Positions 1 through 64,000 of a DNA stretch of 64,000 nucleotides are shown here, piece by piece; the stretch's first letter is position 1; each line of letters starts with the position of its first letter. The notes beneath the pieces are model-generated. The model ran no database searches, had not been told where the DNA came from, and was given only the letters and a program-made list of their open reading frames with translations. A program made the position numbers and the translations under genes. The stretch is from NCBI RefSeq assembly GCF_000024985.1, contig NC_013523.1:124001-188000 (forward strand), written 5' to 3'. Source of the stretch: Sphaerobacter thermophilus DSM 20745. GTDB lineage: Bacteria; Chloroflexota; Chloroflexia; Thermomicrobiales; Thermomicrobiaceae.

Positions 1-1
1 G

Positions 2-367
2 GCCTATCGGATGGCCGGCGTCTCCCCGGAGGACATCAGCCTCGCCGAGGTTCACGACTGCTTTACCATCGCCGAGATCATCGCCACCGAGGATCTGGGC
101 TTCTTCAAGCCGGGCGAGGGTGGCGACGCGGCCAAAGCGGGCGCGACCGCGCGCGACGGGCGCATCCCCGTCAACCCAAGCGGCGGGCTGAAGGCCAAGG
201 GGCACCCGGTCGGCGCGACCGGTGTGAGCCAGATCGCCGAGGCGACGTTCCAGCTTCGTGGCGAGGCCGGAGATCGGCAGGTGGATGGCGCTGAGCTGGC
301 GCTGACGCACAACGTCGGCGGTTCGGGCGCGACCTGCGTGGTGACCATTCTGGGGAGGCCGGAGTAA
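2..367 (+). CDS. Thiolase (acetyl-CoA acetyltransferase-like), C-terminal part
   Basis: The gene is cut by the left edge of the window and is open from base 2. About 121 C-terminal residues are visible. They carry the thiolase C-terminal signature [18 protein letters not shown], with the His that activates the nucleophile, and end in [16 protein letters not shown], the catalytic Cys/Gly loop of SCP2-type (archaeal-like) thiolases. This family condenses or cleaves 3-ketoacyl-CoA. The stop codon TAA shares its last base with the ATG of the next gene, a DUF35 protein. That pairing is the usual one for SCP2-type thiolases and supports the call. The exact substrate cannot be told from this fragment. 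Confidence 0.9.
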
Positions 368-609
368 TGGTGCAGGCAGGGACGGCGGCGGGTACGACGG
401 GCCGCATCGTGAGCTACACGGTTATCTATGTTCCGACGCCGGAGTTCGCGGATGAGGCGCCCTACGCGCTGGCGATCATCGAGACGCCGGACGGTAACCG
501 GTTGCTGGCCCGGATTGCGGACGCCGTCGACAGCGACGGCCTGCGCATCGGCGCCGCGGTGGCGCACGACCACGACGACGAGCGGGGCCCGGTCTTCCGG
601 CTGGCGTGA
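367..609 (+). CDS. DUF35 OB-fold protein, thiolase partner
   Basis: An 80-residue protein whose ATG overlaps the thiolase stop (TAATG), so translation is probably coupled. The sequence (GRIVSYTVIYVPTPEF, then PYALAIIETPDGNRLLARI) matches the OB-fold half of DUF35 proteins, which bind acyl-CoA and bridge thiolases with partner enzymes. Typical DUF35 proteins are about 130 residues and begin with a four-cysteine zinc ribbon. No cysteine is present here, so this is an OB-only version. The role as an accessory CoA-binding subunit of the upstream thiolase is inferred from family and position. Confidence 0.8.
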   Translation: MVQAGTAAGTTGRIVSYTVIYVPTPEFADEAPYALAIIETPDGNRLLARIADAVDSDGLRIGAAVAHDHDDERGPVFRLA

Positions 610-664
610 GCAGGGGCGCCGGTGCCCTGCCGGCGCTCCCGATCCAGGGTGACGGAGGAGGTCG

Positions 665-1411
665 TTGACGCAGTTCCAAGAGATGGCGGTCGTCTGGTTG
701 TCGGGGTTGGCCTCGATGCTGCCGCTCGGCTATGCCTTCGGTGCCGGGATGCTCGCAGCGGTCAACCCGTGTGGCTTCGCCATGCTTCCGGCCTACCTCT
801 CACTCTACCTCGGCGTCGATGACGGACCTGCCGCGCAGCCGAACGTGCTGCGCCGCCTGGGCCGGGCGGTCCTGGTGGGGGGCACCGTCTCGTCCGGCTT
901 CGTCCTCCTCTTCGCCGCGGTGGGGTTGATCATCTCCGCCGGAGGCTACGCGCTCGTCAACGCCATGCCCTGGCTGGGAGCGCTCATGGGCGTCGTGATG
1001 ATCGTGCTGGGCTTCCTGCTCCTCCTGGGCCGGACCGTCTCTCCCGCGACGTTCGAGCGGATCGCGGCCTCGCTGTCAACCTCGCCCCAGCGCTCGATCC
1101 GTGGGTTCTTCCTCTTCGGCCTGGCCTACGGTATCGCCTCGCTCGGCTGCACCCTGCCGGTGTTCCTGGTGGCAGTTGGCGGCGCCCTGACCGGTGCCGG
1201 GCCGGTGCAGGGGTTGACGCGGTTCATCCTCTACTCCCTCGGGATGGCCACCATTATCGTCAGCCTCACGGTGACCCTCAGCCTGTTCAAGGCGGGGCTG
1301 GTCGGGCTGCTGCGTCGGGCCATGCCCTACGTCCACTCGGCCGCGGCGGTGCTCGTCCTCCTGGCCGGGTTCTGGATCGTCTTCTACTGGTCCGACCAAC
1401 TGTTCGGGTAA
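665..1411 (+). CDS. CcdA/DsbD-like cytochrome c biogenesis membrane protein
   Basis: A 248-residue polytopic membrane protein with about six hydrophobic segments. It has the two CcdA signatures: NPCGFAMLPAYLSLYLG in the first membrane helix (near residue 36) and GCTLPVFLV near residue 160. Each supplies one of the redox cysteines that pass electrons from cytoplasmic thioredoxin to the outside. The start is TTG at 665, chosen because GGAGGAG lies just upstream at 654-660. The family serves cytochrome c maturation or extracytoplasmic thiol reduction. No haem-handling gene is adjacent, so the exact client is unknown. Confidence 0.85.
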   Translation: MTQFQEMAVVWLSGLASMLPLGYAFGAGMLAAVNPCGFAMLPAYLSLYLGVDDGPAAQPNVLRRLGRAVLVGGTVSSGFVLLFAAVGLIISAGGYALVNAMPWLGALMGVVMIVLGFLLLLGRTVSPATFERIAASLSTSPQRSIRGFFLFGLAYGIASLGCTLPVFLVAVGGALTGAGPVQGLTRFILYSLGMATIIVSLTVTLSLFKAGLVGLLRRAMPYVHSAAAVLVLLAGFWIVFYWSDQLFG

Positions 1412-1445
1412 GGGATTGGTTTCCCTCACCCCCTGACTCCGTGAC

Positions 1446-1470
1446 CCCCTCTCCCACGAGGGGAGAGGGG
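1446..1470. terminator. Bidirectional terminator-like hairpin between convergent genes
   Basis: CCCCTCTCCC (1446-1455) pairs perfectly with GGGAGAGGGG (1461-1470) around a 5-nt loop, between two convergent genes. The CTCACCCCC motif in front marks it as a member of the dispersed CTCACCCCC/CTCTCCC repeat family. Termination is inferred from position and stem strength; there is no clear U-tract. Confidence 0.55.
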
Positions 1471-1487
1471 AGGATTGATTTGCTTCG

Positions 1488-2543
1488 CTACCCCCGCACG
1501 TATTGCTCGAACCAGGCGAGGGTGTCGTTCCAGGCTGCCTCTGCCTGCTCCGGGTTCCAGCGCGGCCCGGTGTCGTTGTGGAAGGCGTGCTGCGTGTCCG
1601 GGTAGACCTTGATCTCGTAGGTCACGCCGGCCGCTTGCAGCGCCTGCTCGAGTTCGTCGCGCCCGTTGTTGGCGAAGTCGTTCGGGTCGGACGAATACAC
1701 CCCGAGGACCGCCGCCTGGATGTTCGGCACCTGATCCAGCGGTGGCGGCGGGCCGTAGAAGGGCACGGCCGCGCTCAGGTCGGCGATCTGCGTCGCCGCA
1801 CGCCAGGTGATCCCGCCGCCGAAGCAGTACCCGGTCATCCCCACGCGCGTGGTGTCGGCAAGATCGGGCTGCTGTGCAAAGTAGTCGATCGCGGCCTGGA
1901 AATCGGCGACGTAGATCGCCGGGTCGGTATTGGACAGGATGCCCGGGATCTGCGACGGATCCGAGATGTTGGCGGTTCCGCCCTCTCGGCTCAGCAGGTC
2001 GGGGGCACAAGCGAGGTAGCCCTCCTTGGCGAAGCGGCGGGTGACGTCGCGGATGTGCTCCACGAGTCCCCGGTTCTCGTGGCAGATCAGGATGAGTGGG
2101 AGCGGCCCGGATGCGTCGCTCGGCCGCGCCTGGTACGCCATCACCGTGGCATCCCCTCTCGGGAAGGACACGTCCTCCGCCTGGACCGACGGGTCGTCCT
2201 CCGGCACCGAGAGCGGGCTGCGGCCGATCGGGGTTCCGCTTGGCGTTGCTCCCGGGCTGGCTGCCGGGCTTGCCTCAGGACTTGCCCCTGGGCTGGCGGC
2301 GGCCGTAGGGGAGGCGGCGCCGGTCGGGCTGGCCCCCGGCGAGGTCGGCACCAGCGTCGACACCTCGGTCGCGACCTCCTCCGCCGAGCCGGGGCCACAG
2401 CCGAGCGCAACCAGGATCGACGCCGTGGAGGCGACACCGCCGGTGATGTGCAGCACCCGCCGGATGAGGTCCCGGCGAGACAGATAGCCGTCCTTGTAGT
2501 CCTCGACGAACTCGTGGATGAGGTAGCGCTGGAAGTCGTTCAC
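1488..2543 (-). CDS. Secreted dienelactone hydrolase family lipoprotein (YghX-like)
   Basis: A 351-residue alpha/beta hydrolase. The N-terminus has SRRDLIRR (residues 22-29), then a hydrophobic stretch ending in LVALGC with Cys49. This looks like a Tat-type leader with a lipobox, giving a membrane-anchored exported protein. A Pro/Ala/Ser/Thr-rich linker follows (about residues 65-115). The hydrolase domain has the dienelactone hydrolase nucleophile motif GYCFGGG with Cys in place of Ser, and a late His in DTQHAFHND. The N-terminal DYKDGYLSRRDLIRR stretch resembles E. coli YghX. The family hydrolyses lactones or esters; the physiological substrate is unknown. Confidence 0.85.
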   Translation of the reverse strand: MNDFQRYLIHEFVEDYKDGYLSRRDLIRRVLHITGGVASTASILVALGCGPGSAEEVATEVSTLVPTSPGASPTGAASPTAAASPGASPEASPAASPGATPSGTPIGRSPLSVPEDDPSVQAEDVSFPRGDATVMAYQARPSDASGPLPLILICHENRGLVEHIRDVTRRFAKEGYLACAPDLLSREGGTANISDPSQIPGILSNTDPAIYVADFQAAIDYFAQQPDLADTTRVGMTGYCFGGGITWRAATQIADLSAAVPFYGPPPPLDQVPNIQAAVLGVYSSDPNDFANNGRDELEQALQAAGVTYEIKVYPDTQHAFHNDTGPRWNPEQAEAAWNDTLAWFEQYVRG

Positions 2544-2724
2544 GTCGAGTCTCCTCTCCTCGGATCGGCTACGGCACGGGCATGCGGCCCGGCCTCACAG
2601 CGGGGTGTCGGATGGACCGTTGCGCTTTCACGTCGTGTGCCACCGCGCGGGGGTCGGCCCGTCGCTGCGTTCGGCGGCCGTGCGCGGCATACGTTGTGCG
2701 ACATCCGGAAAGCACCAGACCCGT

Positions 2725-2756
2725 TCCGTGTTGCGTATTGCGTGTTCCGTATTGTG
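2725..2756. repeat. Short-word repeat (TTGCGTATTGCGTGTTCCG type)
   Basis: A run of related 7-11 nt words (CGTGTTGCG, TATTGCGTG, TTCCGTATT) in the gap before the DUF2231-Rieske gene. The same words, or their complements, recur at 39224-39350, 40097-40250 and 53697-53793. It is an intergenic repeat with no coding capacity. Confidence 0.6.
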
Positions 2757-2881
2757 ATGGCCCCAGGATTGCTTCCTGCGGAATGGTTGCAATTTCGCAT
2801 CACGCAGCAGGCAGTGCGACTTCGGGGGCACACGTCGCGCAACCCGCAGATCGCAGCAGGCAGCAAGAGGAGGTCTCCACC

Positions 2882-3760
2882 ATGGTCATGGACCGTACGA
2901 TCACCGTGATGGGGCGGCAGGAGTGGCTCAAGCCGATCGACAGCGCGCTGCAGCGGGCGATCTCCGGGGCGTTCCAGGCTGCTGGGCCGGTCGGGATGCG
3001 GATCAAGGACATCCTGAACGGCGTGTGGCTGGGCCATCCGCTGCACCCGGCGCTGTCCGACGTGCCGATCGGCTCGTGGACGGCGGCCGCCGTGCTGGAC
3101 GTGCTGGAGGCCACCACCGGGCGCAAGGAACTGGGCACCGGAGCTGATGCCGCGATCGGCGTCGGGCTTGCCGCTGCGGTCCCCGCTGCTCTGACGGGCT
3201 TGGCCGATTGGCAGTACCTGGTGGGGCGGCCGCGCCGGACGGGTCTGGTGCACGGGCTGCTCAACATCGGGGCGACCGCGCTCTACACGACCTCGCTGCT
3301 GCTCCGGCGCAACGGCGCCCGCAGCGCAGGCGTCGTCACCGCCTCGATGGGTTACAGCATGGTGCTCTTCACCGCGTACCTCGGGGGCGATCTCGTCTAC
3401 CGCGACCGGGTGCCCGTCAACCACGCGAGCACCGAGGGCATGCCCCGTCGCTTCACGCCGGTCATGGCCGAGGCAGACCTCCCGGAGGGGCAGCTCACAA
3501 GAGTCGACGCGCAGGGCACGCCGGTCGTGCTCCTACGGCGCGGCGAGCGGATCTACGCCCTGGCCGCGACGTGCAGCCACTTGGGCGGCCCGCTCCACGA
3601 GGGCGAGCTGCACGACGACAACACGGTGACCTGCCCCTGGCACGGATCGACCTTCGCGTTCGAGAACGGCCACATCATCCACGGCCCGGCGACGATAGAG
3701 CAGCCGGTGTTCGAGACGCGGGTCAAGGACGGCCAGATCGAGGTACGCCTAGCCCGGTAA
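2882..3760 (+). CDS. Membrane Rieske protein: DUF2231 domain fused to [2Fe-2S] domain
   Basis: A 292-residue protein. The ATG at 2882 is preferred because GAGGAGG lies about 12 bases upstream; the frame is open further upstream but that part is repeat DNA. Residues about 35-180 form a DUF2231 membrane domain (WLGHPLHPALSDVPIGSW signature, about four helices). Residues about 190-292 are a Rieske ferredoxin domain with CSHLGGPL and CPWHGSTF, giving the two Cys and two His ligands of the cluster. The fusion suggests a membrane-tethered electron carrier. Its redox partner is unknown. The gene stands alone and is followed by repeat DNA. Confidence 0.88.
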   Translation: MVMDRTITVMGRQEWLKPIDSALQRAISGAFQAAGPVGMRIKDILNGVWLGHPLHPALSDVPIGSWTAAAVLDVLEATTGRKELGTGADAAIGVGLAAAVPAALTGLADWQYLVGRPRRTGLVHGLLNIGATALYTTSLLLRRNGARSAGVVTASMGYSMVLFTAYLGGDLVYRDRVPVNHASTEGMPRRFTPVMAEADLPEGQLTRVDAQGTPVVLLRRGERIYALAATCSHLGGPLHEGELHDDNTVTCPWHGSTFAFENGHIIHGPATIEQPVFETRVKDGQIEVRLAR

Positions 3761-3821
3761 TGTTGTCTGGCGGGTTCATGCGATGTGGTGTGGTGAGGGG
3801 CGGTGTGAGGATCCTCGCCTG

Positions 3822-3944
3822 GTGGCGCGTGCCCGGGGCTGAAGCCGCCGGGCTGACCACGAAAGCCGGCTGAAGCCGGCTGGGGGACGAGGACTCACAT
3901 CTCGGCGTTGGGTGCTCACTACCCGGCCTGTGCCCGGGGCTAAA
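3822..3944. repeat. Left half of nested palindromic repeat, interrupted by an IS
   Basis: Bases 3822-3882 form one arm of a perfect 61-bp inverted repeat; the other arm is 5205-5265. Each arm contains GCCCGGGGCTGAAGCCGCC and the tandem word AGCCGGCTGA. A second, inner arm starts near 3930 with GTGCCCGGGGCTAAA and is cut by the IS at 3945; it resumes at 5005. No coding capacity is seen in this intergenic stretch. Confidence 0.8.
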
Positions 3945-5004
3945 ACGCTTGGTGTGAGTTAGGGCGCCGTGGCTACCAGGTGATCAGGTTCGCCACGGCC
4001 AGCAGCGGCCGCCCCTGCTGCCGATTCAGCCAGCAACAGAGGTTGTGCAGCGCCACCTTGGCCGCCAGTCGCGCCTGGAAGCCCGCCAGGGTGTGCGGGC
4101 GCTCCCGCTCGAGGCCGAAGGTGTGCAGCAGTCGTCCAACGACCGTCTCCACGATCTGGCGATGGCGGGCCACCCAGCGGCGGACCGCCTTGGGCCAGCG
4201 CCGCCGACTGCCCCGCTGCGGGGTGGCCACCAGCGTCACGCCATAGGTGGCCGCCAGGTGCGCCTTGTAGTCCTCGCCGGCAAAGCCACTGTCGGCCAGA
4301 TAGGTCGCCACCGGCGTGCCGACACTGGGCAGGCGGGGATCGGGGTGGGCCCGACAGGCAATCAGGGTCTCGGCGAGGGACCGCTCATTGGTGCTGGCCG
4401 GGGCCACGCCCCAGCCGGTGATCGCCCCCTCCAGGCTGACGGCGGTCAGCACGCGGAAGCCGGCAAACCAGCCCAGGCGCAAGCTGAAGCCGATGTTGGC
4501 CTCGCCGGCCAGCCAGCCCCGCCCGCGGCGCTTGGCGTTGCGCACCGGAGCCGGCGCCACATCGAGCACATCCACCGCCACTGGCCCCCGGCCAAGTTGG
4601 TCTGCCAGGTAGAGGGCGAACTGGGCCAGGGCGACCTGATGCCGCCGCAGCAGCCGGTTGTATTGGCTGCGGTGGGGCAGGGTCGGGAAGTAGGGGCGCA
4701 GGTGGCGCTCGGCGTAGCGGTAGAAGTCCTGCTCACTGGAGAACCTCATCCACTGCCCGAAGATGGCCAGGGTCAAGACCTCGCTGCGGCTCAGGGCCGG
4801 CGCGGGGCCGGGGCGGTGGGGCTCCGGGGGCAGGTGGGTCTGGCAGAAGGTGTCGACCAGGACATAGACTGTAATCAGGAAGGTGTCCACATCCATCGGG
4901 TGCTCCTTTCGTGGGAGACGGATACGAGCTATCTCCCGTATGGAAGTGGGCACCTTCCTGTGTCAAGAGGGCACAGCATGCCCCGGCTAACTCACACCAA
5001 GCGT
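3945..5004 (-). mobile_element. IS982-like insertion sequence, copy 1
   Basis: A 1,060-bp element bounded by perfect 18-bp inverted repeats (ACGCTTGGTGTGAGTTAG at 3945-3962, complement at 4987-5004). TAAA on each side (3941-3944 and 5005-5008) looks like a 4-bp target duplication. It encodes one intact transposase on the minus strand. A TTGACA box (complement of 4961-4966) lies 65 bases before the start codon, with only a weak CATACG-like -10. A related damaged copy lies at 58358-59411. Confidence 0.9.
3973..4896 (-). CDS. IS982-like transposase
   Basis: A 307-residue DDE transposase. The start at 4896 (MDVDTFLI) is supported by AAAGGAG six bases upstream; a longer open frame to 4953 lacks such a site. 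The N-terminal half has SRSEVLTLAIFGQW and FYRYAERHLRP, typical of IS982-type transposases. Likely catalytic acids are the Asp in VDVLDVAP, the Asp in LADSGFAG and the Glu in IVETVVGRL. The C-terminus reads VALHNLCCWLNRQQG, the usual end of this family. The frame is intact, so this copy may be active. Confidence 0.9.
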   Translation of the reverse strand: MDVDTFLITVYVLVDTFCQTHLPPEPHRPGPAPALSRSEVLTLAIFGQWMRFSSEQDFYRYAERHLRPYFPTLPHRSQYNRLLRRHQVALAQFALYLADQLGRGPVAVDVLDVAPAPVRNAKRRGRGWLAGEANIGFSLRLGWFAGFRVLTAVSLEGAITGWGVAPASTNERSLAETLIACRAHPDPRLPSVGTPVATYLADSGFAGEDYKAHLAATYGVTLVATPQRGSRRRWPKAVRRWVARHRQIVETVVGRLLHTFGLERERPHTLAGFQARLAAKVALHNLCCWLNRQQGRPLLAVANLITW

Positions 5005-5265
5005 TAAAGCCGCCGGGCTGATATGGGGTAAGCCCACTGAAGGGGCTACGATGGCCACTCCCCGGCGAATCCGATCCGGCCTCTCACCGGACGCTGCGTC
5101 CCCAGCCCCTTCAGTGGGCTTCGCTTTGTCAGCCCGGTGGCGTTCGCCCCGGGCACAGGCCACGGCGTGGGGATCCTTGCAGCACCCGGCCGGCTCACTG
5201 CTCTCAGCCGGCTTCAGCCGGCTTTCGTGGTCAGCCCGGCGGCTTCAGCCCCGGGCACGCGCCAC
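5005..5265. repeat. Right half of nested palindromic repeat, with 17-bp core arms
   Basis: After the IS target duplication the interrupted arm continues as GCCGCCGGGCTGA. Core arms AGCCCACTGAAGGGGCT (5031-5047) and its exact complement (5104-5120) enclose a 56-nt loop. The second-level arm returns near 5127-5154 and the outermost 61-bp arm at 5205-5265. Up to the kinase stop at 5329 nothing else is visible. Similar cores occur at 10858, 44952-45042 and 59438-59527. Confidence 0.85.
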
Positions 5266-5328
5266 ACCACGGGGACCCTTCAAATCACCCACCCCGAACA
5301 CCGACCACGCTGCCAGACCCGCCCGGCC

Positions 5329-6492
5329 TCACGGGCCGGCTCCGACGACGCCGCGCTGGATGAGTACCAGCAAGAGGAGCACGATGACGATGGCGGCGGC
5401 CAGTCCCGCCCAGCCGCCGATGGTGCTGGCGACGCGGTCGAACCCCTCGCTGAGGCGTTCGACGCTGCGCATCGCGCTGGCCAGTTCGGCGTCCAGGTCT
5501 TCCAGCCAGCGAGACGGGGCGCGACGGAGTTGCGGCGCTGGGCGGTGGACGACGGGGCGCTGATCGGTGTCCTCGATTGGTGCCAGGGGAAGTGCCGCCT
5601 GCTCGATGGCGCGGGCCATGGCTGCAGCCGAGCGGAACCGCGCGGCCGGGTCGCTGGCCAGCGCGCGGCGCACGACCGCGGCAAGGTCCGGCGGAACGGC
5701 CGGTCCCAGGTCATCGTCCGCGTCGCGCGGCAGGCGGCCGGTCAGCATCTCGAAGAGGACCACCCCGACGGCGTAGAGGTCCGTCTCCGGGCCGACCGTT
5801 TCGCCCGCGCGCTGCTCGGGCGCCATGTACGCGGGGGTGCCCAGCGCCTGATCTCCCCGGAACAGGTAGGGCTCACCCAGGCGGCAGGCGGCGCCGAAGT
5901 CCACGATCTTGGCGGTCGGACCCGTCCCGCCGATCATGATGTTTCCCGGCTTGATGTCGAGCAGGAGGACGCCGCGGCGGTGGATCTCGGCCAGACCGGC
6001 GAGCACCTGCCGGGCGATCGTGGCCGCCTCGTGCGGCGGCAGGGGGCCGCGGCGGTCGAGGACCCGGCGCAGGGTCTGGCCCTCCACCCACTCCATCGCC
6101 ATGAAGGGCCGACCGTCGTGGCGGCCGTGACCGAGCACGCGGACTACGTTGGGGTGGTCGACATTGCCGCCGAGCTGCGCTTCACGTTCGAAGCGGGCCA
6201 CCAGTTCCGGGTCGGCGGCGTGCTCCCGGTTGAGGATCTTCACCGCGACGCGCCGCTCGCCCCGCTCGGTGGCGAGCCATACGGTGCCGAAGCCGCCGCT
6301 GCCCACCACGCGGACTAAGCGGAACCGTCCGGCCAGGATGGATGCCGGTGCCTCTACCACGGCGCGTACGCTCCTCTCCCGCCGTCCGGCCCAAGTATAG
6401 CTGGGACGGTCGAGGAGGATTGTGCGCATCGTGTTCGGGCGACCGGCGACGGCCTGGCGGGGTGACGGCGAGCCGCGCCGGCTCGCCGTCAT
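5329..6492 (-). CDS. Membrane-anchored Ser/Thr protein kinase
   Basis: A 387-residue eukaryotic-type kinase. It has the P-loop GSGGFGTV (near residue 64), the Lys in VAVKIL, catalytic loop LLLDIKPGNI, metal-binding VDFGAA and YMAPEQ. The catalytic loop reads LLD where most kinases have HRD; the Asp, Lys and Asn are kept, so activity is likely. A single C-terminal membrane helix (about residues 360-380) leaves almost nothing outside, so there is no sensor domain. The ATG overlaps the stop of the TadG-like gene by 4 bases (ATGA), implying coupling. An internal ATG at 6429 is a weaker alternative. Confidence 0.88.
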   Translation of the reverse strand: MTASRRGSPSPRQAVAGRPNTMRTILLDRPSYTWAGRRERSVRAVVEAPASILAGRFRLVRVVGSGGFGTVWLATERGERRVAVKILNREHAADPELVARFEREAQLGGNVDHPNVVRVLGHGRHDGRPFMAMEWVEGQTLRRVLDRRGPLPPHEAATIARQVLAGLAEIHRRGVLLLDIKPGNIMIGGTGPTAKIVDFGAACRLGEPYLFRGDQALGTPAYMAPEQRAGETVGPETDLYAVGVVLFEMLTGRLPRDADDDLGPAVPPDLAAVVRRALASDPAARFRSAAAMARAIEQAALPLAPIEDTDQRPVVHRPAPQLRRAPSRWLEDLDAELASAMRSVERLSEGFDRVASTIGGWAGLAAAIVIVLLLLVLIQRGVVGAGP

Positions 6493-8285
6493 TCGATGAG
6501 GAAAACTGCAGGGATGGATGTGTCCACGTACTGCTGGTACTCGAGGCCGAGCCGTGTGCTGCCGCCCGTCTGCATCGAGTTGACGATGATCTGCCCGCGC
6601 AGCACCTTGCCGTTGCTCGCACCGCCCATGGTGAGCTTCGCCGAGGGCAGGTAGACGGTTCCTTCACTCAGCATCGAGGTCGTGCCGTTCCACTGGAACG
6701 TCTCGGTGTTGTCGGGGTGGGCGTACATGAAGACGCCCGGATGGTAGCCAGGGTAGATGCTCGTCGTCGGCGCGGTGAACGCGAAGGCCGCGCTGCCCGA
6801 CGTGTGGAGGTAGCACCCCGGGCCGAAGAAGAGGAAGATATTCCGCCCGCCGATCCAGGTGCTGCCTGAGTTCTCCAGCTTGCACGTGTCCCTCGGGGGA
6901 TTACCGCCGAAGTAGTACTCCCCGCTGGGGAGGTTGAAGTGGGTGCTGCCGCTCGTGAGCAGGCTTGAGCCGTCGTAGAAATACATCTTGACGTAGACAT
7001 CGCCGTTCAGCCTGATTGTCGAGCTTCCCGAGAAACTGAGGTTTGCACCGTTGCGGAACCAGAACTCGTAGTGACCCGGGTTGAAGGTCAGGTGCGAGCT
7101 GCCACTGAAGACCATGCCATGACCCCCATCGAAGATGTAGGTGCCGGGGTTGAGGGTGACGCTGTTGCTGCCGCCGGGAAGGATCCCGCTTCCCGCGCCG
7201 CTGAAGTAGAAGGTGCCGCCGCCGAGCACGTTGCCGTTGGCGCTGCCGCCGATGCTGAGGCGTGCACCGTTGAGGAACGCGTAGTTTCCCCGCTCCATCC
7301 GGAAATCTGGCGTGCTGCCGCCGACGCTGATCCCAGGGCCGCCGTTGAACGTGTAGTTCCCGCCCCGCAGCACGATCGGCCCGTTATTGCCGCCACCGAT
7401 GGAGATCCCGGCTCCGTTGTTGAACCGGTAGTTTCCGTGCGCGAACTCGAGCGTGTTCCCGCTCTGCACGTTCTGGATGGTGAGGCAGTTCCCGCCGCCG
7501 CCGGAGTAGGTGCCCGCCGGGACGGTGTAGATGTTCACACCCCACGGCTGCGGGTACTCCATGCACTGCTGGGGGCTCCCGCCGACGTTCGGTACCGGGT
7601 TGTTCGGGAACGGTGGCATCGTCGGCGGCTGGATCTTGTCCTTGAGCGGGTCCGGCACCTCCGGCGCGTAGGGGTTCGTCCCCATACCGCCTTCAATCCT
7701 GCTGGCCCCCGACTCCCTGAAGCCATCATTCGCGTTCACCTGCTGGTCGGCGATGATCGAGGTCGAGCCGGACGTCTCAATCGTGTAGTTCGACATCACG
7801 CTGCCGCCGGTGACTTCGATCCCGGTGTTGCCGCTGGTCTTGATCCCGCCGCTCGACGGGTTGAGGGCCAGCAGTGCGGCGTCGAAGGGCACCGGCTCCA
7901 GTGACGCCGCTGCGCGCGCACCCACCTTCCAGTCACCTGGATAGACCAGGCCGACGAAGAACTTGGGAACCTCGGCGTTCACGGTGACGCGCACCTGCTT
8001 CATGTCCGGGCTGAAGGTGATCTCCGGGGTGGCGTCGTAGCCGTTCTCCTCGACGTAGTAGGCCGCGATCTGCTCGAGTGTCGCGGTATTGGTCACGCCG
8101 GAGTGGACCGCGTGGGCCACCGCCAGCGCGGCGGCGTCGGCGGCGTTCTGCACGCCCCGGCGCTGGGACAGCAGGTAACCGACATCGACTGCTGCGGCCA
8201 GAAAGGCGATCAGGAGCACCGTGGCGGCGGCGAAGATCACCAGGATCTGCCCTCGGTGTGCGGTGTGTTGGCACGTGGTCGGCAT
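6489..8285 (-). CDS. TadG-like protein with Gly/Ser-rich beta-helix-like repeats
   Basis: About 598 residues. The ATG at 8285 is chosen because GAGGGGGGAG precedes it; the frame stays open to a GTG at 8300. The N-terminus has one membrane helix after HRGQILVIFAAATVLL and then VDVGYLLSQRRGVQNAADAAALA, the TadG/Flp-assembly signature. From about residue 150 the protein is built of roughly 21-residue repeats with themes such as GGNYTFNGGPGISVGG, resembling a right-handed beta-helix. It is probably an exported surface protein anchored by its N-terminus. It follows two TadE-type genes and overlaps a kinase gene. The repeat region is unusual for TadG. Confidence 0.82.
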   Translation of the reverse strand: MPTTCQHTAHRGQILVIFAAATVLLIAFLAAAVDVGYLLSQRRGVQNAADAAALAVAHAVHSGVTNTATLEQIAAYYVEENGYDATPEITFSPDMKQVRVTVNAEVPKFFVGLVYPGDWKVGARAAASLEPVPFDAALLALNPSSGGIKTSGNTGIEVTGGSVMSNYTIETSGSTSIIADQQVNANDGFRESGASRIEGGMGTNPYAPEVPDPLKDKIQPPTMPPFPNNPVPNVGGSPQQCMEYPQPWGVNIYTVPAGTYSGGGGNCLTIQNVQSGNTLEFAHGNYRFNNGAGISIGGGNNGPIVLRGGNYTFNGGPGISVGGSTPDFRMERGNYAFLNGARLSIGGSANGNVLGGGTFYFSGAGSGILPGGSNSVTLNPGTYIFDGGHGMVFSGSSHLTFNPGHYEFWFRNGANLSFSGSSTIRLNGDVYVKMYFYDGSSLLTSGSTHFNLPSGEYYFGGNPPRDTCKLENSGSTWIGGRNIFLFFGPGCYLHTSGSAAFAFTAPTTSIYPGYHPGVFMYAHPDNTETFQWNGTTSMLSEGTVYLPSAKLTMGGASNGKVLRGQIIVNSMQTGGSTRLGLEYQQYVDTSIPAVFLIE

Positions 8286-8300
8286 CGGCTCCCCCCTCAC

Positions 8301-8747
8301 TCAGTAGTGCACGATCATGGTGGAGCTGGCGCGGAGCGTCAGTGTGGGGGCGGGAAGGATGAACCCGACGAGCGGCCGATACGGGTATGACACCACCACC
8401 GTGACCCGGTGCTTGGGTTGGAGGTCGCCGTCCGGCCGGTCGACGGTGACGGACAGTGCATCGGGATTGCTTAGGGTGGTCTTCGTCAGGATGGCCGCCT
8501 TGACTGCGTCCGGGTCAATCGTGTAGGCGGCGATCTCGGCCGGGTCCCTCAGCCCCTGCGACATAGTGCCGTGCACGGATGCGTAGCGTGCTCCCTCTCG
8601 GGCAGCGGAGGTCACCTGATGGTGGGTGAAGAGCAGCCAGCCCATCTCGATGATGCCGAAGATGAAGGTGAAAAAGACCAGGGAGGAGATTGCAAACTCG
8701 ACCATCCCCTGCCCGGCGCGGTGCTGTCGCCTCCTCTGCCACCACAT
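8301..8747 (-). CDS. TadE-like pilus assembly protein
   Basis: A 148-residue TadE-family protein: short basic N-terminus, then GQGMVEFAISSLVFFTFIFGIIEMGWLLF with the conserved Glu of the processed pseudopilin-like segment, and AAREGARYASVHG just after it. The rest is a small extracytoplasmic domain. It starts 2 bases after the previous TadE stop and ends 15 bases before the TadG-like start. No TadA ATPase, TadB/C or secretin is in the window, so the secretion machine must lie elsewhere. Confidence 0.85.
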   Translation of the reverse strand: MWWQRRRQHRAGQGMVEFAISSLVFFTFIFGIIEMGWLLFTHHQVTSAAREGARYASVHGTMSQGLRDPAEIAAYTIDPDAVKAAILTKTTLSNPDALSVTVDRPDGDLQPKHRVTVVVSYPYRPLVGFILPAPTLTLRASSTMIVHY

Positions 8748-8749
8748 CG

Positions 8750-9181
8750 TCAGTACCCCGGCAGGACTCGCATCTGCACGACGCGGGACATCGTGAAGCT
8801 CCGGAAGGGCGGAAAAGCGAACAGGGGGCGGAACTCATAGCGCGCCTCGACGCGGATGTACTGAAACGGCGTGTTGGAGGGGTCCCGAAACACCTCGTTT
8901 CCCACCTCCGCGATGATGGTCGGGGTCACGCCGAATATGGCGTTATCCGCCTCCTGGAGCGCGGCGTCCCGGATGCCGGCAAGGTCCTGGGCGTTGGCCG
9001 GGCTCATCGAGCCGTAGTGCGCGCCCTCACGGGCGACGTTGCCCAGCGTGATGTAGGCCGACAGCGCGCGTGCGAAGTCCGCCGCGCCGAGCAGCATCAC
9101 ACACAGGAGCGGCAGGATGAGCGCGAGTTCGACCAGGGATTGGCCGCGGTGGTGAGGGCAACGGTGACGCGGATCCCGCAT
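8750..9181 (-). CDS. TadE family protein, first gene of tad-like operon
   Basis: A 143-residue TadE paralogue: HHRGQSLVELALILPLLCVMLLGAADFARALSAYI, with the conserved Glu of the membrane segment, then NVAREGAHYGS. It is the first gene of a four-gene minus-strand run (TadE, TadE, TadG-like, kinase) with spacings of 2 nt or overlaps. The upstream gap 9182-9336 is relatively A/T-rich for this genome and probably holds the operon promoter, but no clear -35/-10 pair was identified. Confidence 0.85.
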   Translation of the reverse strand: MRDPRHRCPHHRGQSLVELALILPLLCVMLLGAADFARALSAYITLGNVAREGAHYGSMSPANAQDLAGIRDAALQEADNAIFGVTPTIIAEVGNEVFRDPSNTPFQYIRVEARYEFRPLFAFPPFRSFTMSRVVQMRVLPGY

Positions 9182-9336
9182 GTACTCCCTCCCAGACGCG
9201 CCATGAGCCTGGCGCTCTCCCGTAAACCATCATATGGAAGGGATTTTTGCGGGAGCTACACTCAGAAGTACCAACGAGCGAGGGCCATCGGTCGATCAAG
9301 AAGCGACTCGCGTACCACCCGCACCATCGCGCCGGG

Positions 9337-9846
9337 TCACCCGGCGCGCCAGCACTCCGGGTCGTGGACGGGAGGGATCTTCCCAATCGCTTCCAGGAAA
9401 CTGACGCAGGTGGTCCGGCCGAAGAAGGCGAGACGTGGGCGGAGGGCGGTGTGGATGGCGTCGGGATCGGCCGGCTGGCCGGCGAGCCAGGCGACGAAGG
9501 ACCCCGCCTCCTCCTGCAGCGCCAGGAGCGCGCGGGCGTTGTGCACCGTCGCCTCGATCTTGGTACGGTGCCGCACGATGCTCGTATCCAGGAGCAGGCG
9601 GTCTACGTCGTCCGGAGTGAATGCTGCGACCGCAGGGATGCTGAAGCGAGCGAACGCGCGGCGGAACCCTTCCCGCTTGTATAGCACGGTACGCCAGGAG
9701 AGCCCGGCCTGGAAGATCTCCAGCGTCAGCGCCTCGAAGTGCGCGTCATCGTCTCCCGGCGGGACGCCCCACTCCAGGTCGTGGTAGCGCGCCAGCAGGC
9801 TGTCCCCCGCGGCCCAGCCGCAGCGCACCCGTCCATCCGGCCACAT
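9337..9846 (-). CDS. tag: DNA-3-methyladenine glycosylase I
   Basis: A 169-residue member of the Tag family, which excises 3-methyladenine from alkylated DNA. RCGWAAGDSLLARYHDLEWGVP at the N-terminus gives the zinc-binding Cys and His, and VHDPECW at the end gives the second His/Cys pair. FEALTLEIFQAGLSWRTVL holds the conserved Glu and base-pocket residues. The length is close to E. coli Tag (187), slightly shorter at the end. The gene diverges from the one at 9954, with a 107-base shared promoter region. Confidence 0.92.
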   Translation of the reverse strand: MWPDGRVRCGWAAGDSLLARYHDLEWGVPPGDDDAHFEALTLEIFQAGLSWRTVLYKREGFRRAFARFSIPAVAAFTPDDVDRLLLDTSIVRHRTKIEATVHNARALLALQEEAGSFVAWLAGQPADPDAIHTALRPRLAFFGRTTCVSFLEAIGKIPPVHDPECWRAG

Positions 9847-9953
9847 GGCATCTCCCTTGTCCTCCGTAATCCGGTCGCCGCGCGCATATAGTATCGTAGA
9901 CGTATCGTCCGGGGTCCGACCAACTCGGAAATCTCACCCAGGAGGCGCAGTCG

Positions 9954-10757
9954 ATGCCCCACGGCCCGATCGTCCTCTTCGGCTCCGGCGAGACGTCGAA
10001 GCATGGCCGCCAGGTCCACGCGCACCTTTTCGAGCGTCTGGAAATCCCCGTTCGCGTCGCCATCGTCGAGACCCCTGCCGGGTTCCAGCCGAACGTCGCG
10101 AATGTCACCGCCAAGCTTCGCGCCTTCTTCCGCCACAACCTGAGCGGGTTCCGGCCTGAGGTGCGCATCGTCGCTGCCCGCCATAAGGGCGGTGTCTACG
10201 ACCCGGACGCGCCGGATATCGTGGCGCCGCTGGAGTGGGCCGCGTACATCTTCGCCGGACCGGGTAGCCCGACATACGCCGTGCGACACCTCGCGGGCAC
10301 CCGCACGCTGGCGCTGATGCAGCGCCGCGCGGCCGAGGGGGCGATTCTCTCCTTCGCCAGCGCCGCAGCCATCGCGGCCGGGCGCTACGCGTTGCCGGTG
10401 TACGAGATCTACAAAGCAGGTGAGGACCTGCACTGGGTGCCGGGGCTAGACCTCTTCGGCCACCTTGGGTTGGACCTGACCGTAGTGCCGCACTGGAACA
10501 ACGCTGAAGGCGGCCGTGACCTGGACACAAGCCACTGCTTCATGGGTGCCGAGCGTTTCCGTTACCTGCGCCGCCTGCTGCCCCCGGAGACGACCATCCT
10601 GGCGATCGACGAGCACACGGCCTGCGTCCTTGATCCCGCGACCGAGCGGGTCGAGGTGCTCGGCGCGGGCCACGTCCGTGTGATCCGCGGCCCACGTGAG
10701 GAGCGCTTCGCCTCCGGCGAGTCGTTTCCCTTTACCCTCCTCCGCGCGCCGGAGTGA
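9954..10757 (+). CDS. Cyanophycinase/peptidase S51-like or class I amidotransferase-like protein
   Basis: A 267-residue protein starting at ATG 9954 after AGGAGG. PIVLFGSGETSKHGRQVH opens a flavodoxin-like fold, and YIFAGPGSPTYAVRHL resembles the glutamine-amidotransferase/S51 core. In S51 peptidases the nucleophile Ser lies in a G-x-S-A-G-A elbow. Here the corresponding region reads ILSFASAAAIAAG, so Ser is retained but the glycine pattern is weak. NCBI families call similar proteins cyanophycinase-like or type 1 glutamine amidotransferase-like. The substrate cannot be assigned. Confidence 0.6.
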   Translation: MPHGPIVLFGSGETSKHGRQVHAHLFERLEIPVRVAIVETPAGFQPNVANVTAKLRAFFRHNLSGFRPEVRIVAARHKGGVYDPDAPDIVAPLEWAAYIFAGPGSPTYAVRHLAGTRTLALMQRRAAEGAILSFASAAAIAAGRYALPVYEIYKAGEDLHWVPGLDLFGHLGLDLTVVPHWNNAEGGRDLDTSHCFMGAERFRYLRRLLPPETTILAIDEHTACVLDPATERVEVLGAGHVRVIRGPREERFASGESFPFTLLRAPE

Positions 10758-10819
10758 CCGCTCCGCCGTGCGGCAGCCTCGCCGTGACACGACATGCGCA
10801 GGTACCCGCCCCGTGATGT

Positions 10820-10985
10820 GTGCCCGGGGCTAGAGCGGCCGGGCTGCATAGGGGGTAAGCCCACTGAAGGGGCTGCGATGGCCACGTCCGGGCGGAGCCG
10901 AACCGGCATCCCGCCGCGGCCAGCGTCCCCAGCCGCTCGCAAACGGCTCCCCTCTCCCAACTTTGGGAGAGGGGTTGGGGGGTGA
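10820..10985. repeat. Degenerate copy of nested palindrome followed by CTCTCCC hairpin
   Basis: GTGCCCGGGGCTAGAG at about 10820-10835 and core left arm AGCCCACTGAAGGGGCT at 10858-10874 match the family at 5005-5265. The core right arm is missing. In its place lies the hairpin CCCCTCTCCC / GGGAGAGGGG near 10950-10975. It separates the convergent S51-like and MFS genes and may terminate both. Confidence 0.7.
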
Positions 10986-11001
10986 GGGCTGCGGTTACTC
11001 G

Positions 11002-12249
11002 CTACGTCCCGGCGCGGACGTCGCGCGCTGCGGCGCGGCGGGCGTAGGTCTCGGGGGCGAAGCGAGCGAAGCTGAGGCCGCAGGCGGCAAGGAGGAAGCC
11101 GGTGCCGTAGAGCGAAGCGTTGGTGCCGAACAGGTCGGCCGTCCAGCCGAGCAGTGCCGGCCCGACCACATAACCGGCGTCAGCCAGCATGCGGAACGCG
11201 CCCATCGCTGCGGCGTTCATCCCCGCTGGGGCCACGTCGGCGGCGTAGGCTGCGGGCGCAGCGCCGCTCACGCCGCTTGCCAGTGCCCAGACGCTGCTGC
11301 TCACCAGATACCAGGCAAAGTCCGACGACACCGAGAAGAGCGCAAGCGCCGCGGCGCTGAGCAGCGTCGCCGGGACGATCACGACCTTCCGACCGAAGCG
11401 ATCCACCAGCATGCCCGACGGGTACGCCATCACCAGTCCGACGATGCTGACCAGCGACAAGCCGACGCCGATCTGCGTCTCCGACAGGCCCATGCGCGTT
11501 TGCGCCAGCGTGGGAACCAGGTTGAAGAGCGCGCCGGTGCGGGCGAAGGCGTTGCCGAAACCCACAAGGCTCACCAGCAGGAAGGCAGGCGTGGTCCCCA
11601 GGAGGCGGACCTGCTGGGCGAAGGGCGGGCGAGCCGCGCTGCCCGCTACCGCACCCGACCGCAGGGACTTCGTCTCCGGCACGCGCGCCAGGGCCAGCAG
11701 CGCCACGGCTCCGCCGACCACGGCGTAGGCGTAGAAGGGGAAGTCGAGCCCGCCGTACTCAGCCAGCATCCCGCCTGGGAGTGGACCGACTCCGACGGCG
11801 AAGAGGAACACCGACTGGTAGATCGCCATGGTGCGACCGCGTGTCTCCGGGGTGGTGACATCGGCCAGGATGATCTGCCCGCCGGTGAGGACCATGGCTG
11901 CGCCCGCCCCGGCGATGAAGCGCGCGGCCAGGAACAAGGCGTAGGTCGGCGCCAGCGCGCAGAGCAGGTTGCCGGCAACGGTGACGGCGCCGCCGAGCGC
12001 CAGTGTCCAGCGTCGTCCCGGTCCATCCGCGATCCGCCCGGCCGGCACCGCGGCCAGGAAGCGCGCCAGCCCATAGACCGCGATCGTCAGCCCGATCAGT
12101 CCGTGGGACACGCCGAACGACTCGGCATAGAGGGGCACCACCGGCACGATACTGCCGAAGCCGAGTTGATTGACCGCGATGACCGCACAGACCCAGACCA
12201 GGATGCGGTTCCGCCGGTACCATGTCCCCAGGTCCGAGACGCGGCGCAT
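11002..12249 (-). CDS. MFS transporter
   Basis: A 415-residue major facilitator with about 12 hydrophobic segments. The ATG at 12249 (MRRVSDLGTWYRRN) is preferred; the open frame upstream is Arg/Pro-rich, unlike a membrane protein. GRIADGPGRRWTLALGG is the A-like motif between helices 2 and 3, and GMLVDRFGRKVVIVP the matching loop in the second half. This pattern fits drug/proton antiporters of the DHA1 type, but the substrate is unknown. An inverted repeat at 12391-12409 could be a local operator. Confidence 0.85.
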   Translation of the reverse strand: MRRVSDLGTWYRRNRILVWVCAVIAVNQLGFGSIVPVVPLYAESFGVSHGLIGLTIAVYGLARFLAAVPAGRIADGPGRRWTLALGGAVTVAGNLLCALAPTYALFLAARFIAGAGAAMVLTGGQIILADVTTPETRGRTMAIYQSVFLFAVGVGPLPGGMLAEYGGLDFPFYAYAVVGGAVALLALARVPETKSLRSGAVAGSAARPPFAQQVRLLGTTPAFLLVSLVGFGNAFARTGALFNLVPTLAQTRMGLSETQIGVGLSLVSIVGLVMAYPSGMLVDRFGRKVVIVPATLLSAAALALFSVSSDFAWYLVSSSVWALASGVSGAAPAAYAADVAPAGMNAAAMGAFRMLADAGYVVGPALLGWTADLFGTNASLYGTGFLLAACGLSFARFAPETYARRAAARDVRAGT

Positions 12250-12623
12250 GCTTTTCCCTTCGCTCCCCACGCGGAGCGTGTCTCGCTCGATCCGGCTACC
12301 CAGCGGGATAGACGGGCACCCCGCCCGCGCGGCTACGATACCATAGCTCGCTCCCGACGATACCTGGGGTGGGACGCGATCGTTGGCGGTTATCAGTCCA
12401 AGGCTGATAGAAGCGACCGGGGGCGGATCTGGCGCCAACTCGTGGCTCTTCGCTTCGCCGCCGGGCTTCACGGCTCGGCGGGTTGGGCGTATCCTAGGCG
12501 GGCCCGCGTCGATGTGGACGTGGACGCCGGGCAGGGCTTGACGTAAACTTCGCCGCTGGCGGCGCCACAGGGCGCCGCGACGCATGTGACGGGGCGGGTA
12601 GGGAAGAAACGAAGGGCAGAAGC
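12250..12623. other. Divergent intergenic region with two hairpins
   Basis: This 374-base gap separates the MFS gene (leftward) from the DUF433 gene (rightward). TATCAG (12391-12396) and CTGATA (12404-12409) form a short operator-like inverted repeat. GCGGCGCC / GGCGCCGC (12559-12578, loop ACAG) is a strong hairpin 46 bases before the DUF433 start. No reliable promoter pair or extra gene was seen. Confidence 0.4.
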
Positions 12624-12941
12624 GTGGAGTGGGGCTACGGAGAAGCCACGGGTAATAGCGCTCATTCCGTCGACATCAGCGTCATGCAGACGCTGATCGC
12701 GCGGCACATCGACCCGGAGACAACGGCCTTCGGTCCGGAGTACGCACGGCTGCGGGACTCGGGTCTGGCCGTCTGGCGGCTGGTCGCCAGTATGGACCCC
12801 TCGGGGGACAGCATAGCGGACCTGGCGGAGGACTACGAGGTGCCGGAGGAGTCGGTCCTGGCCGCGCTCTACTTCTACTGGCAGCACCGCGACGCGATCG
12901 ACGCTCGTATCTCGCGGGTGCACCTCCCGCCCGCGATCTAG
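12624..12941 (+). CDS. DUF433-like protein, orphan antitoxin-type
   Basis: Up to 105 residues from GTG 12624; an ATG at 12684 (MQTLIARHI) is an alternative start. The C-terminal half (VWRLVASMD, then DSIADLAEDYEVPEESVLAALYFYWQHRDAID) matches the DUF433 winged-helix domain, found in VapB45-type antitoxins. Their toxins (PIN-like, DUF5615) normally follow directly. Here only repeat DNA follows, so this is an orphan or has another regulatory job. The fold assignment rests on pattern recognition. Confidence 0.6.
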   Translation: MEWGYGEATGNSAHSVDISVMQTLIARHIDPETTAFGPEYARLRDSGLAVWRLVASMDPSGDSIADLAEDYEVPEESVLAALYFYWQHRDAIDARISRVHLPPAI

Positions 12942-12942
12942 C

Positions 12943-13085
12943 GTCATGCGTCATACGTCATGCGTCCCCCTCACCCCCAACCCCTCTCGGACGGAGCCCA
13001 CCAGGGGAGAGGGGCGGAACACGCATCACGCAACGCGTTCCACCTTCCCCCTCTCCTAAGGTTGGGAGAGGGGGGCAGGGGGTGA
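12943..13085. repeat. Composite repeat: CGTCATACGTCATGCGTC words and CTCACCCCC/CTCTCCC hairpins
   Basis: Directly after the DUF433 stop come four GCGTCAT-type words, then CCCTCACCCCCAACCCC and two GGGAGAGG hairpin arms, with CACGCATCACGCAACGCG between them. The second hairpin, near 13050-13075, lies just past the stop of the leftward desulfhydrase gene. The same composite occurs at 19370-19517 and 40097-40250. Confidence 0.7.
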
Positions 13086-13098
13086 GGGCCGTCCCCCC

Positions 13099-14121
13099 TC
13101 ACTCCAACAGCCGCGTGCCGTGGGCGAAGATCGCCGGGACGCCACCGGTGTGGAGGAAGACGACGGTCTCGTCGGGCTTGATGATGCCCCGCCGCACGTG
13201 GTCGATCAGCCCCGCCATCGCCTTGCCGGTGTAGGACGGGTCCAGGAAGATCGCCTCGGTCTGCGCGAGCAGCCGGATGGCTTCCAGGCACTCCGGCGTG
13301 GGGATGCCGTAACCCTCGCCGATGTACCCCTCGTCCGTGATCAGATCTGCCTCGGTGACCGGAGATGCGATGCCGAGCATCGCCGCGGCTTCGGTGGCGT
13401 TCTGGAGGGCGCGCGCGTCCTTGTCCGCCCCGCCGCCACTGACGGCGATGCCGTACACCTGATAGGGCGCGCTGTAGATCTTGGCGCCTAGCACCAGACC
13501 TGCCTGGGTCCCGCGTGATCCACTGGCGTAGTAGAGCCGGGTCGGGGCTTCCCCGGCCGCGGCCAGTTGGCCCACCAGCTCCAGCGTGCCCGCGACGTAG
13601 CCCAGCGCGCCGACGGGGCTGGAGCCGCCGACGGGGATCACGTAGGGCCGCTCACCGCGCGATTCCAGATCGGCCGCGACCCGCGCGATCGTCTCATCCA
13701 CGGCGGCGTCGACCGCGAGCGCCTTGTCCGGCGGGGCCGGGACGAGATGCACCTCGGCCTGCAGCAGGTGGTCGAGGAGGAGGTTGCCCTGGATCGGCGG
13801 GTCCTCCACGCCGGTGGTCAGCACCAGGCTGCAGTGTAGCCCGGCCAGCCGTGCCGCGGCGGCGGTCATCCGCGCGTGGTTCGACTGCACCGCGCCGGTG
13901 GTGATCAGCGCCGTCGCCCCCTGGCGCAGGGCGTCGGCGATCAGGAACTCCAGCTTCCGCGCCTTGTTGCCGCCGAGGGCGAGGCCGGTCAGGTCGTCGC
14001 GCTTGATGAGAATGCGTGGGCAGCGCTCGGGTCCGCCCAGAGCCTCGCGGAGCCGGTGGGCCTCGTGCAACGGCGTGGGAAGCGTCGCCAACGGAAACCG
14101 CGGTATCGTCCCGATCGACAT
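13099..14121 (-). CDS. D-cysteine desulfhydrase / ACC deaminase family PLP enzyme
   Basis: A 340-residue fold-type II PLP enzyme. The ATG at 14121 (MSIGTIPRFPLATLPTPLHEA) follows AAAGGGATGGGAG. IKRDDLTGLALGGNKARKLEFL carries the PLP-binding Lys (near residue 53), and TTGAVQSNHARMTAAAA the substrate-carboxylate loop. The overall pattern fits D-cysteine desulfhydrase (D-cysteine to pyruvate, sulfide and ammonia) better than cysteine synthase. ACC deaminase cannot be excluded without an alignment of active-site positions. Confidence 0.85.
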   Translation of the reverse strand: MSIGTIPRFPLATLPTPLHEAHRLREALGGPERCPRILIKRDDLTGLALGGNKARKLEFLIADALRQGATALITTGAVQSNHARMTAAAARLAGLHCSLVLTTGVEDPPIQGNLLLDHLLQAEVHLVPAPPDKALAVDAAVDETIARVAADLESRGERPYVIPVGGSSPVGALGYVAGTLELVGQLAAAGEAPTRLYYASGSRGTQAGLVLGAKIYSAPYQVYGIAVSGGGADKDARALQNATEAAAMLGIASPVTEADLITDEGYIGEGYGIPTPECLEAIRLLAQTEAIFLDPSYTGKAMAGLIDHVRRGIIKPDETVVFLHTGGVPAIFAHGTRLLE

Positions 14122-14397
14122 CGTCTCCCATCCCTTTCTGGTGGGCGGCGGCCGTGCGGCGTGCTGCGGCCCAAGCCACCTGTCCCCCGTGTCATCCCGC
14201 CTGGCGTCGGCAAGATGCCGATGCTCCTTGTACCATGCCGCCCGGCTCCGCGCGAGCCATGGAACCGCATCCGCGGCCCCCAGGTCGCACAGACCCGGGC
14301 GGCGCCGATCAGGATGATGTGGGCGACGTCGCAAGTGGTTCCCGGTGTGGCCGGCTCAGGGGCGGGATGTCAGGGCAGCGCCAGCGCGCTGCCGGTG

Positions 14398-15015
14398 CTA
14401 CTCGCCTGCCGCTTCGGCGCGGGCGCCGCCCTCGACGATGGCGCGCAGCTCGTCCAGGAACAGGCGGTTCCACTGATCCATGGTCTCCCAGCGCCAGCGG
14501 GCGCTGTTCGCACGCACCGCCTTGCGCGTCTCCTCGGGCATGTTCTCGTAGCTGCGGTTGATGCCGGGCAGGTCCGGATTCTCGCTGGCGAAGCGCCGTG
14601 ACTCGCGTGCCATTGCCTCGGTCATCGCAGCAGGCCGCTCGATGAAGTGCCCCAGCTCGTTCCAGTCGGCATCGTAGAGGACGAAGACGGGAATCGAACG
14701 GTACTTGCCCTGGTTGAGGTACTGGTCCATCAGGTCCAGGTTCTCGTCGCGGAGGAAGATCCGCAGATCGATCGAGGGGATCTCACGGGAAAGCGCGACG
14801 ACTACCGGGAGGAAGTGGATCACATCGGTGCACCAGTCCTCGGCGATCGCGACGATCGAGAGTGGGCGCGCCCCGAATGCCCGGCGATCGTCATCGGTGA
14901 TGATGGCGGCTGCCGCGGCGATGTTGGCCTCGTAGCGTTCCTGGTTCTGGGTCATCCTGGCCTGGAACTCGTCGGCCGTGAGGCCCTGGGCGAACCGCTC
15001 TCGCGAAACCGGCAT
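14398..15015 (-). CDS. Thioredoxin family protein with single-cysteine active site
   Basis: A 205-residue cytoplasmic protein; no signal peptide. IVAIAEDWCTDVIHFLPVVVAL gives a thioredoxin-like strand and helix with WCTD instead of WCxxC, so only one of the two redox cysteines remains. RSIPVFVLYD supplies the cis-Pro. Similar proteins occur in Bacillota and Chloroflexota as thioredoxin family proteins of unknown role. With one Cys it cannot act as an ordinary dithiol reductase; a monothiol or bacilliredoxin-like role is possible. The gene stands alone. Confidence 0.75.
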   Translation of the reverse strand: MPVSRERFAQGLTADEFQARMTQNQERYEANIAAAAAIITDDDRRAFGARPLSIVAIAEDWCTDVIHFLPVVVALSREIPSIDLRIFLRDENLDLMDQYLNQGKYRSIPVFVLYDADWNELGHFIERPAAMTEAMARESRRFASENPDLPGINRSYENMPEETRKAVRANSARWRWETMDQWNRLFLDELRAIVEGGARAEAAGE

Positions 15016-15169
15016 AGCTCTTGAACCCTTTCACTGCGTACGACTGTGGCCACCGATAACCATACCCCGAAAGCGCTGCAGGGCAACGCTTCGCTTCCCG
15101 CGAACGGCGCATCGGGGCTTACCTATTGGTAACGATGAAGAGAGCCGGGATATTCCGTGCCCTGGTGGT

Positions 15170-16189
15170 CTACAGCACCGGGTAGTGGATGTGCATACCG
15201 AACATGATCGCGCCGACGGCGAGCACGAGCGATGCCCAGAGTACGGTGGTGGCAAGCTCGGCGGTGACGGGTCGGACGAAGGGGGCGTGTACCTCGCGCC
15301 GGCGCAGAGTGGCCATCAGGTCGCTCAGCGCGACGTTGAGCAGCGCGGCGGCGAAACCCGCGAGCAGGAGTACCCACGGCGTCAGCAGCGGCCGGCCGAT
15401 GGCGGCCATCCCGGCGCTGAGCGCCGCGCCGTGCAGGGCGATGGTGCGGACGAGGAACACTGCTGCTACCCCTGCGATCACCACGCTCAGAACCATCCGC
15501 CCGCGCTGCAGCCGCACCCAGGTGCTGTGACCCCGGCGGATCCACCACACCAGCGCGATCGTTGCGCTGAGTGCCGGCATCGACGCGAAGGCCCAGGTCG
15601 AGACCTTGGAGTACTCGGTCACGAGCCGGTGGACGTCGGATCGGAAGAGGTAGCCGAGCGCGATCGGGGTACCGCTCCAGATCGCGCCGCCAGGGATCCC
15701 GCCGATGAGGAAATCACGGGGGCGGAAGCGCAGCAGTCCCGACCCGATCGAGACGTACATCCGCACCAGTGGCAGTGAGCGGCCGATGGCGACGACACCC
15801 ACGTCGCGACCGCCCAGCCGTTGCCGCCAGCGGGAGACAGTCTCTTCGCCGCGCCGGCCGAAGCGGCGCAGGATGCGGTCGAGCAGCCGGACCCCGCCGG
15901 TGCGGGCGACGAAGTAGAGTGTGGCGCCACCGAGCACGTCGGCCGCGGTGACCAGCAGGACGGCGAAGATCAGTTCCGGCACGCTGTGCACCGCGAGCGC
16001 CCCGGCGAGGAGCAAACCGACCTCGATTGGCACCCCGGTCGGCATGCCAAGCTCGCCCAGGAAGACGATGAGCGCCATGATCACGATGCCGTAGGTGAGA
16101 ATCAGTTCTTCGATGGTTGTGCTCCTGCTCGCTCCGGTCACGCATGGGGCGCGCAGCCGACACCCGTGGTAGTTTGAAGCATAACGCAT
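15170..16189 (-). CDS. DedA/VTT-domain membrane protein
   Basis: Up to 339 residues from ATG 16189; a GTG at 16141 is an alternative and neither start has a strong ribosome site. Residues about 35-200 form the VTT domain (FLGELGMPTGVPIEVGLLLAG, then RSLPLVRMYVSIGSGLLRF with the key Arg, and IPGGAIWSG). Three to four extra helices follow. DedA proteins act as lipid or polyprenyl-phosphate flippases or proton-linked transporters. The C-terminal extension is longer than usual for the family (about 200-220 residues). Confidence 0.8.
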   Translation of the reverse strand: MRYASNYHGCRLRAPCVTGASRSTTIEELILTYGIVIMALIVFLGELGMPTGVPIEVGLLLAGALAVHSVPELIFAVLLVTAADVLGGATLYFVARTGGVRLLDRILRRFGRRGEETVSRWRQRLGGRDVGVVAIGRSLPLVRMYVSIGSGLLRFRPRDFLIGGIPGGAIWSGTPIALGYLFRSDVHRLVTEYSKVSTWAFASMPALSATIALVWWIRRGHSTWVRLQRGRMVLSVVIAGVAAVFLVRTIALHGAALSAGMAAIGRPLLTPWVLLLAGFAAALLNVALSDLMATLRRREVHAPFVRPVTAELATTVLWASLVLAVGAIMFGMHIHYPVL

Positions 16190-16286
16190 CCGGCGCCGGG
16201 GCGACAGTCGCGCCGCTCCTGCTTGTGTCTAACGCGAGAATCGGGCCGCGTGCAATGACCGTCCGGACAGGTGGGGAGGGACACGG

Positions 16287-17492
16287 TCAGGAGGTGAGGG
16301 CGGCGCGCATGTCGTGGGCCCAGGCGATGGCGTCGAGGTAGGCTGCCGCGAGGACGTGGGGCTCAACGCCCGGCAGGTCGATGGCGTCCCACTCGGCGCG
16401 TTCGTACGCCAGGACCGCTTGCAGGGTCGCTCCCAGCGGCCCGGTGCCCTCCAGCAGCGCCTGCTCCAACTCATCCGAGAGCGGCAGCCGCTCCAGCACT
16501 TCGGCCATCGGGGCGTCGAGCAGCGCGTCGAGCACTGAGAAGAGCCCGGCGGTGAAGTACATGTCCTTGTTGGGGACGCGCTGCGCGCGAGCCAGCATCT
16601 CGCACATGCGCCCGCGCACCATTGCCGTGGTCATCAACTCGGTCGGCTTGTCCTCCACGCTCGCCATCGCGATCAATGTCACCCAGGTGGCGACGAGCCG
16701 GGTACCGAGGAGGATGAGCGCCTGGCGGATCGACTCGACCTTCGTCGGGCGGGCGTAGAATGCCGAGTTGATCAGCCGCAGCACCTTGTAGCTGAGCGAG
16801 ACGTCTTGCGCGATCAGGGCCTCCAGCTCGGAGAAGTCGGTTTCCGGGTCTTGCAACTTGGCCAGCAGTAGCAAGACCGCGAGCCGGTTGCCCGGTATCC
16901 GGCGCTCGCGGACGAGGTCCGGCTTGCAGAAGAAGTAGCCCTGGTAGTAGTCGAACCCGAGTTCGCGGCAGAACGCCAGGTCGTCGTGCGTCTCGACTTT
17001 CTCCGCCAGGAGGCGCACGTTGTATCCCCGCAGGCGCCGCACGTTGGCCTCAACCCCGGGCCGTCCGAGTGCCTGGAGATCCAGCTTGACGATGGTCGCC
17101 GTCTCAACCAGCGGTCGGAGGCTGTCACGGAAGTCGAAGTCGTCGAGCGCCACGGTGTACCCGGCTTCGCGCAGCCCGCGAACAGCCCCCACCAGATCGT
17201 CGTCCGCTGGCGCGCTCTCCAGAATCTCCAGCACGACCCGGTCGGGTGGGAGGGCCGTGGGGTAGCCGCCGAGGACGAAGTTGTGCGTCAGGTTGATGAA
17301 GGCGTGGGCGTCGCCAACCAGGCGGTCGAGGCCGATCTCGACCAGGGCGTTGAGCACCACGTCGGAGGTGGCGCGCTCGCCATCGACGATGGTCGCCTGG
17401 CCGGGCTCGGCCGAGCGGAAGAGCAGCTCATAGCCGAACACGCGGAGATCGCGGTCGTAGATCGGTTGCCGACCGATGAGGACCTCTGTCAT
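16287..17492 (-). CDS. EAL-like/HDOD signalling protein (YuxH/CdgJ type)
   Basis: About 401 residues from ATG 17492, preceded by GAGGCGAC. The N-terminal half is a degenerate EAL domain: GYELLFRS replaces EAL, followed by INLTHNF, VVLEILES, ALDDFDF, LLAEKVET and YYQGYFFCKP. Several metal ligands of active c-di-GMP phosphodiesterases are altered, so it is probably catalytically dead. The C-terminal half (about residues 205-400) is an HDOD domain (LEALIAQDVSLSYKVLRLINSA). Such proteins act as signalling scaffolds. There are no flagellar or cyclase genes nearby. Confidence 0.85.
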   Translation of the reverse strand: MTEVLIGRQPIYDRDLRVFGYELLFRSAEPGQATIVDGERATSDVVLNALVEIGLDRLVGDAHAFINLTHNFVLGGYPTALPPDRVVLEILESAPADDDLVGAVRGLREAGYTVALDDFDFRDSLRPLVETATIVKLDLQALGRPGVEANVRRLRGYNVRLLAEKVETHDDLAFCRELGFDYYQGYFFCKPDLVRERRIPGNRLAVLLLLAKLQDPETDFSELEALIAQDVSLSYKVLRLINSAFYARPTKVESIRQALILLGTRLVATWVTLIAMASVEDKPTELMTTAMVRGRMCEMLARAQRVPNKDMYFTAGLFSVLDALLDAPMAEVLERLPLSDELEQALLEGTGPLGATLQAVLAYERAEWDAIDLPGVEPHVLAAAYLDAIAWAHDMRAALTS

Positions 17493-17813
17493 GTCGCCTC
17501 GACCTTCTCCACCTCTCACCAGTCGCCGCGAATGTACGCGATGGCTCCGGCGATTAGGAAGGATGCTCCTCCAGATCCCATCCTATGCCGCGGGCTAACA
17601 ACGGGGCAATATCGGAGAGAGCGTACACCCAGAGATCAGGACCGATGGGTGGGGTCGATCATGTAGGGGAGGAGCGTCTGCGCGTGGTTGGCCGCGGAGA
17701 GCGCGTTCCCAGGGAACGGCGGCGTCGGCGGAGGTTTGCCCGGCCCCGTGGGAGTCAGGGGCCGGGCGGAACGATGATGCGTCCGAGCGGCGGGAATACC
17801 GCCGGTCAGTGAA
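17493..17813. other. Intergenic region with a terminator-like hairpin
   Basis: This 321-base gap lies between the HDOD gene start and the M20 gene stop, both leftward. The only clear structure is the GC-rich hairpin at 17737-17766 (CCCGGCCCC against GGGGCGCCGGG with a one-base bulge), about 50 bases past the M20 stop and probably its terminator. No gene or clear promoter was recognised. Confidence 0.45.
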
Positions 17814-19025
17814 CTACTGGGCGGCGAGCTTGTCCCAGTTGCGATGCTCCTCCTTGGCCGCGGCCAGCAGCTCGGGCTCCAGGAAGAGATCGAGCGCGGT
17901 CAGCGCCATGGCCTTGGAGACCTTGATCAACTGCTCGTACCCGAACTCGGACCCGGAGGCATCTACCACCTGCTGGGAGTGGCCCGGGATCGGCTCTTTG
18001 CTGATGGCGAAGCTGCCGGTGACGGCGGGCATCAGGTAGCTGATGTTGCCGAAGTCGGTGGAGTACATGCCGCGGCCGGGATCGCGCGGGCTGATCTCCA
18101 TGCCCACGGCCTCCATGTTCTCCCGGTAGCGCTTGCCGATCACGTAGCTGGGGCGCATGTCGTAGCAGATCTCGTGCTCGGTGATCTTCACCTCGGTGCC
18201 GGTCATCAGTGCGGCGCCCTCGGCGATCTTCTTCACCTTGTCGAGCAGTTCCTCCAGGTAGGCGCGCGAGGCGGCGCGGACGTAGAACTTGGCAGCGGCG
18301 TACTTGGGGACCACGTTCGCGGCGTCGCCGCCGTGGGTGATGATCCCGTGGATGCGGGACTCCATGTGGATGTGCTGGCGCAGGGCGTCGATGCCGGTGA
18401 AGAGCTTGATCACGCCGTTCAGAGCATTGGCGCCGTTGTAGGGGTCGGCCGCGGCGTGGGCGGGCTTGCCGAAGTACTCGAAGTCGACATGGGCGACCGC
18501 GAGGCAGGTGCCCTCCGGCCACTCGACCGGCGCGTCGGTGCGGTCGCCGCCGTGGTGGACCATGAGGGAGGCGTCGACATCGTTGAAGATGCCGGCCTCG
18601 GCCAGGCGGACCTTCCCGGCCCCGCCCTCTTCGGCCGGGGTGCCAATCACCTCGAAGATCCCGTTGAGGTGGTCCATGACGGCGCCGAGGCCGATAGCAG
18701 CCGCCAGCCCCGAGGCCGCGATCAGGTTGTGGCCGCAGCCGTGGCCGATGCCGGGCAGCGCGTCGTACTCGGCCAGGACGGCGATGACGGGCCCGTCGCC
18801 CCGGCCGTGGCGCGCCGCGACGAAGGCGGTTTCCAGGCCGCCCGCGGGCTTCTCCACCTCGTAGCCGAACTCCCGGATGCTGGAGGCGAGTAGGGCGGAT
18901 GCCTTGTACTCCTGATAGCCGATCTCCGGGTTCACCCGGATCGTCTCGGCGACCTCCAGGATCCGGTCGCGGTGCTGATCGATGGCCTCGATCACCTTCC
19001 GGCGCAGTTCTTCACGGTCCGCCAT
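17814..19025 (-). CDS. M20 family amidohydrolase (M20D, AbgB-like)
   Basis: A 403-residue cytoplasmic metallo-aminoacylase-type hydrolase. The start at 19025 follows GGAGGGACGTC; the frame upstream is not protein-like. EYDALPGIGHGCGHNLIAASG supplies the metal-site Cys and His residues, GTPAEEGGAGK the catalytic Glu pair and VHHGG another ligand. It matches the M20D group, which hydrolyses N-acyl amino acids, p-aminobenzoyl-glutamate or amidohydrolase substrates. Length and motif order are normal. Substrate cannot be deduced. Confidence 0.88.
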   Translation of the reverse strand: MADREELRRKVIEAIDQHRDRILEVAETIRVNPEIGYQEYKASALLASSIREFGYEVEKPAGGLETAFVAARHGRGDGPVIAVLAEYDALPGIGHGCGHNLIAASGLAAAIGLGAVMDHLNGIFEVIGTPAEEGGAGKVRLAEAGIFNDVDASLMVHHGGDRTDAPVEWPEGTCLAVAHVDFEYFGKPAHAAADPYNGANALNGVIKLFTGIDALRQHIHMESRIHGIITHGGDAANVVPKYAAAKFYVRAASRAYLEELLDKVKKIAEGAALMTGTEVKITEHEICYDMRPSYVIGKRYRENMEAVGMEISPRDPGRGMYSTDFGNISYLMPAVTGSFAISKEPIPGHSQQVVDASGSEFGYEQLIKVSKAMALTALDLFLEPELLAAAKEEHRNWDKLAAQ

Positions 19026-19298
19026 GACGTCCCTCCGTCCGCCTGGGGGCGGTTTGGCGCCTGTCCCGCCCCCTCTCGGTTGTTTCCGCTCGGGGGAAAA
19101 TAGCACTACTAATAGGGGGTGCCAAGAGGGCCGATCCGGGCATGGAACATGCGTATGAATCAGTAGGGCCGGCGCATTGACGTAGCGTCCGGGCCAGGCA
19201 GCGACCGGCCCAGCCGGTCCGGCGGCATTCTCGCTCCGACGTGCCACCGCCGGCCGGCACCGATTTCGCAAACCCCGTTCTATTCCTCTCCTCCTCAG

Positions 19299-19333
19299 CG
19301 AGGAAGCGGCCGTTGGCGGCGGCCGCTTCCTCG
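19299..19333. terminator. Perfect 14-bp stem hairpin in a 507-base gap
   Basis: CGAGGAAGCGGCCG (19299-19312) pairs perfectly with 19320-19333 around a 7-nt loop. It lies in the gap 19026-19532 between the leftward M20 gene and the stop of the leftward YyaL gene. A terminator for the YyaL transcript is possible, though another hairpin lies nearer. There is no U-tract. Nothing else was recognised in 19026-19298. Confidence 0.45.
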
Positions 19334-19369
19334 TGTTAAGGGAAGGTGCGTGTGGGGCGTGGTGTGTGT

Positions 19370-19517
19370 TGCGTCATACGTCACACGTCACACGTCATGC
19401 GTCATGCATCCCCCTCACCCCCAAGCCCCCTCTCGGACGGAGCCCACAAGGGGAGAGGGGGTGATCGCCTTGACCGTGCACGATCTTCCCCCTCTCCCAA
19501 GGTTGGGAGAGGGGGTC
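19370..19517. repeat. Composite repeat: ACGTCACACGTCATGCGTC words plus CTCTCCC hairpin
   Basis: Six words of the CGTCACACGTC / CGTCATGCGTC type are followed by CCCCTCACCCCCAAGCCCC, CTCTCGGACGGAGCCC, and CCCCTCTCCCAAGG against a GGGAGAGGGG arm. The last hairpin (about 19490-19513) sits 20 bases past the YyaL stop and could terminate it. Same family as 12943-13085 and 40097-40250. Confidence 0.7.
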
Positions 19518-19532
19518 AGGGGGTGAGGGCCG

Positions 19533-21590
<2,058 letters not shown>

Positions 21591-21684
21591 GTCGGTCTCC
21601 TGTCAGGAAGGGGGTACAGCAGAGGAGCCGAGGCGTCGCTCCCGGCTCCTCCAGCATAGCAGATACGGTTCCAGGCAGGCTGAA

Positions 21685-22008
21685 TCAGAGACCGCCCGTC
21701 GCCTCCAGCAGGTCGGTGCCGATGGGGCGCGGGCGCGGGGAGGCTGCGCCCTCCGCGAGGCACGCGATGATGTCCGCGATTCGCCCCTCCGGGAGCGCGC
21801 GTTGGGTATACTGCACCACGCCGTCGAGGGTGAACCCCTCGGCCAGGGTGAAGCGGACGCCCGGGGAGACTTCCCGCTGGAACATGAAGCAGACCGATCC
21901 GGGCCGGCCGGCAACGATCTGCACACTGTCGGTGTCGGCCGTGAGGGTGACGGTATCACCGCCCCGGGCCCGCAAACACTCCGTCAGGATCTCCGCTGTC
22001 GTCATCAT
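21685..22008 (-). CDS. Hypothetical protein, 107 residues
   Basis: An ORF of 107 residues in a gap between two better supported genes. It has two adjacent ATG codons at its start and only a weak purine-rich stretch upstream. The composition looks protein-like: soluble, mixed, with DTVTLTADTDSVQIVAGRPGSVCFMFQRE suggesting beta strands. No family was recognised. The 279 bases upstream (22009-22287) contain nothing I can identify. Confidence 0.5.
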   Translation of the reverse strand: MMTTAEILTECLRARGGDTVTLTADTDSVQIVAGRPGSVCFMFQREVSPGVRFTLAEGFTLDGVVQYTQRALPEGRIADIIACLAEGAASPRPRPIGTDLLEATGGL

Positions 22009-22287
22009 GGCTCGTCTTTCTCGGCACCACCGGTGGCCGTGCCACCTGGTGGCGCTGCGGGAACCGATTCGGCCAACCGATAGCCAAGGAGCGCAGATTC
22101 CGTGCCGGACTGCGGCGGGGCATGCTGATCCGGCACCGGATTCAGCTCTCGTGGAACGATCCGGCGAATGGCCCCAGCGTCGACGCCTACGCTTCGCTCC
22201 GGCTCAGGTCAGCCGGACCGACGACATGCGTGACGACGCAGCGGGAGACGGCGTGGATATTCGTGCTGGTCGTGCTCGGTTGAGCGT

Positions 22288-23040
22288 CTACGGCGTCATG
22301 GCGGTCTCCTCCGGATGTGCGACGACAATCAGCCGGTGATCGTTGACGAGCGGCGGCCAGCACGAGACGAGCGTCACGCGCTCGTCCTCGGTTGGGCCGA
22401 TGAACGCGCCGGCCGCGAGCCGCTCGGCGAGTGAGGCGCCACGCTCCTTCCGGTAGTGGATCTCCGTCACCCGATAGCGGTGCACCGTGCCGTCCTCGGT
22501 GCGGATCAGGACCGGATCACCGAGCGCGACCTGGTCCAACGTGCCGAAGACCGTACCCTTCCAGTCGCTGTGTCCGGCGATCACGATGTTGCCCGGCTCT
22601 CCCGGACGGGCCGACGTGTCATGGTAGCCTGCCGCGTACTCGGCGACCTCCCACTCCAGGACGGGCTGCCCATCGATGGTGATGACGTGGCTCGTGACCG
22701 GCACGATGCCGACATCGATCGCCGCCGAGGGGATCGACAGATGGGTCGGAGCGGCACGCCGAGCCTCCGGATCCACCGGGCTCGCACCGTCCGCCGTGGC
22801 GGGAAGGTCGGTGCGTGCCCGGTTGGCCGGCTCCGGGTCGGTGCTGCCGGACTGCGACGCGACGGCGCCTGTCACGTCGGCCTCCGGGGTCTGTGTCGCT
22901 CCGGGCGCGGCGGTGGGCTCGACGAGCGTCCAGATCGCCGCTGCCAGGGCGACACATCCGATCCCGAAGAGCGCCCTGCGGAGCAGCGTCCGGGCAAGCG
23001 TGTCGCCGTTGCGTGTCCGTTCCTCAGGTGCCTGCGTCAT
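22288..23040 (-). CDS. Sortase
   Basis: A 250-residue membrane-anchored transpeptidase. A single N-terminal helix (about residues 22-40) is followed by a Pro/Ala/Thr-rich stretch and the sortase domain from about residue 98. The catalytic triad is visible: His in NIVIAGHSDW, Cys in VTLVSCWPP (TLxSC instead of the common TLxTC) and Arg in DHRLIVVA. It lies 132 bases downstream of the LPVTG-ended protein at 23173-24975, its likely substrate. The short linker and single helix resemble class D/E sortases, but the class is not certain. Confidence 0.9.
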   Translation of the reverse strand: MTQAPEERTRNGDTLARTLLRRALFGIGCVALAAAIWTLVEPTAAPGATQTPEADVTGAVASQSGSTDPEPANRARTDLPATADGASPVDPEARRAAPTHLSIPSAAIDVGIVPVTSHVITIDGQPVLEWEVAEYAAGYHDTSARPGEPGNIVIAGHSDWKGTVFGTLDQVALGDPVLIRTEDGTVHRYRVTEIHYRKERGASLAERLAAGAFIGPTEDERVTLVSCWPPLVNDHRLIVVAHPEETAMTP

Positions 23041-23172
23041 GGTTCGTATCCCTCTGCCGTTTCACCGGTCTCCACCGGTCACTGGCCCGCTCACTGTCGT
23101 CTGGAGACGAGTTGAGCGGCGCCGGGTGAGGTCGGGGAAGGTGCGCACGCGCACCTTCCCCACCTGCCGGGG

Positions 23173-24975
23173 TTACCGCGGCTGTCGGGATAGACGCAGC
23201 CCACCAGCGATGCTGAGGAGGCCGAGGAACAGGAGCCACCAACCAGGGTTCATCCCGGAGTTCACCGGCGTCTCCGCAGCCGTCGCCACGACCGGCTGAC
23301 CTGTCACCGGCAGCAGGCTCGGGATAGCGTCGACGTCCGCCTTCGGGGCGGCGTGGGCGATGGGGCTCACCCGACCACGGCCGGTGCTGGGGCCACCCGG
23401 GCCACCGTGATGGCCGGTGCCGGGGCCGACGGTCCCGTCGCCATCCGAGCCGTCGCCGGTGCCGTTGCCGTCACCGTCTCCGGCGCCATCCCCGTTGTCG
23501 CCAGTACCATCGTCGGTACCGTCATCGTCGGAGCCATTCCCAGCGCCGGGGTCGGTGCCGTCGCCCGGCTCATCGTCATCGCCGGTGCCGTTGTCGCCAC
23601 CGTTGTCTCCGTTGCCGGGGTCGTCGCCGTTGTCGTCCCCGTTGCCCGGATCGTCACCATTGTCGTCGCCGTTACCCGGGTCGTCGCCGTTGTCGTCCCC
23701 GTTGCCCGGATCGTCACCATTGTCGTCGCCATTCCCCGGGTCGTCACCGTTGTCATCCCCGTTGCCCGGGTCGTCGCCATTCCCGGGGTCATCCCCGTTA
23801 CCAGGATCATCCCCGTTGCCCGGGTCGTCCGGCGTGACGCACCCGTCCCCCGACTCGGTCGGGAGCAGCCCCAGGTTCAGGCAGACGTCCGCGCCGACAC
23901 CGATGTCGCCAACGCCGGCGTCGATCCCGGCGTCAACGACCAGGTCGAGCAGACCTCCGCCTGGACCCGAGCCGCAGCGGTCATCCTGGGTGCCCAGGAC
24001 GACGGCATCCAGGCACACGTCAGTGTCCAGATCGATGGGCGGTAGCCCGTCGACCAGCCCGATGTTCGTGTCGAGGTCGAGGTCCACGACGGCGCCGATG
24101 AGCCCGCTCTGACCCGAACCTGGCTCGTCGGCACAGTTGTCGGTGCCGTTGACCAGCGCCCCGAGATCGAGGCACAGATCGGCGTCCACATCCGGCTGCT
24201 CCGAGTCGGGACCGAGCGGCAGATCGATATCGAGGCCGACCTGGGCCGTACCATCGAGCAGCCCCGAGCCCGGCTGATCGGTGCAGCTATCGGTGCCGTC
24301 GATCAGCGCTCCAACGTCGAGGCAGATATCGGCGTTCACGCTCGACGAGTTGGGCCCCAGCGGCAGATCGATGCCGATGTTGAGATCGATGTCGCTATCG
24401 AGCAGGCCCGCGTCGGGAGCGTCGGACGGCGTGCAGTCAGCGCTCACCTGAGCCCCGAGCACGTCCACGGTGCCGCACACGTCGATGTCGACGATGGGGC
24501 CCGCCGTCGGGTCGGACAGGTTCGTGCTGAGATCGACGGTCGGCGCGACGGTGATCACGCCGGGCACATCGATCGTCGGCGTCCCATCACCGACGACCTG
24601 ATCGACGACGTCATCGACGATGTCGACCACGTTGTCGACCAGCCCGGTGATGGCGTTCTCGGTGTTCTGGCCAGTCTGGCCGAGAACGCCGTCGAGCGTG
24701 TTGATCGCCATGCCGGTGAGTCCGTTCACGGCGGTGGTGGTCTCAGTGTTCCCGGCGGCGTTCTCCTGCACCAGCGACTCAGTGGTATTCGTGACAACCG
24801 TGACGGTTCCGTCCGTGACGGCGGTAACGGTCTGGTTTACTGCCTCGATGGTCGCGTCCAGGTCCAGTCCCAAGCCTTCCTGAGCCTGCGCGGTTTCGGC
24901 CGTCATGGCGTCCGCGACCAGCAGGCCGAGGACCAGGGCCACGACCATGCCGAGGCCGGCAAAGAACGTTCGCAT
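23173..24975 (-). CDS. Secreted repeat protein with C-terminal LPVTG sorting signal
   Basis: A 600-residue surface protein. It has an N-terminal signal peptide (hydrophobic residues about 5-25, AQA-type end). The middle has four to five units with the pattern DxCLDxGALxxGTDxC, paired cysteines suggesting disulfides. A low-complexity acidic region with NGDDPG units (about 23577-23830) follows. The end has LPVTG (residues 555-559, bases 23299-23313), a 19-residue spacer, a membrane helix WWLLFLGLLSIAGG and RQPR. That is a cell-wall sorting signal, with an unusually long gap between LPVTG and the helix. The sortase gene follows. Confidence 0.85.
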   Translation of the reverse strand: MRTFFAGLGMVVALVLGLLVADAMTAETAQAQEGLGLDLDATIEAVNQTVTAVTDGTVTVVTNTTESLVQENAAGNTETTTAVNGLTGMAINTLDGVLGQTGQNTENAITGLVDNVVDIVDDVVDQVVGDGTPTIDVPGVITVAPTVDLSTNLSDPTAGPIVDIDVCGTVDVLGAQVSADCTPSDAPDAGLLDSDIDLNIGIDLPLGPNSSSVNADICLDVGALIDGTDSCTDQPGSGLLDGTAQVGLDIDLPLGPDSEQPDVDADLCLDLGALVNGTDNCADEPGSGQSGLIGAVVDLDLDTNIGLVDGLPPIDLDTDVCLDAVVLGTQDDRCGSGPGGGLLDLVVDAGIDAGVGDIGVGADVCLNLGLLPTESGDGCVTPDDPGNGDDPGNGDDPGNGDDPGNGDDNGDDPGNGDDNGDDPGNGDDNGDDPGNGDDNGDDPGNGDDNGDDPGNGDNGGDNGTGDDDEPGDGTDPGAGNGSDDDGTDDGTGDNGDGAGDGDGNGTGDGSDGDGTVGPGTGHHGGPGGPSTGRGRVSPIAHAAPKADVDAIPSLLPVTGQPVVATAAETPVNSGMNPGWWLLFLGLLSIAGGLRLSRQPR

Positions 24976-25097
24976 GTCGGTGTACTCCTCGTATCCAGAT
25001 CTCCCTGGCTGTGTGGCCTGGGCGATCTGTCGGCATGTTCCGATGCAGTGGCTGCATGGCGAATCACACGGCGCGATTCACCACGCGGTGCACCGGT

Positions 25098-26735
25098 CTA
25101 GCCGGGAGGAGTCGGGATGGTTTGCAGGATGCCGCTGGGGATGCCGCTCCGAACCCACTGTTGGGCTTTGTGACCCGCAATGAGGCTCAGTATGGTCAAC
25201 AGGAGGATGGCCGCCAGCGGGCCCTGGAAGTCACCGGCGGACGCGCTGCTGTTGCTGGACGCCGACGAGCTCACCGGTGACGTAGGCGCCGGCGCAGGAG
25301 CCGTCGGGCCATTCGCCGGCAGCGGCGTGGATGGCACCGGCGACGGGGGCGCGCCGCGCAGGATGCGGTCGAGCTGCTGCGGACCGACCGGATTGGCCGC
25401 CGGATGCGCGCGCATCACCTCGAAGGGGACTACGACCAGCGACTGGCCCGTCGTGGTCGGCGACGCCGCGCCCAGGTCGGCTGGATTCGCCGTGACCAAG
25501 TCGGCTGGATTCGCCGTGCTCGGGCGGGTCGTGACCGGCGCCGGCGTCGCGCCACCGGTCGGCAGTGCTGGCGTTCGCGGGCTTGGGGTGGGCTGCGTGA
25601 TGGTGTCGCCCGGCACCGGCACGATCGGCGCGGTGCGATGTGGCGGTGTCAGACTCGGTTGCACAGGGTTTCCTGGCTGAGCCGGAATGACCGGCCACGC
25701 GGGCGCACCCGGCGCGGCGGGATCGCCCGGCACGCCCGGTATTGGAGTACCCGGACCGCCCGGCACCGAGGGAATCGGCTCCTCCGGCGTCGGCACCGGC
25801 GCCTCCGGTGTGCCCGGATTGTCGGGATCGGGCAGCGGCGCGCCCGGGTTACCCGGCGCGGGCGTCGTCGACCCGTTCGGCGGCGTCAGCGCATCGGTTA
25901 CCGGGTTGAGAATCGGATCAGTCAAGACCGGCACCGTGTTCCCCAGGATGGGTTCGGTAATCGGGGCGACCACGTCGTTCACCACCGTATTCACGGTGTC
26001 GGCGGTGCCACCCAGGATCGGGGCCAGCACCGGCTCTGACGGCAGGATCTGCTGAACCGGATCCAGCACCGGTTGGGTCGCCGGCAGCGTGTTCCCAACC
26101 GTGTCGATGAGGTCGGAGGGAACGGTGGTCAACGTCTCATCGACCAGCGGGACGGTCGTATCGACGATGGTGCCGGTCATGTCCACGAGCGGCGCAACCG
26201 GCTCGGTGACGGCGTTGACGAGGCTGGCCGCCGACTGCGCCGTTTGCTCGACACTGGTCGTGGTTTGCTGGAGAAGGTTCGGAACGAGTGTCTCGGGTGA
26301 CTGCTGGAGCGACGTGACAGCCGCGTCGACGATGTCGCCTACGGCCTGCGTCGTTCCTTCCACGGTATTGACGGTCGCGTCAACCACCGACGGCACGGTC
26401 GAGGGGTTGGTCAGGTTCCCGACGGTCTGGTTCACGCCGGTAGTCGTTGTGCCGACCGTTGTGTCGACGGCATCCGTCACCGGCGCCGCCGCCGGGATCA
26501 CCGTCGACACAATGTCGGTGACCGCGCCCGTGGTAGTCTCGACCACGTCGGTGAGGGTGTTGGTGAGGTCGCCGAGCAGCCCGCTGGCCTCCGCGTCCTC
26601 ACTGAAAGCGAAGGCGGCTGTGAGAGCGATGAGTATGGTGACGATGCGAACTGTTAGTCTCACAGTATCAGTATCGAATCCTGACGATACGGTATTGATG
26701 GGGCGATCATACGCTCTCCGACTCGTGGTTGACAT
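25098..26735 (-). CDS. Large secreted Thr/Val/Pro-rich repeat protein with C-terminal membrane helix
   Basis: Up to 545 residues from ATG 26735; a GTG at 26663 would also leave the signal sequence (RIVTILIALTAAFAFSEDAEA) intact. Residues about 50-290 consist of irregular Thr/Val/Asp-rich repeats with themes such as VxDTVxxTVxxxxxP. A Pro/Gly-rich spacer (about 290-430) and a Ser/Ala/Pro segment follow. The C-terminus has one helix (PLAAILLLTILSLIAG) and about 20 more residues. No LPxTG is present; PLPANG is the nearest string. It shares design and orientation with the LPVTG protein downstream, so it is probably another envelope protein of the same system. Confidence 0.7.
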   Translation of the reverse strand: MSTTSRRAYDRPINTVSSGFDTDTVRLTVRIVTILIALTAAFAFSEDAEASGLLGDLTNTLTDVVETTTGAVTDIVSTVIPAAAPVTDAVDTTVGTTTTGVNQTVGNLTNPSTVPSVVDATVNTVEGTTQAVGDIVDAAVTSLQQSPETLVPNLLQQTTTSVEQTAQSAASLVNAVTEPVAPLVDMTGTIVDTTVPLVDETLTTVPSDLIDTVGNTLPATQPVLDPVQQILPSEPVLAPILGGTADTVNTVVNDVVAPITEPILGNTVPVLTDPILNPVTDALTPPNGSTTPAPGNPGAPLPDPDNPGTPEAPVPTPEEPIPSVPGGPGTPIPGVPGDPAAPGAPAWPVIPAQPGNPVQPSLTPPHRTAPIVPVPGDTITQPTPSPRTPALPTGGATPAPVTTRPSTANPADLVTANPADLGAASPTTTGQSLVVVPFEVMRAHPAANPVGPQQLDRILRGAPPSPVPSTPLPANGPTAPAPAPTSPVSSSASSNSSASAGDFQGPLAAILLLTILSLIAGHKAQQWVRSGIPSGILQTIPTPPG

Positions 26736-26895
26736 AGCAAAGATGGGCTATCGGCACAGGACGAAAGCACCAGTACGCCCCGTGCCGAAGACACGCCATC
26801 GTGATGCGCAATGTCTTGGACGACGCGGTGGGATCCCCGTACACTGAGCCGAGCTGGAGCGGTGGCACTCCGGTGCGGCCGGAGAGGAGGGTGCG

Positions 26896-28122
26896 GTGCA
26901 GGCGCTGCAGTTCAGCGACAACATTCCCCGCTATGTGCTGTCGAAGGTCGTCGGGCGAGGCTATCGGAAGGTGTTCTGGAGCGACCTCGCCTGCTTGCAG
27001 TTGCGAGACGTCCCGCCGCCCCGGCTGCCGACCCCGGAGTGGGTGCGCGTCAAGACGCGCTACGGTGGCATCTGCGGTAGCGACCTGGGGACGATCCTCC
27101 TCCACACCAGCACCGCCACCACTCCGTTCGTGTCCTTCCCCTTCACGCTCGGCCACGAGAACGTGGGCACGATCGAGGAGATCGGGAGCGCCGTCGAAGG
27201 GTTCGCCGTCGGGCAGCGGGTCGTGGTCGATCCGGTCCTCGGCTGCGAGGTGCGCGGCTTCCGCGACCTGTGCCCGGCCTGCGCGCGAGGTGATCGCAAC
27301 CTCTGCCTGCGCTTCCGCGAAGGGACCATCGCCCCCGGGATGCTCACCGGTTTCTGCCGGGACACCGGCGGGAGCTGGAGCCCCAACTTCGTCGCCCACC
27401 GGTCACAGCTCGTCCCGGTGCCGGATAGCGTCTCCGATGAGAACGCGCTGATGGCCGAGCCGTTCGCCGGGGCGCTGCATGCCGTCCTGCGCAACCGGCC
27501 GGAGGACGATCAGACGGTGTTGATCCTGGGTGCCGGGGTGCTCGGCCTCTGCACCATCGCCGCCATCCGCGCCATTGGCTCGCGCGCGCTGATCATCGTC
27601 GCGGCGCGCCACCCGCTCCAGCGGGAGATGGCCGCGCGCTACGGGGCCGATGTGATCCTGCGCGAGACACGCGGCGTCGATCTCTACCGCGCGGTCGCCC
27701 GCGAGACCGGCGGCGACGTGCACAAGCCCGTGATCGGCAAGCACGTCGTGCGGGGCGGTGCCGACCTGGTCTTCGACTGTGTGGGGTCGGACGAGACGCT
27801 CGACGACGGCCTACGCCTGACCGGCCCGGGCGGCAGGCTGGTACTGGTGGGGCTGGCGGCGGTGCCGAGCGGGGTGGACTGGTCCACCATCTGGATGAAG
27901 GAGATCACCGTCCGCGGCACCTACTGCTACGCGATCGAAGAGATCAACGGCGAGCGCATCTCGACCATGGCGCTGACGGTGCGTCTGATGGCCGAGGGGA
28001 AACTCGACCTGGCGCCGCTCGTCACCCACCGCTTCCGGCTCGAGGACTACCGCGAGGCGCTGGACACCGTCACCCGCAAGGGCCGCAGCGGCGTGATCAA
28101 GGCAGTGTTCGCGTTCGACTGA
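26896..28122 (+). CDS. Zinc-dependent MDR alcohol dehydrogenase family protein
   Basis: A 408-residue medium-chain dehydrogenase. GTG 26896 is the start, with GGAGAGGAGG directly upstream. GGICGSD and LGHENVG give catalytic zinc ligands; four cysteines in LGCEVRGFRDLCPACARGDRNLC resemble the structural zinc site. ILGAGVLGLC is the nucleotide-binding loop. A 20-residue insertion around HKPVIGKHVVRGGADLVFDCVG is normal for threonine/sorbitol dehydrogenase relatives. Substrate unknown. It is transcribed away from the surface-protein genes. Confidence 0.88.
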   Translation: MQALQFSDNIPRYVLSKVVGRGYRKVFWSDLACLQLRDVPPPRLPTPEWVRVKTRYGGICGSDLGTILLHTSTATTPFVSFPFTLGHENVGTIEEIGSAVEGFAVGQRVVVDPVLGCEVRGFRDLCPACARGDRNLCLRFREGTIAPGMLTGFCRDTGGSWSPNFVAHRSQLVPVPDSVSDENALMAEPFAGALHAVLRNRPEDDQTVLILGAGVLGLCTIAAIRAIGSRALIIVAARHPLQREMAARYGADVILRETRGVDLYRAVARETGGDVHKPVIGKHVVRGGADLVFDCVGSDETLDDGLRLTGPGGRLVLVGLAAVPSGVDWSTIWMKEITVRGTYCYAIEEINGERISTMALTVRLMAEGKLDLAPLVTHRFRLEDYREALDTVTRKGRSGVIKAVFAFD

Positions 28123-28828
28123 AGCCTCCTGCGTGTCCCGGCTTCCGTGTTCGGTGTTGTGTCCCTCATCTCCAAGGGCACGGAGCAGGGGACACGCAGC
28201 ACACAAAACCCCATCGAACTATCAAGTCCACCTCATCCCGCCGTGCGACGTCGCAGCGTTGGCAAGCCTCTGACTGAGGTGCCTCGTGCCACTTCGCCCG
28301 AACGGGCGGATACGACTACAACGCAACATCGAAACATGGAACGAAAGATGCGATACTCGTTCCATGCGAGTTACACTGATTCGGCTAGGCGCTTGTGTCC
28401 CGGTCATCCTGAGTGGAGCCGGAGGCGGCGACCAGCCGCCCCTGGCGCAGCGAAGGATTTCTCCGCCGCGTGGCCGATCCGAGGCGAGATCCTTCGCTCC
28501 GCCGCCCGCCGCTCCGCACCAGCCGGCTCCGCTCAGGATGACAGCAGCGCGGGAGCGGGTGGCGGGAGACGAGATTCATTCGCACCTGATCGTGGTGGCG
28601 TGCGAAGCCGCACGGGGCTGAGCCAGGGAGTGGCGCTGGCAGCGGATCGGTCATGCGGTTCGCTGTCGGTCGGGAGAGGAGGTGTGGCCGGAGACCAGCC
28701 GTGGGGGAGCGGCCGACGGACCAGGCGTCTCTTGTCGCCGTGCCGTCGTGCCGTTGGTCAGGTCTTCAGGTCGCAGCGCCCCGCCGTGTGGCGGGGGCTG
28801 CTGCCAGGTGAAGGGGAAGGATCCCACG
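28123..28828. other. 706-base leader/intergenic region with several palindromes
   Basis: No gene recognised. It contains a perfect 10-bp inverted repeat CATGGAACGA / TCGTTCCATG (28335-28344 and 28357-28366), a GTCATCCTGAG repeat (listed separately) and a strong hairpin CCCCGCC-GTGT-GGCGGGG at 28779-28796, 32 bases before the subtilase ATG. The last may act as an attenuator or mRNA stabiliser of the subtilase transcript. This role is inference. Confidence 0.45.
28403..28542. repeat. GTCATCCTGAG-type inverted repeat
   Basis: GTCATCCTGAGTGGAGCCGG (28403-28422) faces its near-exact complement at 28523-28542, with GCGAAGGATTTC and GAGATCCTTCGC as inner arms. This is the widespread bacterial intergenic hairpin family (TCATCCTGAGCG...CGCTCAGGATGA). 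Other copies here: 44816-44878, 52257-52373 and 61442-61519. Confidence 0.75.
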
Positions 28829-30223
28829 ATGCGACGCATTCTCACGCTCGCGGTGTTGCTTGCTCTCACGCTGAGCCAGCTTGCCTTGCCGGCCAGCGCT
28901 GCAGGTCCGGCTCGCTCCTATCTGATCCTCACTCAGGGAAACAACATCCCGCCCGGTCTCGCGAGCCAGGTGGAGTCCCAGGGCGGCACGGTCACACGCG
29001 CGATCCCGGAGGTAGGCGTCCTCGTGGCCCAGAGCGCCGATGCCGGGTTCGCTTCCAAGGCCGCGCGCCTCGGAGGGGTGCGCTCGGTCGTCCCCAACGT
29101 GAAGCTCCGATGGACGCAGCCGGTGGCCCCGGTCACCCTGAGCGCCGCCGAGGCGGCCGCGATTGAAGCCGACGGCGTGACCGACCCGTTCCTCGCGCTG
29201 CAGTGGGGCCACACGGCGGTCAAAGCACAGGAGGCATGGGCCAAGGGCGTACGGGGCGCCGGGGTCCGGGTGGCAGTGCTCGACACCGGTATCGACGCCT
29301 CCCACCCCGACCTTGCCGGGCAGGTCAACCAGGAGTTGAGCATCTCGTTCGTCCCGGGTGAGGACTGGACCCATACCCCGGGCACCGGCTTCAGCCACGG
29401 GACCCACGTCGCCGGCACGATTGCGGCCGCGGCGGACGGGAGTGGTGCGGTCGGGATCGCCCCTGAGGCGGAGCTGGTCGGGGTGAAGGTCCTGTCGGAT
29501 GCGGAAGGCACCGGCACGTTCGAGGCGGTCATCGCCGGGATCGTCTACGCCGCCAACATCGACGCCGACATCATCAACATGAGCCTCGGCGCCGTGCTCG
29601 CCCGCAGCGGCTACTGTGATGAGGAGGGCTGCGTCAGCGCCCGAGAGGTGCAGGAGTTGATGACCGCGCTCGGGCGCGCTACCACCTACGCGTACCAGCA
29701 GGGCACTACGATCATCGCCTCGGCCGGCAACGACGCCATCAACGGCGACAAGGACAAGGACGGCCTCCATGTGCCGTCGGATGCCCCACATGTCCTCTCG
29801 ATCTCGGCCACCGGGCCGCTCGGCTGGGCCCTCGACCCGTCGACCGACCTCGACGTTCCGGCGTTCTACACCAACTATGGCCGCTCGGTGATCGACTTCG
29901 CGGCTCCCGGCGGCAACGTCGACTTCGCGCTCGAGGAGTCCGGCCTGTTGTGCTTCGTCGCCGGGGCCCTTGCCCCGTGCTGGGTGTTCGATCTGGTCTT
30001 CAGCACGATTGAGGATGGCGGCTACGGCTGGGCCGCCGGGACCAGCATGGCCGCACCGCACGTCTCCGGCGTCGCGGCGCTGATCATCAGCCAGAACGGT
30101 GGCTCGATGAAGCCGCAGCATGTGGAGCGCGACCTGCGCGCCGCGGCGGACGACCTGGGCCAGCCCGGGAACGACCCCTTCTATGGCAAGGGCCGGGTCA
30201 ACGCGGAGCGGGCGATCCGCTAG
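28829..30223 (+). CDS. Secreted subtilisin-like serine protease (S8)
   Basis: A 464-residue preproenzyme; ATG 28829 after GGGGAAGGATC. A signal peptide (MRRILTLAVLLALTLSQLALPASAAG) is followed by an inhibitor I9-like propeptide (about residues 30-95). The S8 domain has Asp in VAVLDTGIDASHPDL, His in HGTHVAGTI, the oxyanion Asn in ASAGND and Ser in GTSMAAPHVSG. There is no C-terminal anchor, so it is probably released. Two cysteine pairs (YCDEEGC; LLCF...PCWV) may form disulfides. A terminator follows at 30250. Confidence 0.93.
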   Translation: MRRILTLAVLLALTLSQLALPASAAGPARSYLILTQGNNIPPGLASQVESQGGTVTRAIPEVGVLVAQSADAGFASKAARLGGVRSVVPNVKLRWTQPVAPVTLSAAEAAAIEADGVTDPFLALQWGHTAVKAQEAWAKGVRGAGVRVAVLDTGIDASHPDLAGQVNQELSISFVPGEDWTHTPGTGFSHGTHVAGTIAAAADGSGAVGIAPEAELVGVKVLSDAEGTGTFEAVIAGIVYAANIDADIINMSLGAVLARSGYCDEEGCVSAREVQELMTALGRATTYAYQQGTTIIASAGNDAINGDKDKDGLHVPSDAPHVLSISATGPLGWALDPSTDLDVPAFYTNYGRSVIDFAAPGGNVDFALEESGLLCFVAGALAPCWVFDLVFSTIEDGGYGWAAGTSMAAPHVSGVAALIISQNGGSMKPQHVERDLRAAADDLGQPGNDPFYGKGRVNAERAIR

Positions 30224-30249
30224 GCGCGGAGCCCACCCCAGCATGACGA

Positions 30250-30274
30250 CGGGCCGCCCAGCCAGGGCGGCCCG
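30250..30274 (+). terminator. Terminator hairpin after subtilase gene
   Basis: CGGGCCGCC (30250-30258) pairs perfectly with GGCGGCCCG (30266-30274), 7-nt loop CAGCCAG, followed by TTCCGTGTTC. It lies 27 bases past the stop codon. Confidence 0.7.
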
Positions 30275-30366
30275 TTCCGTGTTCGCTCGATCGATGCGTC
30301 ATGCGTGTCCCGTGGCCGTCGGCGCGGTGCCTGCCACGCCGCTCGGGCAGTGGTGCCGCTCGACGG

Positions 30367-31503
30367 CTACGACATCGGCACCTGGGGGATGATCTTGCCC
30401 TCGATGCGCTCGAAGATCTCGTCCAGGCTGTGTCCGGTGATCGTCACACCGTGGTTCTTGAGCCCGATCACGGCGCGGCTCGGGTCCGGCTCCTGGCGGA
30501 CCAGCTCGGCCACGGCGGTCGCGAGCTGGATCGTGCCGCAGGGGTAGTTGATCTCGGTCGAGCGAATGCCGTCCATCCAGGCGTGGACGTGCACGATGGC
30601 CCCGACTTCCGGGTGCTCGCGGTAGATCATCCAGTGCTCGATGGCGTCGACGGAGACCCGGCGCGGCTGCACGTTGGGTGGCACGCTCAGGATCATGGCC
30701 GGCGTCTCCGGGTCGAAGTCGGAGACGAGCAGGATATCCCGCCCGATCACCTCCAGCTTGCTCTTGTCGACACCGCTGGCGCTCATCCAGAAACGCTTCT
30801 CGTCCTTGCGCGCACTGAGGTTGCCGTAGCTGAGCCCGCCGATGCCGTAGAGGCGCATCACATGGCGCAGGTCACGCGGGCCGAGGATCTCGTGGATCGG
30901 GAACGGAGCCGGCAAGAGGTTCATGGCGTCCAGCTTCTGCCCGGCCCGGGTGAGCTGCTGCGTGATCTCGTCGCCGTTCCAGAGTTCCTCTTCCAAGTCG
31001 GTCTTGAAGATGTTGTTGATCACCAGTTGCGACGAGGCCAGCGGCTGGATGCGATCGTAGATGCGGGCGAAGAACTCGTCATCCTCCCCCGGGGTGTACG
31101 TGACGACGTAGTGCCCTTGCTCCATGGTCAGGAAGTGGGCTTCCAGCCCGTTCTCGCCCCGCGCCAGGAGGATACCGAGGTTCGAGAGCGCTCGAACCAG
31201 GTACGGGTAGCCGGTCCGGATGAAGTCCTCGGGGTAGTAGTCCAGATCGACGATGGCCGTGACGAACGTCGCCTGCGCCTTCCGCCGGTACGGCTGCGGG
31301 TTGTCCGGGTCAACGACGTTGAGCACGAGCCGGATGTCCGGGACTGGCTTTTCGTGGTAGGTGTGGCCCCGGCGCAGCAGTTCCCGCTTCAGCCCTTCGG
31401 CGAACCAGCGCTGGGTCTCGGTCCGCAGCTCGCCGATCACGGAGAAATCCGGTGCGGCTGCCTGGTTGGCGTTCAGAAGAGAGTACCCGGTTTCGACAGT
31501 CAT
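30367..31503 (-). CDS. Class II aldolase/adducin protein with N-terminal extension domain
   Basis: A 378-residue protein from ATG 31503. The C-terminal half (about residues 185-378) is a class II aldolase/adducin domain: GGLSYGNLSARKDEKRFWMSASGVDK, metal ligands in AIVHVHAWMDG and the late His in VIGLKNHGVTITG. Family members cleave sugar phosphates or decarboxylate. Residues 1-180 are a separate domain (WFAEGLKRELLRRG, RLVLNVVDPDNPQPYRRKAQATFV) that I do not recognise as a named family. Standalone aldolases are about 210-260 residues, so this is a fusion. Confidence 0.8.
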   Translation of the reverse strand: MTVETGYSLLNANQAAAPDFSVIGELRTETQRWFAEGLKRELLRRGHTYHEKPVPDIRLVLNVVDPDNPQPYRRKAQATFVTAIVDLDYYPEDFIRTGYPYLVRALSNLGILLARGENGLEAHFLTMEQGHYVVTYTPGEDDEFFARIYDRIQPLASSQLVINNIFKTDLEEELWNGDEITQQLTRAGQKLDAMNLLPAPFPIHEILGPRDLRHVMRLYGIGGLSYGNLSARKDEKRFWMSASGVDKSKLEVIGRDILLVSDFDPETPAMILSVPPNVQPRRVSVDAIEHWMIYREHPEVGAIVHVHAWMDGIRSTEINYPCGTIQLATAVAELVRQEPDPSRAVIGLKNHGVTITGHSLDEIFERIEGKIIPQVPMS

Positions 31504-31616
31504 GGTATTGTCACCAACTCCCTGCACTCGCGGGCTGGATCGGGTCCGCCACGAGCGACGTCCCGGCGCCGCGGTCGCGGCGCCCGCTGGGATTCTTGCA
31601 GATACTGCGCCCCGGG

Positions 31617-32579
31617 TCAACGGCGCGAAGTTGCCGCAACCGGCATGGTCAGGTCGTTTGCGGCTCGCACACGGAGGGAACGGGGCAAGACGACGGCGCG
31701 GATATCGGTCGCCCCAGGCTGCTCACCGTCGCACTCGAAGAGCAATGTACCCTCTGCCTCGACCATGACCTCCCGGCCAGTCAGGTGGAGCACCGCCGCG
31801 TGCCCGATGTGCCGCCCCCGGTAAACCCGCGGCAGGAGCGACCCGAGCAGGATCCGGCGCGGGACCTCCCGCAGCACCAGCACCTCGAACAGCCCGTCAG
31901 TCAGCGAGGCCATCGGGGCCATGTCCATGCCGCCCGCGTGATAGCGGCCGTTGGCAAGCACCACCATCCCGATCGGCCCGTGGAATATCGTCTGGCCGTC
32001 GACCACGACGCGCGCGACGTGGCCGCGGAAGGTGAGGATCGTCCGTGCCGCGCCCAGGAAGTAGGCAAGGAACGGGCCGAGGGCCTTGGACGAGCGGTTG
32101 AGCAGTGCGGCGGTTTCCGCGCCGAGGCCGACATCGGCCACGTTCAGGAAGTAGCGGTTGCGGGCGGCGCCGTCCTCCTGATAGGTGATCCGCCCGACGT
32201 CCACCGTGTAGACCTTCCCGTCGGTCAGAACCGACAGGGCATGGTCGGTGTTGCGGATGCCGAGGGAGCGGGAGAAGTCGCGCCCTGTGCCGCAGGGGAC
32301 GACGGAGACGACGACGTCGGGCGCGAGCGGTCGGCCGTCGTCGAAGAGACCGTTGACCACCTCGTTCAGCGTGCCGTCGCCGCCCGCCACCAGGATCTCC
32401 CGCGCGCCGCCGAGGACGAGGTCGCGTGCCAGGCGAGTCGCGTCGCCGGGGGCGCTCGTCAGGTGTTCTCGGACGGTGATGCCCCGGGCGCGGAGGCGCC
32501 CAGCCACGCCCGGCCAGACCCGCCGGTTGCGGCCGTTCCCCGAGGCGGGGTTGATGATGGCGTCGACCTCCTGGATCAT
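31617..32579 (-). CDS. YegS/BmrU-type lipid (diacylglycerol-like) kinase
   Basis: A 320-residue kinase of the DAGK/YegS family. The start at 32579 (MIQEVDAIINPASGNG) has GAGGGAG upstream. Signature motifs are INPASGNGRNRR, LVAGGDGTLNEVVNG and VVPCGTGRDFSRSLG; the GGDGT and GTGxD loops bind ATP. The remainder is a beta-sandwich lipid-binding domain. Family members phosphorylate diacylglycerol, phosphatidylglycerol or undecaprenol. It is transcribed in the same direction as the aldolase gene, 113 bases away, so a loose operon is possible. Confidence 0.9.
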   Translation of the reverse strand: MIQEVDAIINPASGNGRNRRVWPGVAGRLRARGITVREHLTSAPGDATRLARDLVLGGAREILVAGGDGTLNEVVNGLFDDGRPLAPDVVVSVVPCGTGRDFSRSLGIRNTDHALSVLTDGKVYTVDVGRITYQEDGAARNRYFLNVADVGLGAETAALLNRSSKALGPFLAYFLGAARTILTFRGHVARVVVDGQTIFHGPIGMVVLANGRYHAGGMDMAPMASLTDGLFEVLVLREVPRRILLGSLLPRVYRGRHIGHAAVLHLTGREVMVEAEGTLLFECDGEQPGATDIRAVVLPRSLRVRAANDLTMPVAATSRR

Positions 32580-32803
32580 CCGGCTCCCTCGTGTATGCAT
32601 GTGTGTAATGGCGGCACGCGTCTACCGCCCGGCTCGTAGTCGGGCGCCTCGAGTGCTGGCGCGGGTCGGATCGCGCGGGCTCCGAACCCGCCCCTACGTG
32701 CACGTTCGAGACGGGTGGACGACGCGGGCTGAGTATATCGGGAATGTCCCTTCCCGCGGAAGGGGCGGGGTCTGCGTCGGCCGGGGTGTCCAATGCCGGT
32801 CGG

Positions 32804-32829
32804 TGCCCGGGGGTTTACCCCCGGGCACG
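32804..32829. repeat. GTGCCCGGGG hairpin repeat
   Basis: GTGCCCGGGGG / CCCCCGGGCAC around a short TTTA-type loop, just past the stop of the leftward amidohydrolase. The same hairpin appears at 48445-48472 and, in altered form, at 44729-44763 and 59540-59562. Here it may serve as a terminator. Confidence 0.65.
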
Positions 32830-32915
32830 CGCCACGGCGTCCGGATCTTCACATCGCCATGCTGGAACAGGAACACGGCGCGACGTTGCCCTCCCCGGCG
32901 CCCAGCCGGCCGTCC

Positions 32916-34127
32916 CTACATGGGCCGCACGGTGAGCCGGCCGCTCTGCCAGACGTGGGTCACGTGTCGCAGGGCGGCGACGCTGGTGGTGGGGTCTCCC
33001 TCGACCAGGATCAGGTCGGCCGCCAGCCCGGCGCGCACCCGGCCGATCTCGCCCTCCAGACCCAGAGCCTCGGCTGCGATGCTGGTGGCCGCCGCGAGCG
33101 CTTCTGTCGGCGGCAGCCCTGCCCCGACCAGGCACTCGATCTCTTCCACCAGCGACGGGTGCGGGGTGCCCGGGGACCCGGCATCCGACCCCGCGCCGAT
33201 GCGCACCCCGGCGTCGCGCGCGATGGCGACCGCTTCCCGGTGACGCTCGACGATGGCCCGGGCCTTGGCGCTGGCGTACTCCGGCACCCCGGCCGCGCCC
33301 GCGACCTGCTGGTAGACGAAGAGCGTCGGCACCAGGATGGTGCCCGCATCGGCCATGCGCCTGGCCTGCTCGCGGGTCAGGAAGTGGCCGTGCTCGATGG
33401 TATCGACCCCGGCGTCGAGGCAGTTGGTGATCCCCTCCTCACCGATGGCGTGCGCCGCGACCTTCACCCCACGCCGGTGGGCCTGCTGGGTGATGATCGC
33501 CAGCTCCTCCGGCAGCAGCTCCACGTCGTCAACCGCCTCTCCGGCCGCGCGGCCATAGACCCCGCCGGTGGCGGAGACCTTGATGACCTGGGCTCCGGCG
33601 AAGAGCTGGGTGCGAACTCCCTTCAGCGCCTCGGCCGGGCCATCCACCATAAGGCCCCAGAAGGGATCGTGGCCGCCGGTCATGATCAAGGTGCGGCCGG
33701 AGGCGACGATGCGCGGGCCGGGCACCCACCCGGCCGCGACCGCTTCCGCCAGGCGGATCGCCAGGTCGTGAGGCGAGCCCAGGTCGCGCACCGTGGTGAT
33801 ACCCGCGTCGCGCTGCGCCAGCCCGTGGCCCACACTCCGGAGCAACGTCTGCTCCGGCGTCTCCAGCGCCAGGGTCGCGACCGGATCGGCGCCCGCGCTC
33901 CAGGTCAGGTGGACGTGCAGGTCGATCAGCCCGGGGAGCAGCGTGCGGCCATCCCCCGCGACCAGCCGTCCGCTGCTCCGTGCCTCGCCCAGCAGGCTGG
34001 CCGGCACCGCACCCGCCGGCAGGATGTCCGCGATGCGGCCGGCGTCGATGACCACCGTGTGGCGGCCGTCCAGGAGCCGCTCGCCGTCGAAGATCGCCAC
34101 GTCGTGGATGACGTAGTTTGCTGCCAC
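32916..34127 (-). CDS. Metal-dependent amidohydrolase (imidazolonepropionase-like)
   Basis: A 403-residue amidohydrolase-superfamily enzyme. Metal ligands: LIDLHVHLTW (HxH), the Lys in VIKVSATGGVYG, His in AAHAIGEEG, His in IEHGHFL and Asp in IGAGSDAGSPG. The N- and C-terminal beta segments form the usual composite sandwich. This subgroup includes Xaa-Pro/Xaa-Arg dipeptidases and imidazolonepropionase-like hydrolases. No signal peptide was seen. Substrate unknown. Confidence 0.9.
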   Translation of the reverse strand: MAANYVIHDVAIFDGERLLDGRHTVVIDAGRIADILPAGAVPASLLGEARSSGRLVAGDGRTLLPGLIDLHVHLTWSAGADPVATLALETPEQTLLRSVGHGLAQRDAGITTVRDLGSPHDLAIRLAEAVAAGWVPGPRIVASGRTLIMTGGHDPFWGLMVDGPAEALKGVRTQLFAGAQVIKVSATGGVYGRAAGEAVDDVELLPEELAIITQQAHRRGVKVAAHAIGEEGITNCLDAGVDTIEHGHFLTREQARRMADAGTILVPTLFVYQQVAGAAGVPEYASAKARAIVERHREAVAIARDAGVRIGAGSDAGSPGTPHPSLVEEIECLVGAGLPPTEALAAATSIAAEALGLEGEIGRVRAGLAADLILVEGDPTTSVAALRHVTHVWQSGRLTVRPM

Positions 34128-34255
34128 CGTCGTCTCTCCCTCGCCTGCTCCCTACCCGTGGATTCCGCGTCGAATCGGTCGGTTCCGCCGCCGACCGCGA
34201 CCGGTCACACTCTACCGCACCGCCGCAAGGGTGCGCACGTACGCGGGTTCCTGGG

Positions 34256-34285
34256 TTGACAGCCGTGGAAAGCGGCTGCTATCCT
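34256..34285 (+). promoter_or_regulatory. Sigma70-type promoter upstream of M23 peptidase region
   Basis: TTGACA at 34256-34261, 18-nt spacer, TATCCT at 34280-34285. Predicted start near 34292. It is followed by a structured leader before the M23 reading frame. Confidence 0.65.
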
Positions 34286-34291
34286 GGCCCC

Positions 34292-34464
34292 GCGCTGGTG
34301 CGGTCGCATTCTGGGGGACGTGCCGGCTCGGGGGGAGATGCCGGCGCAGGCGACCGCACGCGACATCGGGGGAGGAACCGGGAAGGGTGCGGGATCGCTG
34401 GGAAGACCAGCGACGCGACCCGGTGCATGGTGCTGGGTCGACGCTCGCCGGGACACATGACGTT
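34292..34464 (+). promoter_or_regulatory. Highly structured 5' leader, class unknown
   Basis: About 170 nt between the promoter and the first plausible start. GTGCGGTCGC (34298-34307) pairs exactly with GCGACCGCAC (34350-34359), enclosing two GCCGGC boxes. Then come GGGGGAGGAACCGGG, a TCGCTGG-GAAGA-CCAGCGA hairpin, and GACCC/GGGTC arms. A leader of this kind before a cell-wall hydrolase suggests a riboswitch. I compared it by eye with the c-di-AMP (ydaO) class and did not find the required downstream consensus. Confidence 0.4.
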
Positions 34465-34752
34465 GTGAGATTCGGCTGGCGTCCGTGGGAGGACGTCGGC
34501 AATGGCGGGGACGCGAGCCCCGCCGCATCGCCGCCCACACCGCCGGAGACGTCCGGGTCCCCGGAGTCTCCCCGTCATCCCACCCCCGAAACACCGCTCC
34601 CCGCTTTCACTGATGCTCTGCCGATCACTCCAGAGGTGACGCCGCGCCGGTCGCGACTGAGCGCGCGGCTCACGCACGCAGTGGTGCTCGCCGTCACGGT
34701 CGCGGTGGTGGCTGGGGGCGGATTCTGGAACCGCGCCCCGGTCCCAAGCTAG
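34465..34752 (+). CDS. N-terminal membrane segment of M23 peptidase, ending at an in-frame TAG
   Basis: An open frame (GTG 34465 is one possible start; the frame is open from 34231) with a Pro/Ser/Thr-rich cytoplasmic part. It ends in RLTHAVVLAVTVAVVAGGGFWNRAPVPS, a membrane helix, then TAG at 34750-34752. The next open codons, 15 bases later and in the same frame, begin the LysM/M23 protein, which lacks any export signal of its own. I read the two as one ancestral gene divided by an amber codon. Alternatively it is a small separate membrane protein. Confidence 0.5.
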   Translation: MRFGWRPWEDVGNGGDASPAASPPTPPETSGSPESPRHPTPETPLPAFTDALPITPEVTPRRSRLSARLTHAVVLAVTVAVVAGGGFWNRAPVPS

Positions 34753-34767
34753 CCGGGCGGCAGCGAT

Positions 34768-35673
34768 GTGATGCGGTATGCCTCAGTCGCGAGCGCGGGC
34801 GGGCCGGATTTCTCCATCCCGGCGTTTGGCGGGGTTGGCCTGAGCGGCTACCTGAGCGCTGCGGGTGTGTCGGTCACGGTGCCCCAACTCGAGGTCGCCA
34901 CCTACATGACGGTCGAGGGGCAGACGGTGGCCGACGTGGCGCGGGAGACCGGCCGCACGGTCGAGACGCTGCTGGCCGCCAACAATCTGATGGATGCCGA
35001 GAGCGAGTTGCCGGCCGGTACGTCGCTGCGGGTGCCGCCGACCGACGGCATCCTGCACACGGTCGTCGAGGGCGACACCGTCGAGTCGCTGGCCGCGACC
35101 TACGGGGTGGAGCCCTCCGCCATCCGCGACTATCTCCCGAACGGGTTGAGCGCCGGGGCGCCGCTCGTGGTCGGGCGCGATGTCATGATCCCCGGAGGGA
35201 CGCGACCCGCGCCGCTGCCCATCCCGTCGCGGGTCGCCGTTGCGCCGCACGGGCCGACGCCGATCGAGCCCGGCACGCCGGCACCCGAAGCACCGGAGGT
35301 GGGCGTTGCGACCGGGTCCTTCATCTGGCCCACCGAAGGCATCATCACCCAGTACTTCCACGAGGGCCACAGCGGGTGGGACATCGCCAACCAGATCTAT
35401 ACGCCGCTCTACGCGGCCGACGGCGGGGTGGTCACCTTCGCGGGCTGGAATGACTACGGCCTGGGCTACGCCGTCAGCATCGACCACGGCAACGGCTTCG
35501 TGACCTGGTACGGCCACCTGGCCGAGGAGCCCGCGGTGTCGGTCGGGCAGCCGGTCGCGCAGGGGGACTACATCGGCCCGATGGGCAGCACCGGCTACTC
35601 GACAGGGCCGCACTTGCACTTCATCATCGAGCTCGACGGGGTCTACCAGGACCCGGCGCTGTACCTTCACTAG
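34768..35673 (+). CDS. LysM-M23 peptidoglycan endopeptidase (possibly truncated at 5' end)
   Basis: A 301-residue frame from GTG 34768, in the same frame as the preceding segment. Two LysM-like units (TVEGQTVADVARETGR; TVVEGDTVESLAATYGV) are followed by a Pro-rich linker and an M23 domain. The zinc site is intact: HSGWD (HxxxD), WYGHLAEEP and GPHLHFIIELDG. The enzyme should cleave peptidoglycan cross-bridges outside the membrane. From 34768 there is no signal peptide, which suggests the true protein begins upstream and the TAG at 34750 is a nonsense change, readthrough site or sequence error. mreB follows. Confidence 0.75.
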   Translation: MMRYASVASAGGPDFSIPAFGGVGLSGYLSAAGVSVTVPQLEVATYMTVEGQTVADVARETGRTVETLLAANNLMDAESELPAGTSLRVPPTDGILHTVVEGDTVESLAATYGVEPSAIRDYLPNGLSAGAPLVVGRDVMIPGGTRPAPLPIPSRVAVAPHGPTPIEPGTPAPEAPEVGVATGSFIWPTEGIITQYFHEGHSGWDIANQIYTPLYAADGGVVTFAGWNDYGLGYAVSIDHGNGFVTWYGHLAEEPAVSVGQPVAQGDYIGPMGSTGYSTGPHLHFIIELDGVYQDPALYLH

Positions 35674-35702
35674 CGCGCCGTGCCGGGCTGCTCGCGACCG
35701 TA

Positions 35703-35711
35703 TGGTATAAT
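35703..35711 (+). promoter_or_regulatory. Extended -10 promoter upstream of mreB
   Basis: TGGTATAAT, an extended -10 (TGnTATAAT), with no good -35. Predicted start near 35718 gives a leader of about 120 nt before the mreB ATG. The identical nonamer stands before the glycosyltransferase at 41583. Confidence 0.6.
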
Positions 35712-35838
35712 CCGGCCGCCTTGGTACTGGCACGGATGGGGACGGTCGGGGGACCGTCGGTGCCGGGCGCGACGACGGGCGGCCGCTCCTGCCGGGGGCG
35801 ACTGCCGATGCACAGGGGGGTAGGAGGTCCCATCCGGC

Positions 35839-36900
35839 ATGATCCGACCGCTCAGCGCGCTGTTCGGCCTGTTCAGCCGCGATCTCGGGATCGATCTCGG
35901 GACTGCCAACACCCTCGTCTACGTGCGCGGGAAGGGCATCGTTATCTCCGAGCCGTCGGTCGTCGCCGTCGATAAGAAGACAAGGCGCGCCCTCGCTGTT
36001 GGGGTCGAGGCGAAGGCGATGGTCGGCAAGACGCCGGAGACTATCGTGGCCGTCCGCCCGCTGAAGGACGGGGTCATTGCCGACTTCGACACCGTCGAGA
36101 TGATGCTGCACTACTTCATCCGCAAGGTGCACGTGCAGCGCTTCATGGCCCCCCATCCGCGAGTTGTCATCGGTATCCCCAGCGGTGTAACCGAGGTTGA
36201 GAAGCGCGCTGCGAAAGACGCGGCGCTCAGCGCGGGCGCGCGCGAGGCGTACACCATCGAGGAGCCGATGGCGGCCGCCATCGGGGCCGGCCTGCCGATC
36301 AACGAGGCAGTCGGCAGCATGATCGTTGACATCGGCGGTGGCACAACCGAGGTCGCGATCATCTCGCTCGGTGGCATCGTTGTGAACTACTCGATTCGCG
36401 TCGCGGGGGACGAGATCGACGACGCGATCATCCAGTTTGCCCGACGAGACCACAACCTGGTGATCGGCGAGCGAACGGCGGAGAACGCCAAGATCGCTGC
36501 CGGTTCGGCCTACCCGCTTGAAGAAGAGCGGCGCGTCACGCTGCGCGGACGCGACCTGCTCACCGGTCTGCCAAAGGCGGTCGAGGTCAGCAGCGTCGAG
36601 ATCCGCGACGCCATCTCCGGCCCGGTCAACACGATCATCGACCTGATCAAGACCTGCGTCGAGGAGACGCCGCCCGAGTTGATCGCGGACATCATGGAGC
36701 GCGGCATCGTGCTGGCGGGCGGCGGGGCGCTGCTGATGGGCCTCGACAAGCGTTTGCAGGCGGAGTTGCGGATGCCGGTCTACCGCGCGGACGACCCGTT
36801 GACCTGCGTGGCGCGGGGTACCGGCCGCGTGGCGGAGGCGCTCCACCTCTACCAGCGGGCGCTCGCGGGCGGGCAGGAGTTGCGCCGGCCGAGCCGGTAA
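35839..36900 (+). CDS. mreB: Rod shape-determining protein MreB
   Basis: A 353-residue actin homologue. Phosphate 1 motif DLGIDLGTANTLVYV, connect 1 and the second phosphate loop SMIVDIGGGTTEVAIIS, and the adenosine motif GIVLAGGGALLMGLD are all present. The N-terminus MIRPLSALFGLFSRD is amphipathic and could bind membrane. AGGAGG lies about 11-12 bases before the ATG. It polymerises under the membrane to guide wall synthesis. mreC follows after 88 bases; mreD, rodA and pbp2 are not adjacent. Confidence 0.97.
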   Translation: MIRPLSALFGLFSRDLGIDLGTANTLVYVRGKGIVISEPSVVAVDKKTRRALAVGVEAKAMVGKTPETIVAVRPLKDGVIADFDTVEMMLHYFIRKVHVQRFMAPHPRVVIGIPSGVTEVEKRAAKDAALSAGAREAYTIEEPMAAAIGAGLPINEAVGSMIVDIGGGTTEVAIISLGGIVVNYSIRVAGDEIDDAIIQFARRDHNLVIGERTAENAKIAAGSAYPLEEERRVTLRGRDLLTGLPKAVEVSSVEIRDAISGPVNTIIDLIKTCVEETPPELIADIMERGIVLAGGGALLMGLDKRLQAELRMPVYRADDPLTCVARGTGRVAEALHLYQRALAGGQELRRPSR

Positions 36901-36988
36901 GGAGCTCGGATTCGGTCCGTCGGGCGGAATAGGGAGGGGAGCGGGCACGCCGGGCCTTCCCGGCAGTGTGCCGCGAGAGACGTAGCCT

Positions 36989-37807
36989 ATGTTGTCGCTG
37001 ACACTCCGCCAGACGGCTATCCTCATTCTGCTCTTCGTCGTGACCAGCAGCGGCCTGATCCTGCTCGACCAGCGCAACCGGCTCGACCCGATCCGCACCG
37101 GTGCCGAGCAGGTTCTCGGCCCCCTCAATGACAGCTTCAACCGCCTCGGCCGGGCCATCGGCAATCTCGGCACGGACGATTCGGAGCTCGCGCGACAACT
37201 CGCCGCTGTCACTGCCGAGCGCGATCAACTCCTGGCCGAGAACGTGCGGCTGCGCCAGCTCGAGCAGGAGGTGGTACAGCTCCGTGAACAGCTCGGCTTC
37301 CAGACGGCACACGCCGAGTTGCGCACACTCCCGGCGACTGTGATCGGTCGCGACCCCGAGGGTTCGCGGCAGTATGTCGTGATCGACCGGGGGAGCAACG
37401 ACGGCGTCGCGGTCGGCATGGCCGTCGTCAGCCCGAACTTCTTCGTCGGCCAGGTCACCGAGGTGGCGCCGGATCGCGCCCGGGTGACGCTGGCGATCGA
37501 CTCCTCGTATCAGGTCGGCGGGCTGATCCAGCGGAGCGGGGCCGACGGTATCGTCTACGGCCGCTGGCAGTCGGGTGGCCACATGACCCTGCGCTACCTG
37601 GACCCGGCCGCCGACGTGGCCGAGGGGGACCTGGTGGTCACCTCCGGCCAGACGGCGCGCGTCCCGGCGGGGCTGGTGATCGGCCGGGTGACGCAGGTCC
37701 ACCGGAACGTGCAGGCCGACACCGTCAGCGCCGACCTTGCCCCGATGCTCGACTACAGCCAGCTCAGTACCCTGACGGTGATTCTCGGCACCGCCGACGG
37801 GCAGTAG
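36989..37807 (+). CDS. mreC: Rod shape-determining protein MreC
   Basis: A 272-residue bitopic protein. One N-terminal membrane helix (residues about 8-26), a coiled coil (about 62-105, LARQLAAVTAERDQLLAENV) and the beta-barrel domain (YVVIDRGSNDGVAVGMAVVS). It links MreB to the periplasmic elongation enzymes. It lies in tandem with mreB and ends 28 bases before murT, suggesting one cell-wall operon. Confidence 0.95.
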   Translation: MLSLTLRQTAILILLFVVTSSGLILLDQRNRLDPIRTGAEQVLGPLNDSFNRLGRAIGNLGTDDSELARQLAAVTAERDQLLAENVRLRQLEQEVVQLREQLGFQTAHAELRTLPATVIGRDPEGSRQYVVIDRGSNDGVAVGMAVVSPNFFVGQVTEVAPDRARVTLAIDSSYQVGGLIQRSGADGIVYGRWQSGGHMTLRYLDPAADVAEGDLVVTSGQTARVPAGLVIGRVTQVHRNVQADTVSADLAPMLDYSQLSTLTVILGTADGQ

Positions 37808-37835
37808 GCTCGTCATGACACAAGGACGGACAGTG

Positions 37836-39221
37836 ATGGACCCGCGACTCGCGCTGGCGGTCATGGCCGGGAAGGCAAGCGCGTTCCTCATTCGCCGGCT
37901 CGGCCGGGGCGGCGGGACCGCCGCACCCGGTGTGATCGCCAGCATGATCGACCCGGCGGTGCTCGACAAACTGGCGCGACAGGTGGACGGGGGCTGCGTC
38001 GTGGTGGCGGGCACGAACGGCAAGACCACCACGTCGCGCATGCTGGCCGGCATCCTGACGCAGTCCGGGCGACGGGTGATCCACAACCGCTCCGGCTCGA
38101 ACCTGGTGCGCGGCATCACCGCCGCCTTTGCCGAGCAGTCGGCCCTTACCGGACGACCGCGCGGCGACGTGGCCGTGATCGAGTCCGACGAGGCGGCCTT
38201 CCCCGAGGTGGTGCGCCGCACCCGCCCGCGCCTGGTGCTCTTGCTGAACCTCTTCCGCGACCAACTGGACCGCTACGGCGAGCTGGATACCATCGCCACC
38301 CGGTGGGGCGAGACGCTGCGGGCACTGCCCGCGGAAGCGACCGTCGTCGTGAATGCCGACGACCCGGCCCTGGCGACGCTCACCGAAGGGCTCACGGCGA
38401 CGCGCCGCACCTTTGGCATGACCGACGGCCGCTACCAGCTCGAAGACCTGCCGCACGCGGCCGACGCCGCCGTTTGCCGCCGCTGCGGCGCGCCACTCCG
38501 CTACGAGCGGCTCTTCCTCTCGCACCTGGGCGACTACACCTGCACGGCTTGCGGGTACCAGCGTCCCGCGCTCGACGTCGCGGCGCGCGACGTGCAGCTC
38601 TGCGGGCTGGAGGGGCTCACGCTCACGCTCCACACCGCGGACGGTCCGATCGCGGTCCGCGCCGGGGTGCCCGGGCTGTACAACGCGTACAACGCCCTGG
38701 CCGCCGCAGCCGCCGCGCTCACCCTCGGCGTTCGTCCCGAGGCGGTCACCGAGGGGCTGGAGCGCTTCCGCTCCGCCTTCGGGCGGATCGAGCGGGTCAC
38801 CTACCGCGGCCGGAAGCTGGTGATCGTGCTGGTCAAGAACCCGGTCGGCTTCAACGAGGTACTGCGCATGCTGGAGATGGGCGGCGCGGCCCCGACGCTG
38901 ATCCTGATCAACGACCTGGACGCCGACGGGCGCGACGTCTCCTGGCTGTGGGATGTCGACGCCGAGCGGCTGCTGGACGTGCCCGTGCCGCTCTACACCG
39001 GAGGTATCCGCGGGGACGACATGGCGCTGCGCCTCAAGTACGCCGGGATCCCCGAGGAGCGGCTGGTGCCGCTGGGCGACCTGCCGGACGCGCTCGACAC
39101 CTTCGTGGACGACCTCCCGGCCGACGGCACCGGCTTCATCCTGCCGACCTACACCGCCATGCTGCGCCTGCGCGAGCTCCTTGCGGCACGTGGCGTGGTG
39201 CAGGCGTTCTGGGAGGAGTGA
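37836..39221 (+). CDS. murT: Lipid II isoglutaminyl synthase subunit MurT
   Basis: About 461 residues from ATG 37836, preceded by AAGGACGG; an ATG at 37815 is an alternative. The Mur-ligase core has VVVAGTNGKTTTSRML (P-loop) and NLFRDQLDRYGE. A zinc ribbon typical of MurT is inserted (CRRCGAPL and CTACGYQR). The C-terminus is the DUF1727 domain (VLVKNPVGFNEVLRML). MurT activates the D-Glu carboxylate of lipid II so that GatD can supply ammonia, giving D-isoglutamine in peptidoglycan. gatD follows after 143 bases of repeat DNA. Confidence 0.95.
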   Translation: MDPRLALAVMAGKASAFLIRRLGRGGGTAAPGVIASMIDPAVLDKLARQVDGGCVVVAGTNGKTTTSRMLAGILTQSGRRVIHNRSGSNLVRGITAAFAEQSALTGRPRGDVAVIESDEAAFPEVVRRTRPRLVLLLNLFRDQLDRYGELDTIATRWGETLRALPAEATVVVNADDPALATLTEGLTATRRTFGMTDGRYQLEDLPHAADAAVCRRCGAPLRYERLFLSHLGDYTCTACGYQRPALDVAARDVQLCGLEGLTLTLHTADGPIAVRAGVPGLYNAYNALAAAAAALTLGVRPEAVTEGLERFRSAFGRIERVTYRGRKLVIVLVKNPVGFNEVLRMLEMGGAAPTLILINDLDADGRDVSWLWDVDAERLLDVPVPLYTGGIRGDDMALRLKYAGIPEERLVPLGDLPDALDTFVDDLPADGTGFILPTYTAMLRLRELLAARGVVQAFWEE

Positions 39222-39223
39222 GG

Positions 39224-39350
39224 CGTGTTGTGTGTTCCGTGCTCCGTGATGCGTCTTGCGTAAGGCGCGAGACGTAGGCAACAGCAGCGGGTTTCAAACG
39301 CAACACGGAACACGGAATACGCAACACGCAAGACGCGATACACACTACGT
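39224..39350. repeat. Short-word repeat array (GTGTTCCGTG / CGCAACACGGAACACG)
   Basis: The murT-gatD gap begins with GTGTTGTGTGTTCCGTGCTCCGTG and GATGCGTCTTGCG. It ends with the complementary words CGCAACACGG, AACACGGAATACGC, AACACGCAAGACGC. The two halves can fold back on each other. It sits inside a presumed operon, so a strong terminator is unlikely. Confidence 0.7.
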
Positions 39351-39364
39351 CCTACGGAGCAGAT

Positions 39365-40093
39365 ATGAAGCTCACCATCTGCTGGCTCTACGGCAGCACC
39401 ATGAACATCTACGGCGACCGCGGCAATGTGCTGGCGCTGGCGCAGCGCTGCCGCTGGCGGGGTATTGAGGCCGAGGTAGTCACGCTCGGCGTGGGCGAGC
39501 CGCTGGAGGCCGGCCGCTACGACCTCTTCTTCTGGGGCGGCGGGCAAGACCGGGAGCAGGTTGCCGTCGCCGCCGACATCAGCGGGCCGAAGGGTGAGGT
39601 GCTGCGGGCCGAGGTCGAGGCCGGCGTGCCGCTCCTGGCCGTCTGCGGCGGGTACCAGCTCCTCGGTCGTTTCTACCGGCCGCATGACGGGCCGGAGTTG
39701 CCGGGGATCGGCCTGTTCGACGCCTGGACCATCGCCGGGAACGAGCGCTTCATCGGCAACATCGTGGTCGACAGCGACGAGTTCGGCGAGGTGGTGGGCT
39801 TCGAGAACCACAGCGGCCGGACCTATCTCGGTCCGGGGGCTCGGCCACTGGGCCGCGTGCGCGTCGGCCGGGGGAACAACGGGGAGGACGGCACCGAAGG
39901 CTGCCGCTACCGGAACGCCATCGGCTGCTACCTGCACGGCGCGCTCCTGCCGAAGAACCCGGCGATCGCCGACTTCCTGATCGCCGCCGCACTGCGCCGC
40001 CGCTACGGGGAGGTCACCCTGTCCCCGCTCGACGACACCATCGAGGCCGCGGCTCGTGCGGCAGCTGTGCAGCGCGCGGTCGGGACGCGATGA
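39365..40093 (+). CDS. gatD: Lipid II isoglutaminyl synthase subunit GatD
   Basis: A 242-residue class I glutamine amidotransferase. Nucleophile Cys in LLAVCGGYQLLG, His in IGCYLHGALLPKNP, and the GatD N-terminus MKLTICWLYGSTMNIYGDRGN. GGAG precedes the ATG. It hydrolyses glutamine and passes ammonia to MurT. Together they amidate lipid II, a trait best known in Gram-positive bacteria. Its place after mreBC and murT makes this a peptidoglycan cluster. Confidence 0.95.
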   Translation: MKLTICWLYGSTMNIYGDRGNVLALAQRCRWRGIEAEVVTLGVGEPLEAGRYDLFFWGGGQDREQVAVAADISGPKGEVLRAEVEAGVPLLAVCGGYQLLGRFYRPHDGPELPGIGLFDAWTIAGNERFIGNIVVDSDEFGEVVGFENHSGRTYLGPGARPLGRVRVGRGNNGEDGTEGCRYRNAIGCYLHGALLPKNPAIADFLIAAALRRRYGEVTLSPLDDTIEAAARAAAVQRAVGTR

Positions 40094-40096
40094 GCG

Positions 40097-40250
40097 GCAT
40101 CATACGTCATACGTCATGCGTCACCCGTCACCCGTATTGCGTATATCTCCCCTCTCCCCTGGTGGGCTCCGTCCGAGAGGGGCTGGGGGTGAGGGGGAAG
40201 ATCGACGCATGACGAGTGACGTATGACGCATGACGCAATACGCAACACGG
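40097..40250. repeat. Composite palindrome: CGTCATACGTC words around a CTCTCCC hairpin
   Basis: Left words ATCATACGTCATACGTCATG and CGTCACCCGTCACCCGTATT are mirrored on the right by GACGTATGACGCATGACGC and AATACGCAACACGG. Between them is CCCCTCTCCCCTGGTGGGCT then GTCCGAGAGGGGCTGGGG. The whole stretch can form one long stem. It fills the gap between gatD and the phosphoesterase. Confidence 0.75.
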
Positions 40251-40259
40251 AGGTACACC

Positions 40260-41009
40260 ATGCGGGTGGCGGTGATCTCGGATACTCACGGCAACCTGTA
40301 CGCGCTCGACGCCGTGCTGGCCGATATCGACGCGACCGGGCCGTTCGATGAGGTCATCATGGCCGGCGACTTCGCCTTCGGCGGTCCGTTCCCAGCCGAG
40401 TGCGTGGAGCGCATCCGTGAGCGCGGCTACCGCGCGGTGCGCGGCAACACCGACGAGTTCATCGTCGAGGTCGCGACCGACGGCGCCCGGCCGGCGGGCG
40501 CGACAGAGGCCCAGCGGCACGGTCCGGCCCAGATCGAGATCGACCGCTGGGTGGTCGAACGCCTCACGGCCGAGCAGGTCGAGTACCTGGCCGGCCTCCC
40601 GCTCTCGTTGACGGTGCCCGACGAGCGCGGCGAAGCTCTTACCGTGGTCCACGCGACACCCTGGAGCAGCCACGACGTGCTGTCGCCGGACGCGCCGGAG
40701 GAGGCGGTGGCGCGGGTGCTCGACGCTGCCGGGACTGCTGCCGTCGGCTACGGGCACATCCATGTGCAGTACCAGCGGCGCCTCGACGGGCGGCTCATCG
40801 CGGCGGTCGGCACCGTCGGCCTGCCGTTCGATGGGGACCAGCGCGCGGGCTACGCTGTCTTCACCAGCGGACCCGACGGCTGGTCGGTCGAGTTCCGCCG
40901 GGTGGCGTACGACGTGGATGCGGCGATCGAGGCGACACTGCGCAGCGGTGTGCCGAACGCTGAGGGCGTCGCCGCGATCCTGCGCACGGCTCGCCCGGCC
41001 AACCGCTAG
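40260..41009 (+). CDS. YfcE-like metallophosphoesterase
   Basis: A 249-residue calcineurin-like phosphoesterase from ATG 40260, with GGAGGTACACC directly upstream. Metal motifs: VAVISDTHGNLYAL, IMAGDFAFGG, VRGNTDEF, VVHATPW and GYGHIHVQY. The pattern fits YfcE/MJ0936-type phosphodiesterases with nonspecific activity on small phosphodiesters. It is followed by the convergent thioredoxin gene. Confidence 0.9.
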   Translation: MRVAVISDTHGNLYALDAVLADIDATGPFDEVIMAGDFAFGGPFPAECVERIRERGYRAVRGNTDEFIVEVATDGARPAGATEAQRHGPAQIEIDRWVVERLTAEQVEYLAGLPLSLTVPDERGEALTVVHATPWSSHDVLSPDAPEEAVARVLDAAGTAAVGYGHIHVQYQRRLDGRLIAAVGTVGLPFDGDQRAGYAVFTSGPDGWSVEFRRVAYDVDAAIEATLRSGVPNAEGVAAILRTARPANR

Positions 41010-41099
41010 CTGCTGGATCAGGAGCACGGGCAGGCGAAACCGGGGCGGCGGGCTGGGCGGCCCACCGCCGGTGGTCCCGCTGGTTTGCCGGGGGTCCGG

Positions 41100-41426
41100 C
41101 TAGCTCAGGTGCTTTTCGATTTGCTGCAGCAGGCGCTGCTTCGGGTGGGCGCCGATGATCCGCTCGACCGGCTGGCCGTCCTTGTACAGGATCAGCGTCG
41201 GGATGCTGGTGATGCCCAACTGGGCGGCCACGCGTGCGTTCTCATCGACGTTGACCTTGGCGACCTTCAGCGAGCCGGCCTTCTCTTCGGCGATTTCATC
41301 GAGGATCGGTGCGACCATGCGGCACGGTCCGCACCAGACGGCCCAGAAGTCGACCAGGACAGGCACATCGGACTTGAGCACTTCCTGATCGAACGTGGCA
41401 TCGCTGACCGTTACGGGCTTAGACAT
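41100..41426 (-). CDS. trxA: Thioredoxin
   Basis: A 108-residue classical thioredoxin starting at 41426 after GGAGGAG. Active site [14 protein letters not shown] and cis-Pro in [12 protein letters not shown]. It is a general cytoplasmic disulfide reductase. It diverges from the glycosyltransferase at 41583. Confidence 0.97.
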
Positions 41427-41563
41427 GCGCGAAACTCCTCCGTCACAGGGTGCCCACCAGCTCGTGGGTCTAGGTATGAGAACGTGCGGTGGACGGCCAT
41501 CTATTCCACCACCAGCGCGGCCAGTTGCCCGGCTCCGCGGGCGCTTTCGGCCGGGGAGGGCTC

Positions 41564-41572
41564 TGGTATAAT
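41564..41572 (+). promoter_or_regulatory. Extended -10 promoter for glycosyltransferase, predicted leaderless
   Basis: TGGTATAAT with TATAAT at 41567-41572. The predicted start (about 7 nt downstream, near 41579) is only about 4 bases before the ATG at 41583. No ribosome site can fit, so the mRNA would be leaderless. Confidence 0.65.
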
Positions 41573-41582
41573 CCGACCCGAC

Positions 41583-42776
41583 ATGGACGTCGCGCACTGC
41601 CGGGTGGCCCTCGACGGCCGGTTTCTCCAACAGCCTACCACAGGAAGTGGTCAATATTCCTTGCACTTGTGGCAGGCGCTCGCCGCGACTGCGGACGAGC
41701 CGACTACGGTGTTGGTCCGGCCGGACCTGCCGATGCCGGTCGACCCGCAGCTCGGTGGGGGCGCTGCGGGAACGACCGACACGATCCGCGTGCCGATTCC
41801 GCCCTGGGTGCGGCATGACAAGGCCGAAAAACTCTGGTGGGAGCAGCGCGGGTTGCTGCGCGGCGCGCGGCAGGCTGGAGCAAGGCTGCTGCACGTTCCC
41901 TACTTCGCCGGTCCGCGATTCACCCGGCTCCCGCTTGTGATCACCGTGCACGATGTCATCCCGTTCATCTTCCCTGAGTACGGCGGGGGGCGTCTGATGC
42001 GCCTGTATCTCCGGCTGGTCAGTGCCGTCGCGCGACGTGCCGATGCCATCATCACCGACTCCGACTGCTCGCGGCGCGACATCACCGCCTGGCTCGGGAT
42101 TCCGTCAGAGCGGATCCACGTCATCCCGCTCGCGGTTGATCCGGCGATTCGCCCGAGCGACGACCCGGAGACGGCGTCCGCGTTGCGCGCCCGCTACGGG
42201 CTGCCGGGGCCGGTGATCTTCAATGTGGGTGGGCTCGACGCGCGAAAGAACGTCCCCGTGTTGATCGAAGCCTTTGCCCAGGCTCTGCCCGACCTGCCGC
42301 CGGAGACACGCCTCGTCATCGCCGGGCGGGCGCACTCCGGGAACCAGCGGCTCTACCCGCCGCTGGAGCCGGTGATCCGCCGGCTCGGCGTTGAGGAGCG
42401 GGTCGTCCTGACCGGCTCGATTACGGACGAGGAGAAGGTCGCGCTCTACAACCTTGCCGATCTCTACGTCTTCCCCTCCCTCTACGAGGGGTTTGGCCTG
42501 TCGCCGCTGGAGGCAATGGCCTGCGGCACGCCGGTGATCGCGGCGAATCGCTCCAGCCTGCCCGAGGTTGTCGGCCAGGGCGGGCTGCTGGTCGACCCGA
42601 CGCCGGAGCGACTGGCGGCGGCGATGGTGTCGGTTATGCGTGACGAGCGCCTGCGCCGCAGCCTCGCGCGGCGCGCCCTGGAGCAGGCTGAGACGTTCTC
42701 ATGGCAGCGGACGGCTGAGCAGACCCGAGCCGTCTACCGATCGGTGCTGGCGAGCGCGACGCCGGCTCCCGCCTAG
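41583..42776 (+). CDS. Group 1 (GT4-type) glycosyltransferase
   Basis: A 397-residue GT-B glycosyltransferase. ATG 41583 lies directly after a TGGTATAAT box, so the open frame upstream is not used. Features: [19 protein letters not shown] near the N-terminus (glycine loop), [19 protein letters not shown]-like hinge, and [22 protein letters not shown], the nucleotide-sugar E-x7-E region. Acceptor and donor unknown; probably an exopolysaccharide or glycolipid step. The next glycosyltransferase starts 3 bases after its stop. Confidence 0.92.
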
Positions 42777-42779
42777 AGG

Positions 42780-43958
42780 GTGGCCACGGTGAAGATCCTC
42801 ATGCTATCGAAGGCGCTGGTGACCGGCGTCTACCAGAAGAAGCTGGAAGAGCTGGCCCGGCTTCCCGGCGTGGAACTCATGGCGGTCGTGCCGCCGTACT
42901 GGCTCGAGGAGCGGGTCGGGGTGCTGCGCCTGGAGCGCCGCTACACCGAGGGCTACCGCCTCGTCGAGCTGCCGATGGTCTTCAACGGCCGTCACCATAT
43001 TCATTTCTATCCACGGCTCGGCCGGATCGTGCGCGACTTCCGCCCCGACATCTTCCACATCGACGAGGAGCCGTACAACACGGTGACCTTCCACGCGTCG
43101 GTGCTGGGCCGCATGGTCGGCGCGCGCGTGGTCTTCTTCACCTGGCAGAACCTCTATCGCCGCTATCCGCCACCCTTCCGCCTGTTCGAGCTGGCCAACT
43201 ACCGCATGGCCGCTGCGGCGGTGGCGGGAATCAACGACGCTGCGGAGGTATTGCGGCGCAAGGGCTATCGCGGACGGCTCGAGGTCATCCCGCAGTTCGG
43301 TGTCGACCCCGATCTCTTCCAACCACGATCCGATCCGCGCCCGCGCGACCTGCCGCGGATCGGGTACGCCGGCCGGCTGGTGCCGGAGAAGGGCGTCGAC
43401 GTGCTGATCGACGCCTTCGCCCGGCTGCGCAACCGCGCGCAACTCCACATCATCGGCAGCGGCACGGAACGGACGCGCCTGGAGATGCAGGCGGGGGCGC
43501 TGGGCGTGCGCGACCGCGTGCTGTTCCGCGGCGCCGTCCCGGCGGCCGACATGCCCCAGGCGCTGGCCGAACTCGACGTGCTGGTGATCCCGTCCCGCAC
43601 GCGGCGGAACTGGAAGGAGCAGTTCGGCCGCGTCATCATCGAGGCGATGGCGTGCCAGGTGCCGGTGGTCGGCTCCGACTCCGGCGAGATCCCGGGCACG
43701 ATCGGCGACGCCGGGGTGGTCGTGCCGGAGGGTGACGCGGCGGCGCTGGCGGCGGCCCTCGACGACCTCCTGAGCAACGAGGAGAAGCGCCTGGCGCTGG
43801 CGCGGCGCGCGCGCCAGCGCGTGCTGGATCACTTCACGCAGCGGGCGATCGCCGAGCGATACTACCGGCTCTACCGGTCGCTGCTGCCGGTCGGGCGCGA
43901 CGGCCAGGTCTGGGAACGGGTGCCGGACACGGAGGGCATCGAGCGCGTACCGCGCTAG
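42780..43958 (+). CDS. GT4-family glycosyltransferase
   Basis: A 392-residue GT-B enzyme starting at GTG 42780, almost touching the previous gene. N-terminal domain: KILMLSKALVTGVYQKKLEEL and FHIDEEPYNTVTFHA. C-terminal domain: RIGYAGRLVPEKGVDVLIDAF and the E-x7-E region EQFGRVIIEAMACQVPVVGSD. Domain order and length are typical. The pair probably adds successive sugars to one glycan. Confidence 0.92.
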   Translation: MATVKILMLSKALVTGVYQKKLEELARLPGVELMAVVPPYWLEERVGVLRLERRYTEGYRLVELPMVFNGRHHIHFYPRLGRIVRDFRPDIFHIDEEPYNTVTFHASVLGRMVGARVVFFTWQNLYRRYPPPFRLFELANYRMAAAAVAGINDAAEVLRRKGYRGRLEVIPQFGVDPDLFQPRSDPRPRDLPRIGYAGRLVPEKGVDVLIDAFARLRNRAQLHIIGSGTERTRLEMQAGALGVRDRVLFRGAVPAADMPQALAELDVLVIPSRTRRNWKEQFGRVIIEAMACQVPVVGSDSGEIPGTIGDAGVVVPEGDAAALAAALDDLLSNEEKRLALARRARQRVLDHFTQRAIAERYYRLYRSLLPVGRDGQVWERVPDTEGIERVPR

Positions 43959-43998
43959 CGGTACTCCGGACAGCCGTGTGGGGAGGGAGGGTGAGACG

Positions 43999-44568
43999 GT
44001 GGCAGAGAAGCGCGCGGTGGAGCCGCGGCTGGCGGCACGTATCCTGGAACCGGGTCCGCTGGTGCTGGTCACCTCGCTCTACCGTGCCCAGCACAACGTC
44101 ATGACCGCCGGCTGGCTGCTGCCGCTGGGATTCGACCCGCCCCGGATCGGCGTTGCCATCCACCCGGGCCGGCTCACCCATGAGTTCATCAGCCGCAGCG
44201 AGGCGTTCGCCCTCAACGTTCCGACGATCGACCTGCTGAACGCCGTCCACCGCTGCGGTATCGAATCCGGTCGCGATGGCGACAAGTTCCTCACGGCGGG
44301 CCTGACGCCCACGGACGCGGCCGAGGTCGAAGCACCGCTCGTCGAGGAGTGCGTGGCCCACATTGAGTGCGGGCTGGTCGAACGCCTGTCCCTCGCCGAC
44401 CACGATCTCTTCGTCGGCGAGGTGCTCGCGGTCTCAGCCCTCGACGAGCTCTTCTCCGACCGCTGGCTGATCGACGCCGACTCCCCGCTGCTCCACCACA
44501 TCGCCGCTGACCAGTACGCCGGGCTGGGCAAGACCTACACCGCGCGCCTGGGAGAGGAAGAGGAGTAG
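43999..44568 (+). CDS. Flavin reductase-like (FMN-binding split barrel) protein
   Basis: About 189 residues from GTG 43999, placed after GGGAGGGAGGGTGAG; the frame is open to 43978. The sequence GPLVLVTSLYRAQHNVMTAGWLLPLGFDPPRIGVAIHPGRLT and FALNVPT matches the flavin reductase domain family. These proteins bind FMN and may reduce it with NAD(P)H or act as small flavoproteins. It follows the glycosyltransferases by 40 bases, but a functional link is not evident. Confidence 0.85.
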   Translation: MAEKRAVEPRLAARILEPGPLVLVTSLYRAQHNVMTAGWLLPLGFDPPRIGVAIHPGRLTHEFISRSEAFALNVPTIDLLNAVHRCGIESGRDGDKFLTAGLTPTDAAEVEAPLVEECVAHIECGLVERLSLADHDLFVGEVLAVSALDELFSDRWLIDADSPLLHHIAADQYAGLGKTYTARLGEEEE

Positions 44569-45118
44569 GCTCGCCCTCTCCTCTCCTAAATAGCTTGGGA
44601 TGTGCTGATTGGATCTCTGTGCGGTGGTTGGTGCCCGGGGCTGAAAGCCCCGGGCTGATGAGCGAAGCAGGCTTCAGCCGGCTGGGACACGGCAGGGGCC
44701 ACACCCTGGCGGAAGGATGCTCGGAACCGGCACGTGCCTGGGAGCTTACCCCCAGGCACGTGCCATGACGCGGGAACCTTCTCGCTACCAATCTCCGATC
44801 TGGTCGACGGACGCGAAGGATCCCGCGCGGGAGCGACCACCCGCGTGAGATCCTTCGCTTCGCTCAGGAGGACACCCATGAGCGAGCGGGCTGTTGACAG
44901 GTGAATGAGGTTAGCACCTCCACGGTCATCAGCCGTCGGGCGAGGAAGCGAAGCCCACTGAAGGGGCTGCGGATGCAGCGCCCCGGCGGGAGGCCGAACC
45001 GGGAACGTCTGCATGTCGGCGCCACAGCCCCTTCAGTGGGCTTTCCTCCTTATCGGCGCGGCGGCGCTCGTCCCGGGCACCGGCTAACGCGGTGGGCCCC
45101 GTGGACCACCCGCCCCGC
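44569..45118. repeat. 550-base cluster of dispersed palindromes
   Basis: From left to right: GTGCCCGGGGCTGAAAGCC (44633) with GGCTTCAGCCGGCTG; the variant hairpin GGCACGTGCCTGGGAG / CCCAGGCACGTGCC (44729-44763); a GAGATCCTTCGCTTCGCTCAGGA arm of the GTCATCCTGAG family (44816-44878); and the core pair AGCCCACTGAAGGGGCT (44952-44968) with its exact complement (45026-45042). No gene was recognised. The order of modules matches the other palindrome clusters. Confidence 0.75.
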
Positions 45119-46162
45119 CTACTCCTCGACGATGAGCGCGGTCACCATGCCGAACATGCCGTGGTTGGACTCGGCGTGCGACAGGATGTGGCAGTGGAAG
45201 GCCCAGACGCCCGGCTCGGTGGCGTCCACGATCACGTCCCAGCGCTCGCCCGGCGCCACGTTGATCGTGTCGCAGTACCACGGCTGCGGTTGGGGATAGC
45301 CGTCCTTGGCGACGACGAGTTGCGGCATCCCGTGCAGGTGCATCGGGTGGGCCATCAGCCCCTCGTTCATATAGCGGATGAGCACCTTCTGACCACGCTT
45401 GGCTACCAGCGGCTTGGTGGCCGGGAAGCTCTTGCCGTTGATGGTGAAGCCGAGCGGGCCGTCGTTGAGGATCAGGGTGTACTCGACGTCATAGGCCGGG
45501 CGGGTAGACGGGTCCTTCGGCTCGACGATGAAGGCACCGAGCAACCCCATCGTCACCTGCTCGGCCGCGTTGTGGTGCGAGTGGTACATGTGCGATCCGG
45601 CGGGCTTCGCGACGAACTCGTACGTGAAGGTCTCACCGGGCCGGATCGGCGGCTGGGTGATGAAGGGCACACCGTCCATGCTGTTCGGGACCATCAGGCC
45701 GTGCCAGTGGACCGCCGTGCTCTCGTCCAGTTCGTTGGTGACGTGGATGCGGACCTTGTCGCCTTCGGTCACCCGGATCTCCGGCCCCGGCACCACGCCG
45801 TTGTAGGCCCAGGCTTCGACGACTCGCCCGGGCTCGGTCTCCCACTGCACTTTCTGGCAGGTCAGCCGGAAGACCTTGACATCGCCGTCCAGCTCATAGG
45901 AGAGCGGTTGGCCGCCGAGGCCCTCGGTCTCGGCTGGGAACGCCTTGACCCCTGCCTCGTGCATGCTGTCCATCTCCGCGTAGTCCTTCGTGGGGGTCGC
46001 GGCGGGGCTGCTGGTGTGCTCCATGTGGTCGTCGGCGGCTCGCGCTGCGGACGTCTCGGCCTCGCTGCAGCTCGCCAGAGTCAGGCCGGTCGCGCCGAGC
46101 CCCAGCGCGCCCAGCGCGCCGACGAAGCCCCGCCGCGAGAATCGATTCGTCAGGTCGATCAT
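45119..46162 (-). CDS. Two-domain multicopper oxidase, Tat-exported
   Basis: A 347-residue protein from ATG 46162 after AAGGAG. SRRGFVGALGALGLGATGL is a Tat signal. Copper motifs: HWHGLMVP, MYHSHHNA, HPMHLHGMP and AFHCHILSHAESNHGMFGM. The last carries type 1 ligands (Cys, His, Met); the first domain lacks a Cys, so type 1 copper is only in domain 2, as in two-domain laccases of the small-laccase type. It lies 121 bases after nirK in the same orientation. It could oxidise metals or phenols, or protect the nitrite reductase; the role is inferred. Confidence 0.88.
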   Translation of the reverse strand: MIDLTNRFSRRGFVGALGALGLGATGLTLASCSEAETSAARAADDHMEHTSSPAATPTKDYAEMDSMHEAGVKAFPAETEGLGGQPLSYELDGDVKVFRLTCQKVQWETEPGRVVEAWAYNGVVPGPEIRVTEGDKVRIHVTNELDESTAVHWHGLMVPNSMDGVPFITQPPIRPGETFTYEFVAKPAGSHMYHSHHNAAEQVTMGLLGAFIVEPKDPSTRPAYDVEYTLILNDGPLGFTINGKSFPATKPLVAKRGQKVLIRYMNEGLMAHPMHLHGMPQLVVAKDGYPQPQPWYCDTINVAPGERWDVIVDATEPGVWAFHCHILSHAESNHGMFGMVTALIVEE

Positions 46163-46283
46163 GGGTTCTCCTTCCCACTCCCCGTTACCGGGTTTGCCGT
46201 CCCGCGCCCGTTGGCGAGTCGTCCGGGCGCGGTTGCGGGAGGGTGACCGGGCGGTCACCCTCCCGCTTTCACCGTGGGCGGCG

Positions 46284-47387
46284 CTAGTGGCCGCCGCTCT
46301 GATCACCGTGCTCGATGACCGTGTAGACCTCGGGGTTGTCCGGGCCTTCGACCTGGAGGACGCCGGCCGCGCCCTTGGCCAGCCGGCCCAGGCTGTGATC
46401 CACCAGCGTGTAGTTGCCCGGCACCTCGACCTGGAACTCCACGATGGTCGCACCGCCGGCCGGCACCATCGTCGTCTGGACGTGGCTGACCCACTCGGCC
46501 GCGCCCTCCGGCGCCACCCGGTCGAAGACCTCACCGATCACGTGGAAGCTCGAGGTGAGGTTCGGGCCGCCGACCCCGAAGAAGATCCGCACCGTCTCGC
46601 CGGTCTTGGCCTTGAGGGCGTTGTCGCCCGTGAGCGCGCCGACCGAGCCGTTGAAGACCACGTAGTCGGGGTTCTCGGCCAGCATCTGCTCCATGTCGAA
46701 GCCGTGCAGGCCCTTCTCGCCGCGCTCGCCGCTCAGGTAGAAGTCGCCCTGCATCACGTAGAACTCGCGATCCACCTGCGGCAGCCCGCCCTCGGGCTCC
46801 ACGACGATCAGGCCGTACATGCCGTTGGCGATGTGCATGGCGACCGGCGGCGTCGCGCAGTGGTAGACGTAGACGCCGGGGTGCATCGCCAGGAACTGGA
46901 TGGTGGCCTGCTTACCGGGCGAGACGGTCGTCGCCGCGGCCCCACCGCCCGGGCCGGTCACCGCGTGCAGGTCGATGTTGTGCGGCGCCGTCGAGTCGAG
47001 TGAGTTCTTCAGCGTCAGCTCAACCGTATCGCCCTCCCGCACCCGGATCATCGGCCCGGGGACGGTGCCGTTGAAGGTCCAGAACTTGTAGGCGACGCCA
47101 TCGTCGATCTCGGCCACGATCTCCTTGGCTTCGAGCTCGACCTTGACCAGTTGCGGCCCGCGGTCGCCCACCGGCGGTGCAACCTCCGGCTGGGGCATCC
47201 GCACCAGGTCCGCCGGGGCGGGCTCGACCGCCGAGGCGGCAGCAGCCGCGTGGCCGGCGTGGCTGTCGGCGGCCGGCTGCGAGATGCCGGGCAACCCGTA
47301 AGCGGCCGCGCCGAGTAGCAGCACCACCACGCTCAGCGCTGCGATGGCGATCCGCAGTGTTCGCTTGCTGAGATGTATCCGTGCCAT
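46284..47387 (-). CDS. nirK: Copper nitrite reductase NirK
   Basis: A 367-residue membrane-anchored or exported enzyme (N-terminal helix about residues 10-32). Type 1 copper ligands: His in APHNIDLHA, then Cys, His and Met in [19 protein letters not shown]. Type 2 ligands: His in DLHA, His before the Cys, and His in LVDHSLGRL. The catalytic Asp (IDLHA) and His ([11 protein letters not shown]) are both present, so it should reduce nitrite to NO. A His/Ala-rich linker with [11 protein letters not shown] follows the helix. It is in tandem with a DoxX gene upstream and a multicopper oxidase downstream. Confidence 0.95.
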
Positions 47388-47448
47388 CGTACCCTTCTTC
47401 CTGTCACGTCCCGGTGTGTACGTCATGTCTTCGTGTGTCCCGCCGACC

Positions 47449-48063
47449 TCAGCGGGGAATCTCTCCAACCGGTTCCCGGTCGCTCGCCCTGCCCCGCGCC
47501 CGCCGGCGGATCAGGCCGGGGCGCCAGGGTGTGCCCAGGACCGGGAGCAGCCAGCGGTCGAGCCCGATCCAGCCGGCCGTCTTCCAGGCCAGAACCAGGA
47601 CGACGGCGAGCGCCGGCAGCAACGGGTCGACCGGCCCGGCGCCGACAATCAGCACGTTGATGCTGGCCAGGCAGTAGAGCGTGGCGGCCACGCCGGTCAT
47701 CAGGCCGAGCAGCAGCGCGATCGCAACGAACGTCTCGCCGATGGCGATCACCTTGGCCGCCCAGGTGTAGCCGCCGGTGTCGAGCAGATACCCGAGCACG
47801 TGCCGGTACCAGTTGGAGCCGGAACCGGGCGCCGGGTTGGCCTCCACCACCCGCTCCCAATGGGCGCGCAGGGCGGTGCCGCCGCTCATCCACTCGGGGC
47901 TCTGGAGCTTGGCCCAGCCGGCCTCGAGGGCCTGCCAGCCCACGTAGAGGCGGACGGCCAGCCAGACCCAACCGAGGCGGACGTCGTTGAACAGCGTCCG
48001 CGCCAGGGCCGGGTCCTCAACGACCGTCTCGGGGAGCTGGATTGTGGCCTCGTGCCGTGCCAT
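47449..48063 (-). CDS. DoxX/DoxD-like membrane protein
   Basis: A 204-residue protein with about four membrane helices, starting at 48063 after AAGGA. It matches DoxX family signatures: [19 protein letters not shown] and the helix [21 protein letters not shown]. Family members associate with quinol oxidation and thiosulfate:quinone reductases or redox stress. It is the first gene of a run with nirK (61 bases later) and the multicopper oxidase, so a quinone-linked role in nitrite reduction is plausible but inferred. Confidence 0.85.
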
Positions 48064-48673
48064 TGTCCTTGCGCCTCTCCGGGCCGCTGTATCGGCCCTT
48101 CTGGCATCAAGGCTAGGCGGGGAGGGGCTATCGCCCCACGACCTGGGGGGTAGTTCACGGGTGACCGGAAGGGGTGGGTTTTTCCCCACCCTGGTGGGTG
48201 AGAAAGCGGGATGGGCCCACCCATTGGGGTAGGTCAGGCAAGGGTCCGGAGCGTGGGCGTCTCGTGGGAACGGCCCTCACCCCTGGCCCATCTCCCAACC
48301 TTGGGAGAGGGGAGCTATCCGTAGGCTGGGGTGGCGGGATTCGCCGGGGGCTAAGCCGCCGGGTTGACAACGAAAGCCGGCTAGAGCCGGCTGAGGGCAG
48401 TGTGCCGACCGAGTGGTGGGAAGATCCTCGCAGCCTGGTGGGTGCCCGGGGATTTTTGTCCCCGGGCACATACCTGAATGGTGGATACCATACTACCGAG
48501 GGGTGAGCGCTGTTCCCCAGCCGGCTTTCCTTGTCAGCCCGGGGGTGAACCCCCGGACACGTGCCACCGCGGCGGGGCCTCTCACCCCCTGGCCGGCCGC
48601 TGGTACCCGTCAAGCGCGGTACGTCCTAACTGGATCAACCTGCCGAAGGCCACCAGGCGGGAGCTTGCATCCC
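48064..48673. repeat. 610-base region: doxX leader and dispersed palindromes
   Basis: Near the doxX start are GGGTGGG-TTTTTC-CCCACCC (about 48173-48191) and GGGATGGGCCCACCC palindromes, possibly in the doxX-nirK leader. Further right: the CTCCCAACCTTGGGAG hairpin (about 48290), GGGGGCTAAGCCGCCGGG with AGCCGGCTAGAGCCGGCT (48350-48390), the hairpin GTGCCCGGGGATTTTTGTCC / CCCCGGGCAC (48445-48472), and a mirrored AGCCGGCTTTCC...CCCGGGGG arm (48521-48567). No gene was found. Confidence 0.65.
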
Positions 48674-49324
48674 CTACTCCTCCGGCGGCTCGACGAGGCC
48701 GTGGCGGAGGGCGTAGGCGATGACCTGGGCGCGGTTCTGGAGGTGGAGCTTGTTGAGGATGTTGCGGAGGTGGTACTTGACCGTGTTCTCGCTGACGAAG
48801 AGGCGGTCGGCGAGGTCCTTGTTCGAGGTCACGCCCTGCACCAGGAGCTCCAGCACCTCGCGCTCGCGCTCGGTCAGTTCCTCGGCGGTTCGCTCCGGGC
48901 GTGGGGCGGCTGGGCGGGCGAACTCGTTGAGCACCTTGCGCGCCAGTCCGGGAGTGAGGGCCGGTTGACCCTCGGTGACGCCCTGAAGCAGGTCGAAGAA
49001 TTGTTCGGCTTCCAGGTTCTTGGGGAGGAAGCCCTCGGCCCCTGATTTGACCGCTTCGAACAGGTCGGCGTCATCTTCGGAGGCGGTGAGAACCACGACG
49101 TTGACGTCGGGCAACTCGGCGCTGATGAGCCGGGTTGCTTCCAGTCCGCCCATCACCGGCATCGTCAGGTCCATGAGCACGATGTCCGGGCGGAGCTGCC
49201 GGGCCAGCTCGACCGCCTCCCGGCCGTTGCGCGCCTCGGCCACGACCTCGACGCCGCGCGCCTCCAGCAGGCTGCGCAAGCCGTCGCGGAACAGGGCGTG
49301 GTCGTCAGCGATTATGACTCTCAT
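48674..49324 (-). CDS. NarL/LuxR-type response regulator
   Basis: A 216-residue regulator. Receiver domain: IIADDHALFRDGL, phospho-acceptor Asp in IVLMDLTMPVMGG, and the Thr/Lys switch residues (VVLTASE, FLPKN). C-terminal LuxR helix-turn-helix: LTEREREVLELLVQGVTSNKDLADRLFVSENTVKYHLRNIL. Its ATG lies inside the end of the sensor kinase gene (20-base overlap), so both are co-expressed. The doxX-nirK genes lie next on the same strand, and regulation of them is a reasonable guess. Confidence 0.93.
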   Translation of the reverse strand: MRVIIADDHALFRDGLRSLLEARGVEVVAEARNGREAVELARQLRPDIVLMDLTMPVMGGLEATRLISAELPDVNVVVLTASEDDADLFEAVKSGAEGFLPKNLEAEQFFDLLQGVTEGQPALTPGLARKVLNEFARPAAPRPERTAEELTEREREVLELLVQGVTSNKDLADRLFVSENTVKYHLRNILNKLHLQNRAQVIAYALRHGLVEPPEE

Positions 49325-50783
49325 CCACCTCTCCCTTGCTCGCTGCCGTGCTCACGGACTCGACGGGCCGGACATCAGCAGGGACGAATGCCGCTCCCAC
49401 GGGCAACCGCACCGCGACGCGCGTTCCTTCCCCCGGTGCCGACCGAATCTCCAGGGTTCCGCCGACCGCCTGTGCCCGCTCGCGCATGGTGGCCAGGCCG
49501 AAGCGCGGGAAAGCGCTGCGGCCGATGGTTGACGGGTCGAAACCGGAACCGTTGTCTTCGACCGTCGCTCCGATCCAGCCGGCGGAGCGGTGAATGTGGA
49601 CGGTGGCGCGGCTGGCCCCGGAGTGCTTACGCACATTGGCCAGAGCCTCCTGGATGATGCGCAGTAGTTGGAGCTCCGCGAGCGGCGAGAGCCTGAGGTC
49701 GGTGATGCCGGCCGGAGTGGTGCGGAAGTCGACGGGGATGCCGCTCTGGTCTTGCCAGCGCTGGAGGTAGTCCTGCAGCGTCTCGAGAAACTCGCGCTCC
49801 CGCTCAAGAGAGGTGCGCAGGCCGAGGATGTTCTCGCGCACGTCGGCGTAGGCGTCGCGTGCGGCCTGGGCGAGCTGGCCGATTTGCTCCGACGCCCGCT
49901 CCTGCTGGCCGTTGCGCAGGAGTTCCTGGGCCGCCTGAGCCTTCGTGTTGACGTAGCCGAGCACCTGGGCAAGGCTGTCGTGCATCTCACGGGCGATCCG
50001 CTCACGCTCCTCGGCGATGGCCAGCGCCTGCACCCGCTGGTGCAGGCGGGCGTTCTCGATGGCCAGGGCCGTCTGCGTGGCGAAGCGCTCCAGCCGCGCC
50101 TGGTCAGCGGCATCGAACTCCGACGCACCCTCCTTTTCCGTCAGGTAGAGGCTGCCCAGAATGCGGCCGTGCGAGCGGATCGGTACCGCCAGCAGTGAGC
50201 GCATTACCGGGTGATGTGGCGGGAAGCCGAACGAGCGAGGATCCTTGGTCACGTCCGGGATGCGGAGCACGACGCCGTCGCTCATGACGACCCCGAGCAT
50301 GCCGTGGCCGACCGGCTCCGGGCCGATGCGCTCGCGCTCCTCCGGAGTGAGGCCGGAGGTGAGGAACGCCTCAGGCCAGCCCTCCTCGCTCAGGAGCGTA
50401 AGGGCGCCGTAGCGGGCACCGACGAGTTCCCGCGCCTCGTCGACCACCTTCTGCAGGACGGTTTGGAGGTCGAGCTGGCTGGTGATGGCGAGCCCGGCCT
50501 CGTGCAGCGCCAGGAGCTCCTGGTTCTGCTCGGCGAGGCTCGCCTGCATGCGGCCGATAACCTTGAAGATTGCCTCGGCGAAGAAGAGGGTACCGATCAG
50601 GACGATCCCGGCGAGCAGGAGGTAGCCCGGCCAGGAGTGGAACAGGCTGGGGTAGATGATGTGCCGCATCGCCTCCAGCGCGGCGAGGAAGACGACCGGC
50701 GCCAGGATCGCAACCCACTTGAGGCGGCGCAACTCCGGGGTGCCGCTGATGCTCAACCACGTCTGCCGGGATACGCCGTTCAT
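49305..50783 (-). CDS. Membrane sensor histidine kinase with GAF domain (NarX/LiaS class)
   Basis: A 492-residue kinase. Two membrane helices (about residues 24-40 and 54-72) are followed by a short coiled coil and a GAF domain (about 92-245). The HisKA_3 dimerisation domain has the phosphorylated His in REMHDSLAQVLGYV. The HATPase has ALANVRKHSGAS, VEDNGSGFD and GLATMRERA. There is almost no extracytoplasmic loop, so sensing is probably through the GAF domain or the membrane. Its response regulator gene overlaps the 3' end. Confidence 0.93.
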   Translation of the reverse strand: MNGVSRQTWLSISGTPELRRLKWVAILAPVVFLAALEAMRHIIYPSLFHSWPGYLLLAGIVLIGTLFFAEAIFKVIGRMQASLAEQNQELLALHEAGLAITSQLDLQTVLQKVVDEARELVGARYGALTLLSEEGWPEAFLTSGLTPEERERIGPEPVGHGMLGVVMSDGVVLRIPDVTKDPRSFGFPPHHPVMRSLLAVPIRSHGRILGSLYLTEKEGASEFDAADQARLERFATQTALAIENARLHQRVQALAIAEERERIAREMHDSLAQVLGYVNTKAQAAQELLRNGQQERASEQIGQLAQAARDAYADVRENILGLRTSLEREREFLETLQDYLQRWQDQSGIPVDFRTTPAGITDLRLSPLAELQLLRIIQEALANVRKHSGASRATVHIHRSAGWIGATVEDNGSGFDPSTIGRSAFPRFGLATMRERAQAVGGTLEIRSAPGEGTRVAVRLPVGAAFVPADVRPVESVSTAASKGEVDESHNR

Positions 50784-51116
50784 CGCTGCGACCCTCCTGC
50801 CACGATTCTACCAGGGATTTTCCGCAGGCCGCGTCGATTCCAAAGGCGAGGAGCGTGGGCGTCGGGTTGAGCCTCGCTCGGTGAGAGCGGTCCTCATCCC
50901 CGACCCATTTCCCAACTTTGGGAGAGGGGGGTTACGCGCGGAGGACAAGCGAGACGCCCGCGCTCCTGAAGTCGTTGACCGGCGTGGGGTGCGCTGCTAG
51001 GATGCGAGGCATCCGATTGGAACAGATACCGTGCCGCCACCGGCGGCATGCCTCGGTGAGCGATGGATCACCGCGGGACCTGACCGGGGCGGGCCGGCTC
51101 GGTAAAGGAGCGGCGG
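50784..51116. promoter_or_regulatory. 333-base divergent region with promoter for the Rieske gene
   Basis: A CTCTCCC-type hairpin remnant (TTCCCAACTTTGGGAG, about 50908-50930) lies first. A promoter follows: TTGACC (50975-50980), 17-nt spacer, TAGGAT (50998-51003), start near 51010, about 107 nt before the Rieske oxygenase. GGATGCGAGGCATCC (about 51000-51014) is a palindrome overlapping the start and might be an operator. No gene was seen. Confidence 0.55.
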
Positions 51117-52238
51117 ATGGTGACTGACACTTCGACCGCGACGCCCTTCGCGACCACGTTGCCCGGCCGGTACTACCACGATCCCGACATCTACCGCCAG
51201 GAGCAGGAGCGCCTCTTCGGCCGCCTGTGGGTCTGCGTTGGGCGCGCCGATGCCATCCCCCAACCGGGCGACTACCTGACGGTCGACCTGGCCGGCGAGA
51301 GCGTGCTGGTGGTCCGGGGGCGCGACGGGGTGGTGCGCGCCTTCCTCAACGTCTGCCGCCACCGCGGGGCGCGGCTCTGCACCGAGCCCTGCGGGCATGT
51401 CGCCGGCGCCATCCAGTGCCGCTACCACGCCTGGAGCTACGGGCTGGATGGCCGCCTGCTGGGCGCGCCCAACCTGCGCGATGTCGATGCCTTCGACCGG
51501 GATGCCCACGGGCTGCTGCCGGTAGCCTGCGATCAGTGGGGTGGGCTGCTTTGGCTGTCCCTGGCGGAGGACCCGCCGCCGCTGGCGGAGCAGCTTGAGC
51601 CGGCCATCCTGCGCCGCTTCGGGGAGTTGGACACGGTGGGGCGCTACCGGCTGGCGACGCTGGCGGTGGGCCACTCCATCACCTATGAGCTGGCCTGCAA
51701 CTGGAAGCTGGTGGTGGAGAACTTCATGGAGTGCTACCACTGCGCGGTGACCCATCCGGAGCTAAGCCGGGCGGTGCCCAGCTTCAAGGCGGGGCTGGCC
51801 TACCAGCAGGGAGTGGGGGCGCGCTTTGCTGAGGGGGTAGTGGCCCTGACGCTGAGCGGGCAGACGACCCGTCCACCGCTGCCGGGGCTGGCCGAGCAGG
51901 ACCTGGGCACCTACTACGGCTTCGTGCTGCTGCCCAATGTGTTCGTCAACCTGACGCCGGACCATGTGGTGGTCCACCGGTTGGAGCCGTTGGGGCCGAC
52001 GCAGACGCGGGTGGTGTGCGACTGGCTGTTCGACCCGGCGGTGATGGCGGAGCCAGGCTTCGATCCGATGGATGCGGTGGCCTTCTTCGATCTGGTGAAC
52101 CGCCAGGACTGGGAGATGTGCGAGCTGTGCCAGCAGAACATGGCCTCGCGGGCCTACCGGGCGGGTGGGCTGTACGTGCCGCTGGAGGCGCACATCCGCG
52201 CCTTCAACGACTTCGTGCTCGAATGCCTGGAGGGATAG
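51117..52238 (+). CDS. Rieske ring-hydroxylating-type oxygenase (betaine/choline monooxygenase-like)
   Basis: A 373-residue oxygenase alpha subunit. The Rieske centre is NVCRHRGARL with QCRYHAWSYGLDGRL. Mononuclear iron: NFMECYHCAVTHPEL supplies two His (with the bridging Glu), and the Asp in QDWEMCE completes the site. Opening PGRYYHDPDIYRQEQERLFGRLWVCVGR and the overall order resemble glycine betaine or choline/stachydrine-type monooxygenases rather than aromatic dioxygenases. AAAGGAG precedes the ATG. The next gene is a FAD oxidoreductase; no reductase subunit is adjacent. Confidence 0.85.
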   Translation: MVTDTSTATPFATTLPGRYYHDPDIYRQEQERLFGRLWVCVGRADAIPQPGDYLTVDLAGESVLVVRGRDGVVRAFLNVCRHRGARLCTEPCGHVAGAIQCRYHAWSYGLDGRLLGAPNLRDVDAFDRDAHGLLPVACDQWGGLLWLSLAEDPPPLAEQLEPAILRRFGELDTVGRYRLATLAVGHSITYELACNWKLVVENFMECYHCAVTHPELSRAVPSFKAGLAYQQGVGARFAEGVVALTLSGQTTRPPLPGLAEQDLGTYYGFVLLPNVFVNLTPDHVVVHRLEPLGPTQTRVVCDWLFDPAVMAEPGFDPMDAVAFFDLVNRQDWEMCELCQQNMASRAYRAGGLYVPLEAHIRAFNDFVLECLEG

Positions 52239-52256
52239 TGTCAAGGTCATGCGTTC

Positions 52257-52373
52257 GTTGTCCCCCTGAGCGGAGCCGGGTCCGGCGGCTCCGTCCGAGT
52301 CGAAGGATCTCGGGGGTGGGGTGGCCACTCCCGCGCGAGATCCGTCACTTCGCTCAGGATGACAAAGCTCGGA
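52257..52373. repeat. GTCATCCTGAG-type inverted repeat
   Basis: TCCCCCTGAGCGGAGCCGGG and GTCGAAGGATCTCG are mirrored by CGCGAGATCCGTCACTTCG and GCTCAGGATGAC. It lies between the Rieske gene and the FAD gene, so either they are separate transcripts or the hairpin modulates the second gene. Confidence 0.7.
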
Positions 52374-52457
52374 CGTTGGTAACGGCTCGGCTGAGGATGA
52401 CAGGTATTGGGTGCCGACGGTGCAGGGTGACATGGTTGGTATGACGGGGAGTGAGTG

Positions 52458-53630
52458 ATGGCAACGACCTACGAGATCGTGATCGTCGGGGGCGGGAATC
52501 TCGGTCTGTGGACCGCGTACCACCTGGCAAAGCGCGGCTTCGGCCGGATCGCGGTCTGCGAGCGGTACTGGGCGGGGTTTGGTGCCACCAGCCGGTCGGC
52601 CGGGATGATCCGGGCGCAGGGCGGCTCGGAGACGGCGGTGAAGCTCGGCCACTGGTCGCTGGAGTTGTACCAGCGGCTGGGCCAGGAGCTGGGGCTGGGG
52701 AGCGGCTTTTTCGAAACCGGCTACTACATCCTGGCCTCGACCGAGGAGGAAGAAAAGGCGTTCCGCGACCTGCTCGAACTGCGGCGCCGCTGTGGGGTTG
52801 AGAACGAGTGGGTCGATCCGGACGAGGGCAAGCGCCGCTTCCCGATGGTCGACTGGGACCGCTTCCGCGGTGCGGTCTACACGCCGAATGACGGCTACGT
52901 GCACCCACCCATCGTGGCGCGGAACATCACCTACGCGGTGCACCGGGAGGAGGCGATCGACCTGTTCGAAGAATGCACCGTGGAGCAGATCGAGCCGGCC
53001 GGGAGCGGCTACCGGGTTCACACGACGCGCGGCGTGCTGGAGACGGGGCGGGTGCTGAATGCCGCCGGGCCGCGCGGCGTGCGTGACCTCGGGGCGATGC
53101 TCGACGTGCAGGTGCCCGTCTCGGCGGCGCGCCACCAGATCATCACCTTCGCCGAGGTCGACCAGCAGCCGGCAGGGCGTTTCCCCCTCTCGTTCGCCCT
53201 GTCCGAGGGGATCTACGTGCGGCCGGAGGAGCAGGGAGCGCTGCTCGGCATGAGCAACCCGGAGGAGCGGGCCGACCGGAGCGGGCGCTATCAGATCACC
53301 TACGACTGGGAGTACCACGAGCGAGCGCGTCCGGTGTGGGAGGCGATCTGGCCGTCGCTGGCCGGGAAACCGATCTCTCGCGCCTGGGCCGCCTCGATCG
53401 ACTACACGCCGGACCACCTGCCGATCATCGACGAGCCGCGCCAGGGCTTCTTCGTCCTGGCGGCGGGCGGCCACGGGATGATGTGGGGTCCCGCATTGGG
53501 CATGGTCATGGCCGAGTTCATCGACGAGGGGACCGCCGCGGGCCTGCCCGACGAGGAGATCCGCCTCGCACGCTTCACAGGCGAGCGCAAGTCCCGCGAC
53601 ACCATTGCCTTGCCGTTCCCCGAGGAGTAG
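52458..53630 (+). CDS. FAD-dependent oxidoreductase, sarcosine oxidase beta/DAO family
   Basis: A 390-residue DAO-family flavoenzyme. ATG 52458 follows GGGGAGTGAGTG. IVIVGGGNLGLWTAYHLAKRG is the FAD Rossmann loop, and GATSRSAGMIRAQGG the family signature behind it. The end GFFVLAAGGHGMMWGPALG is the second FAD contact. Family members oxidise N-methylated or D-amino acids (sarcosine, dimethylglycine, glycine). Next to a betaine-monooxygenase-like gene it could take the next demethylation step; this is inference from neighbourhood. Confidence 0.88.
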   Translation: MATTYEIVIVGGGNLGLWTAYHLAKRGFGRIAVCERYWAGFGATSRSAGMIRAQGGSETAVKLGHWSLELYQRLGQELGLGSGFFETGYYILASTEEEEKAFRDLLELRRRCGVENEWVDPDEGKRRFPMVDWDRFRGAVYTPNDGYVHPPIVARNITYAVHREEAIDLFEECTVEQIEPAGSGYRVHTTRGVLETGRVLNAAGPRGVRDLGAMLDVQVPVSAARHQIITFAEVDQQPAGRFPLSFALSEGIYVRPEEQGALLGMSNPEERADRSGRYQITYDWEYHERARPVWEAIWPSLAGKPISRAWAASIDYTPDHLPIIDEPRQGFFVLAAGGHGMMWGPALGMVMAEFIDEGTAAGLPDEEIRLARFTGERKSRDTIALPFPEE

Positions 53631-53649
53631 ACGGGGCGGACGGCCCCCA

Positions 53650-53817
53650 CCCCCGGTCTCCTCCCCAGGGTTGGGAGGGGGAGATCAGGCGCGTACTGGG
53701 TGTTGCGTATTGCGTGTTCCGTGTTCCGTGTCGTGCGATGGCCTCTTCTCTCGCTCCTGAAAGGGCTGACTTGCGCAATACGGAATACGCGATCGCTTCC
53801 CCCTCCCCGGCAGTTGA
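53650..53817. repeat. CTCTCC-type hairpins and GTGTTCCGTG short-word repeat
   Basis: CCTCCCCAGGGTTGGGAGGGGG (about 53660-53683) lies past the FAD gene stop and could terminate it. GTGTTGCGTATTGCGTGTTCCG words (53699-53725) are mirrored by GCGCAATACGGAATACGCG (53774-53792). CCCCCTCCCCGGCAGTTGAG precedes the stop of the convergent nuclease-helicase gene. Confidence 0.65.
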
Positions 53818-53826
53818 GAGAAGGAG

Positions 53827-56800
53827 CTAGGGAGCGGGTGCCGTCTTCGCGTTACCCCACACTTCCACCCGGTGCCCGGCGCGCTCGCCGGACCAGAGCT
53901 TCACGGTGCAGGTGCGGCGCAGGAGGTGCTTCCAGAGAAGCGCGTTGGCGAAGATCGTCTCGTCGGCGCTGAAGAGGTCGAAGACCGAGCGGGAGGCCAC
54001 GAGGATGATCTTGCGCTGTGCCCGGCTCAGCGCGACGGTGAGGCGGCGCGGGTCTAGCAGGAACTCTCCAGCGGTCAGGAGGTAGTCGCGGTCGCTCTCG
54101 GTGGCGGAGACGACGATGGCCGTCCGCTCCCCGCCCTGGAAGCGCTCCACGGTGTCGATGGCGCTGAGGGCGATCGCGCCGGTGTCGGGGTCGATGCGGC
54201 TCAGCGCCGGGAGGGCGTCCTGCAGCGCCGCGCGCTGGGCGCGGTGCGGGACGACGACACCCAGCCCACGCTCCGGGTCCAGGTTGTAGACCGCCGGGTC
54301 GGCCAGAGCCTGCAGGATCGGGGTGATGAGTTCCTGCTCGAACGGATTGCGCACCTGGCTGGTGTCCTCGTCGTGGACCACCACGACCATCGGGTGCTCG
54401 GGCGACAGGACCGCGGCGACGAACGGGTCCGGGTGCGGGCGCGGCTCCAGCACGTCGCGTTTCTCCGAGAAGTAGGGGATACCGTCCTGCTCGTAGACTT
54501 CACGGCGGAGGAACGCGGCCATGTCGGCGTGGAGCCGGAAGCTCTGGCTGAACTTGATCATCGGCGGGTTGAGTTCACGCAGCGCCAGGAAGAGCGACTG
54601 ATAGGTGCGGAATTCCTGGAAGGTTCGGCGCGGCTCGGTATCCCAGGAGTGGTGCACGATCGGCGGGAGCTGACGGTGGTCGCCGACGACGATGAGCTGG
54701 CCGTCCGGCGCGAGCGGTAGCGCGGCCATGGCCGCCTCGGGCAGGCTCATCTGCGAGGCCTCGTCGAGCACCAGGCAGGTGAAGAGGTCGTGGCCGAAGA
54801 GGCTCTGGCTGCCCCATCGCTTGCTCACCAAACGGTAGACTGCCCCGGGTGTCGCGGCCGCAACGCACCAGCGCTCACCCGCCAGTCGGTCCCAACTCCC
54901 TCTCTCGGCGTCAAGACGGATCGCCCCAGGGACATCTTCACGGAGCCGGATCTGGAAGAGCGGCACCGTCAGCAGGCGCGGGTCGAAGTAGCGCATGAAG
55001 AGGTTTCGGTCGCGTCCGGCCAGGAGGTCAAGGCGGCGCTGCGCCGCGGCGATCTGCTGCAGCGCGACCCTGGTCGCCGCGTGGGTCTTGCAGGAAACCA
55101 GCACGCGGCAGTCGCGGCCGGCAGCGAGCGCGCCCTGCAGCCGGGCGAGCACGGCAAACCCGGTGGTGTAGCTCTTGCCGGTGCCCGGTGGACCCTGGAC
55201 CAGCAGCACCGGGTCGGCGCCGTGGTCGCCGATGTAGGCGCGCTTGCTCTCCTCGAAGGGGTGGAGGTGCCCCGCTTCGTGGAAAGCATCAAGCCCGGCC
55301 AGGAAGCGGCGCTGGCCCTCGGCCGCGGCCGCCGGCCAGTCCACCGTCACCCCGTCGAGATCCACCAGCCGCTCGTAGAGCGTGTTCGGTTCGCCGCGCG
55401 CCAGCCCCTCGGAGACCTTCAGGGCGTAGTACCCGTTCCAGTTGTTCGGGTCGGGGTCGAGCGTATAGACCTCGCCGTCCCGCAGCGGCTCGGGGTAGGA
55501 GGGGAAGACGAACCCACGTGACCAGTTACCGCCATAGGCATTGGCGAGCTCCACGTCGATGGATGCCTGCGTAGCCCGGCCTTGGTCGTCGCGCTCGACC
55601 GTGATGCGCTGGATCCTGGCCCGCATTCGGTACAGCATCTGCTTCGGCGTCGGCGTGAAGGGCGTCTGCTCATTCTCCGGCAGGCGCGAGTCGACCGTCC
55701 AGCGCGGGCAGACGATGACGCTGTCGTCCGGCTTGAGCGTCGAGAGCGCAAGGACCTCATCGAGGTCGCCGTCGACCCCCTCCATTTCGACGCGGAGCCT
55801 CACCGGCAGCCGGTCGATCAGCTCCTCCACCTTGCACGCCTCGAGCTGTTCTTTCGTCAGCTTGACCCGCGTGGCGTCCGGATTCTTGCGACGGTACTCC
55901 TCCTCGTACTCCTGCCGGAGCTTCAGCCGCCGCTCGATCTCGCGCATCGTGTGGCGGACCTCGGGCGACTGGTCATCGGCGCGGTAGCGCACCAGCAGCG
56001 TCTCGCCGGCCAGGACCCGCCGCTCGGGCGGGGCGAGCCGCGCTGCCTTCCAGGAACCGAGCTGGACGTGCCGCTCGATGATGACGAACTCCTCCATCGC
56101 CTGGCCCAGCGTGCGGGCTTTCTCCTCGAACGTCGCCAGGTCGGGGAGGTGGAAGCTGGTCTTGGTCGTCTGCTTGTTGCCGGGGAAGTCGGCGGCGATG
56201 TGCTCCATCGCCTCCAGGCGCCGGGCCTGGAATCCGAGCAGGAGATCCCGGGTGACGCCGCGGTACGGTGCGTAGTCGTCCCGGCCCTTCTCCGGCGGCT
56301 CGGGCAGCTCGCCCCAGGCGGCGTATGCGTATTCCAGCGGGATGTCGCTGCCGAAGCGGGCGCGCCGGAAATACCAGCGCCTTCGCGCCTCGGGGTCGAC
56401 GTCGTCCCGGTCCAGCTTGCCCCAGAAATCAAACAGCCGGGCGCGGAAGATCTCCCGGTACGGCTCGGGCTTGTTCCAATCGAAATTCAGGTAGGCGGCA
56501 ACCGCGTGGAGCGACTGGCACACCATCGGGTAGTTCTTCAGCTCGCGGATCTCCTGGTCCAGGAAGGTGACGAGGGGCGAGTCGAAGGCGGCGAGCTGCG
56601 TCACGAAGTCGTAGAGCGGGGTCGCCCCGAGGATCGCCTCGAAGTGGCGCGCCAGTCCTTCGAGGAGCAGCCGCTGCTCGTGCCGGTCGTAGAAGATCAG
56701 ATGGATCGGTGCCTCGCGCCTGCCCGTCTCGTCCGGTGCGGCAAGCGACACGATAGCGCGCACGGTGTCGCGGATCCAGCGGAGGAAAACCGCTTCCTCC

Positions 56801-58209
56801 TTGGCCGGGCTGTCGGGCGGTCCGTCGCTGAGGTGGACGATGTTCTTCGTCCTAACCGGGACGCCGCCCTCGTGCGCCACGACCCGCGCGCCGAGCAGGT
56901 AGATGCGGTCGTGCAGGTAGTCGTGCTGGGCGTCGATGTAGACGCAGACCAGGTTCGGGTTGTGCTGGGCATCGCGGTAGGGCAGCGAGCCGTAGCCCTT
57001 GCTCGGGATGGCGGAGGGCGCCGGCATGTGCTCGCCCTTCCAGTGGCGATAGCGGCGCGCTCGGTGGACCAGCTCGTCCAGCCGCGGCCCGACCGGCCAG
57101 GTGGTTGCGAGCTGGCGGATCAGATCCTCCTTCCCCGCGCCCGGGACGAGATCGCCGTTGACCCCGTTCGCCGGCTGCTTGAGCAGCGCCAGATCGCGCA
57201 CGCGGTCGATGCCGGCCCGGCGCAGGGCCGTCTTGTCGAACGGCGTCAGGTGGGGCAGGAGCGACAGGTCGTCCTGCTCCGCACTCCACTTCATGCAGAA
57301 CTCGTTGTAGAGGCAGCCATCGCAGCGGTAGGTCAAGTGAAACGGGAGCGCCGCGAAGTCGGCTTCGGCGACCCGCCGGGCCAGCGATTCCGGCCCGGTC
57401 ACCAGGTCATGGACCGCTTCGCGGAAGCTCTCGGGGTCTGGGATGATGTCGAGGAAGGCGTCGTCGATGCCGAAGATGTCCCGCGCCGCCTCGCGCTGGC
57501 GGGCACGCTCCTCCGCCTCCTCGGCGCGCATCTCCCGTTCGGTGTGGGGAGAGCCACGGTAGAGGACTGCGAGGTCACAACGCTCGCAGGCGATGCCGGC
57601 CTCGGCCAGGATCGCCCCCAGCATCTCGCCATAGCAGGCCACCTGTAACCGGTGCTCCAGCCGCGCGGCGGTGGAACTCTTGATGTCGGCGATCAGTGCG
57701 GTGAGGTTGCCGCCGTCGTCACGTGCGAGTCGCAGGATGTCGGCATCGCCGCGCAGGTGCCAGTCACCGATGGTGGCAGCCAGTCGGGGTTGGAACAGCA
57801 CCACGGCCTCGCCCGGCGGCAGATCACGGATGATGTCGAGCACTGCCGCGTTGTCCGGCGCGCGGTCGCTGGCTCCCTCCGGCGCGGCGAACCGGACCGT
57901 GCGGGTCGTCGCCTCGATAGCCGCCTCAACGCGCTGCTCGAACGCGCGGCCGGAGCGGGTGAGCAATGGCGGGAGCGACTGGGGGATAACGTCGTAGTCG
58001 CGCATGAATCGGGACCCGACCACGCGCTCGTGCAGCCGGAGCCGCAGGTAGCGCTGGCACTGGTCCAGCCGGATGAACTGCGCCAGGTCGGTTGGCGCGA
58101 TGAGCCGCCGGCCGTCCGGTCCCGGCGGTGCGGCCGGCGCGGGCGCCGCGGCCGGCCTGTCCTGACTCGCCACAATCCGCGTCCCTTCACCCACCCGACA
58201 TGATGCCAC
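53827..58209 (-). CDS. Giant fusion: Cas4-like Fe-S nuclease, RNase H-like domain, SF1 helicase
   Basis: Up to 1,460 residues (GTG 58209; GTG 58173 is an alternative). Residues about 40-310 are a Cas4/RecB-type nuclease: GDADIL, ALIADIKSS, HRLQVACYGEM, and Cys51, Cys296, Cys299, Cys305 for a 4Fe-4S cluster. Residues about 415-610 resemble the TM0106 RNase H-like domain (NLVCVYIDAQHDYLHDRIYLLG), but the usual DxE pair reads DAQ. The C-terminal third is an SF1 (Upf1/Dna2-like) helicase: QGPPGTGKSYTT, LVLDEASQMSL, VVGDHRQLPP, TVALSRAQRKI. It should unwind and cut DNA; repair or defence is possible. It stands alone. Confidence 0.85.
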   Translation of the reverse strand: MASCRVGEGTRIVASQDRPAAAPAPAAPPGPDGRRLIAPTDLAQFIRLDQCQRYLRLRLHERVVGSRFMRDYDVIPQSLPPLLTRSGRAFEQRVEAAIEATTRTVRFAAPEGASDRAPDNAAVLDIIRDLPPGEAVVLFQPRLAATIGDWHLRGDADILRLARDDGGNLTALIADIKSSTAARLEHRLQVACYGEMLGAILAEAGIACERCDLAVLYRGSPHTEREMRAEEAEERARQREAARDIFGIDDAFLDIIPDPESFREAVHDLVTGPESLARRVAEADFAALPFHLTYRCDGCLYNEFCMKWSAEQDDLSLLPHLTPFDKTALRRAGIDRVRDLALLKQPANGVNGDLVPGAGKEDLIRQLATTWPVGPRLDELVHRARRYRHWKGEHMPAPSAIPSKGYGSLPYRDAQHNPNLVCVYIDAQHDYLHDRIYLLGARVVAHEGGVPVRTKNIVHLSDGPPDSPAKEEAVFLRWIRDTVRAIVSLAAPDETGRREAPIHLIFYDRHEQRLLLEGLARHFEAILGATPLYDFVTQLAAFDSPLVTFLDQEIRELKNYPMVCQSLHAVAAYLNFDWNKPEPYREIFRARLFDFWGKLDRDDVDPEARRRWYFRRARFGSDIPLEYAYAAWGELPEPPEKGRDDYAPYRGVTRDLLLGFQARRLEAMEHIAADFPGNKQTTKTSFHLPDLATFEEKARTLGQAMEEFVIIERHVQLGSWKAARLAPPERRVLAGETLLVRYRADDQSPEVRHTMREIERRLKLRQEYEEEYRRKNPDATRVKLTKEQLEACKVEELIDRLPVRLRVEMEGVDGDLDEVLALSTLKPDDSVIVCPRWTVDSRLPENEQTPFTPTPKQMLYRMRARIQRITVERDDQGRATQASIDVELANAYGGNWSRGFVFPSYPEPLRDGEVYTLDPDPNNWNGYYALKVSEGLARGEPNTLYERLVDLDGVTVDWPAAAAEGQRRFLAGLDAFHEAGHLHPFEESKRAYIGDHGADPVLLVQGPPGTGKSYTTGFAVLARLQGALAAGRDCRVLVSCKTHAATRVALQQIAAAQRRLDLLAGRDRNLFMRYFDPRLLTVPLFQIRLREDVPGAIRLDAERGSWDRLAGERWCVAAATPGAVYRLVSKRWGSQSLFGHDLFTCLVLDEASQMSLPEAAMAALPLAPDGQLIVVGDHRQLPPIVHHSWDTEPRRTFQEFRTYQSLFLALRELNPPMIKFSQSFRLHADMAAFLRREVYEQDGIPYFSEKRDVLEPRPHPDPFVAAVLSPEHPMVVVVHDEDTSQVRNPFEQELITPILQALADPAVYNLDPERGLGVVVPHRAQRAALQDALPALSRIDPDTGAIALSAIDTVERFQGGERTAIVVSATESDRDYLLTAGEFLLDPRRLTVALSRAQRKIILVASRSVFDLFSADETIFANALLWKHLLRRTCTVKLWSGERAGHRVEVWGNAKTAPAP

Positions 58210-58353
58210 GAGGACGATGCCTGCGGGGATGTGGGTTACATAATGGTAGCAAAGTGACCGACAGCACCGGTAGGGCCGGGTGTGATGGTGTTGCCCGCCC
58301 GTGCTCCGGCGTAGGTGCTGCGAGGGACCGACACGGCAGTATGTGCCCGGGGC
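58210..58353. other. Intergenic stretch before IS copy 2
   Basis: No gene seen. ATGTGCCCGGGGCTAAA at the right end is the left arm of a palindromic repeat into which the second IS982-like copy inserted. ACATAATGGTAGCAAAG (about 58238) is locally A/T-rich and could contain a promoter for the leftward nuclease-helicase gene; no clear pair was assigned. Confidence 0.4.
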
Positions 58354-58357
58354 TAAA

Positions 58358-59411
58358 ACGCTTGGCGTGAGTTAGTCGGGGGCATGTCGTATCCCTTGAC
58401 AGCGAAGGTGTCCACCGCCATACCAGCGTGTTCTTCCGTCGCTGCCACGAGCGGAGCTCCCGATGACGGTGGACACCTTCCTGACCCCAGTCCCCGTCCT
58501 GGTCGACACCTGCTGCCAGACCGAGCTGGAGCCCGAGACGCGGCCCGGCCCCGCGCCGGCCCTGAGCCGCAGCGAGGTGCTGACCCTGGCCATCTTCGGG
58601 CAGTGGATGACGTTCTCCAGTGAGCAGGACTGCTCTCGCTACGCCGAGCGGCACCTGCGCCCCTCCTTCCCGACCCTGCCGCATCGCAGCCAAGACCACC
58701 GCCTGCTGCGGCGGCATCAGGCCGCCCTGGCCCAGTTCGCCCTCTACCTGGCAGACCAACTTGGCCGGGGGCCAGTGGCGGTGGATGTGCTCGATGTGGC
58801 GCCGGCCCCGGTGCGCAATGCCAAGCGCCGCGGGCGGGGCTGGTTGGCGGGCGAGGCCAATATCGGCTTCAGCTTGCGCCTGGGCTGGTTCGCCGGCTTC
58901 CGCGTGCTGACCGCGGTCAGCCTGGAGGGGGCGATCACCGGCTGGGGCGTGGCCCCGGCCAGCACCAACGAGCGCCCCCTGGCCGAGACCCTGATCGCTG
59001 CCCGCGCGCACCCCGATCCCCGCCTGCCCAGTGTCGGCAGCCCGGTCGGGATCGAGCTGGCCGACAGTGGCTTTGGCGGTGAGGGCTACGAGGCGCACCT
59101 GGCGGCCACCTACGGGGTGACGCTGGTGGCCACTCCGCAGCGAGGCAGTCGGCGGCGCTGGCCCAAGGCGGTCCGCCGCTGGGTGGCCCGCCATCGCCAG
59201 ATCGTGGAGACGGTCATCGGGCGGCTGCGGCACACCTTCGGCCTCGAGCGGGAGCGGCTGCACACCCTGGCGGGCTTCTAGGCGCGGCTGGCGGCCCGGG
59301 TGGCGCTGCACAATCTCTGCTGCTGGCTGAATCGGCAGCGGGGACGGCCGCTGCTGGCGGTGCCGGACCTGCTCGCGTGCTAGGCGCCGCGCCACAACTC
59401 ACACCAAGCGT
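58358..59411 (+). mobile_element. IS982-like insertion sequence, copy 2 (inactivated)
   Basis: Ends are ACGCTTGGCGTGAGTTAG (58358-58375, one base different from copy 1) and AACTCACACCAAGCGT (59396-59411). TAAA flanks both sides (58354-58357 and 59412-59415). TTGACA at 58396-58401 matches the position of the same box in copy 1. The upstream leader and the 3' end differ from copy 1, so the two are diverged relatives, not a recent duplication. Confidence 0.88.
58463..59383 (+). pseudogene. IS982-like transposase, nonsense-mutated
   Basis: The frame starts at ATG 58463 (MTVDTFLTPVPVLVDTCCQ) and is very close to the copy at 3973-4896. It stops at TAG 59279-59281, where the intact copy has CAG (LAGF-Q-ARLAA). 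The reading frame continues beyond to the family C-terminus VALHNLCCWLNRQRG and ends at 59383. The lost end is about 34 residues. The Asp, Asp and Glu catalytic positions remain upstream of the stop. Further substitutions suggest decay. Confidence 0.88.
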
Positions 59412-59801
59412 TAAAGCCGGCGGGCTGAATAGGGGTAAGCCCACTGAAGGGGCTATGATGCCGACATGCCGGTGTATCCGTTCCGGCATCCTGCCGAGAG
59501 CCGTGACCCCAGCCCCTTCAGTGGGCTTCGCCGTGTCAGCCCGGGGATTTCCCCCGGGGCACGAACTGGGCGGCGGGCACCCCATCACCTGGGTGAAAGC
59601 ACTGCTCCGCCCCAGCCGGCTTTAGCCGGCTTTTCCTTGTGAGCACGGGGGTCACCCCCGGGCCCTGAGCACGGCGCGAAGATGGTCACGGCACTCGCCC
59701 CCGGCACGCACCATGGCGAGGGAACCCGTCACACCACCTGTCGCGACAATGGGCATCCGGACCCCGATCTCCCCATGGGAACCGGTGGACCACCTCGCGC
59801 G
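59412..59801. repeat. Nested palindromic repeat to the right of IS copy 2
   Basis: After the TAAA duplication the interrupted arm resumes (GCCGGCGGGCTGA). Core arms AGCCCACTGAAGGGGCT (59438-59454) and its exact complement (59511-59527) enclose a 56-nt loop containing two GCCGG-type boxes. Then come CAGCCCGGGGATTTCCCCC / GGGGCAC (59535-59562), AGCCGGCTTTAGCCGGCTTT (59614-59633) and CACGGGGGTCACCCCCG. No gene was found before the MFS stop at 59802. Confidence 0.8.
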
Positions 59802-61085
59802 TCAAGCCTCGTCCATCGCGACCTGGGGTTCGTCCGCCAGCATGGGAGGCGTATCGCTGGCGCGCACTGAGGGGAACACGGAGGCCAGTAGCACGAGGGC
59901 GACGAGCGCGGAGCCACAGAAGAAAAGCGACTCCCGGACCCCGAACCGCTCACCGGCGACGCCACCGACAGCGTTGGTGATGATCATCGCCGCAAAGATC
60001 AGGGTCGAGCGGACGGCGAAGACCCGGCCCAGCAGGCGATCCGGGGTGTGCCGCTGGACCAGCGTGACGCTCGGCACCAGCACCATCATACTCCCCATCC
60101 CGCTGATCGCCATGAGCGCGACGGCTAGCCACAGGTGGGACACCATCGCCGTGCCCATCACCCCGAGCCCCATCACCACCAGGCCGACGACGACGGAGAG
60201 CCCCGTCCGCACCGACGAGAGGCTGGTCAGCCAGAACCCGGCCAGGATCGAGCCGACGCTGATGCCGGTCCCGAGCATCGAGTACTCCCACTCACCGCCG
60301 CCCAGCACCTCCCAGGCGTAGCCGACCAGCAGCGGGAAGGTCGCCCCAAGGGTCAGCGGGCCGAGCAGCATGACCGCCGTGTTGGCCCGCACCAGCGGCT
60401 GCCGCCAGGTGAAGGCGACCCCCTCCCGCATGTCGTGCCAGATCGAGCTGGTCACCGCGTCACGCTCCGGCGGCGCCCCGCGGGGGCGGATTGACGCGAT
60501 GCACAGCGCCGACACGACGAACATCAGCCCATCGAAGATGAAGGCAGCGGCCAGACCTTGCTCCGACCCGAACCAGACACTCGCCGTGCTGACCAGGATG
60601 CCGCCCAGCGGATAGCCGAGCACGTCGGCGGTGTTCTCCATGATCCCGTTGAGCGAGTTGGCCGCGTGCAGTTCGTCGGACTTGACGATCGAGGGCAACA
60701 GGGCGGTCTTGGCCGGACGGAACACAAGCGCCAGCGTGTTCACCCAGAAGAGAATGAGGTAGACCAGCCAGAGGTGGATGTGCGCCACGACGGGGATCAG
60801 CACCACCGCCGGGACCCGCAGCAGGTTGCTGACGATCATCGCCCGGCGCCGGTCCCAGCGGTCGACGAAGCTGCCGGCGGCCAGCCCGAAGAGGAGGTCG
60901 GGCAGTGCGGTGGCGACGAAGGCGATTCCGGTCTCGGTAAGGGAACCCGTCAGGCGGTAGACGAGCGCCGCGAGGGCCACGCGGTGCACGCGGTCGCCTA
61001 GCGTCGAGAACAGCTCGGCCCCCCAGAGTGCGGCGAAGTCCCGATTACGACGCAGGAGCCCGAAGCTGTGGCCGGCCCGGCCCAT
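59802..61085 (-). CDS. MFS transporter (MFS_3/EntS-like exporter)
   Basis: A 427-residue major facilitator with about 11-12 hydrophobic segments. The start at 61085 (MGRAGHSFGLLRRNRDFAALW) follows GGGAGGG. The N-terminal FAALWGAELFSTLGDRVHRVAL, GSFVDRWDRRRAMIVSN and FRPAKTALLPSIVKSDELHAANSL are typical of the EntS/MFS_3 exporter group (siderophores, macrolides). The second half contains VQRHTPDRLLGRVFAVRS. No biosynthetic cluster is nearby, so substrate is unknown. Confidence 0.88.
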   Translation of the reverse strand: MGRAGHSFGLLRRNRDFAALWGAELFSTLGDRVHRVALAALVYRLTGSLTETGIAFVATALPDLLFGLAAGSFVDRWDRRRAMIVSNLLRVPAVVLIPVVAHIHLWLVYLILFWVNTLALVFRPAKTALLPSIVKSDELHAANSLNGIMENTADVLGYPLGGILVSTASVWFGSEQGLAAAFIFDGLMFVVSALCIASIRPRGAPPERDAVTSSIWHDMREGVAFTWRQPLVRANTAVMLLGPLTLGATFPLLVGYAWEVLGGGEWEYSMLGTGISVGSILAGFWLTSLSSVRTGLSVVVGLVVMGLGVMGTAMVSHLWLAVALMAISGMGSMMVLVPSVTLVQRHTPDRLLGRVFAVRSTLIFAAMIITNAVGGVAGERFGVRESLFFCGSALVALVLLASVFPSVRASDTPPMLADEPQVAMDEA

Positions 61086-61602
61086 GATCCCTCCCTGCGC
61101 GGTCTCCCCGCGTGTCGTGGCAACGCTTGGTGAGGAGTATAACCGCCCCTGTGCCGCCGAACAAGCAAGAAGACAACTCGGACCTGACGGAGAGCGTGCA
61201 TCGAAGGATGCACCGGTCACGCTGCCAATAAGCGGAGAGAGGCTCGTATCGGCCTGGGTGAACCCCGAGACATCCCCAATCGGCAGCCACAAACGCCGAT
61301 CCCTGCGCAGGGTGCGGGACGCGCGCCACCCTATGTTCCTCCCGAATCGCCGCCACCGTCAGCCGATATGCGCCGTGCGTGCTCCTAATGAACGTTGACG
61401 AATTAGCTTGGTCTACCCGCCAGCAACCTGCTCCCCCTCGTGTCATCCCGAGCGCAGCGAAAGATCTCGCGTCAGACCGGCCCCGCACCGGGGAGATCCT
61501 TCGCTTCGCTCAGGATGACGGCAACCGGGCATCTGGGCAGCTCCGGTGTAGCACGGTAATTCGTCAAGCTTCATCAAGCTTCATAAGGAGACACCTCGCT
61601 TC
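61086..61602. other. 517-base intergenic region with GTCATCC repeat
   Basis: GTCATCCCGAGCGCAGCGAAAG and AGATCTCGCG (61442-61471) face GGAGATCCTTCGC and TTCGCTCAGGATGAC (about 61492-61519): a copy of the GTCATCCTGAG family. It lies downstream of the leftward subtilase stop and may terminate it. AATTCGTCAAGC and AAGCTTCATCAAGC words near 61560-61585 repeat locally. No gene was seen in 61086-61440. Confidence 0.55.
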
Positions 61603-63720
61603 TCAGCGCAGATAGCCGAGCTTCCGCGCGAGGTCGACGCCGAGGCGGCCGAGCTGGACATCAGCGCCAGATTCGCCCAGTGGGGATATTTCGAAGCGTG
61701 CGCGCTCGAAGTACTGCACCAGTCGGCCACCCGCTTCGAACGGCTCGCTGATCGGGAAGCCGAACATGGCGAGCCCGCCGCCGGCCTCCCAGCGCTCCAG
61801 GAACGGCCCGCTCAGAGTGTGCTCTGTCTCAGGGAAGTAGCGCCGCGTGTCGGACGCAGCCTCGGCCGGGGCGGTCGGGAATGCCTGCGGCGCGACCTCC
61901 ACGCCGACCCGGCCCAGCGACACCTCGAAGGGCGTCCCGGCAAGCTCGGGATGGTATTCAAACCGCGCCCGCTCGAAGTACTGCACCGTGTGCACGACCC
62001 CGGTCACCGGGTCGCGCTCGGCGAACTCCTCGGAGATCGGGAACCCGAAGGCGGCCAACCCGCCGCGCTCCTCCCAGTAGCGCTTGAAGCCATACGCCAG
62101 CGAGTGGCCCGTCTCCGGGAAGTTGACCCGATCCGGCTGGGGATCGAAAGCGGGGATGGGAACGAAGGCCGGGTGGATCGGCTCCAGGGTAAGGATGTAG
62201 GTCGCGCTGACCCGCGTCCCGAACTCACCGGCGGCCGTGACCGTCCAGGGGCCCTCCGGCAACCGGTGGCGAGGTCCAAGATCGACCGTGAGGACGCCGC
62301 CCGCATCGGCGGCGAGGTCGCGCCAGACCCGGCGCGGCCCGTCCTGAGGGGTGAGCCAGACCGTGGCCGGCTCGCCCGGCGCGAAGCCATCAGCGGTGAA
62401 GCGCAGCCGCGGCCCGTCCGTGTCATCCACGACCGAAACCTGGCCCTGCGCCGCGTACGCGGTTGACATCGCCATCCGGACCGCCAGCCCTACATCCAGC
62501 CGACCGTAGCCGCTGAACGCGTCGATGCCGTCCGGGCCGGTTGCCTGCGCCGACTCCAGGAGGATCTGGCGCACAGCGGCTGGGGAGAGGTCGGGACGCA
62601 CGGCCAGCAGCAGCGCGGCCGCGCCGGAGACGAAGGGCGCCGACGCCGACGTGCCCCCAGCCGTCAGGTAGCCATTGCCACCCTCAGGGCTCCACCAGGT
62701 GCTGGTCACGTCGACGCCCGGTGCAACAAGGTCGACGAACGCACCGTAGGCGGAGAAGGACGCGACCTGGTCCTCCGGTGTGCTGGCGCCCACCGCGAGC
62801 ACCGTCGGCACCGCCGCCGGGTAGTTCCAGCGGCCATTCGGCTCGTTGCCGACCGAGGCCACGACGACGACCCCGCGCTCCTCCGCGTAGCGCAGCGCGT
62901 CGAAGAGCGCGCGGGAGTCCATGATGCCGTTGGCGCTGATATTGATGACCTGCGCTCCGTGATCGACGGCGTAGACGATGCCGGCGACGAAGTTCGCAGT
63001 GGAACCGACCGCGTCGCGGTTGAGGATCTTGACCGGCAAGATCTGGGCACCGGGCGCTACGCCCGGCGCACCGCCGCCCGCTCGTCCGGCGATGATCCCG
63101 GCCACGAAGGTGCCGTGCCCGGCGTCGTCACGCGCGTCGGCGTTCCCATCGACGAAGTTCCAGCCTGGGAGGACGCGGCCGGCGAGATCGGGATGATCGG
63201 GGCTGACCCCGGTGTCGAGGACGGCCACGATGACCGGCGCACCGTCGGTTACCCGCCACGCGTCGGGAGCGCCGACGCGCCACAGACCCCAGTCACCCGG
63301 GGTGTCCCCATTCTCAAGGAGCGCGGCCGGTGACAGCGGGGCAGCAATCGGACGGTCCGGCTCGGCGTAGCGCACGCCCGGTGCGGTGGCGAGCTGGGCC
63401 GCCGCCGCGTCCGGGTCGATCCCTAGAGGCAAGTCAACCCGGTACAGTCCCGCCGGACCGAGCGGGACCACCGCTGCGGGCGCCCCGAGCAGCTCAGTGA
63501 TACCCTCCGGGACCGCACCGAACTCCGGCGTGAGGGAGACCAGGACCGCGCCGGGAGACGCCTCGTCCGCGGCGGCTGGCAACGGCGCCAGCCCGGGGAG
63601 CGCGCCCAGGGCCAGCCAGAGCACCAGCGCGAGGACGAGCGCGCGTGCGCTGCGCGGCTGTTGTGCCCGCCGGCCGCGTTCCGCGGCCGAGCCGAGCGCC
63701 GTGCGATGTCCCCCAGCCAA
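61603..63720 (-). CDS. Secreted subtilase with two C-terminal FPETGH repeats
   Basis: About 705 residues. TTG 63720 is preferred, with GGGAGGGGGG seven bases upstream; the frame stays open to 63837, but that part overlaps the rpmH promoter. A signal peptide with a long Arg-rich n-region precedes an I9-like propeptide and the S8 domain: IVAVLDTGVSPDHPDL, GHGTFVAGI, VASVGNEPN and GTSASAPFVSG. A beta domain follows. The end has two copies of a roughly 75-residue unit (NFPETGHSL...FGFPISEEF...VQYFERARFEYHPE...VSLGRVG). This unit recurs in Chloroflexota secreted proteins as I recall them. It may bind the envelope. Confidence 0.9.
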   Translation of the reverse strand: MAGGHRTALGSAAERGRRAQQPRSARALVLALVLWLALGALPGLAPLPAAADEASPGAVLVSLTPEFGAVPEGITELLGAPAAVVPLGPAGLYRVDLPLGIDPDAAAAQLATAPGVRYAEPDRPIAAPLSPAALLENGDTPGDWGLWRVGAPDAWRVTDGAPVIVAVLDTGVSPDHPDLAGRVLPGWNFVDGNADARDDAGHGTFVAGIIAGRAGGGAPGVAPGAQILPVKILNRDAVGSTANFVAGIVYAVDHGAQVINISANGIMDSRALFDALRYAEERGVVVVASVGNEPNGRWNYPAAVPTVLAVGASTPEDQVASFSAYGAFVDLVAPGVDVTSTWWSPEGGNGYLTAGGTSASAPFVSGAAALLLAVRPDLSPAAVRQILLESAQATGPDGIDAFSGYGRLDVGLAVRMAMSTAYAAQGQVSVVDDTDGPRLRFTADGFAPGEPATVWLTPQDGPRRVWRDLAADAGGVLTVDLGPRHRLPEGPWTVTAAGEFGTRVSATYILTLEPIHPAFVPIPAFDPQPDRVNFPETGHSLAYGFKRYWEERGGLAAFGFPISEEFAERDPVTGVVHTVQYFERARFEYHPELAGTPFEVSLGRVGVEVAPQAFPTAPAEAASDTRRYFPETEHTLSGPFLERWEAGGGLAMFGFPISEPFEAGGRLVQYFERARFEISPLGESGADVQLGRLGVDLARKLGYLR

Positions 63721-63770
63721 TCCGGTTCCCCCCTCCCGGCGGACCGCCGCTGCGGCGCGGGCGGTCCGAA

Positions 63771-63800
63771 TTGACACCTCCTGCAACTGAAACGTATAAT
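63771..63800 (+). promoter_or_regulatory. Near-consensus promoter for rpmH
   Basis: TTGACA (63771-63776), 18-nt spacer, TATAAT (63795-63800): both hexamers are consensus. The predicted start near 63807 leaves a leader of about 90 nt before rpmH, including a GGCCGCGGCC palindrome (63802-63811). It is the strongest promoter match in the window and fits a ribosomal protein gene. Confidence 0.85.
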
Positions 63801-63897
63801 GGCCGCGGCCGTTGCGGCCGCGCGCAGCGCGTGGCACGCAAGGTCATTTTGTTGTCAGCGTGTCAACGACCTGGCCATCAGCTGAAAGGTAGCGAGG

Positions 63898-64000
63898 GTG
63901 CCGAAGAGGACGTACCAGCCACGGCGCATCCCCCGCAAGCGCAAGCATGGCTTCCTCCGCCGGATGCGAACGCGCGGAGGCCGGGCGGTGCTGGCGGCAC
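63898..64000 (+). CDS. rpmH: 50S ribosomal protein L34, 5' part
   Basis: Starting at GTG 63898 the frame reads [19 protein letters not shown], then [15 protein letters not shown], and is cut by the window edge. This is the unmistakable N-terminus of L34: KRTYQP, RRxRKHGF and MxTRGGR. GAAAGGTAGCGAG supplies the ribosome site. L34 genes usually precede rnpA and yidC and often lie close to dnaA, so the origin may be just to the right. Confidence 0.97.

Follow-up and report, generated by a model that had tools for sequence, protein, structure and literature searches.

A probable cell-wall anchoring cassette, specific to Sphaerobacter thermophilus, pairs a sortase with an acidic LPVTG protein

Do a sortase gene and the adjoining gene for an LPVTG-ended secreted protein in Sphaerobacter thermophilus, a bacterium from hot sludge, form a pair that fixes the protein covalently to the cell wall, and is such a pair out of place in the Chloroflexota? 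The question comes from a first-pass annotation of 64,000 nucleotides of the genome (positions 124,001 to 188,000 of contig NC_013523.1; hereafter the window), which described a sortase beside an LPxTG-type protein with an unusually long gap between motif and helix and regarded wall anchoring in this lineage as surprising. Both open reading frames were found as described. We conclude that the sortase system is real and, apart from its unusual cargo, fairly ordinary.

The sortase gene (window 22288–23040, minus strand) encodes 250 residues, with a membrane helix near the N terminus at about residues 13–39 and a domain that matches the Pfam Sortase family (PF04203) with E = 1.1e-22 and 80.5 bits, where the cut-off is 26.6. 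Its predicted structure, modelled without the N-terminal linker and with pLDDT of about 70–94 across the domain, matched solved sortases in a Foldseek search (E = 2.8e-9) and has the sortase β-barrel fold. His157 (22570–22572), Cys227 (22360–22362, in the motif TLVSC) and Arg236 (22333–22335), the catalytic residues, are invariant in an alignment of nine sequences. Class E gave the best score among the class models, at 61.1 bits against an NCBIfam cut-off of 160, followed by class F at 49.4 bits (NCBIfam cut-off 166) and class C at 40 bits, far under its cut-off of 160; class E enzymes are also the closest by sequence among solved structures. The tyrosine of the β3/β4 loop that has a described role in class E enzymes (PMC5148588) is absent. 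The residue aligned with it is His140 (GYHDTSAR, against GHYANTAR in the class E structure 5go6), which is consistent with LPxTG, not LAxTG, as the motif used. By these sequence measures the window sortase fits no named class.

Directly upstream on the same strand is the gene for the likely substrate, a secreted protein of 600 residues (23173–24975). Its start resembles a signal peptide by eye and is followed by a region rich in threonine, valine and aspartate. Five repeats follow (23836–24495), each with a pair of cysteines 13–14 residues apart (residues 167/181, 218/231, 268/281, 321/334 and 365/379), and then an acidic stalk of about 136 residues composed of Asp, Gly, Asn and Pro (23422–23829; 35% Asp, 34% Gly, net charge about −48). 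The protein contains eight Lys or Arg in all 600 residues, and residue 545 is its lone lysine. Its C terminus reads LPVTG-QPVVATAAETPVNSGMNPG-WWLLFLGLLSIAGGL-RLSRQPR, in which the motif (residues 555–559; 23299–23313) is separated by a 19-residue spacer from a 15-residue helix and a basic end (23176–23241). We found no match for the cargo above the Pfam or NCBIfam cut-offs, and a known cargo domain such as chaplin or pilin was rejected on this ground. Searches with the N-terminal 385 residues and with a repeat profile detected no relative in 400 Chloroflexota genomes, nor was one found in the 60 nearest relatives or among plasmids, and the five-repeat region had no relative among solved structures.

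Is the sorting signal genuine? All four elements (LPxTG, hydrophobic helix, basic C-terminal end and, judged by eye, N-terminal signal peptide) are present. The arrangement of LPxTG, helix and basic end occurred in only two of 523 open reading frames of at least 80 residues in 121 kb of the S. thermophilus genome, and never in 52,300 shuffles that preserved the composition of these C termini. One of the two is the window protein; the other is an LPQTG protein at 638 kb on contig 1 (C1). The genome-wide census of LPxTG ends, a check that the annotation had proposed, is partial because it used codon-limited DNA patterns. The window tail scored 11.2 bits with the curated LPXTG model TIGR01167, below the cut-off of 15.9, and did not match PF00746. 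A relative with a typical-looking tail (L122) also falls under the TIGR01167 cut-off, so the curated models are weak in this lineage. The long gap noted earlier is real: by a 15-residue-window measure it is 21 residues here and 7–16 in seven comparable signals from the same order. The window tail thus has a longer spacer than all seven, and its helix is shorter than those of its relatives.

On the minus strand, the LPVTG gene is preceded by a third gene (25098–26735), the first of the block, so that the order is 25098–26735, 23173–24975 and 22288–23040, the genes being separated by 122 and 132 bases; the three may be co-transcribed. The third gene encodes a secreted Pro/Thr/Val-rich protein of 545 residues that has a C-terminal helix but lacks LPxTG, and it had no family match above cut-off in Pfam or NCBIfam. 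The idea that it duplicates the LPVTG protein was rejected, as the two have no significant similarity; it is possible that it is a partner. Between the substrate and sortase genes lies a perfect 13-bp inverted repeat (23134–23161; folding z-score −4.8) that would form a very stable transcript hairpin without a T-run. A pattern search found no intrinsic terminator there, only this hairpin, which could reduce sortase expression relative to that of the substrate.

These three genes are present or absent as a unit. In one congener (G001), the left flank (to about window 22254) joins the right flank (from about 26800), with CGTG common at the joint, and in a second (G002) the matches to the same flanks lie 145 bases apart. 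The missing segment of about 4.5 kb (22255–26799, with ends approximate to a few bases) therefore contains these three genes and no others, and of the three species sampled only S. thermophilus has it; the pair of sortase and LPVTG protein was found in one genome only. Separately, dispersed intergenic-looking repeats at 28403–28582 and 19359–19542 lie beside the block and have dozens of matches in both congeners.

Where the block came from was addressed with a tree of 71 sortases, the phylogeny that had been proposed as a check. The window sortase falls on a long branch (0.6) inside a 20-row clade (support 100/98) whose other members in the family lie mostly near a protein-kinase gene and often near lgt, and which includes a copy on contig 2 of the same genome. 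The window sortase is thus related, though divergently, to the sortase resident in the family, and is no obvious import from Gram-positive phyla. A scan of named genomes with the window sortase, which reaches close relatives only, found nine loci, and those that could be identified are Chloroflexota, again with no sign of import from another phylum. It is rather unlikely that the ancestor of the genus already had the block and that both congeners lost it. Grouping with the family's own kinase- and lgt-neighboured sortases fits ancestry, as does a GC content that matches the genome (0.68 for the block, 0.69 for the window); the long branch speaks against it, as does a GC3 slightly below that of most neighbours (0.80–0.85). 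Ancestry would also need several losses, because the cargo is missing from 60 of 60 nearest relatives and from 400 genomes of the phylum. Gain of the block in S. thermophilus is more parsimonious than such repeated loss.

The presence of a sortase system in this organism is not in itself unexpected. Of 101 related genomes, 98 have a PF04203 sortase, as do all 62 of high quality, and the order has other genomes in which an LPNTG, LPATG, MPNTG or MPTTG protein adjoins a sortase. The genome of strain S 6022T (3,993,764 bp, two replicons) was published with a description of the species as Gram-positive, with A3β murein cross-linked via β-alanine and a wall 'unusually rich in protein' (PMC3035262). 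Covalent anchoring is therefore expected rather than paradoxical, and S. thermophilus is not the ambiguous case that a debated envelope type would imply. The murT gene that the first-pass annotation placed in the window is there (37815–39221; MurT_C E = 7.5e-30). A 2006 review credited Chloroflexus with a single sortase-like protein of unknown role (PMC1586193). Our search of the open-access literature, with subscription papers outside its reach, found no paper on Sphaerobacter sortases and, on the phylum as a whole, nothing beyond short or sceptical comments. Sortases are thus barely treated in the literature found, yet they are present in nearly all related genomes.

Taken together, these observations make it probable that the block is a dedicated, species-specific sortase and substrate cassette through which the LPVTG protein becomes covalently attached to the wall. 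This reading draws on the sortase family, predicted fold and catalytic residues; on a tail arrangement unmatched in 52,300 shuffles, carried by a protein with a signal peptide and a wall-spanning-like stalk; on adjacent genes with the same direction that come and go as a unit; on LPxTG proteins that directly adjoin sortases elsewhere in the order; and on the published protein-rich, Gram-positive wall (PMC3035262). The protein would be exported by the Sec route, and its C-terminal helix and basic end would retain it in the membrane. The neighbouring sortase would then cut LPVTG between Thr and Gly through a thioester on Cys227 and join the protein to an amino group in the cross-bridge of the peptidoglycan. 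Given the reported murein, the natural candidate acceptor, and the most likely one, is the β-alanine bridge. The acidic stalk would reach across the wall so that the head with its cysteine repeats is exposed, and the product of the third gene may be a partner held in the membrane.

Counted against anchoring are a tail that scores under the curated LPXTG models, with its long spacer and short helix, a sortase on a long branch, which could reflect either relaxed constraint or a new substrate, and the restriction of the pair to a single genome. The same spacer, helix, branch and sub-threshold score would fit a protein anchored by its helix only, with a vestigial or accidental LPVTG spoiled by the tail's proportions and a sortase that acts on other substrates or is decaying. 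We consider this improbable: the catalytic residues are intact, the frames are open and intact, the sortase adjoins the LPVTG gene, the order of motif, helix and basic end is absent from shuffles, and L122 fails the same model despite its typical-looking tail. That the sortase polymerizes the LPVTG protein into a pilus-like fibre, with the 545-residue protein as a minor part, is very improbable: a sortase and two secreted neighbours in one block recall the gene number of pilus islands and C-class sortases are among the fold matches, but the LPVTG protein has a single lysine, neither Pfam nor NCBIfam finds a pilin domain and the sortase is far from the class C cut-off.

Anchoring to the wall, our preferred reading, can be extended to a bolder one that we offer as a speculation, possible but doubtful: that a recently gained cassette builds a wall-anchored, acidic, disulfide-bonded coat on β-alanine-bridged murein, its sortase belonging to a Chloroflexota class not yet described, one that can use β-alanine and tolerates a long spacer. 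Such a coat would help to explain the protein-rich wall reported for S. thermophilus, and a β-alanine acceptor, if real, would be of value for sortase chemistry at 55 °C. More broadly, covalent wall display becomes testable in a cultured member of the Chloroflexota, a phylum whose envelope has been disputed.

The survey also brought out other sortases of the family. In S. thermophilus and eight further genomes, a sortase gene adjoins a fliD-like gene inside a flagellar cluster, and seven of these nine sortases also adjoin flgC. The S. thermophilus copy (L020:8071–8946, C1:626 kb) lies between the two, as do those at L113, L114, L117, L118, L123 and L129; L121 and L127 have the fliD side only. 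Neither S. thermophilus nor Thermomicrobium roseum is motile according to the published description, even though T. roseum has a complete set of flagellar genes (PMC3035262). A literature search with narrow terms found no paper on sortases in flagellar clusters, and these are possibly more novel than the window cassette. A second sortase, close to flgB/flgG or motAB, is paired with a CSLREA/choice-of-anchor-Q β-helix protein. In S. thermophilus the β-helix protein and its class F-like sortase are at L021:8432–10945 and 7578–8417 (C1:652 kb), and other such loci are L112:8252–11578, L116, L122 and L128. The β-helix protein ends in LPNTGGR in S. thermophilus and LPNTGGQ in G001 with no membrane helix after the motif, an odd position at the extreme C terminus that is kept in two species; its relatives in other genera end in LPNTG or LPATG, a helix and Arg. 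The LPQTG protein at C1:638 kb (L191:5379–6011; congener L192:3377–4033) lies in the flagellar cluster, is conserved in the congener and has 210 residues with an extracytoplasmic RskA_C domain, ending in LPQTG, a helix and RRVRRQRR. The resident sortase, whose clade includes the window sortase, usually lies near a Ser/Thr-kinase-like gene and often near lgt; no LPxTG neighbour was seen at its loci (L019:7076–7870 and 5192–6970; L052–L066).

How does the window cassette compare with known systems? It shares with LPXTG anchoring in Gram-positive bacteria (PF04203 enzymes with TIGR01167/PF00746 substrates) the His/Cys/Arg sortase domain and a secreted substrate with LPxTG, helix, basic end and a wall-spanning-like low-complexity stalk, but it differs in the 19-residue spacer, the 15-residue helix, scores under both curated models, a cargo without relatives and a probable β-alanine acceptor. 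Class E enzymes of Actinobacteria (Streptomyces coelicolor SrtE1 and T. fusca SrtE) are the most similar among class models (61 bits) and solved structures, yet the window sortase is far under their cut-off of 160, has His140 at the tyrosine position and adjoins an LPVTG rather than an LAxTG substrate. The same-family CSLREA/choice-of-anchor-Q pairs (L116, L122 and L128) likewise place an LPxTG-helix-Arg protein directly upstream of a sortase, but that sortase belongs to another, class F-like clade (113 bits for the own-genome copy at L021), the cargo is unrelated and the loci lie near flagellar genes. Finally, the long chaplins of actinomycetes and CwpA and CwpB of Actinoplanes (PMC13251363) resemble the window protein in being of a sortase-anchored type with paired cysteines, disordered stretches and no clear domain homologues, whereas the window protein has no chaplin domain match and is very acidic rather than hydrophobic.
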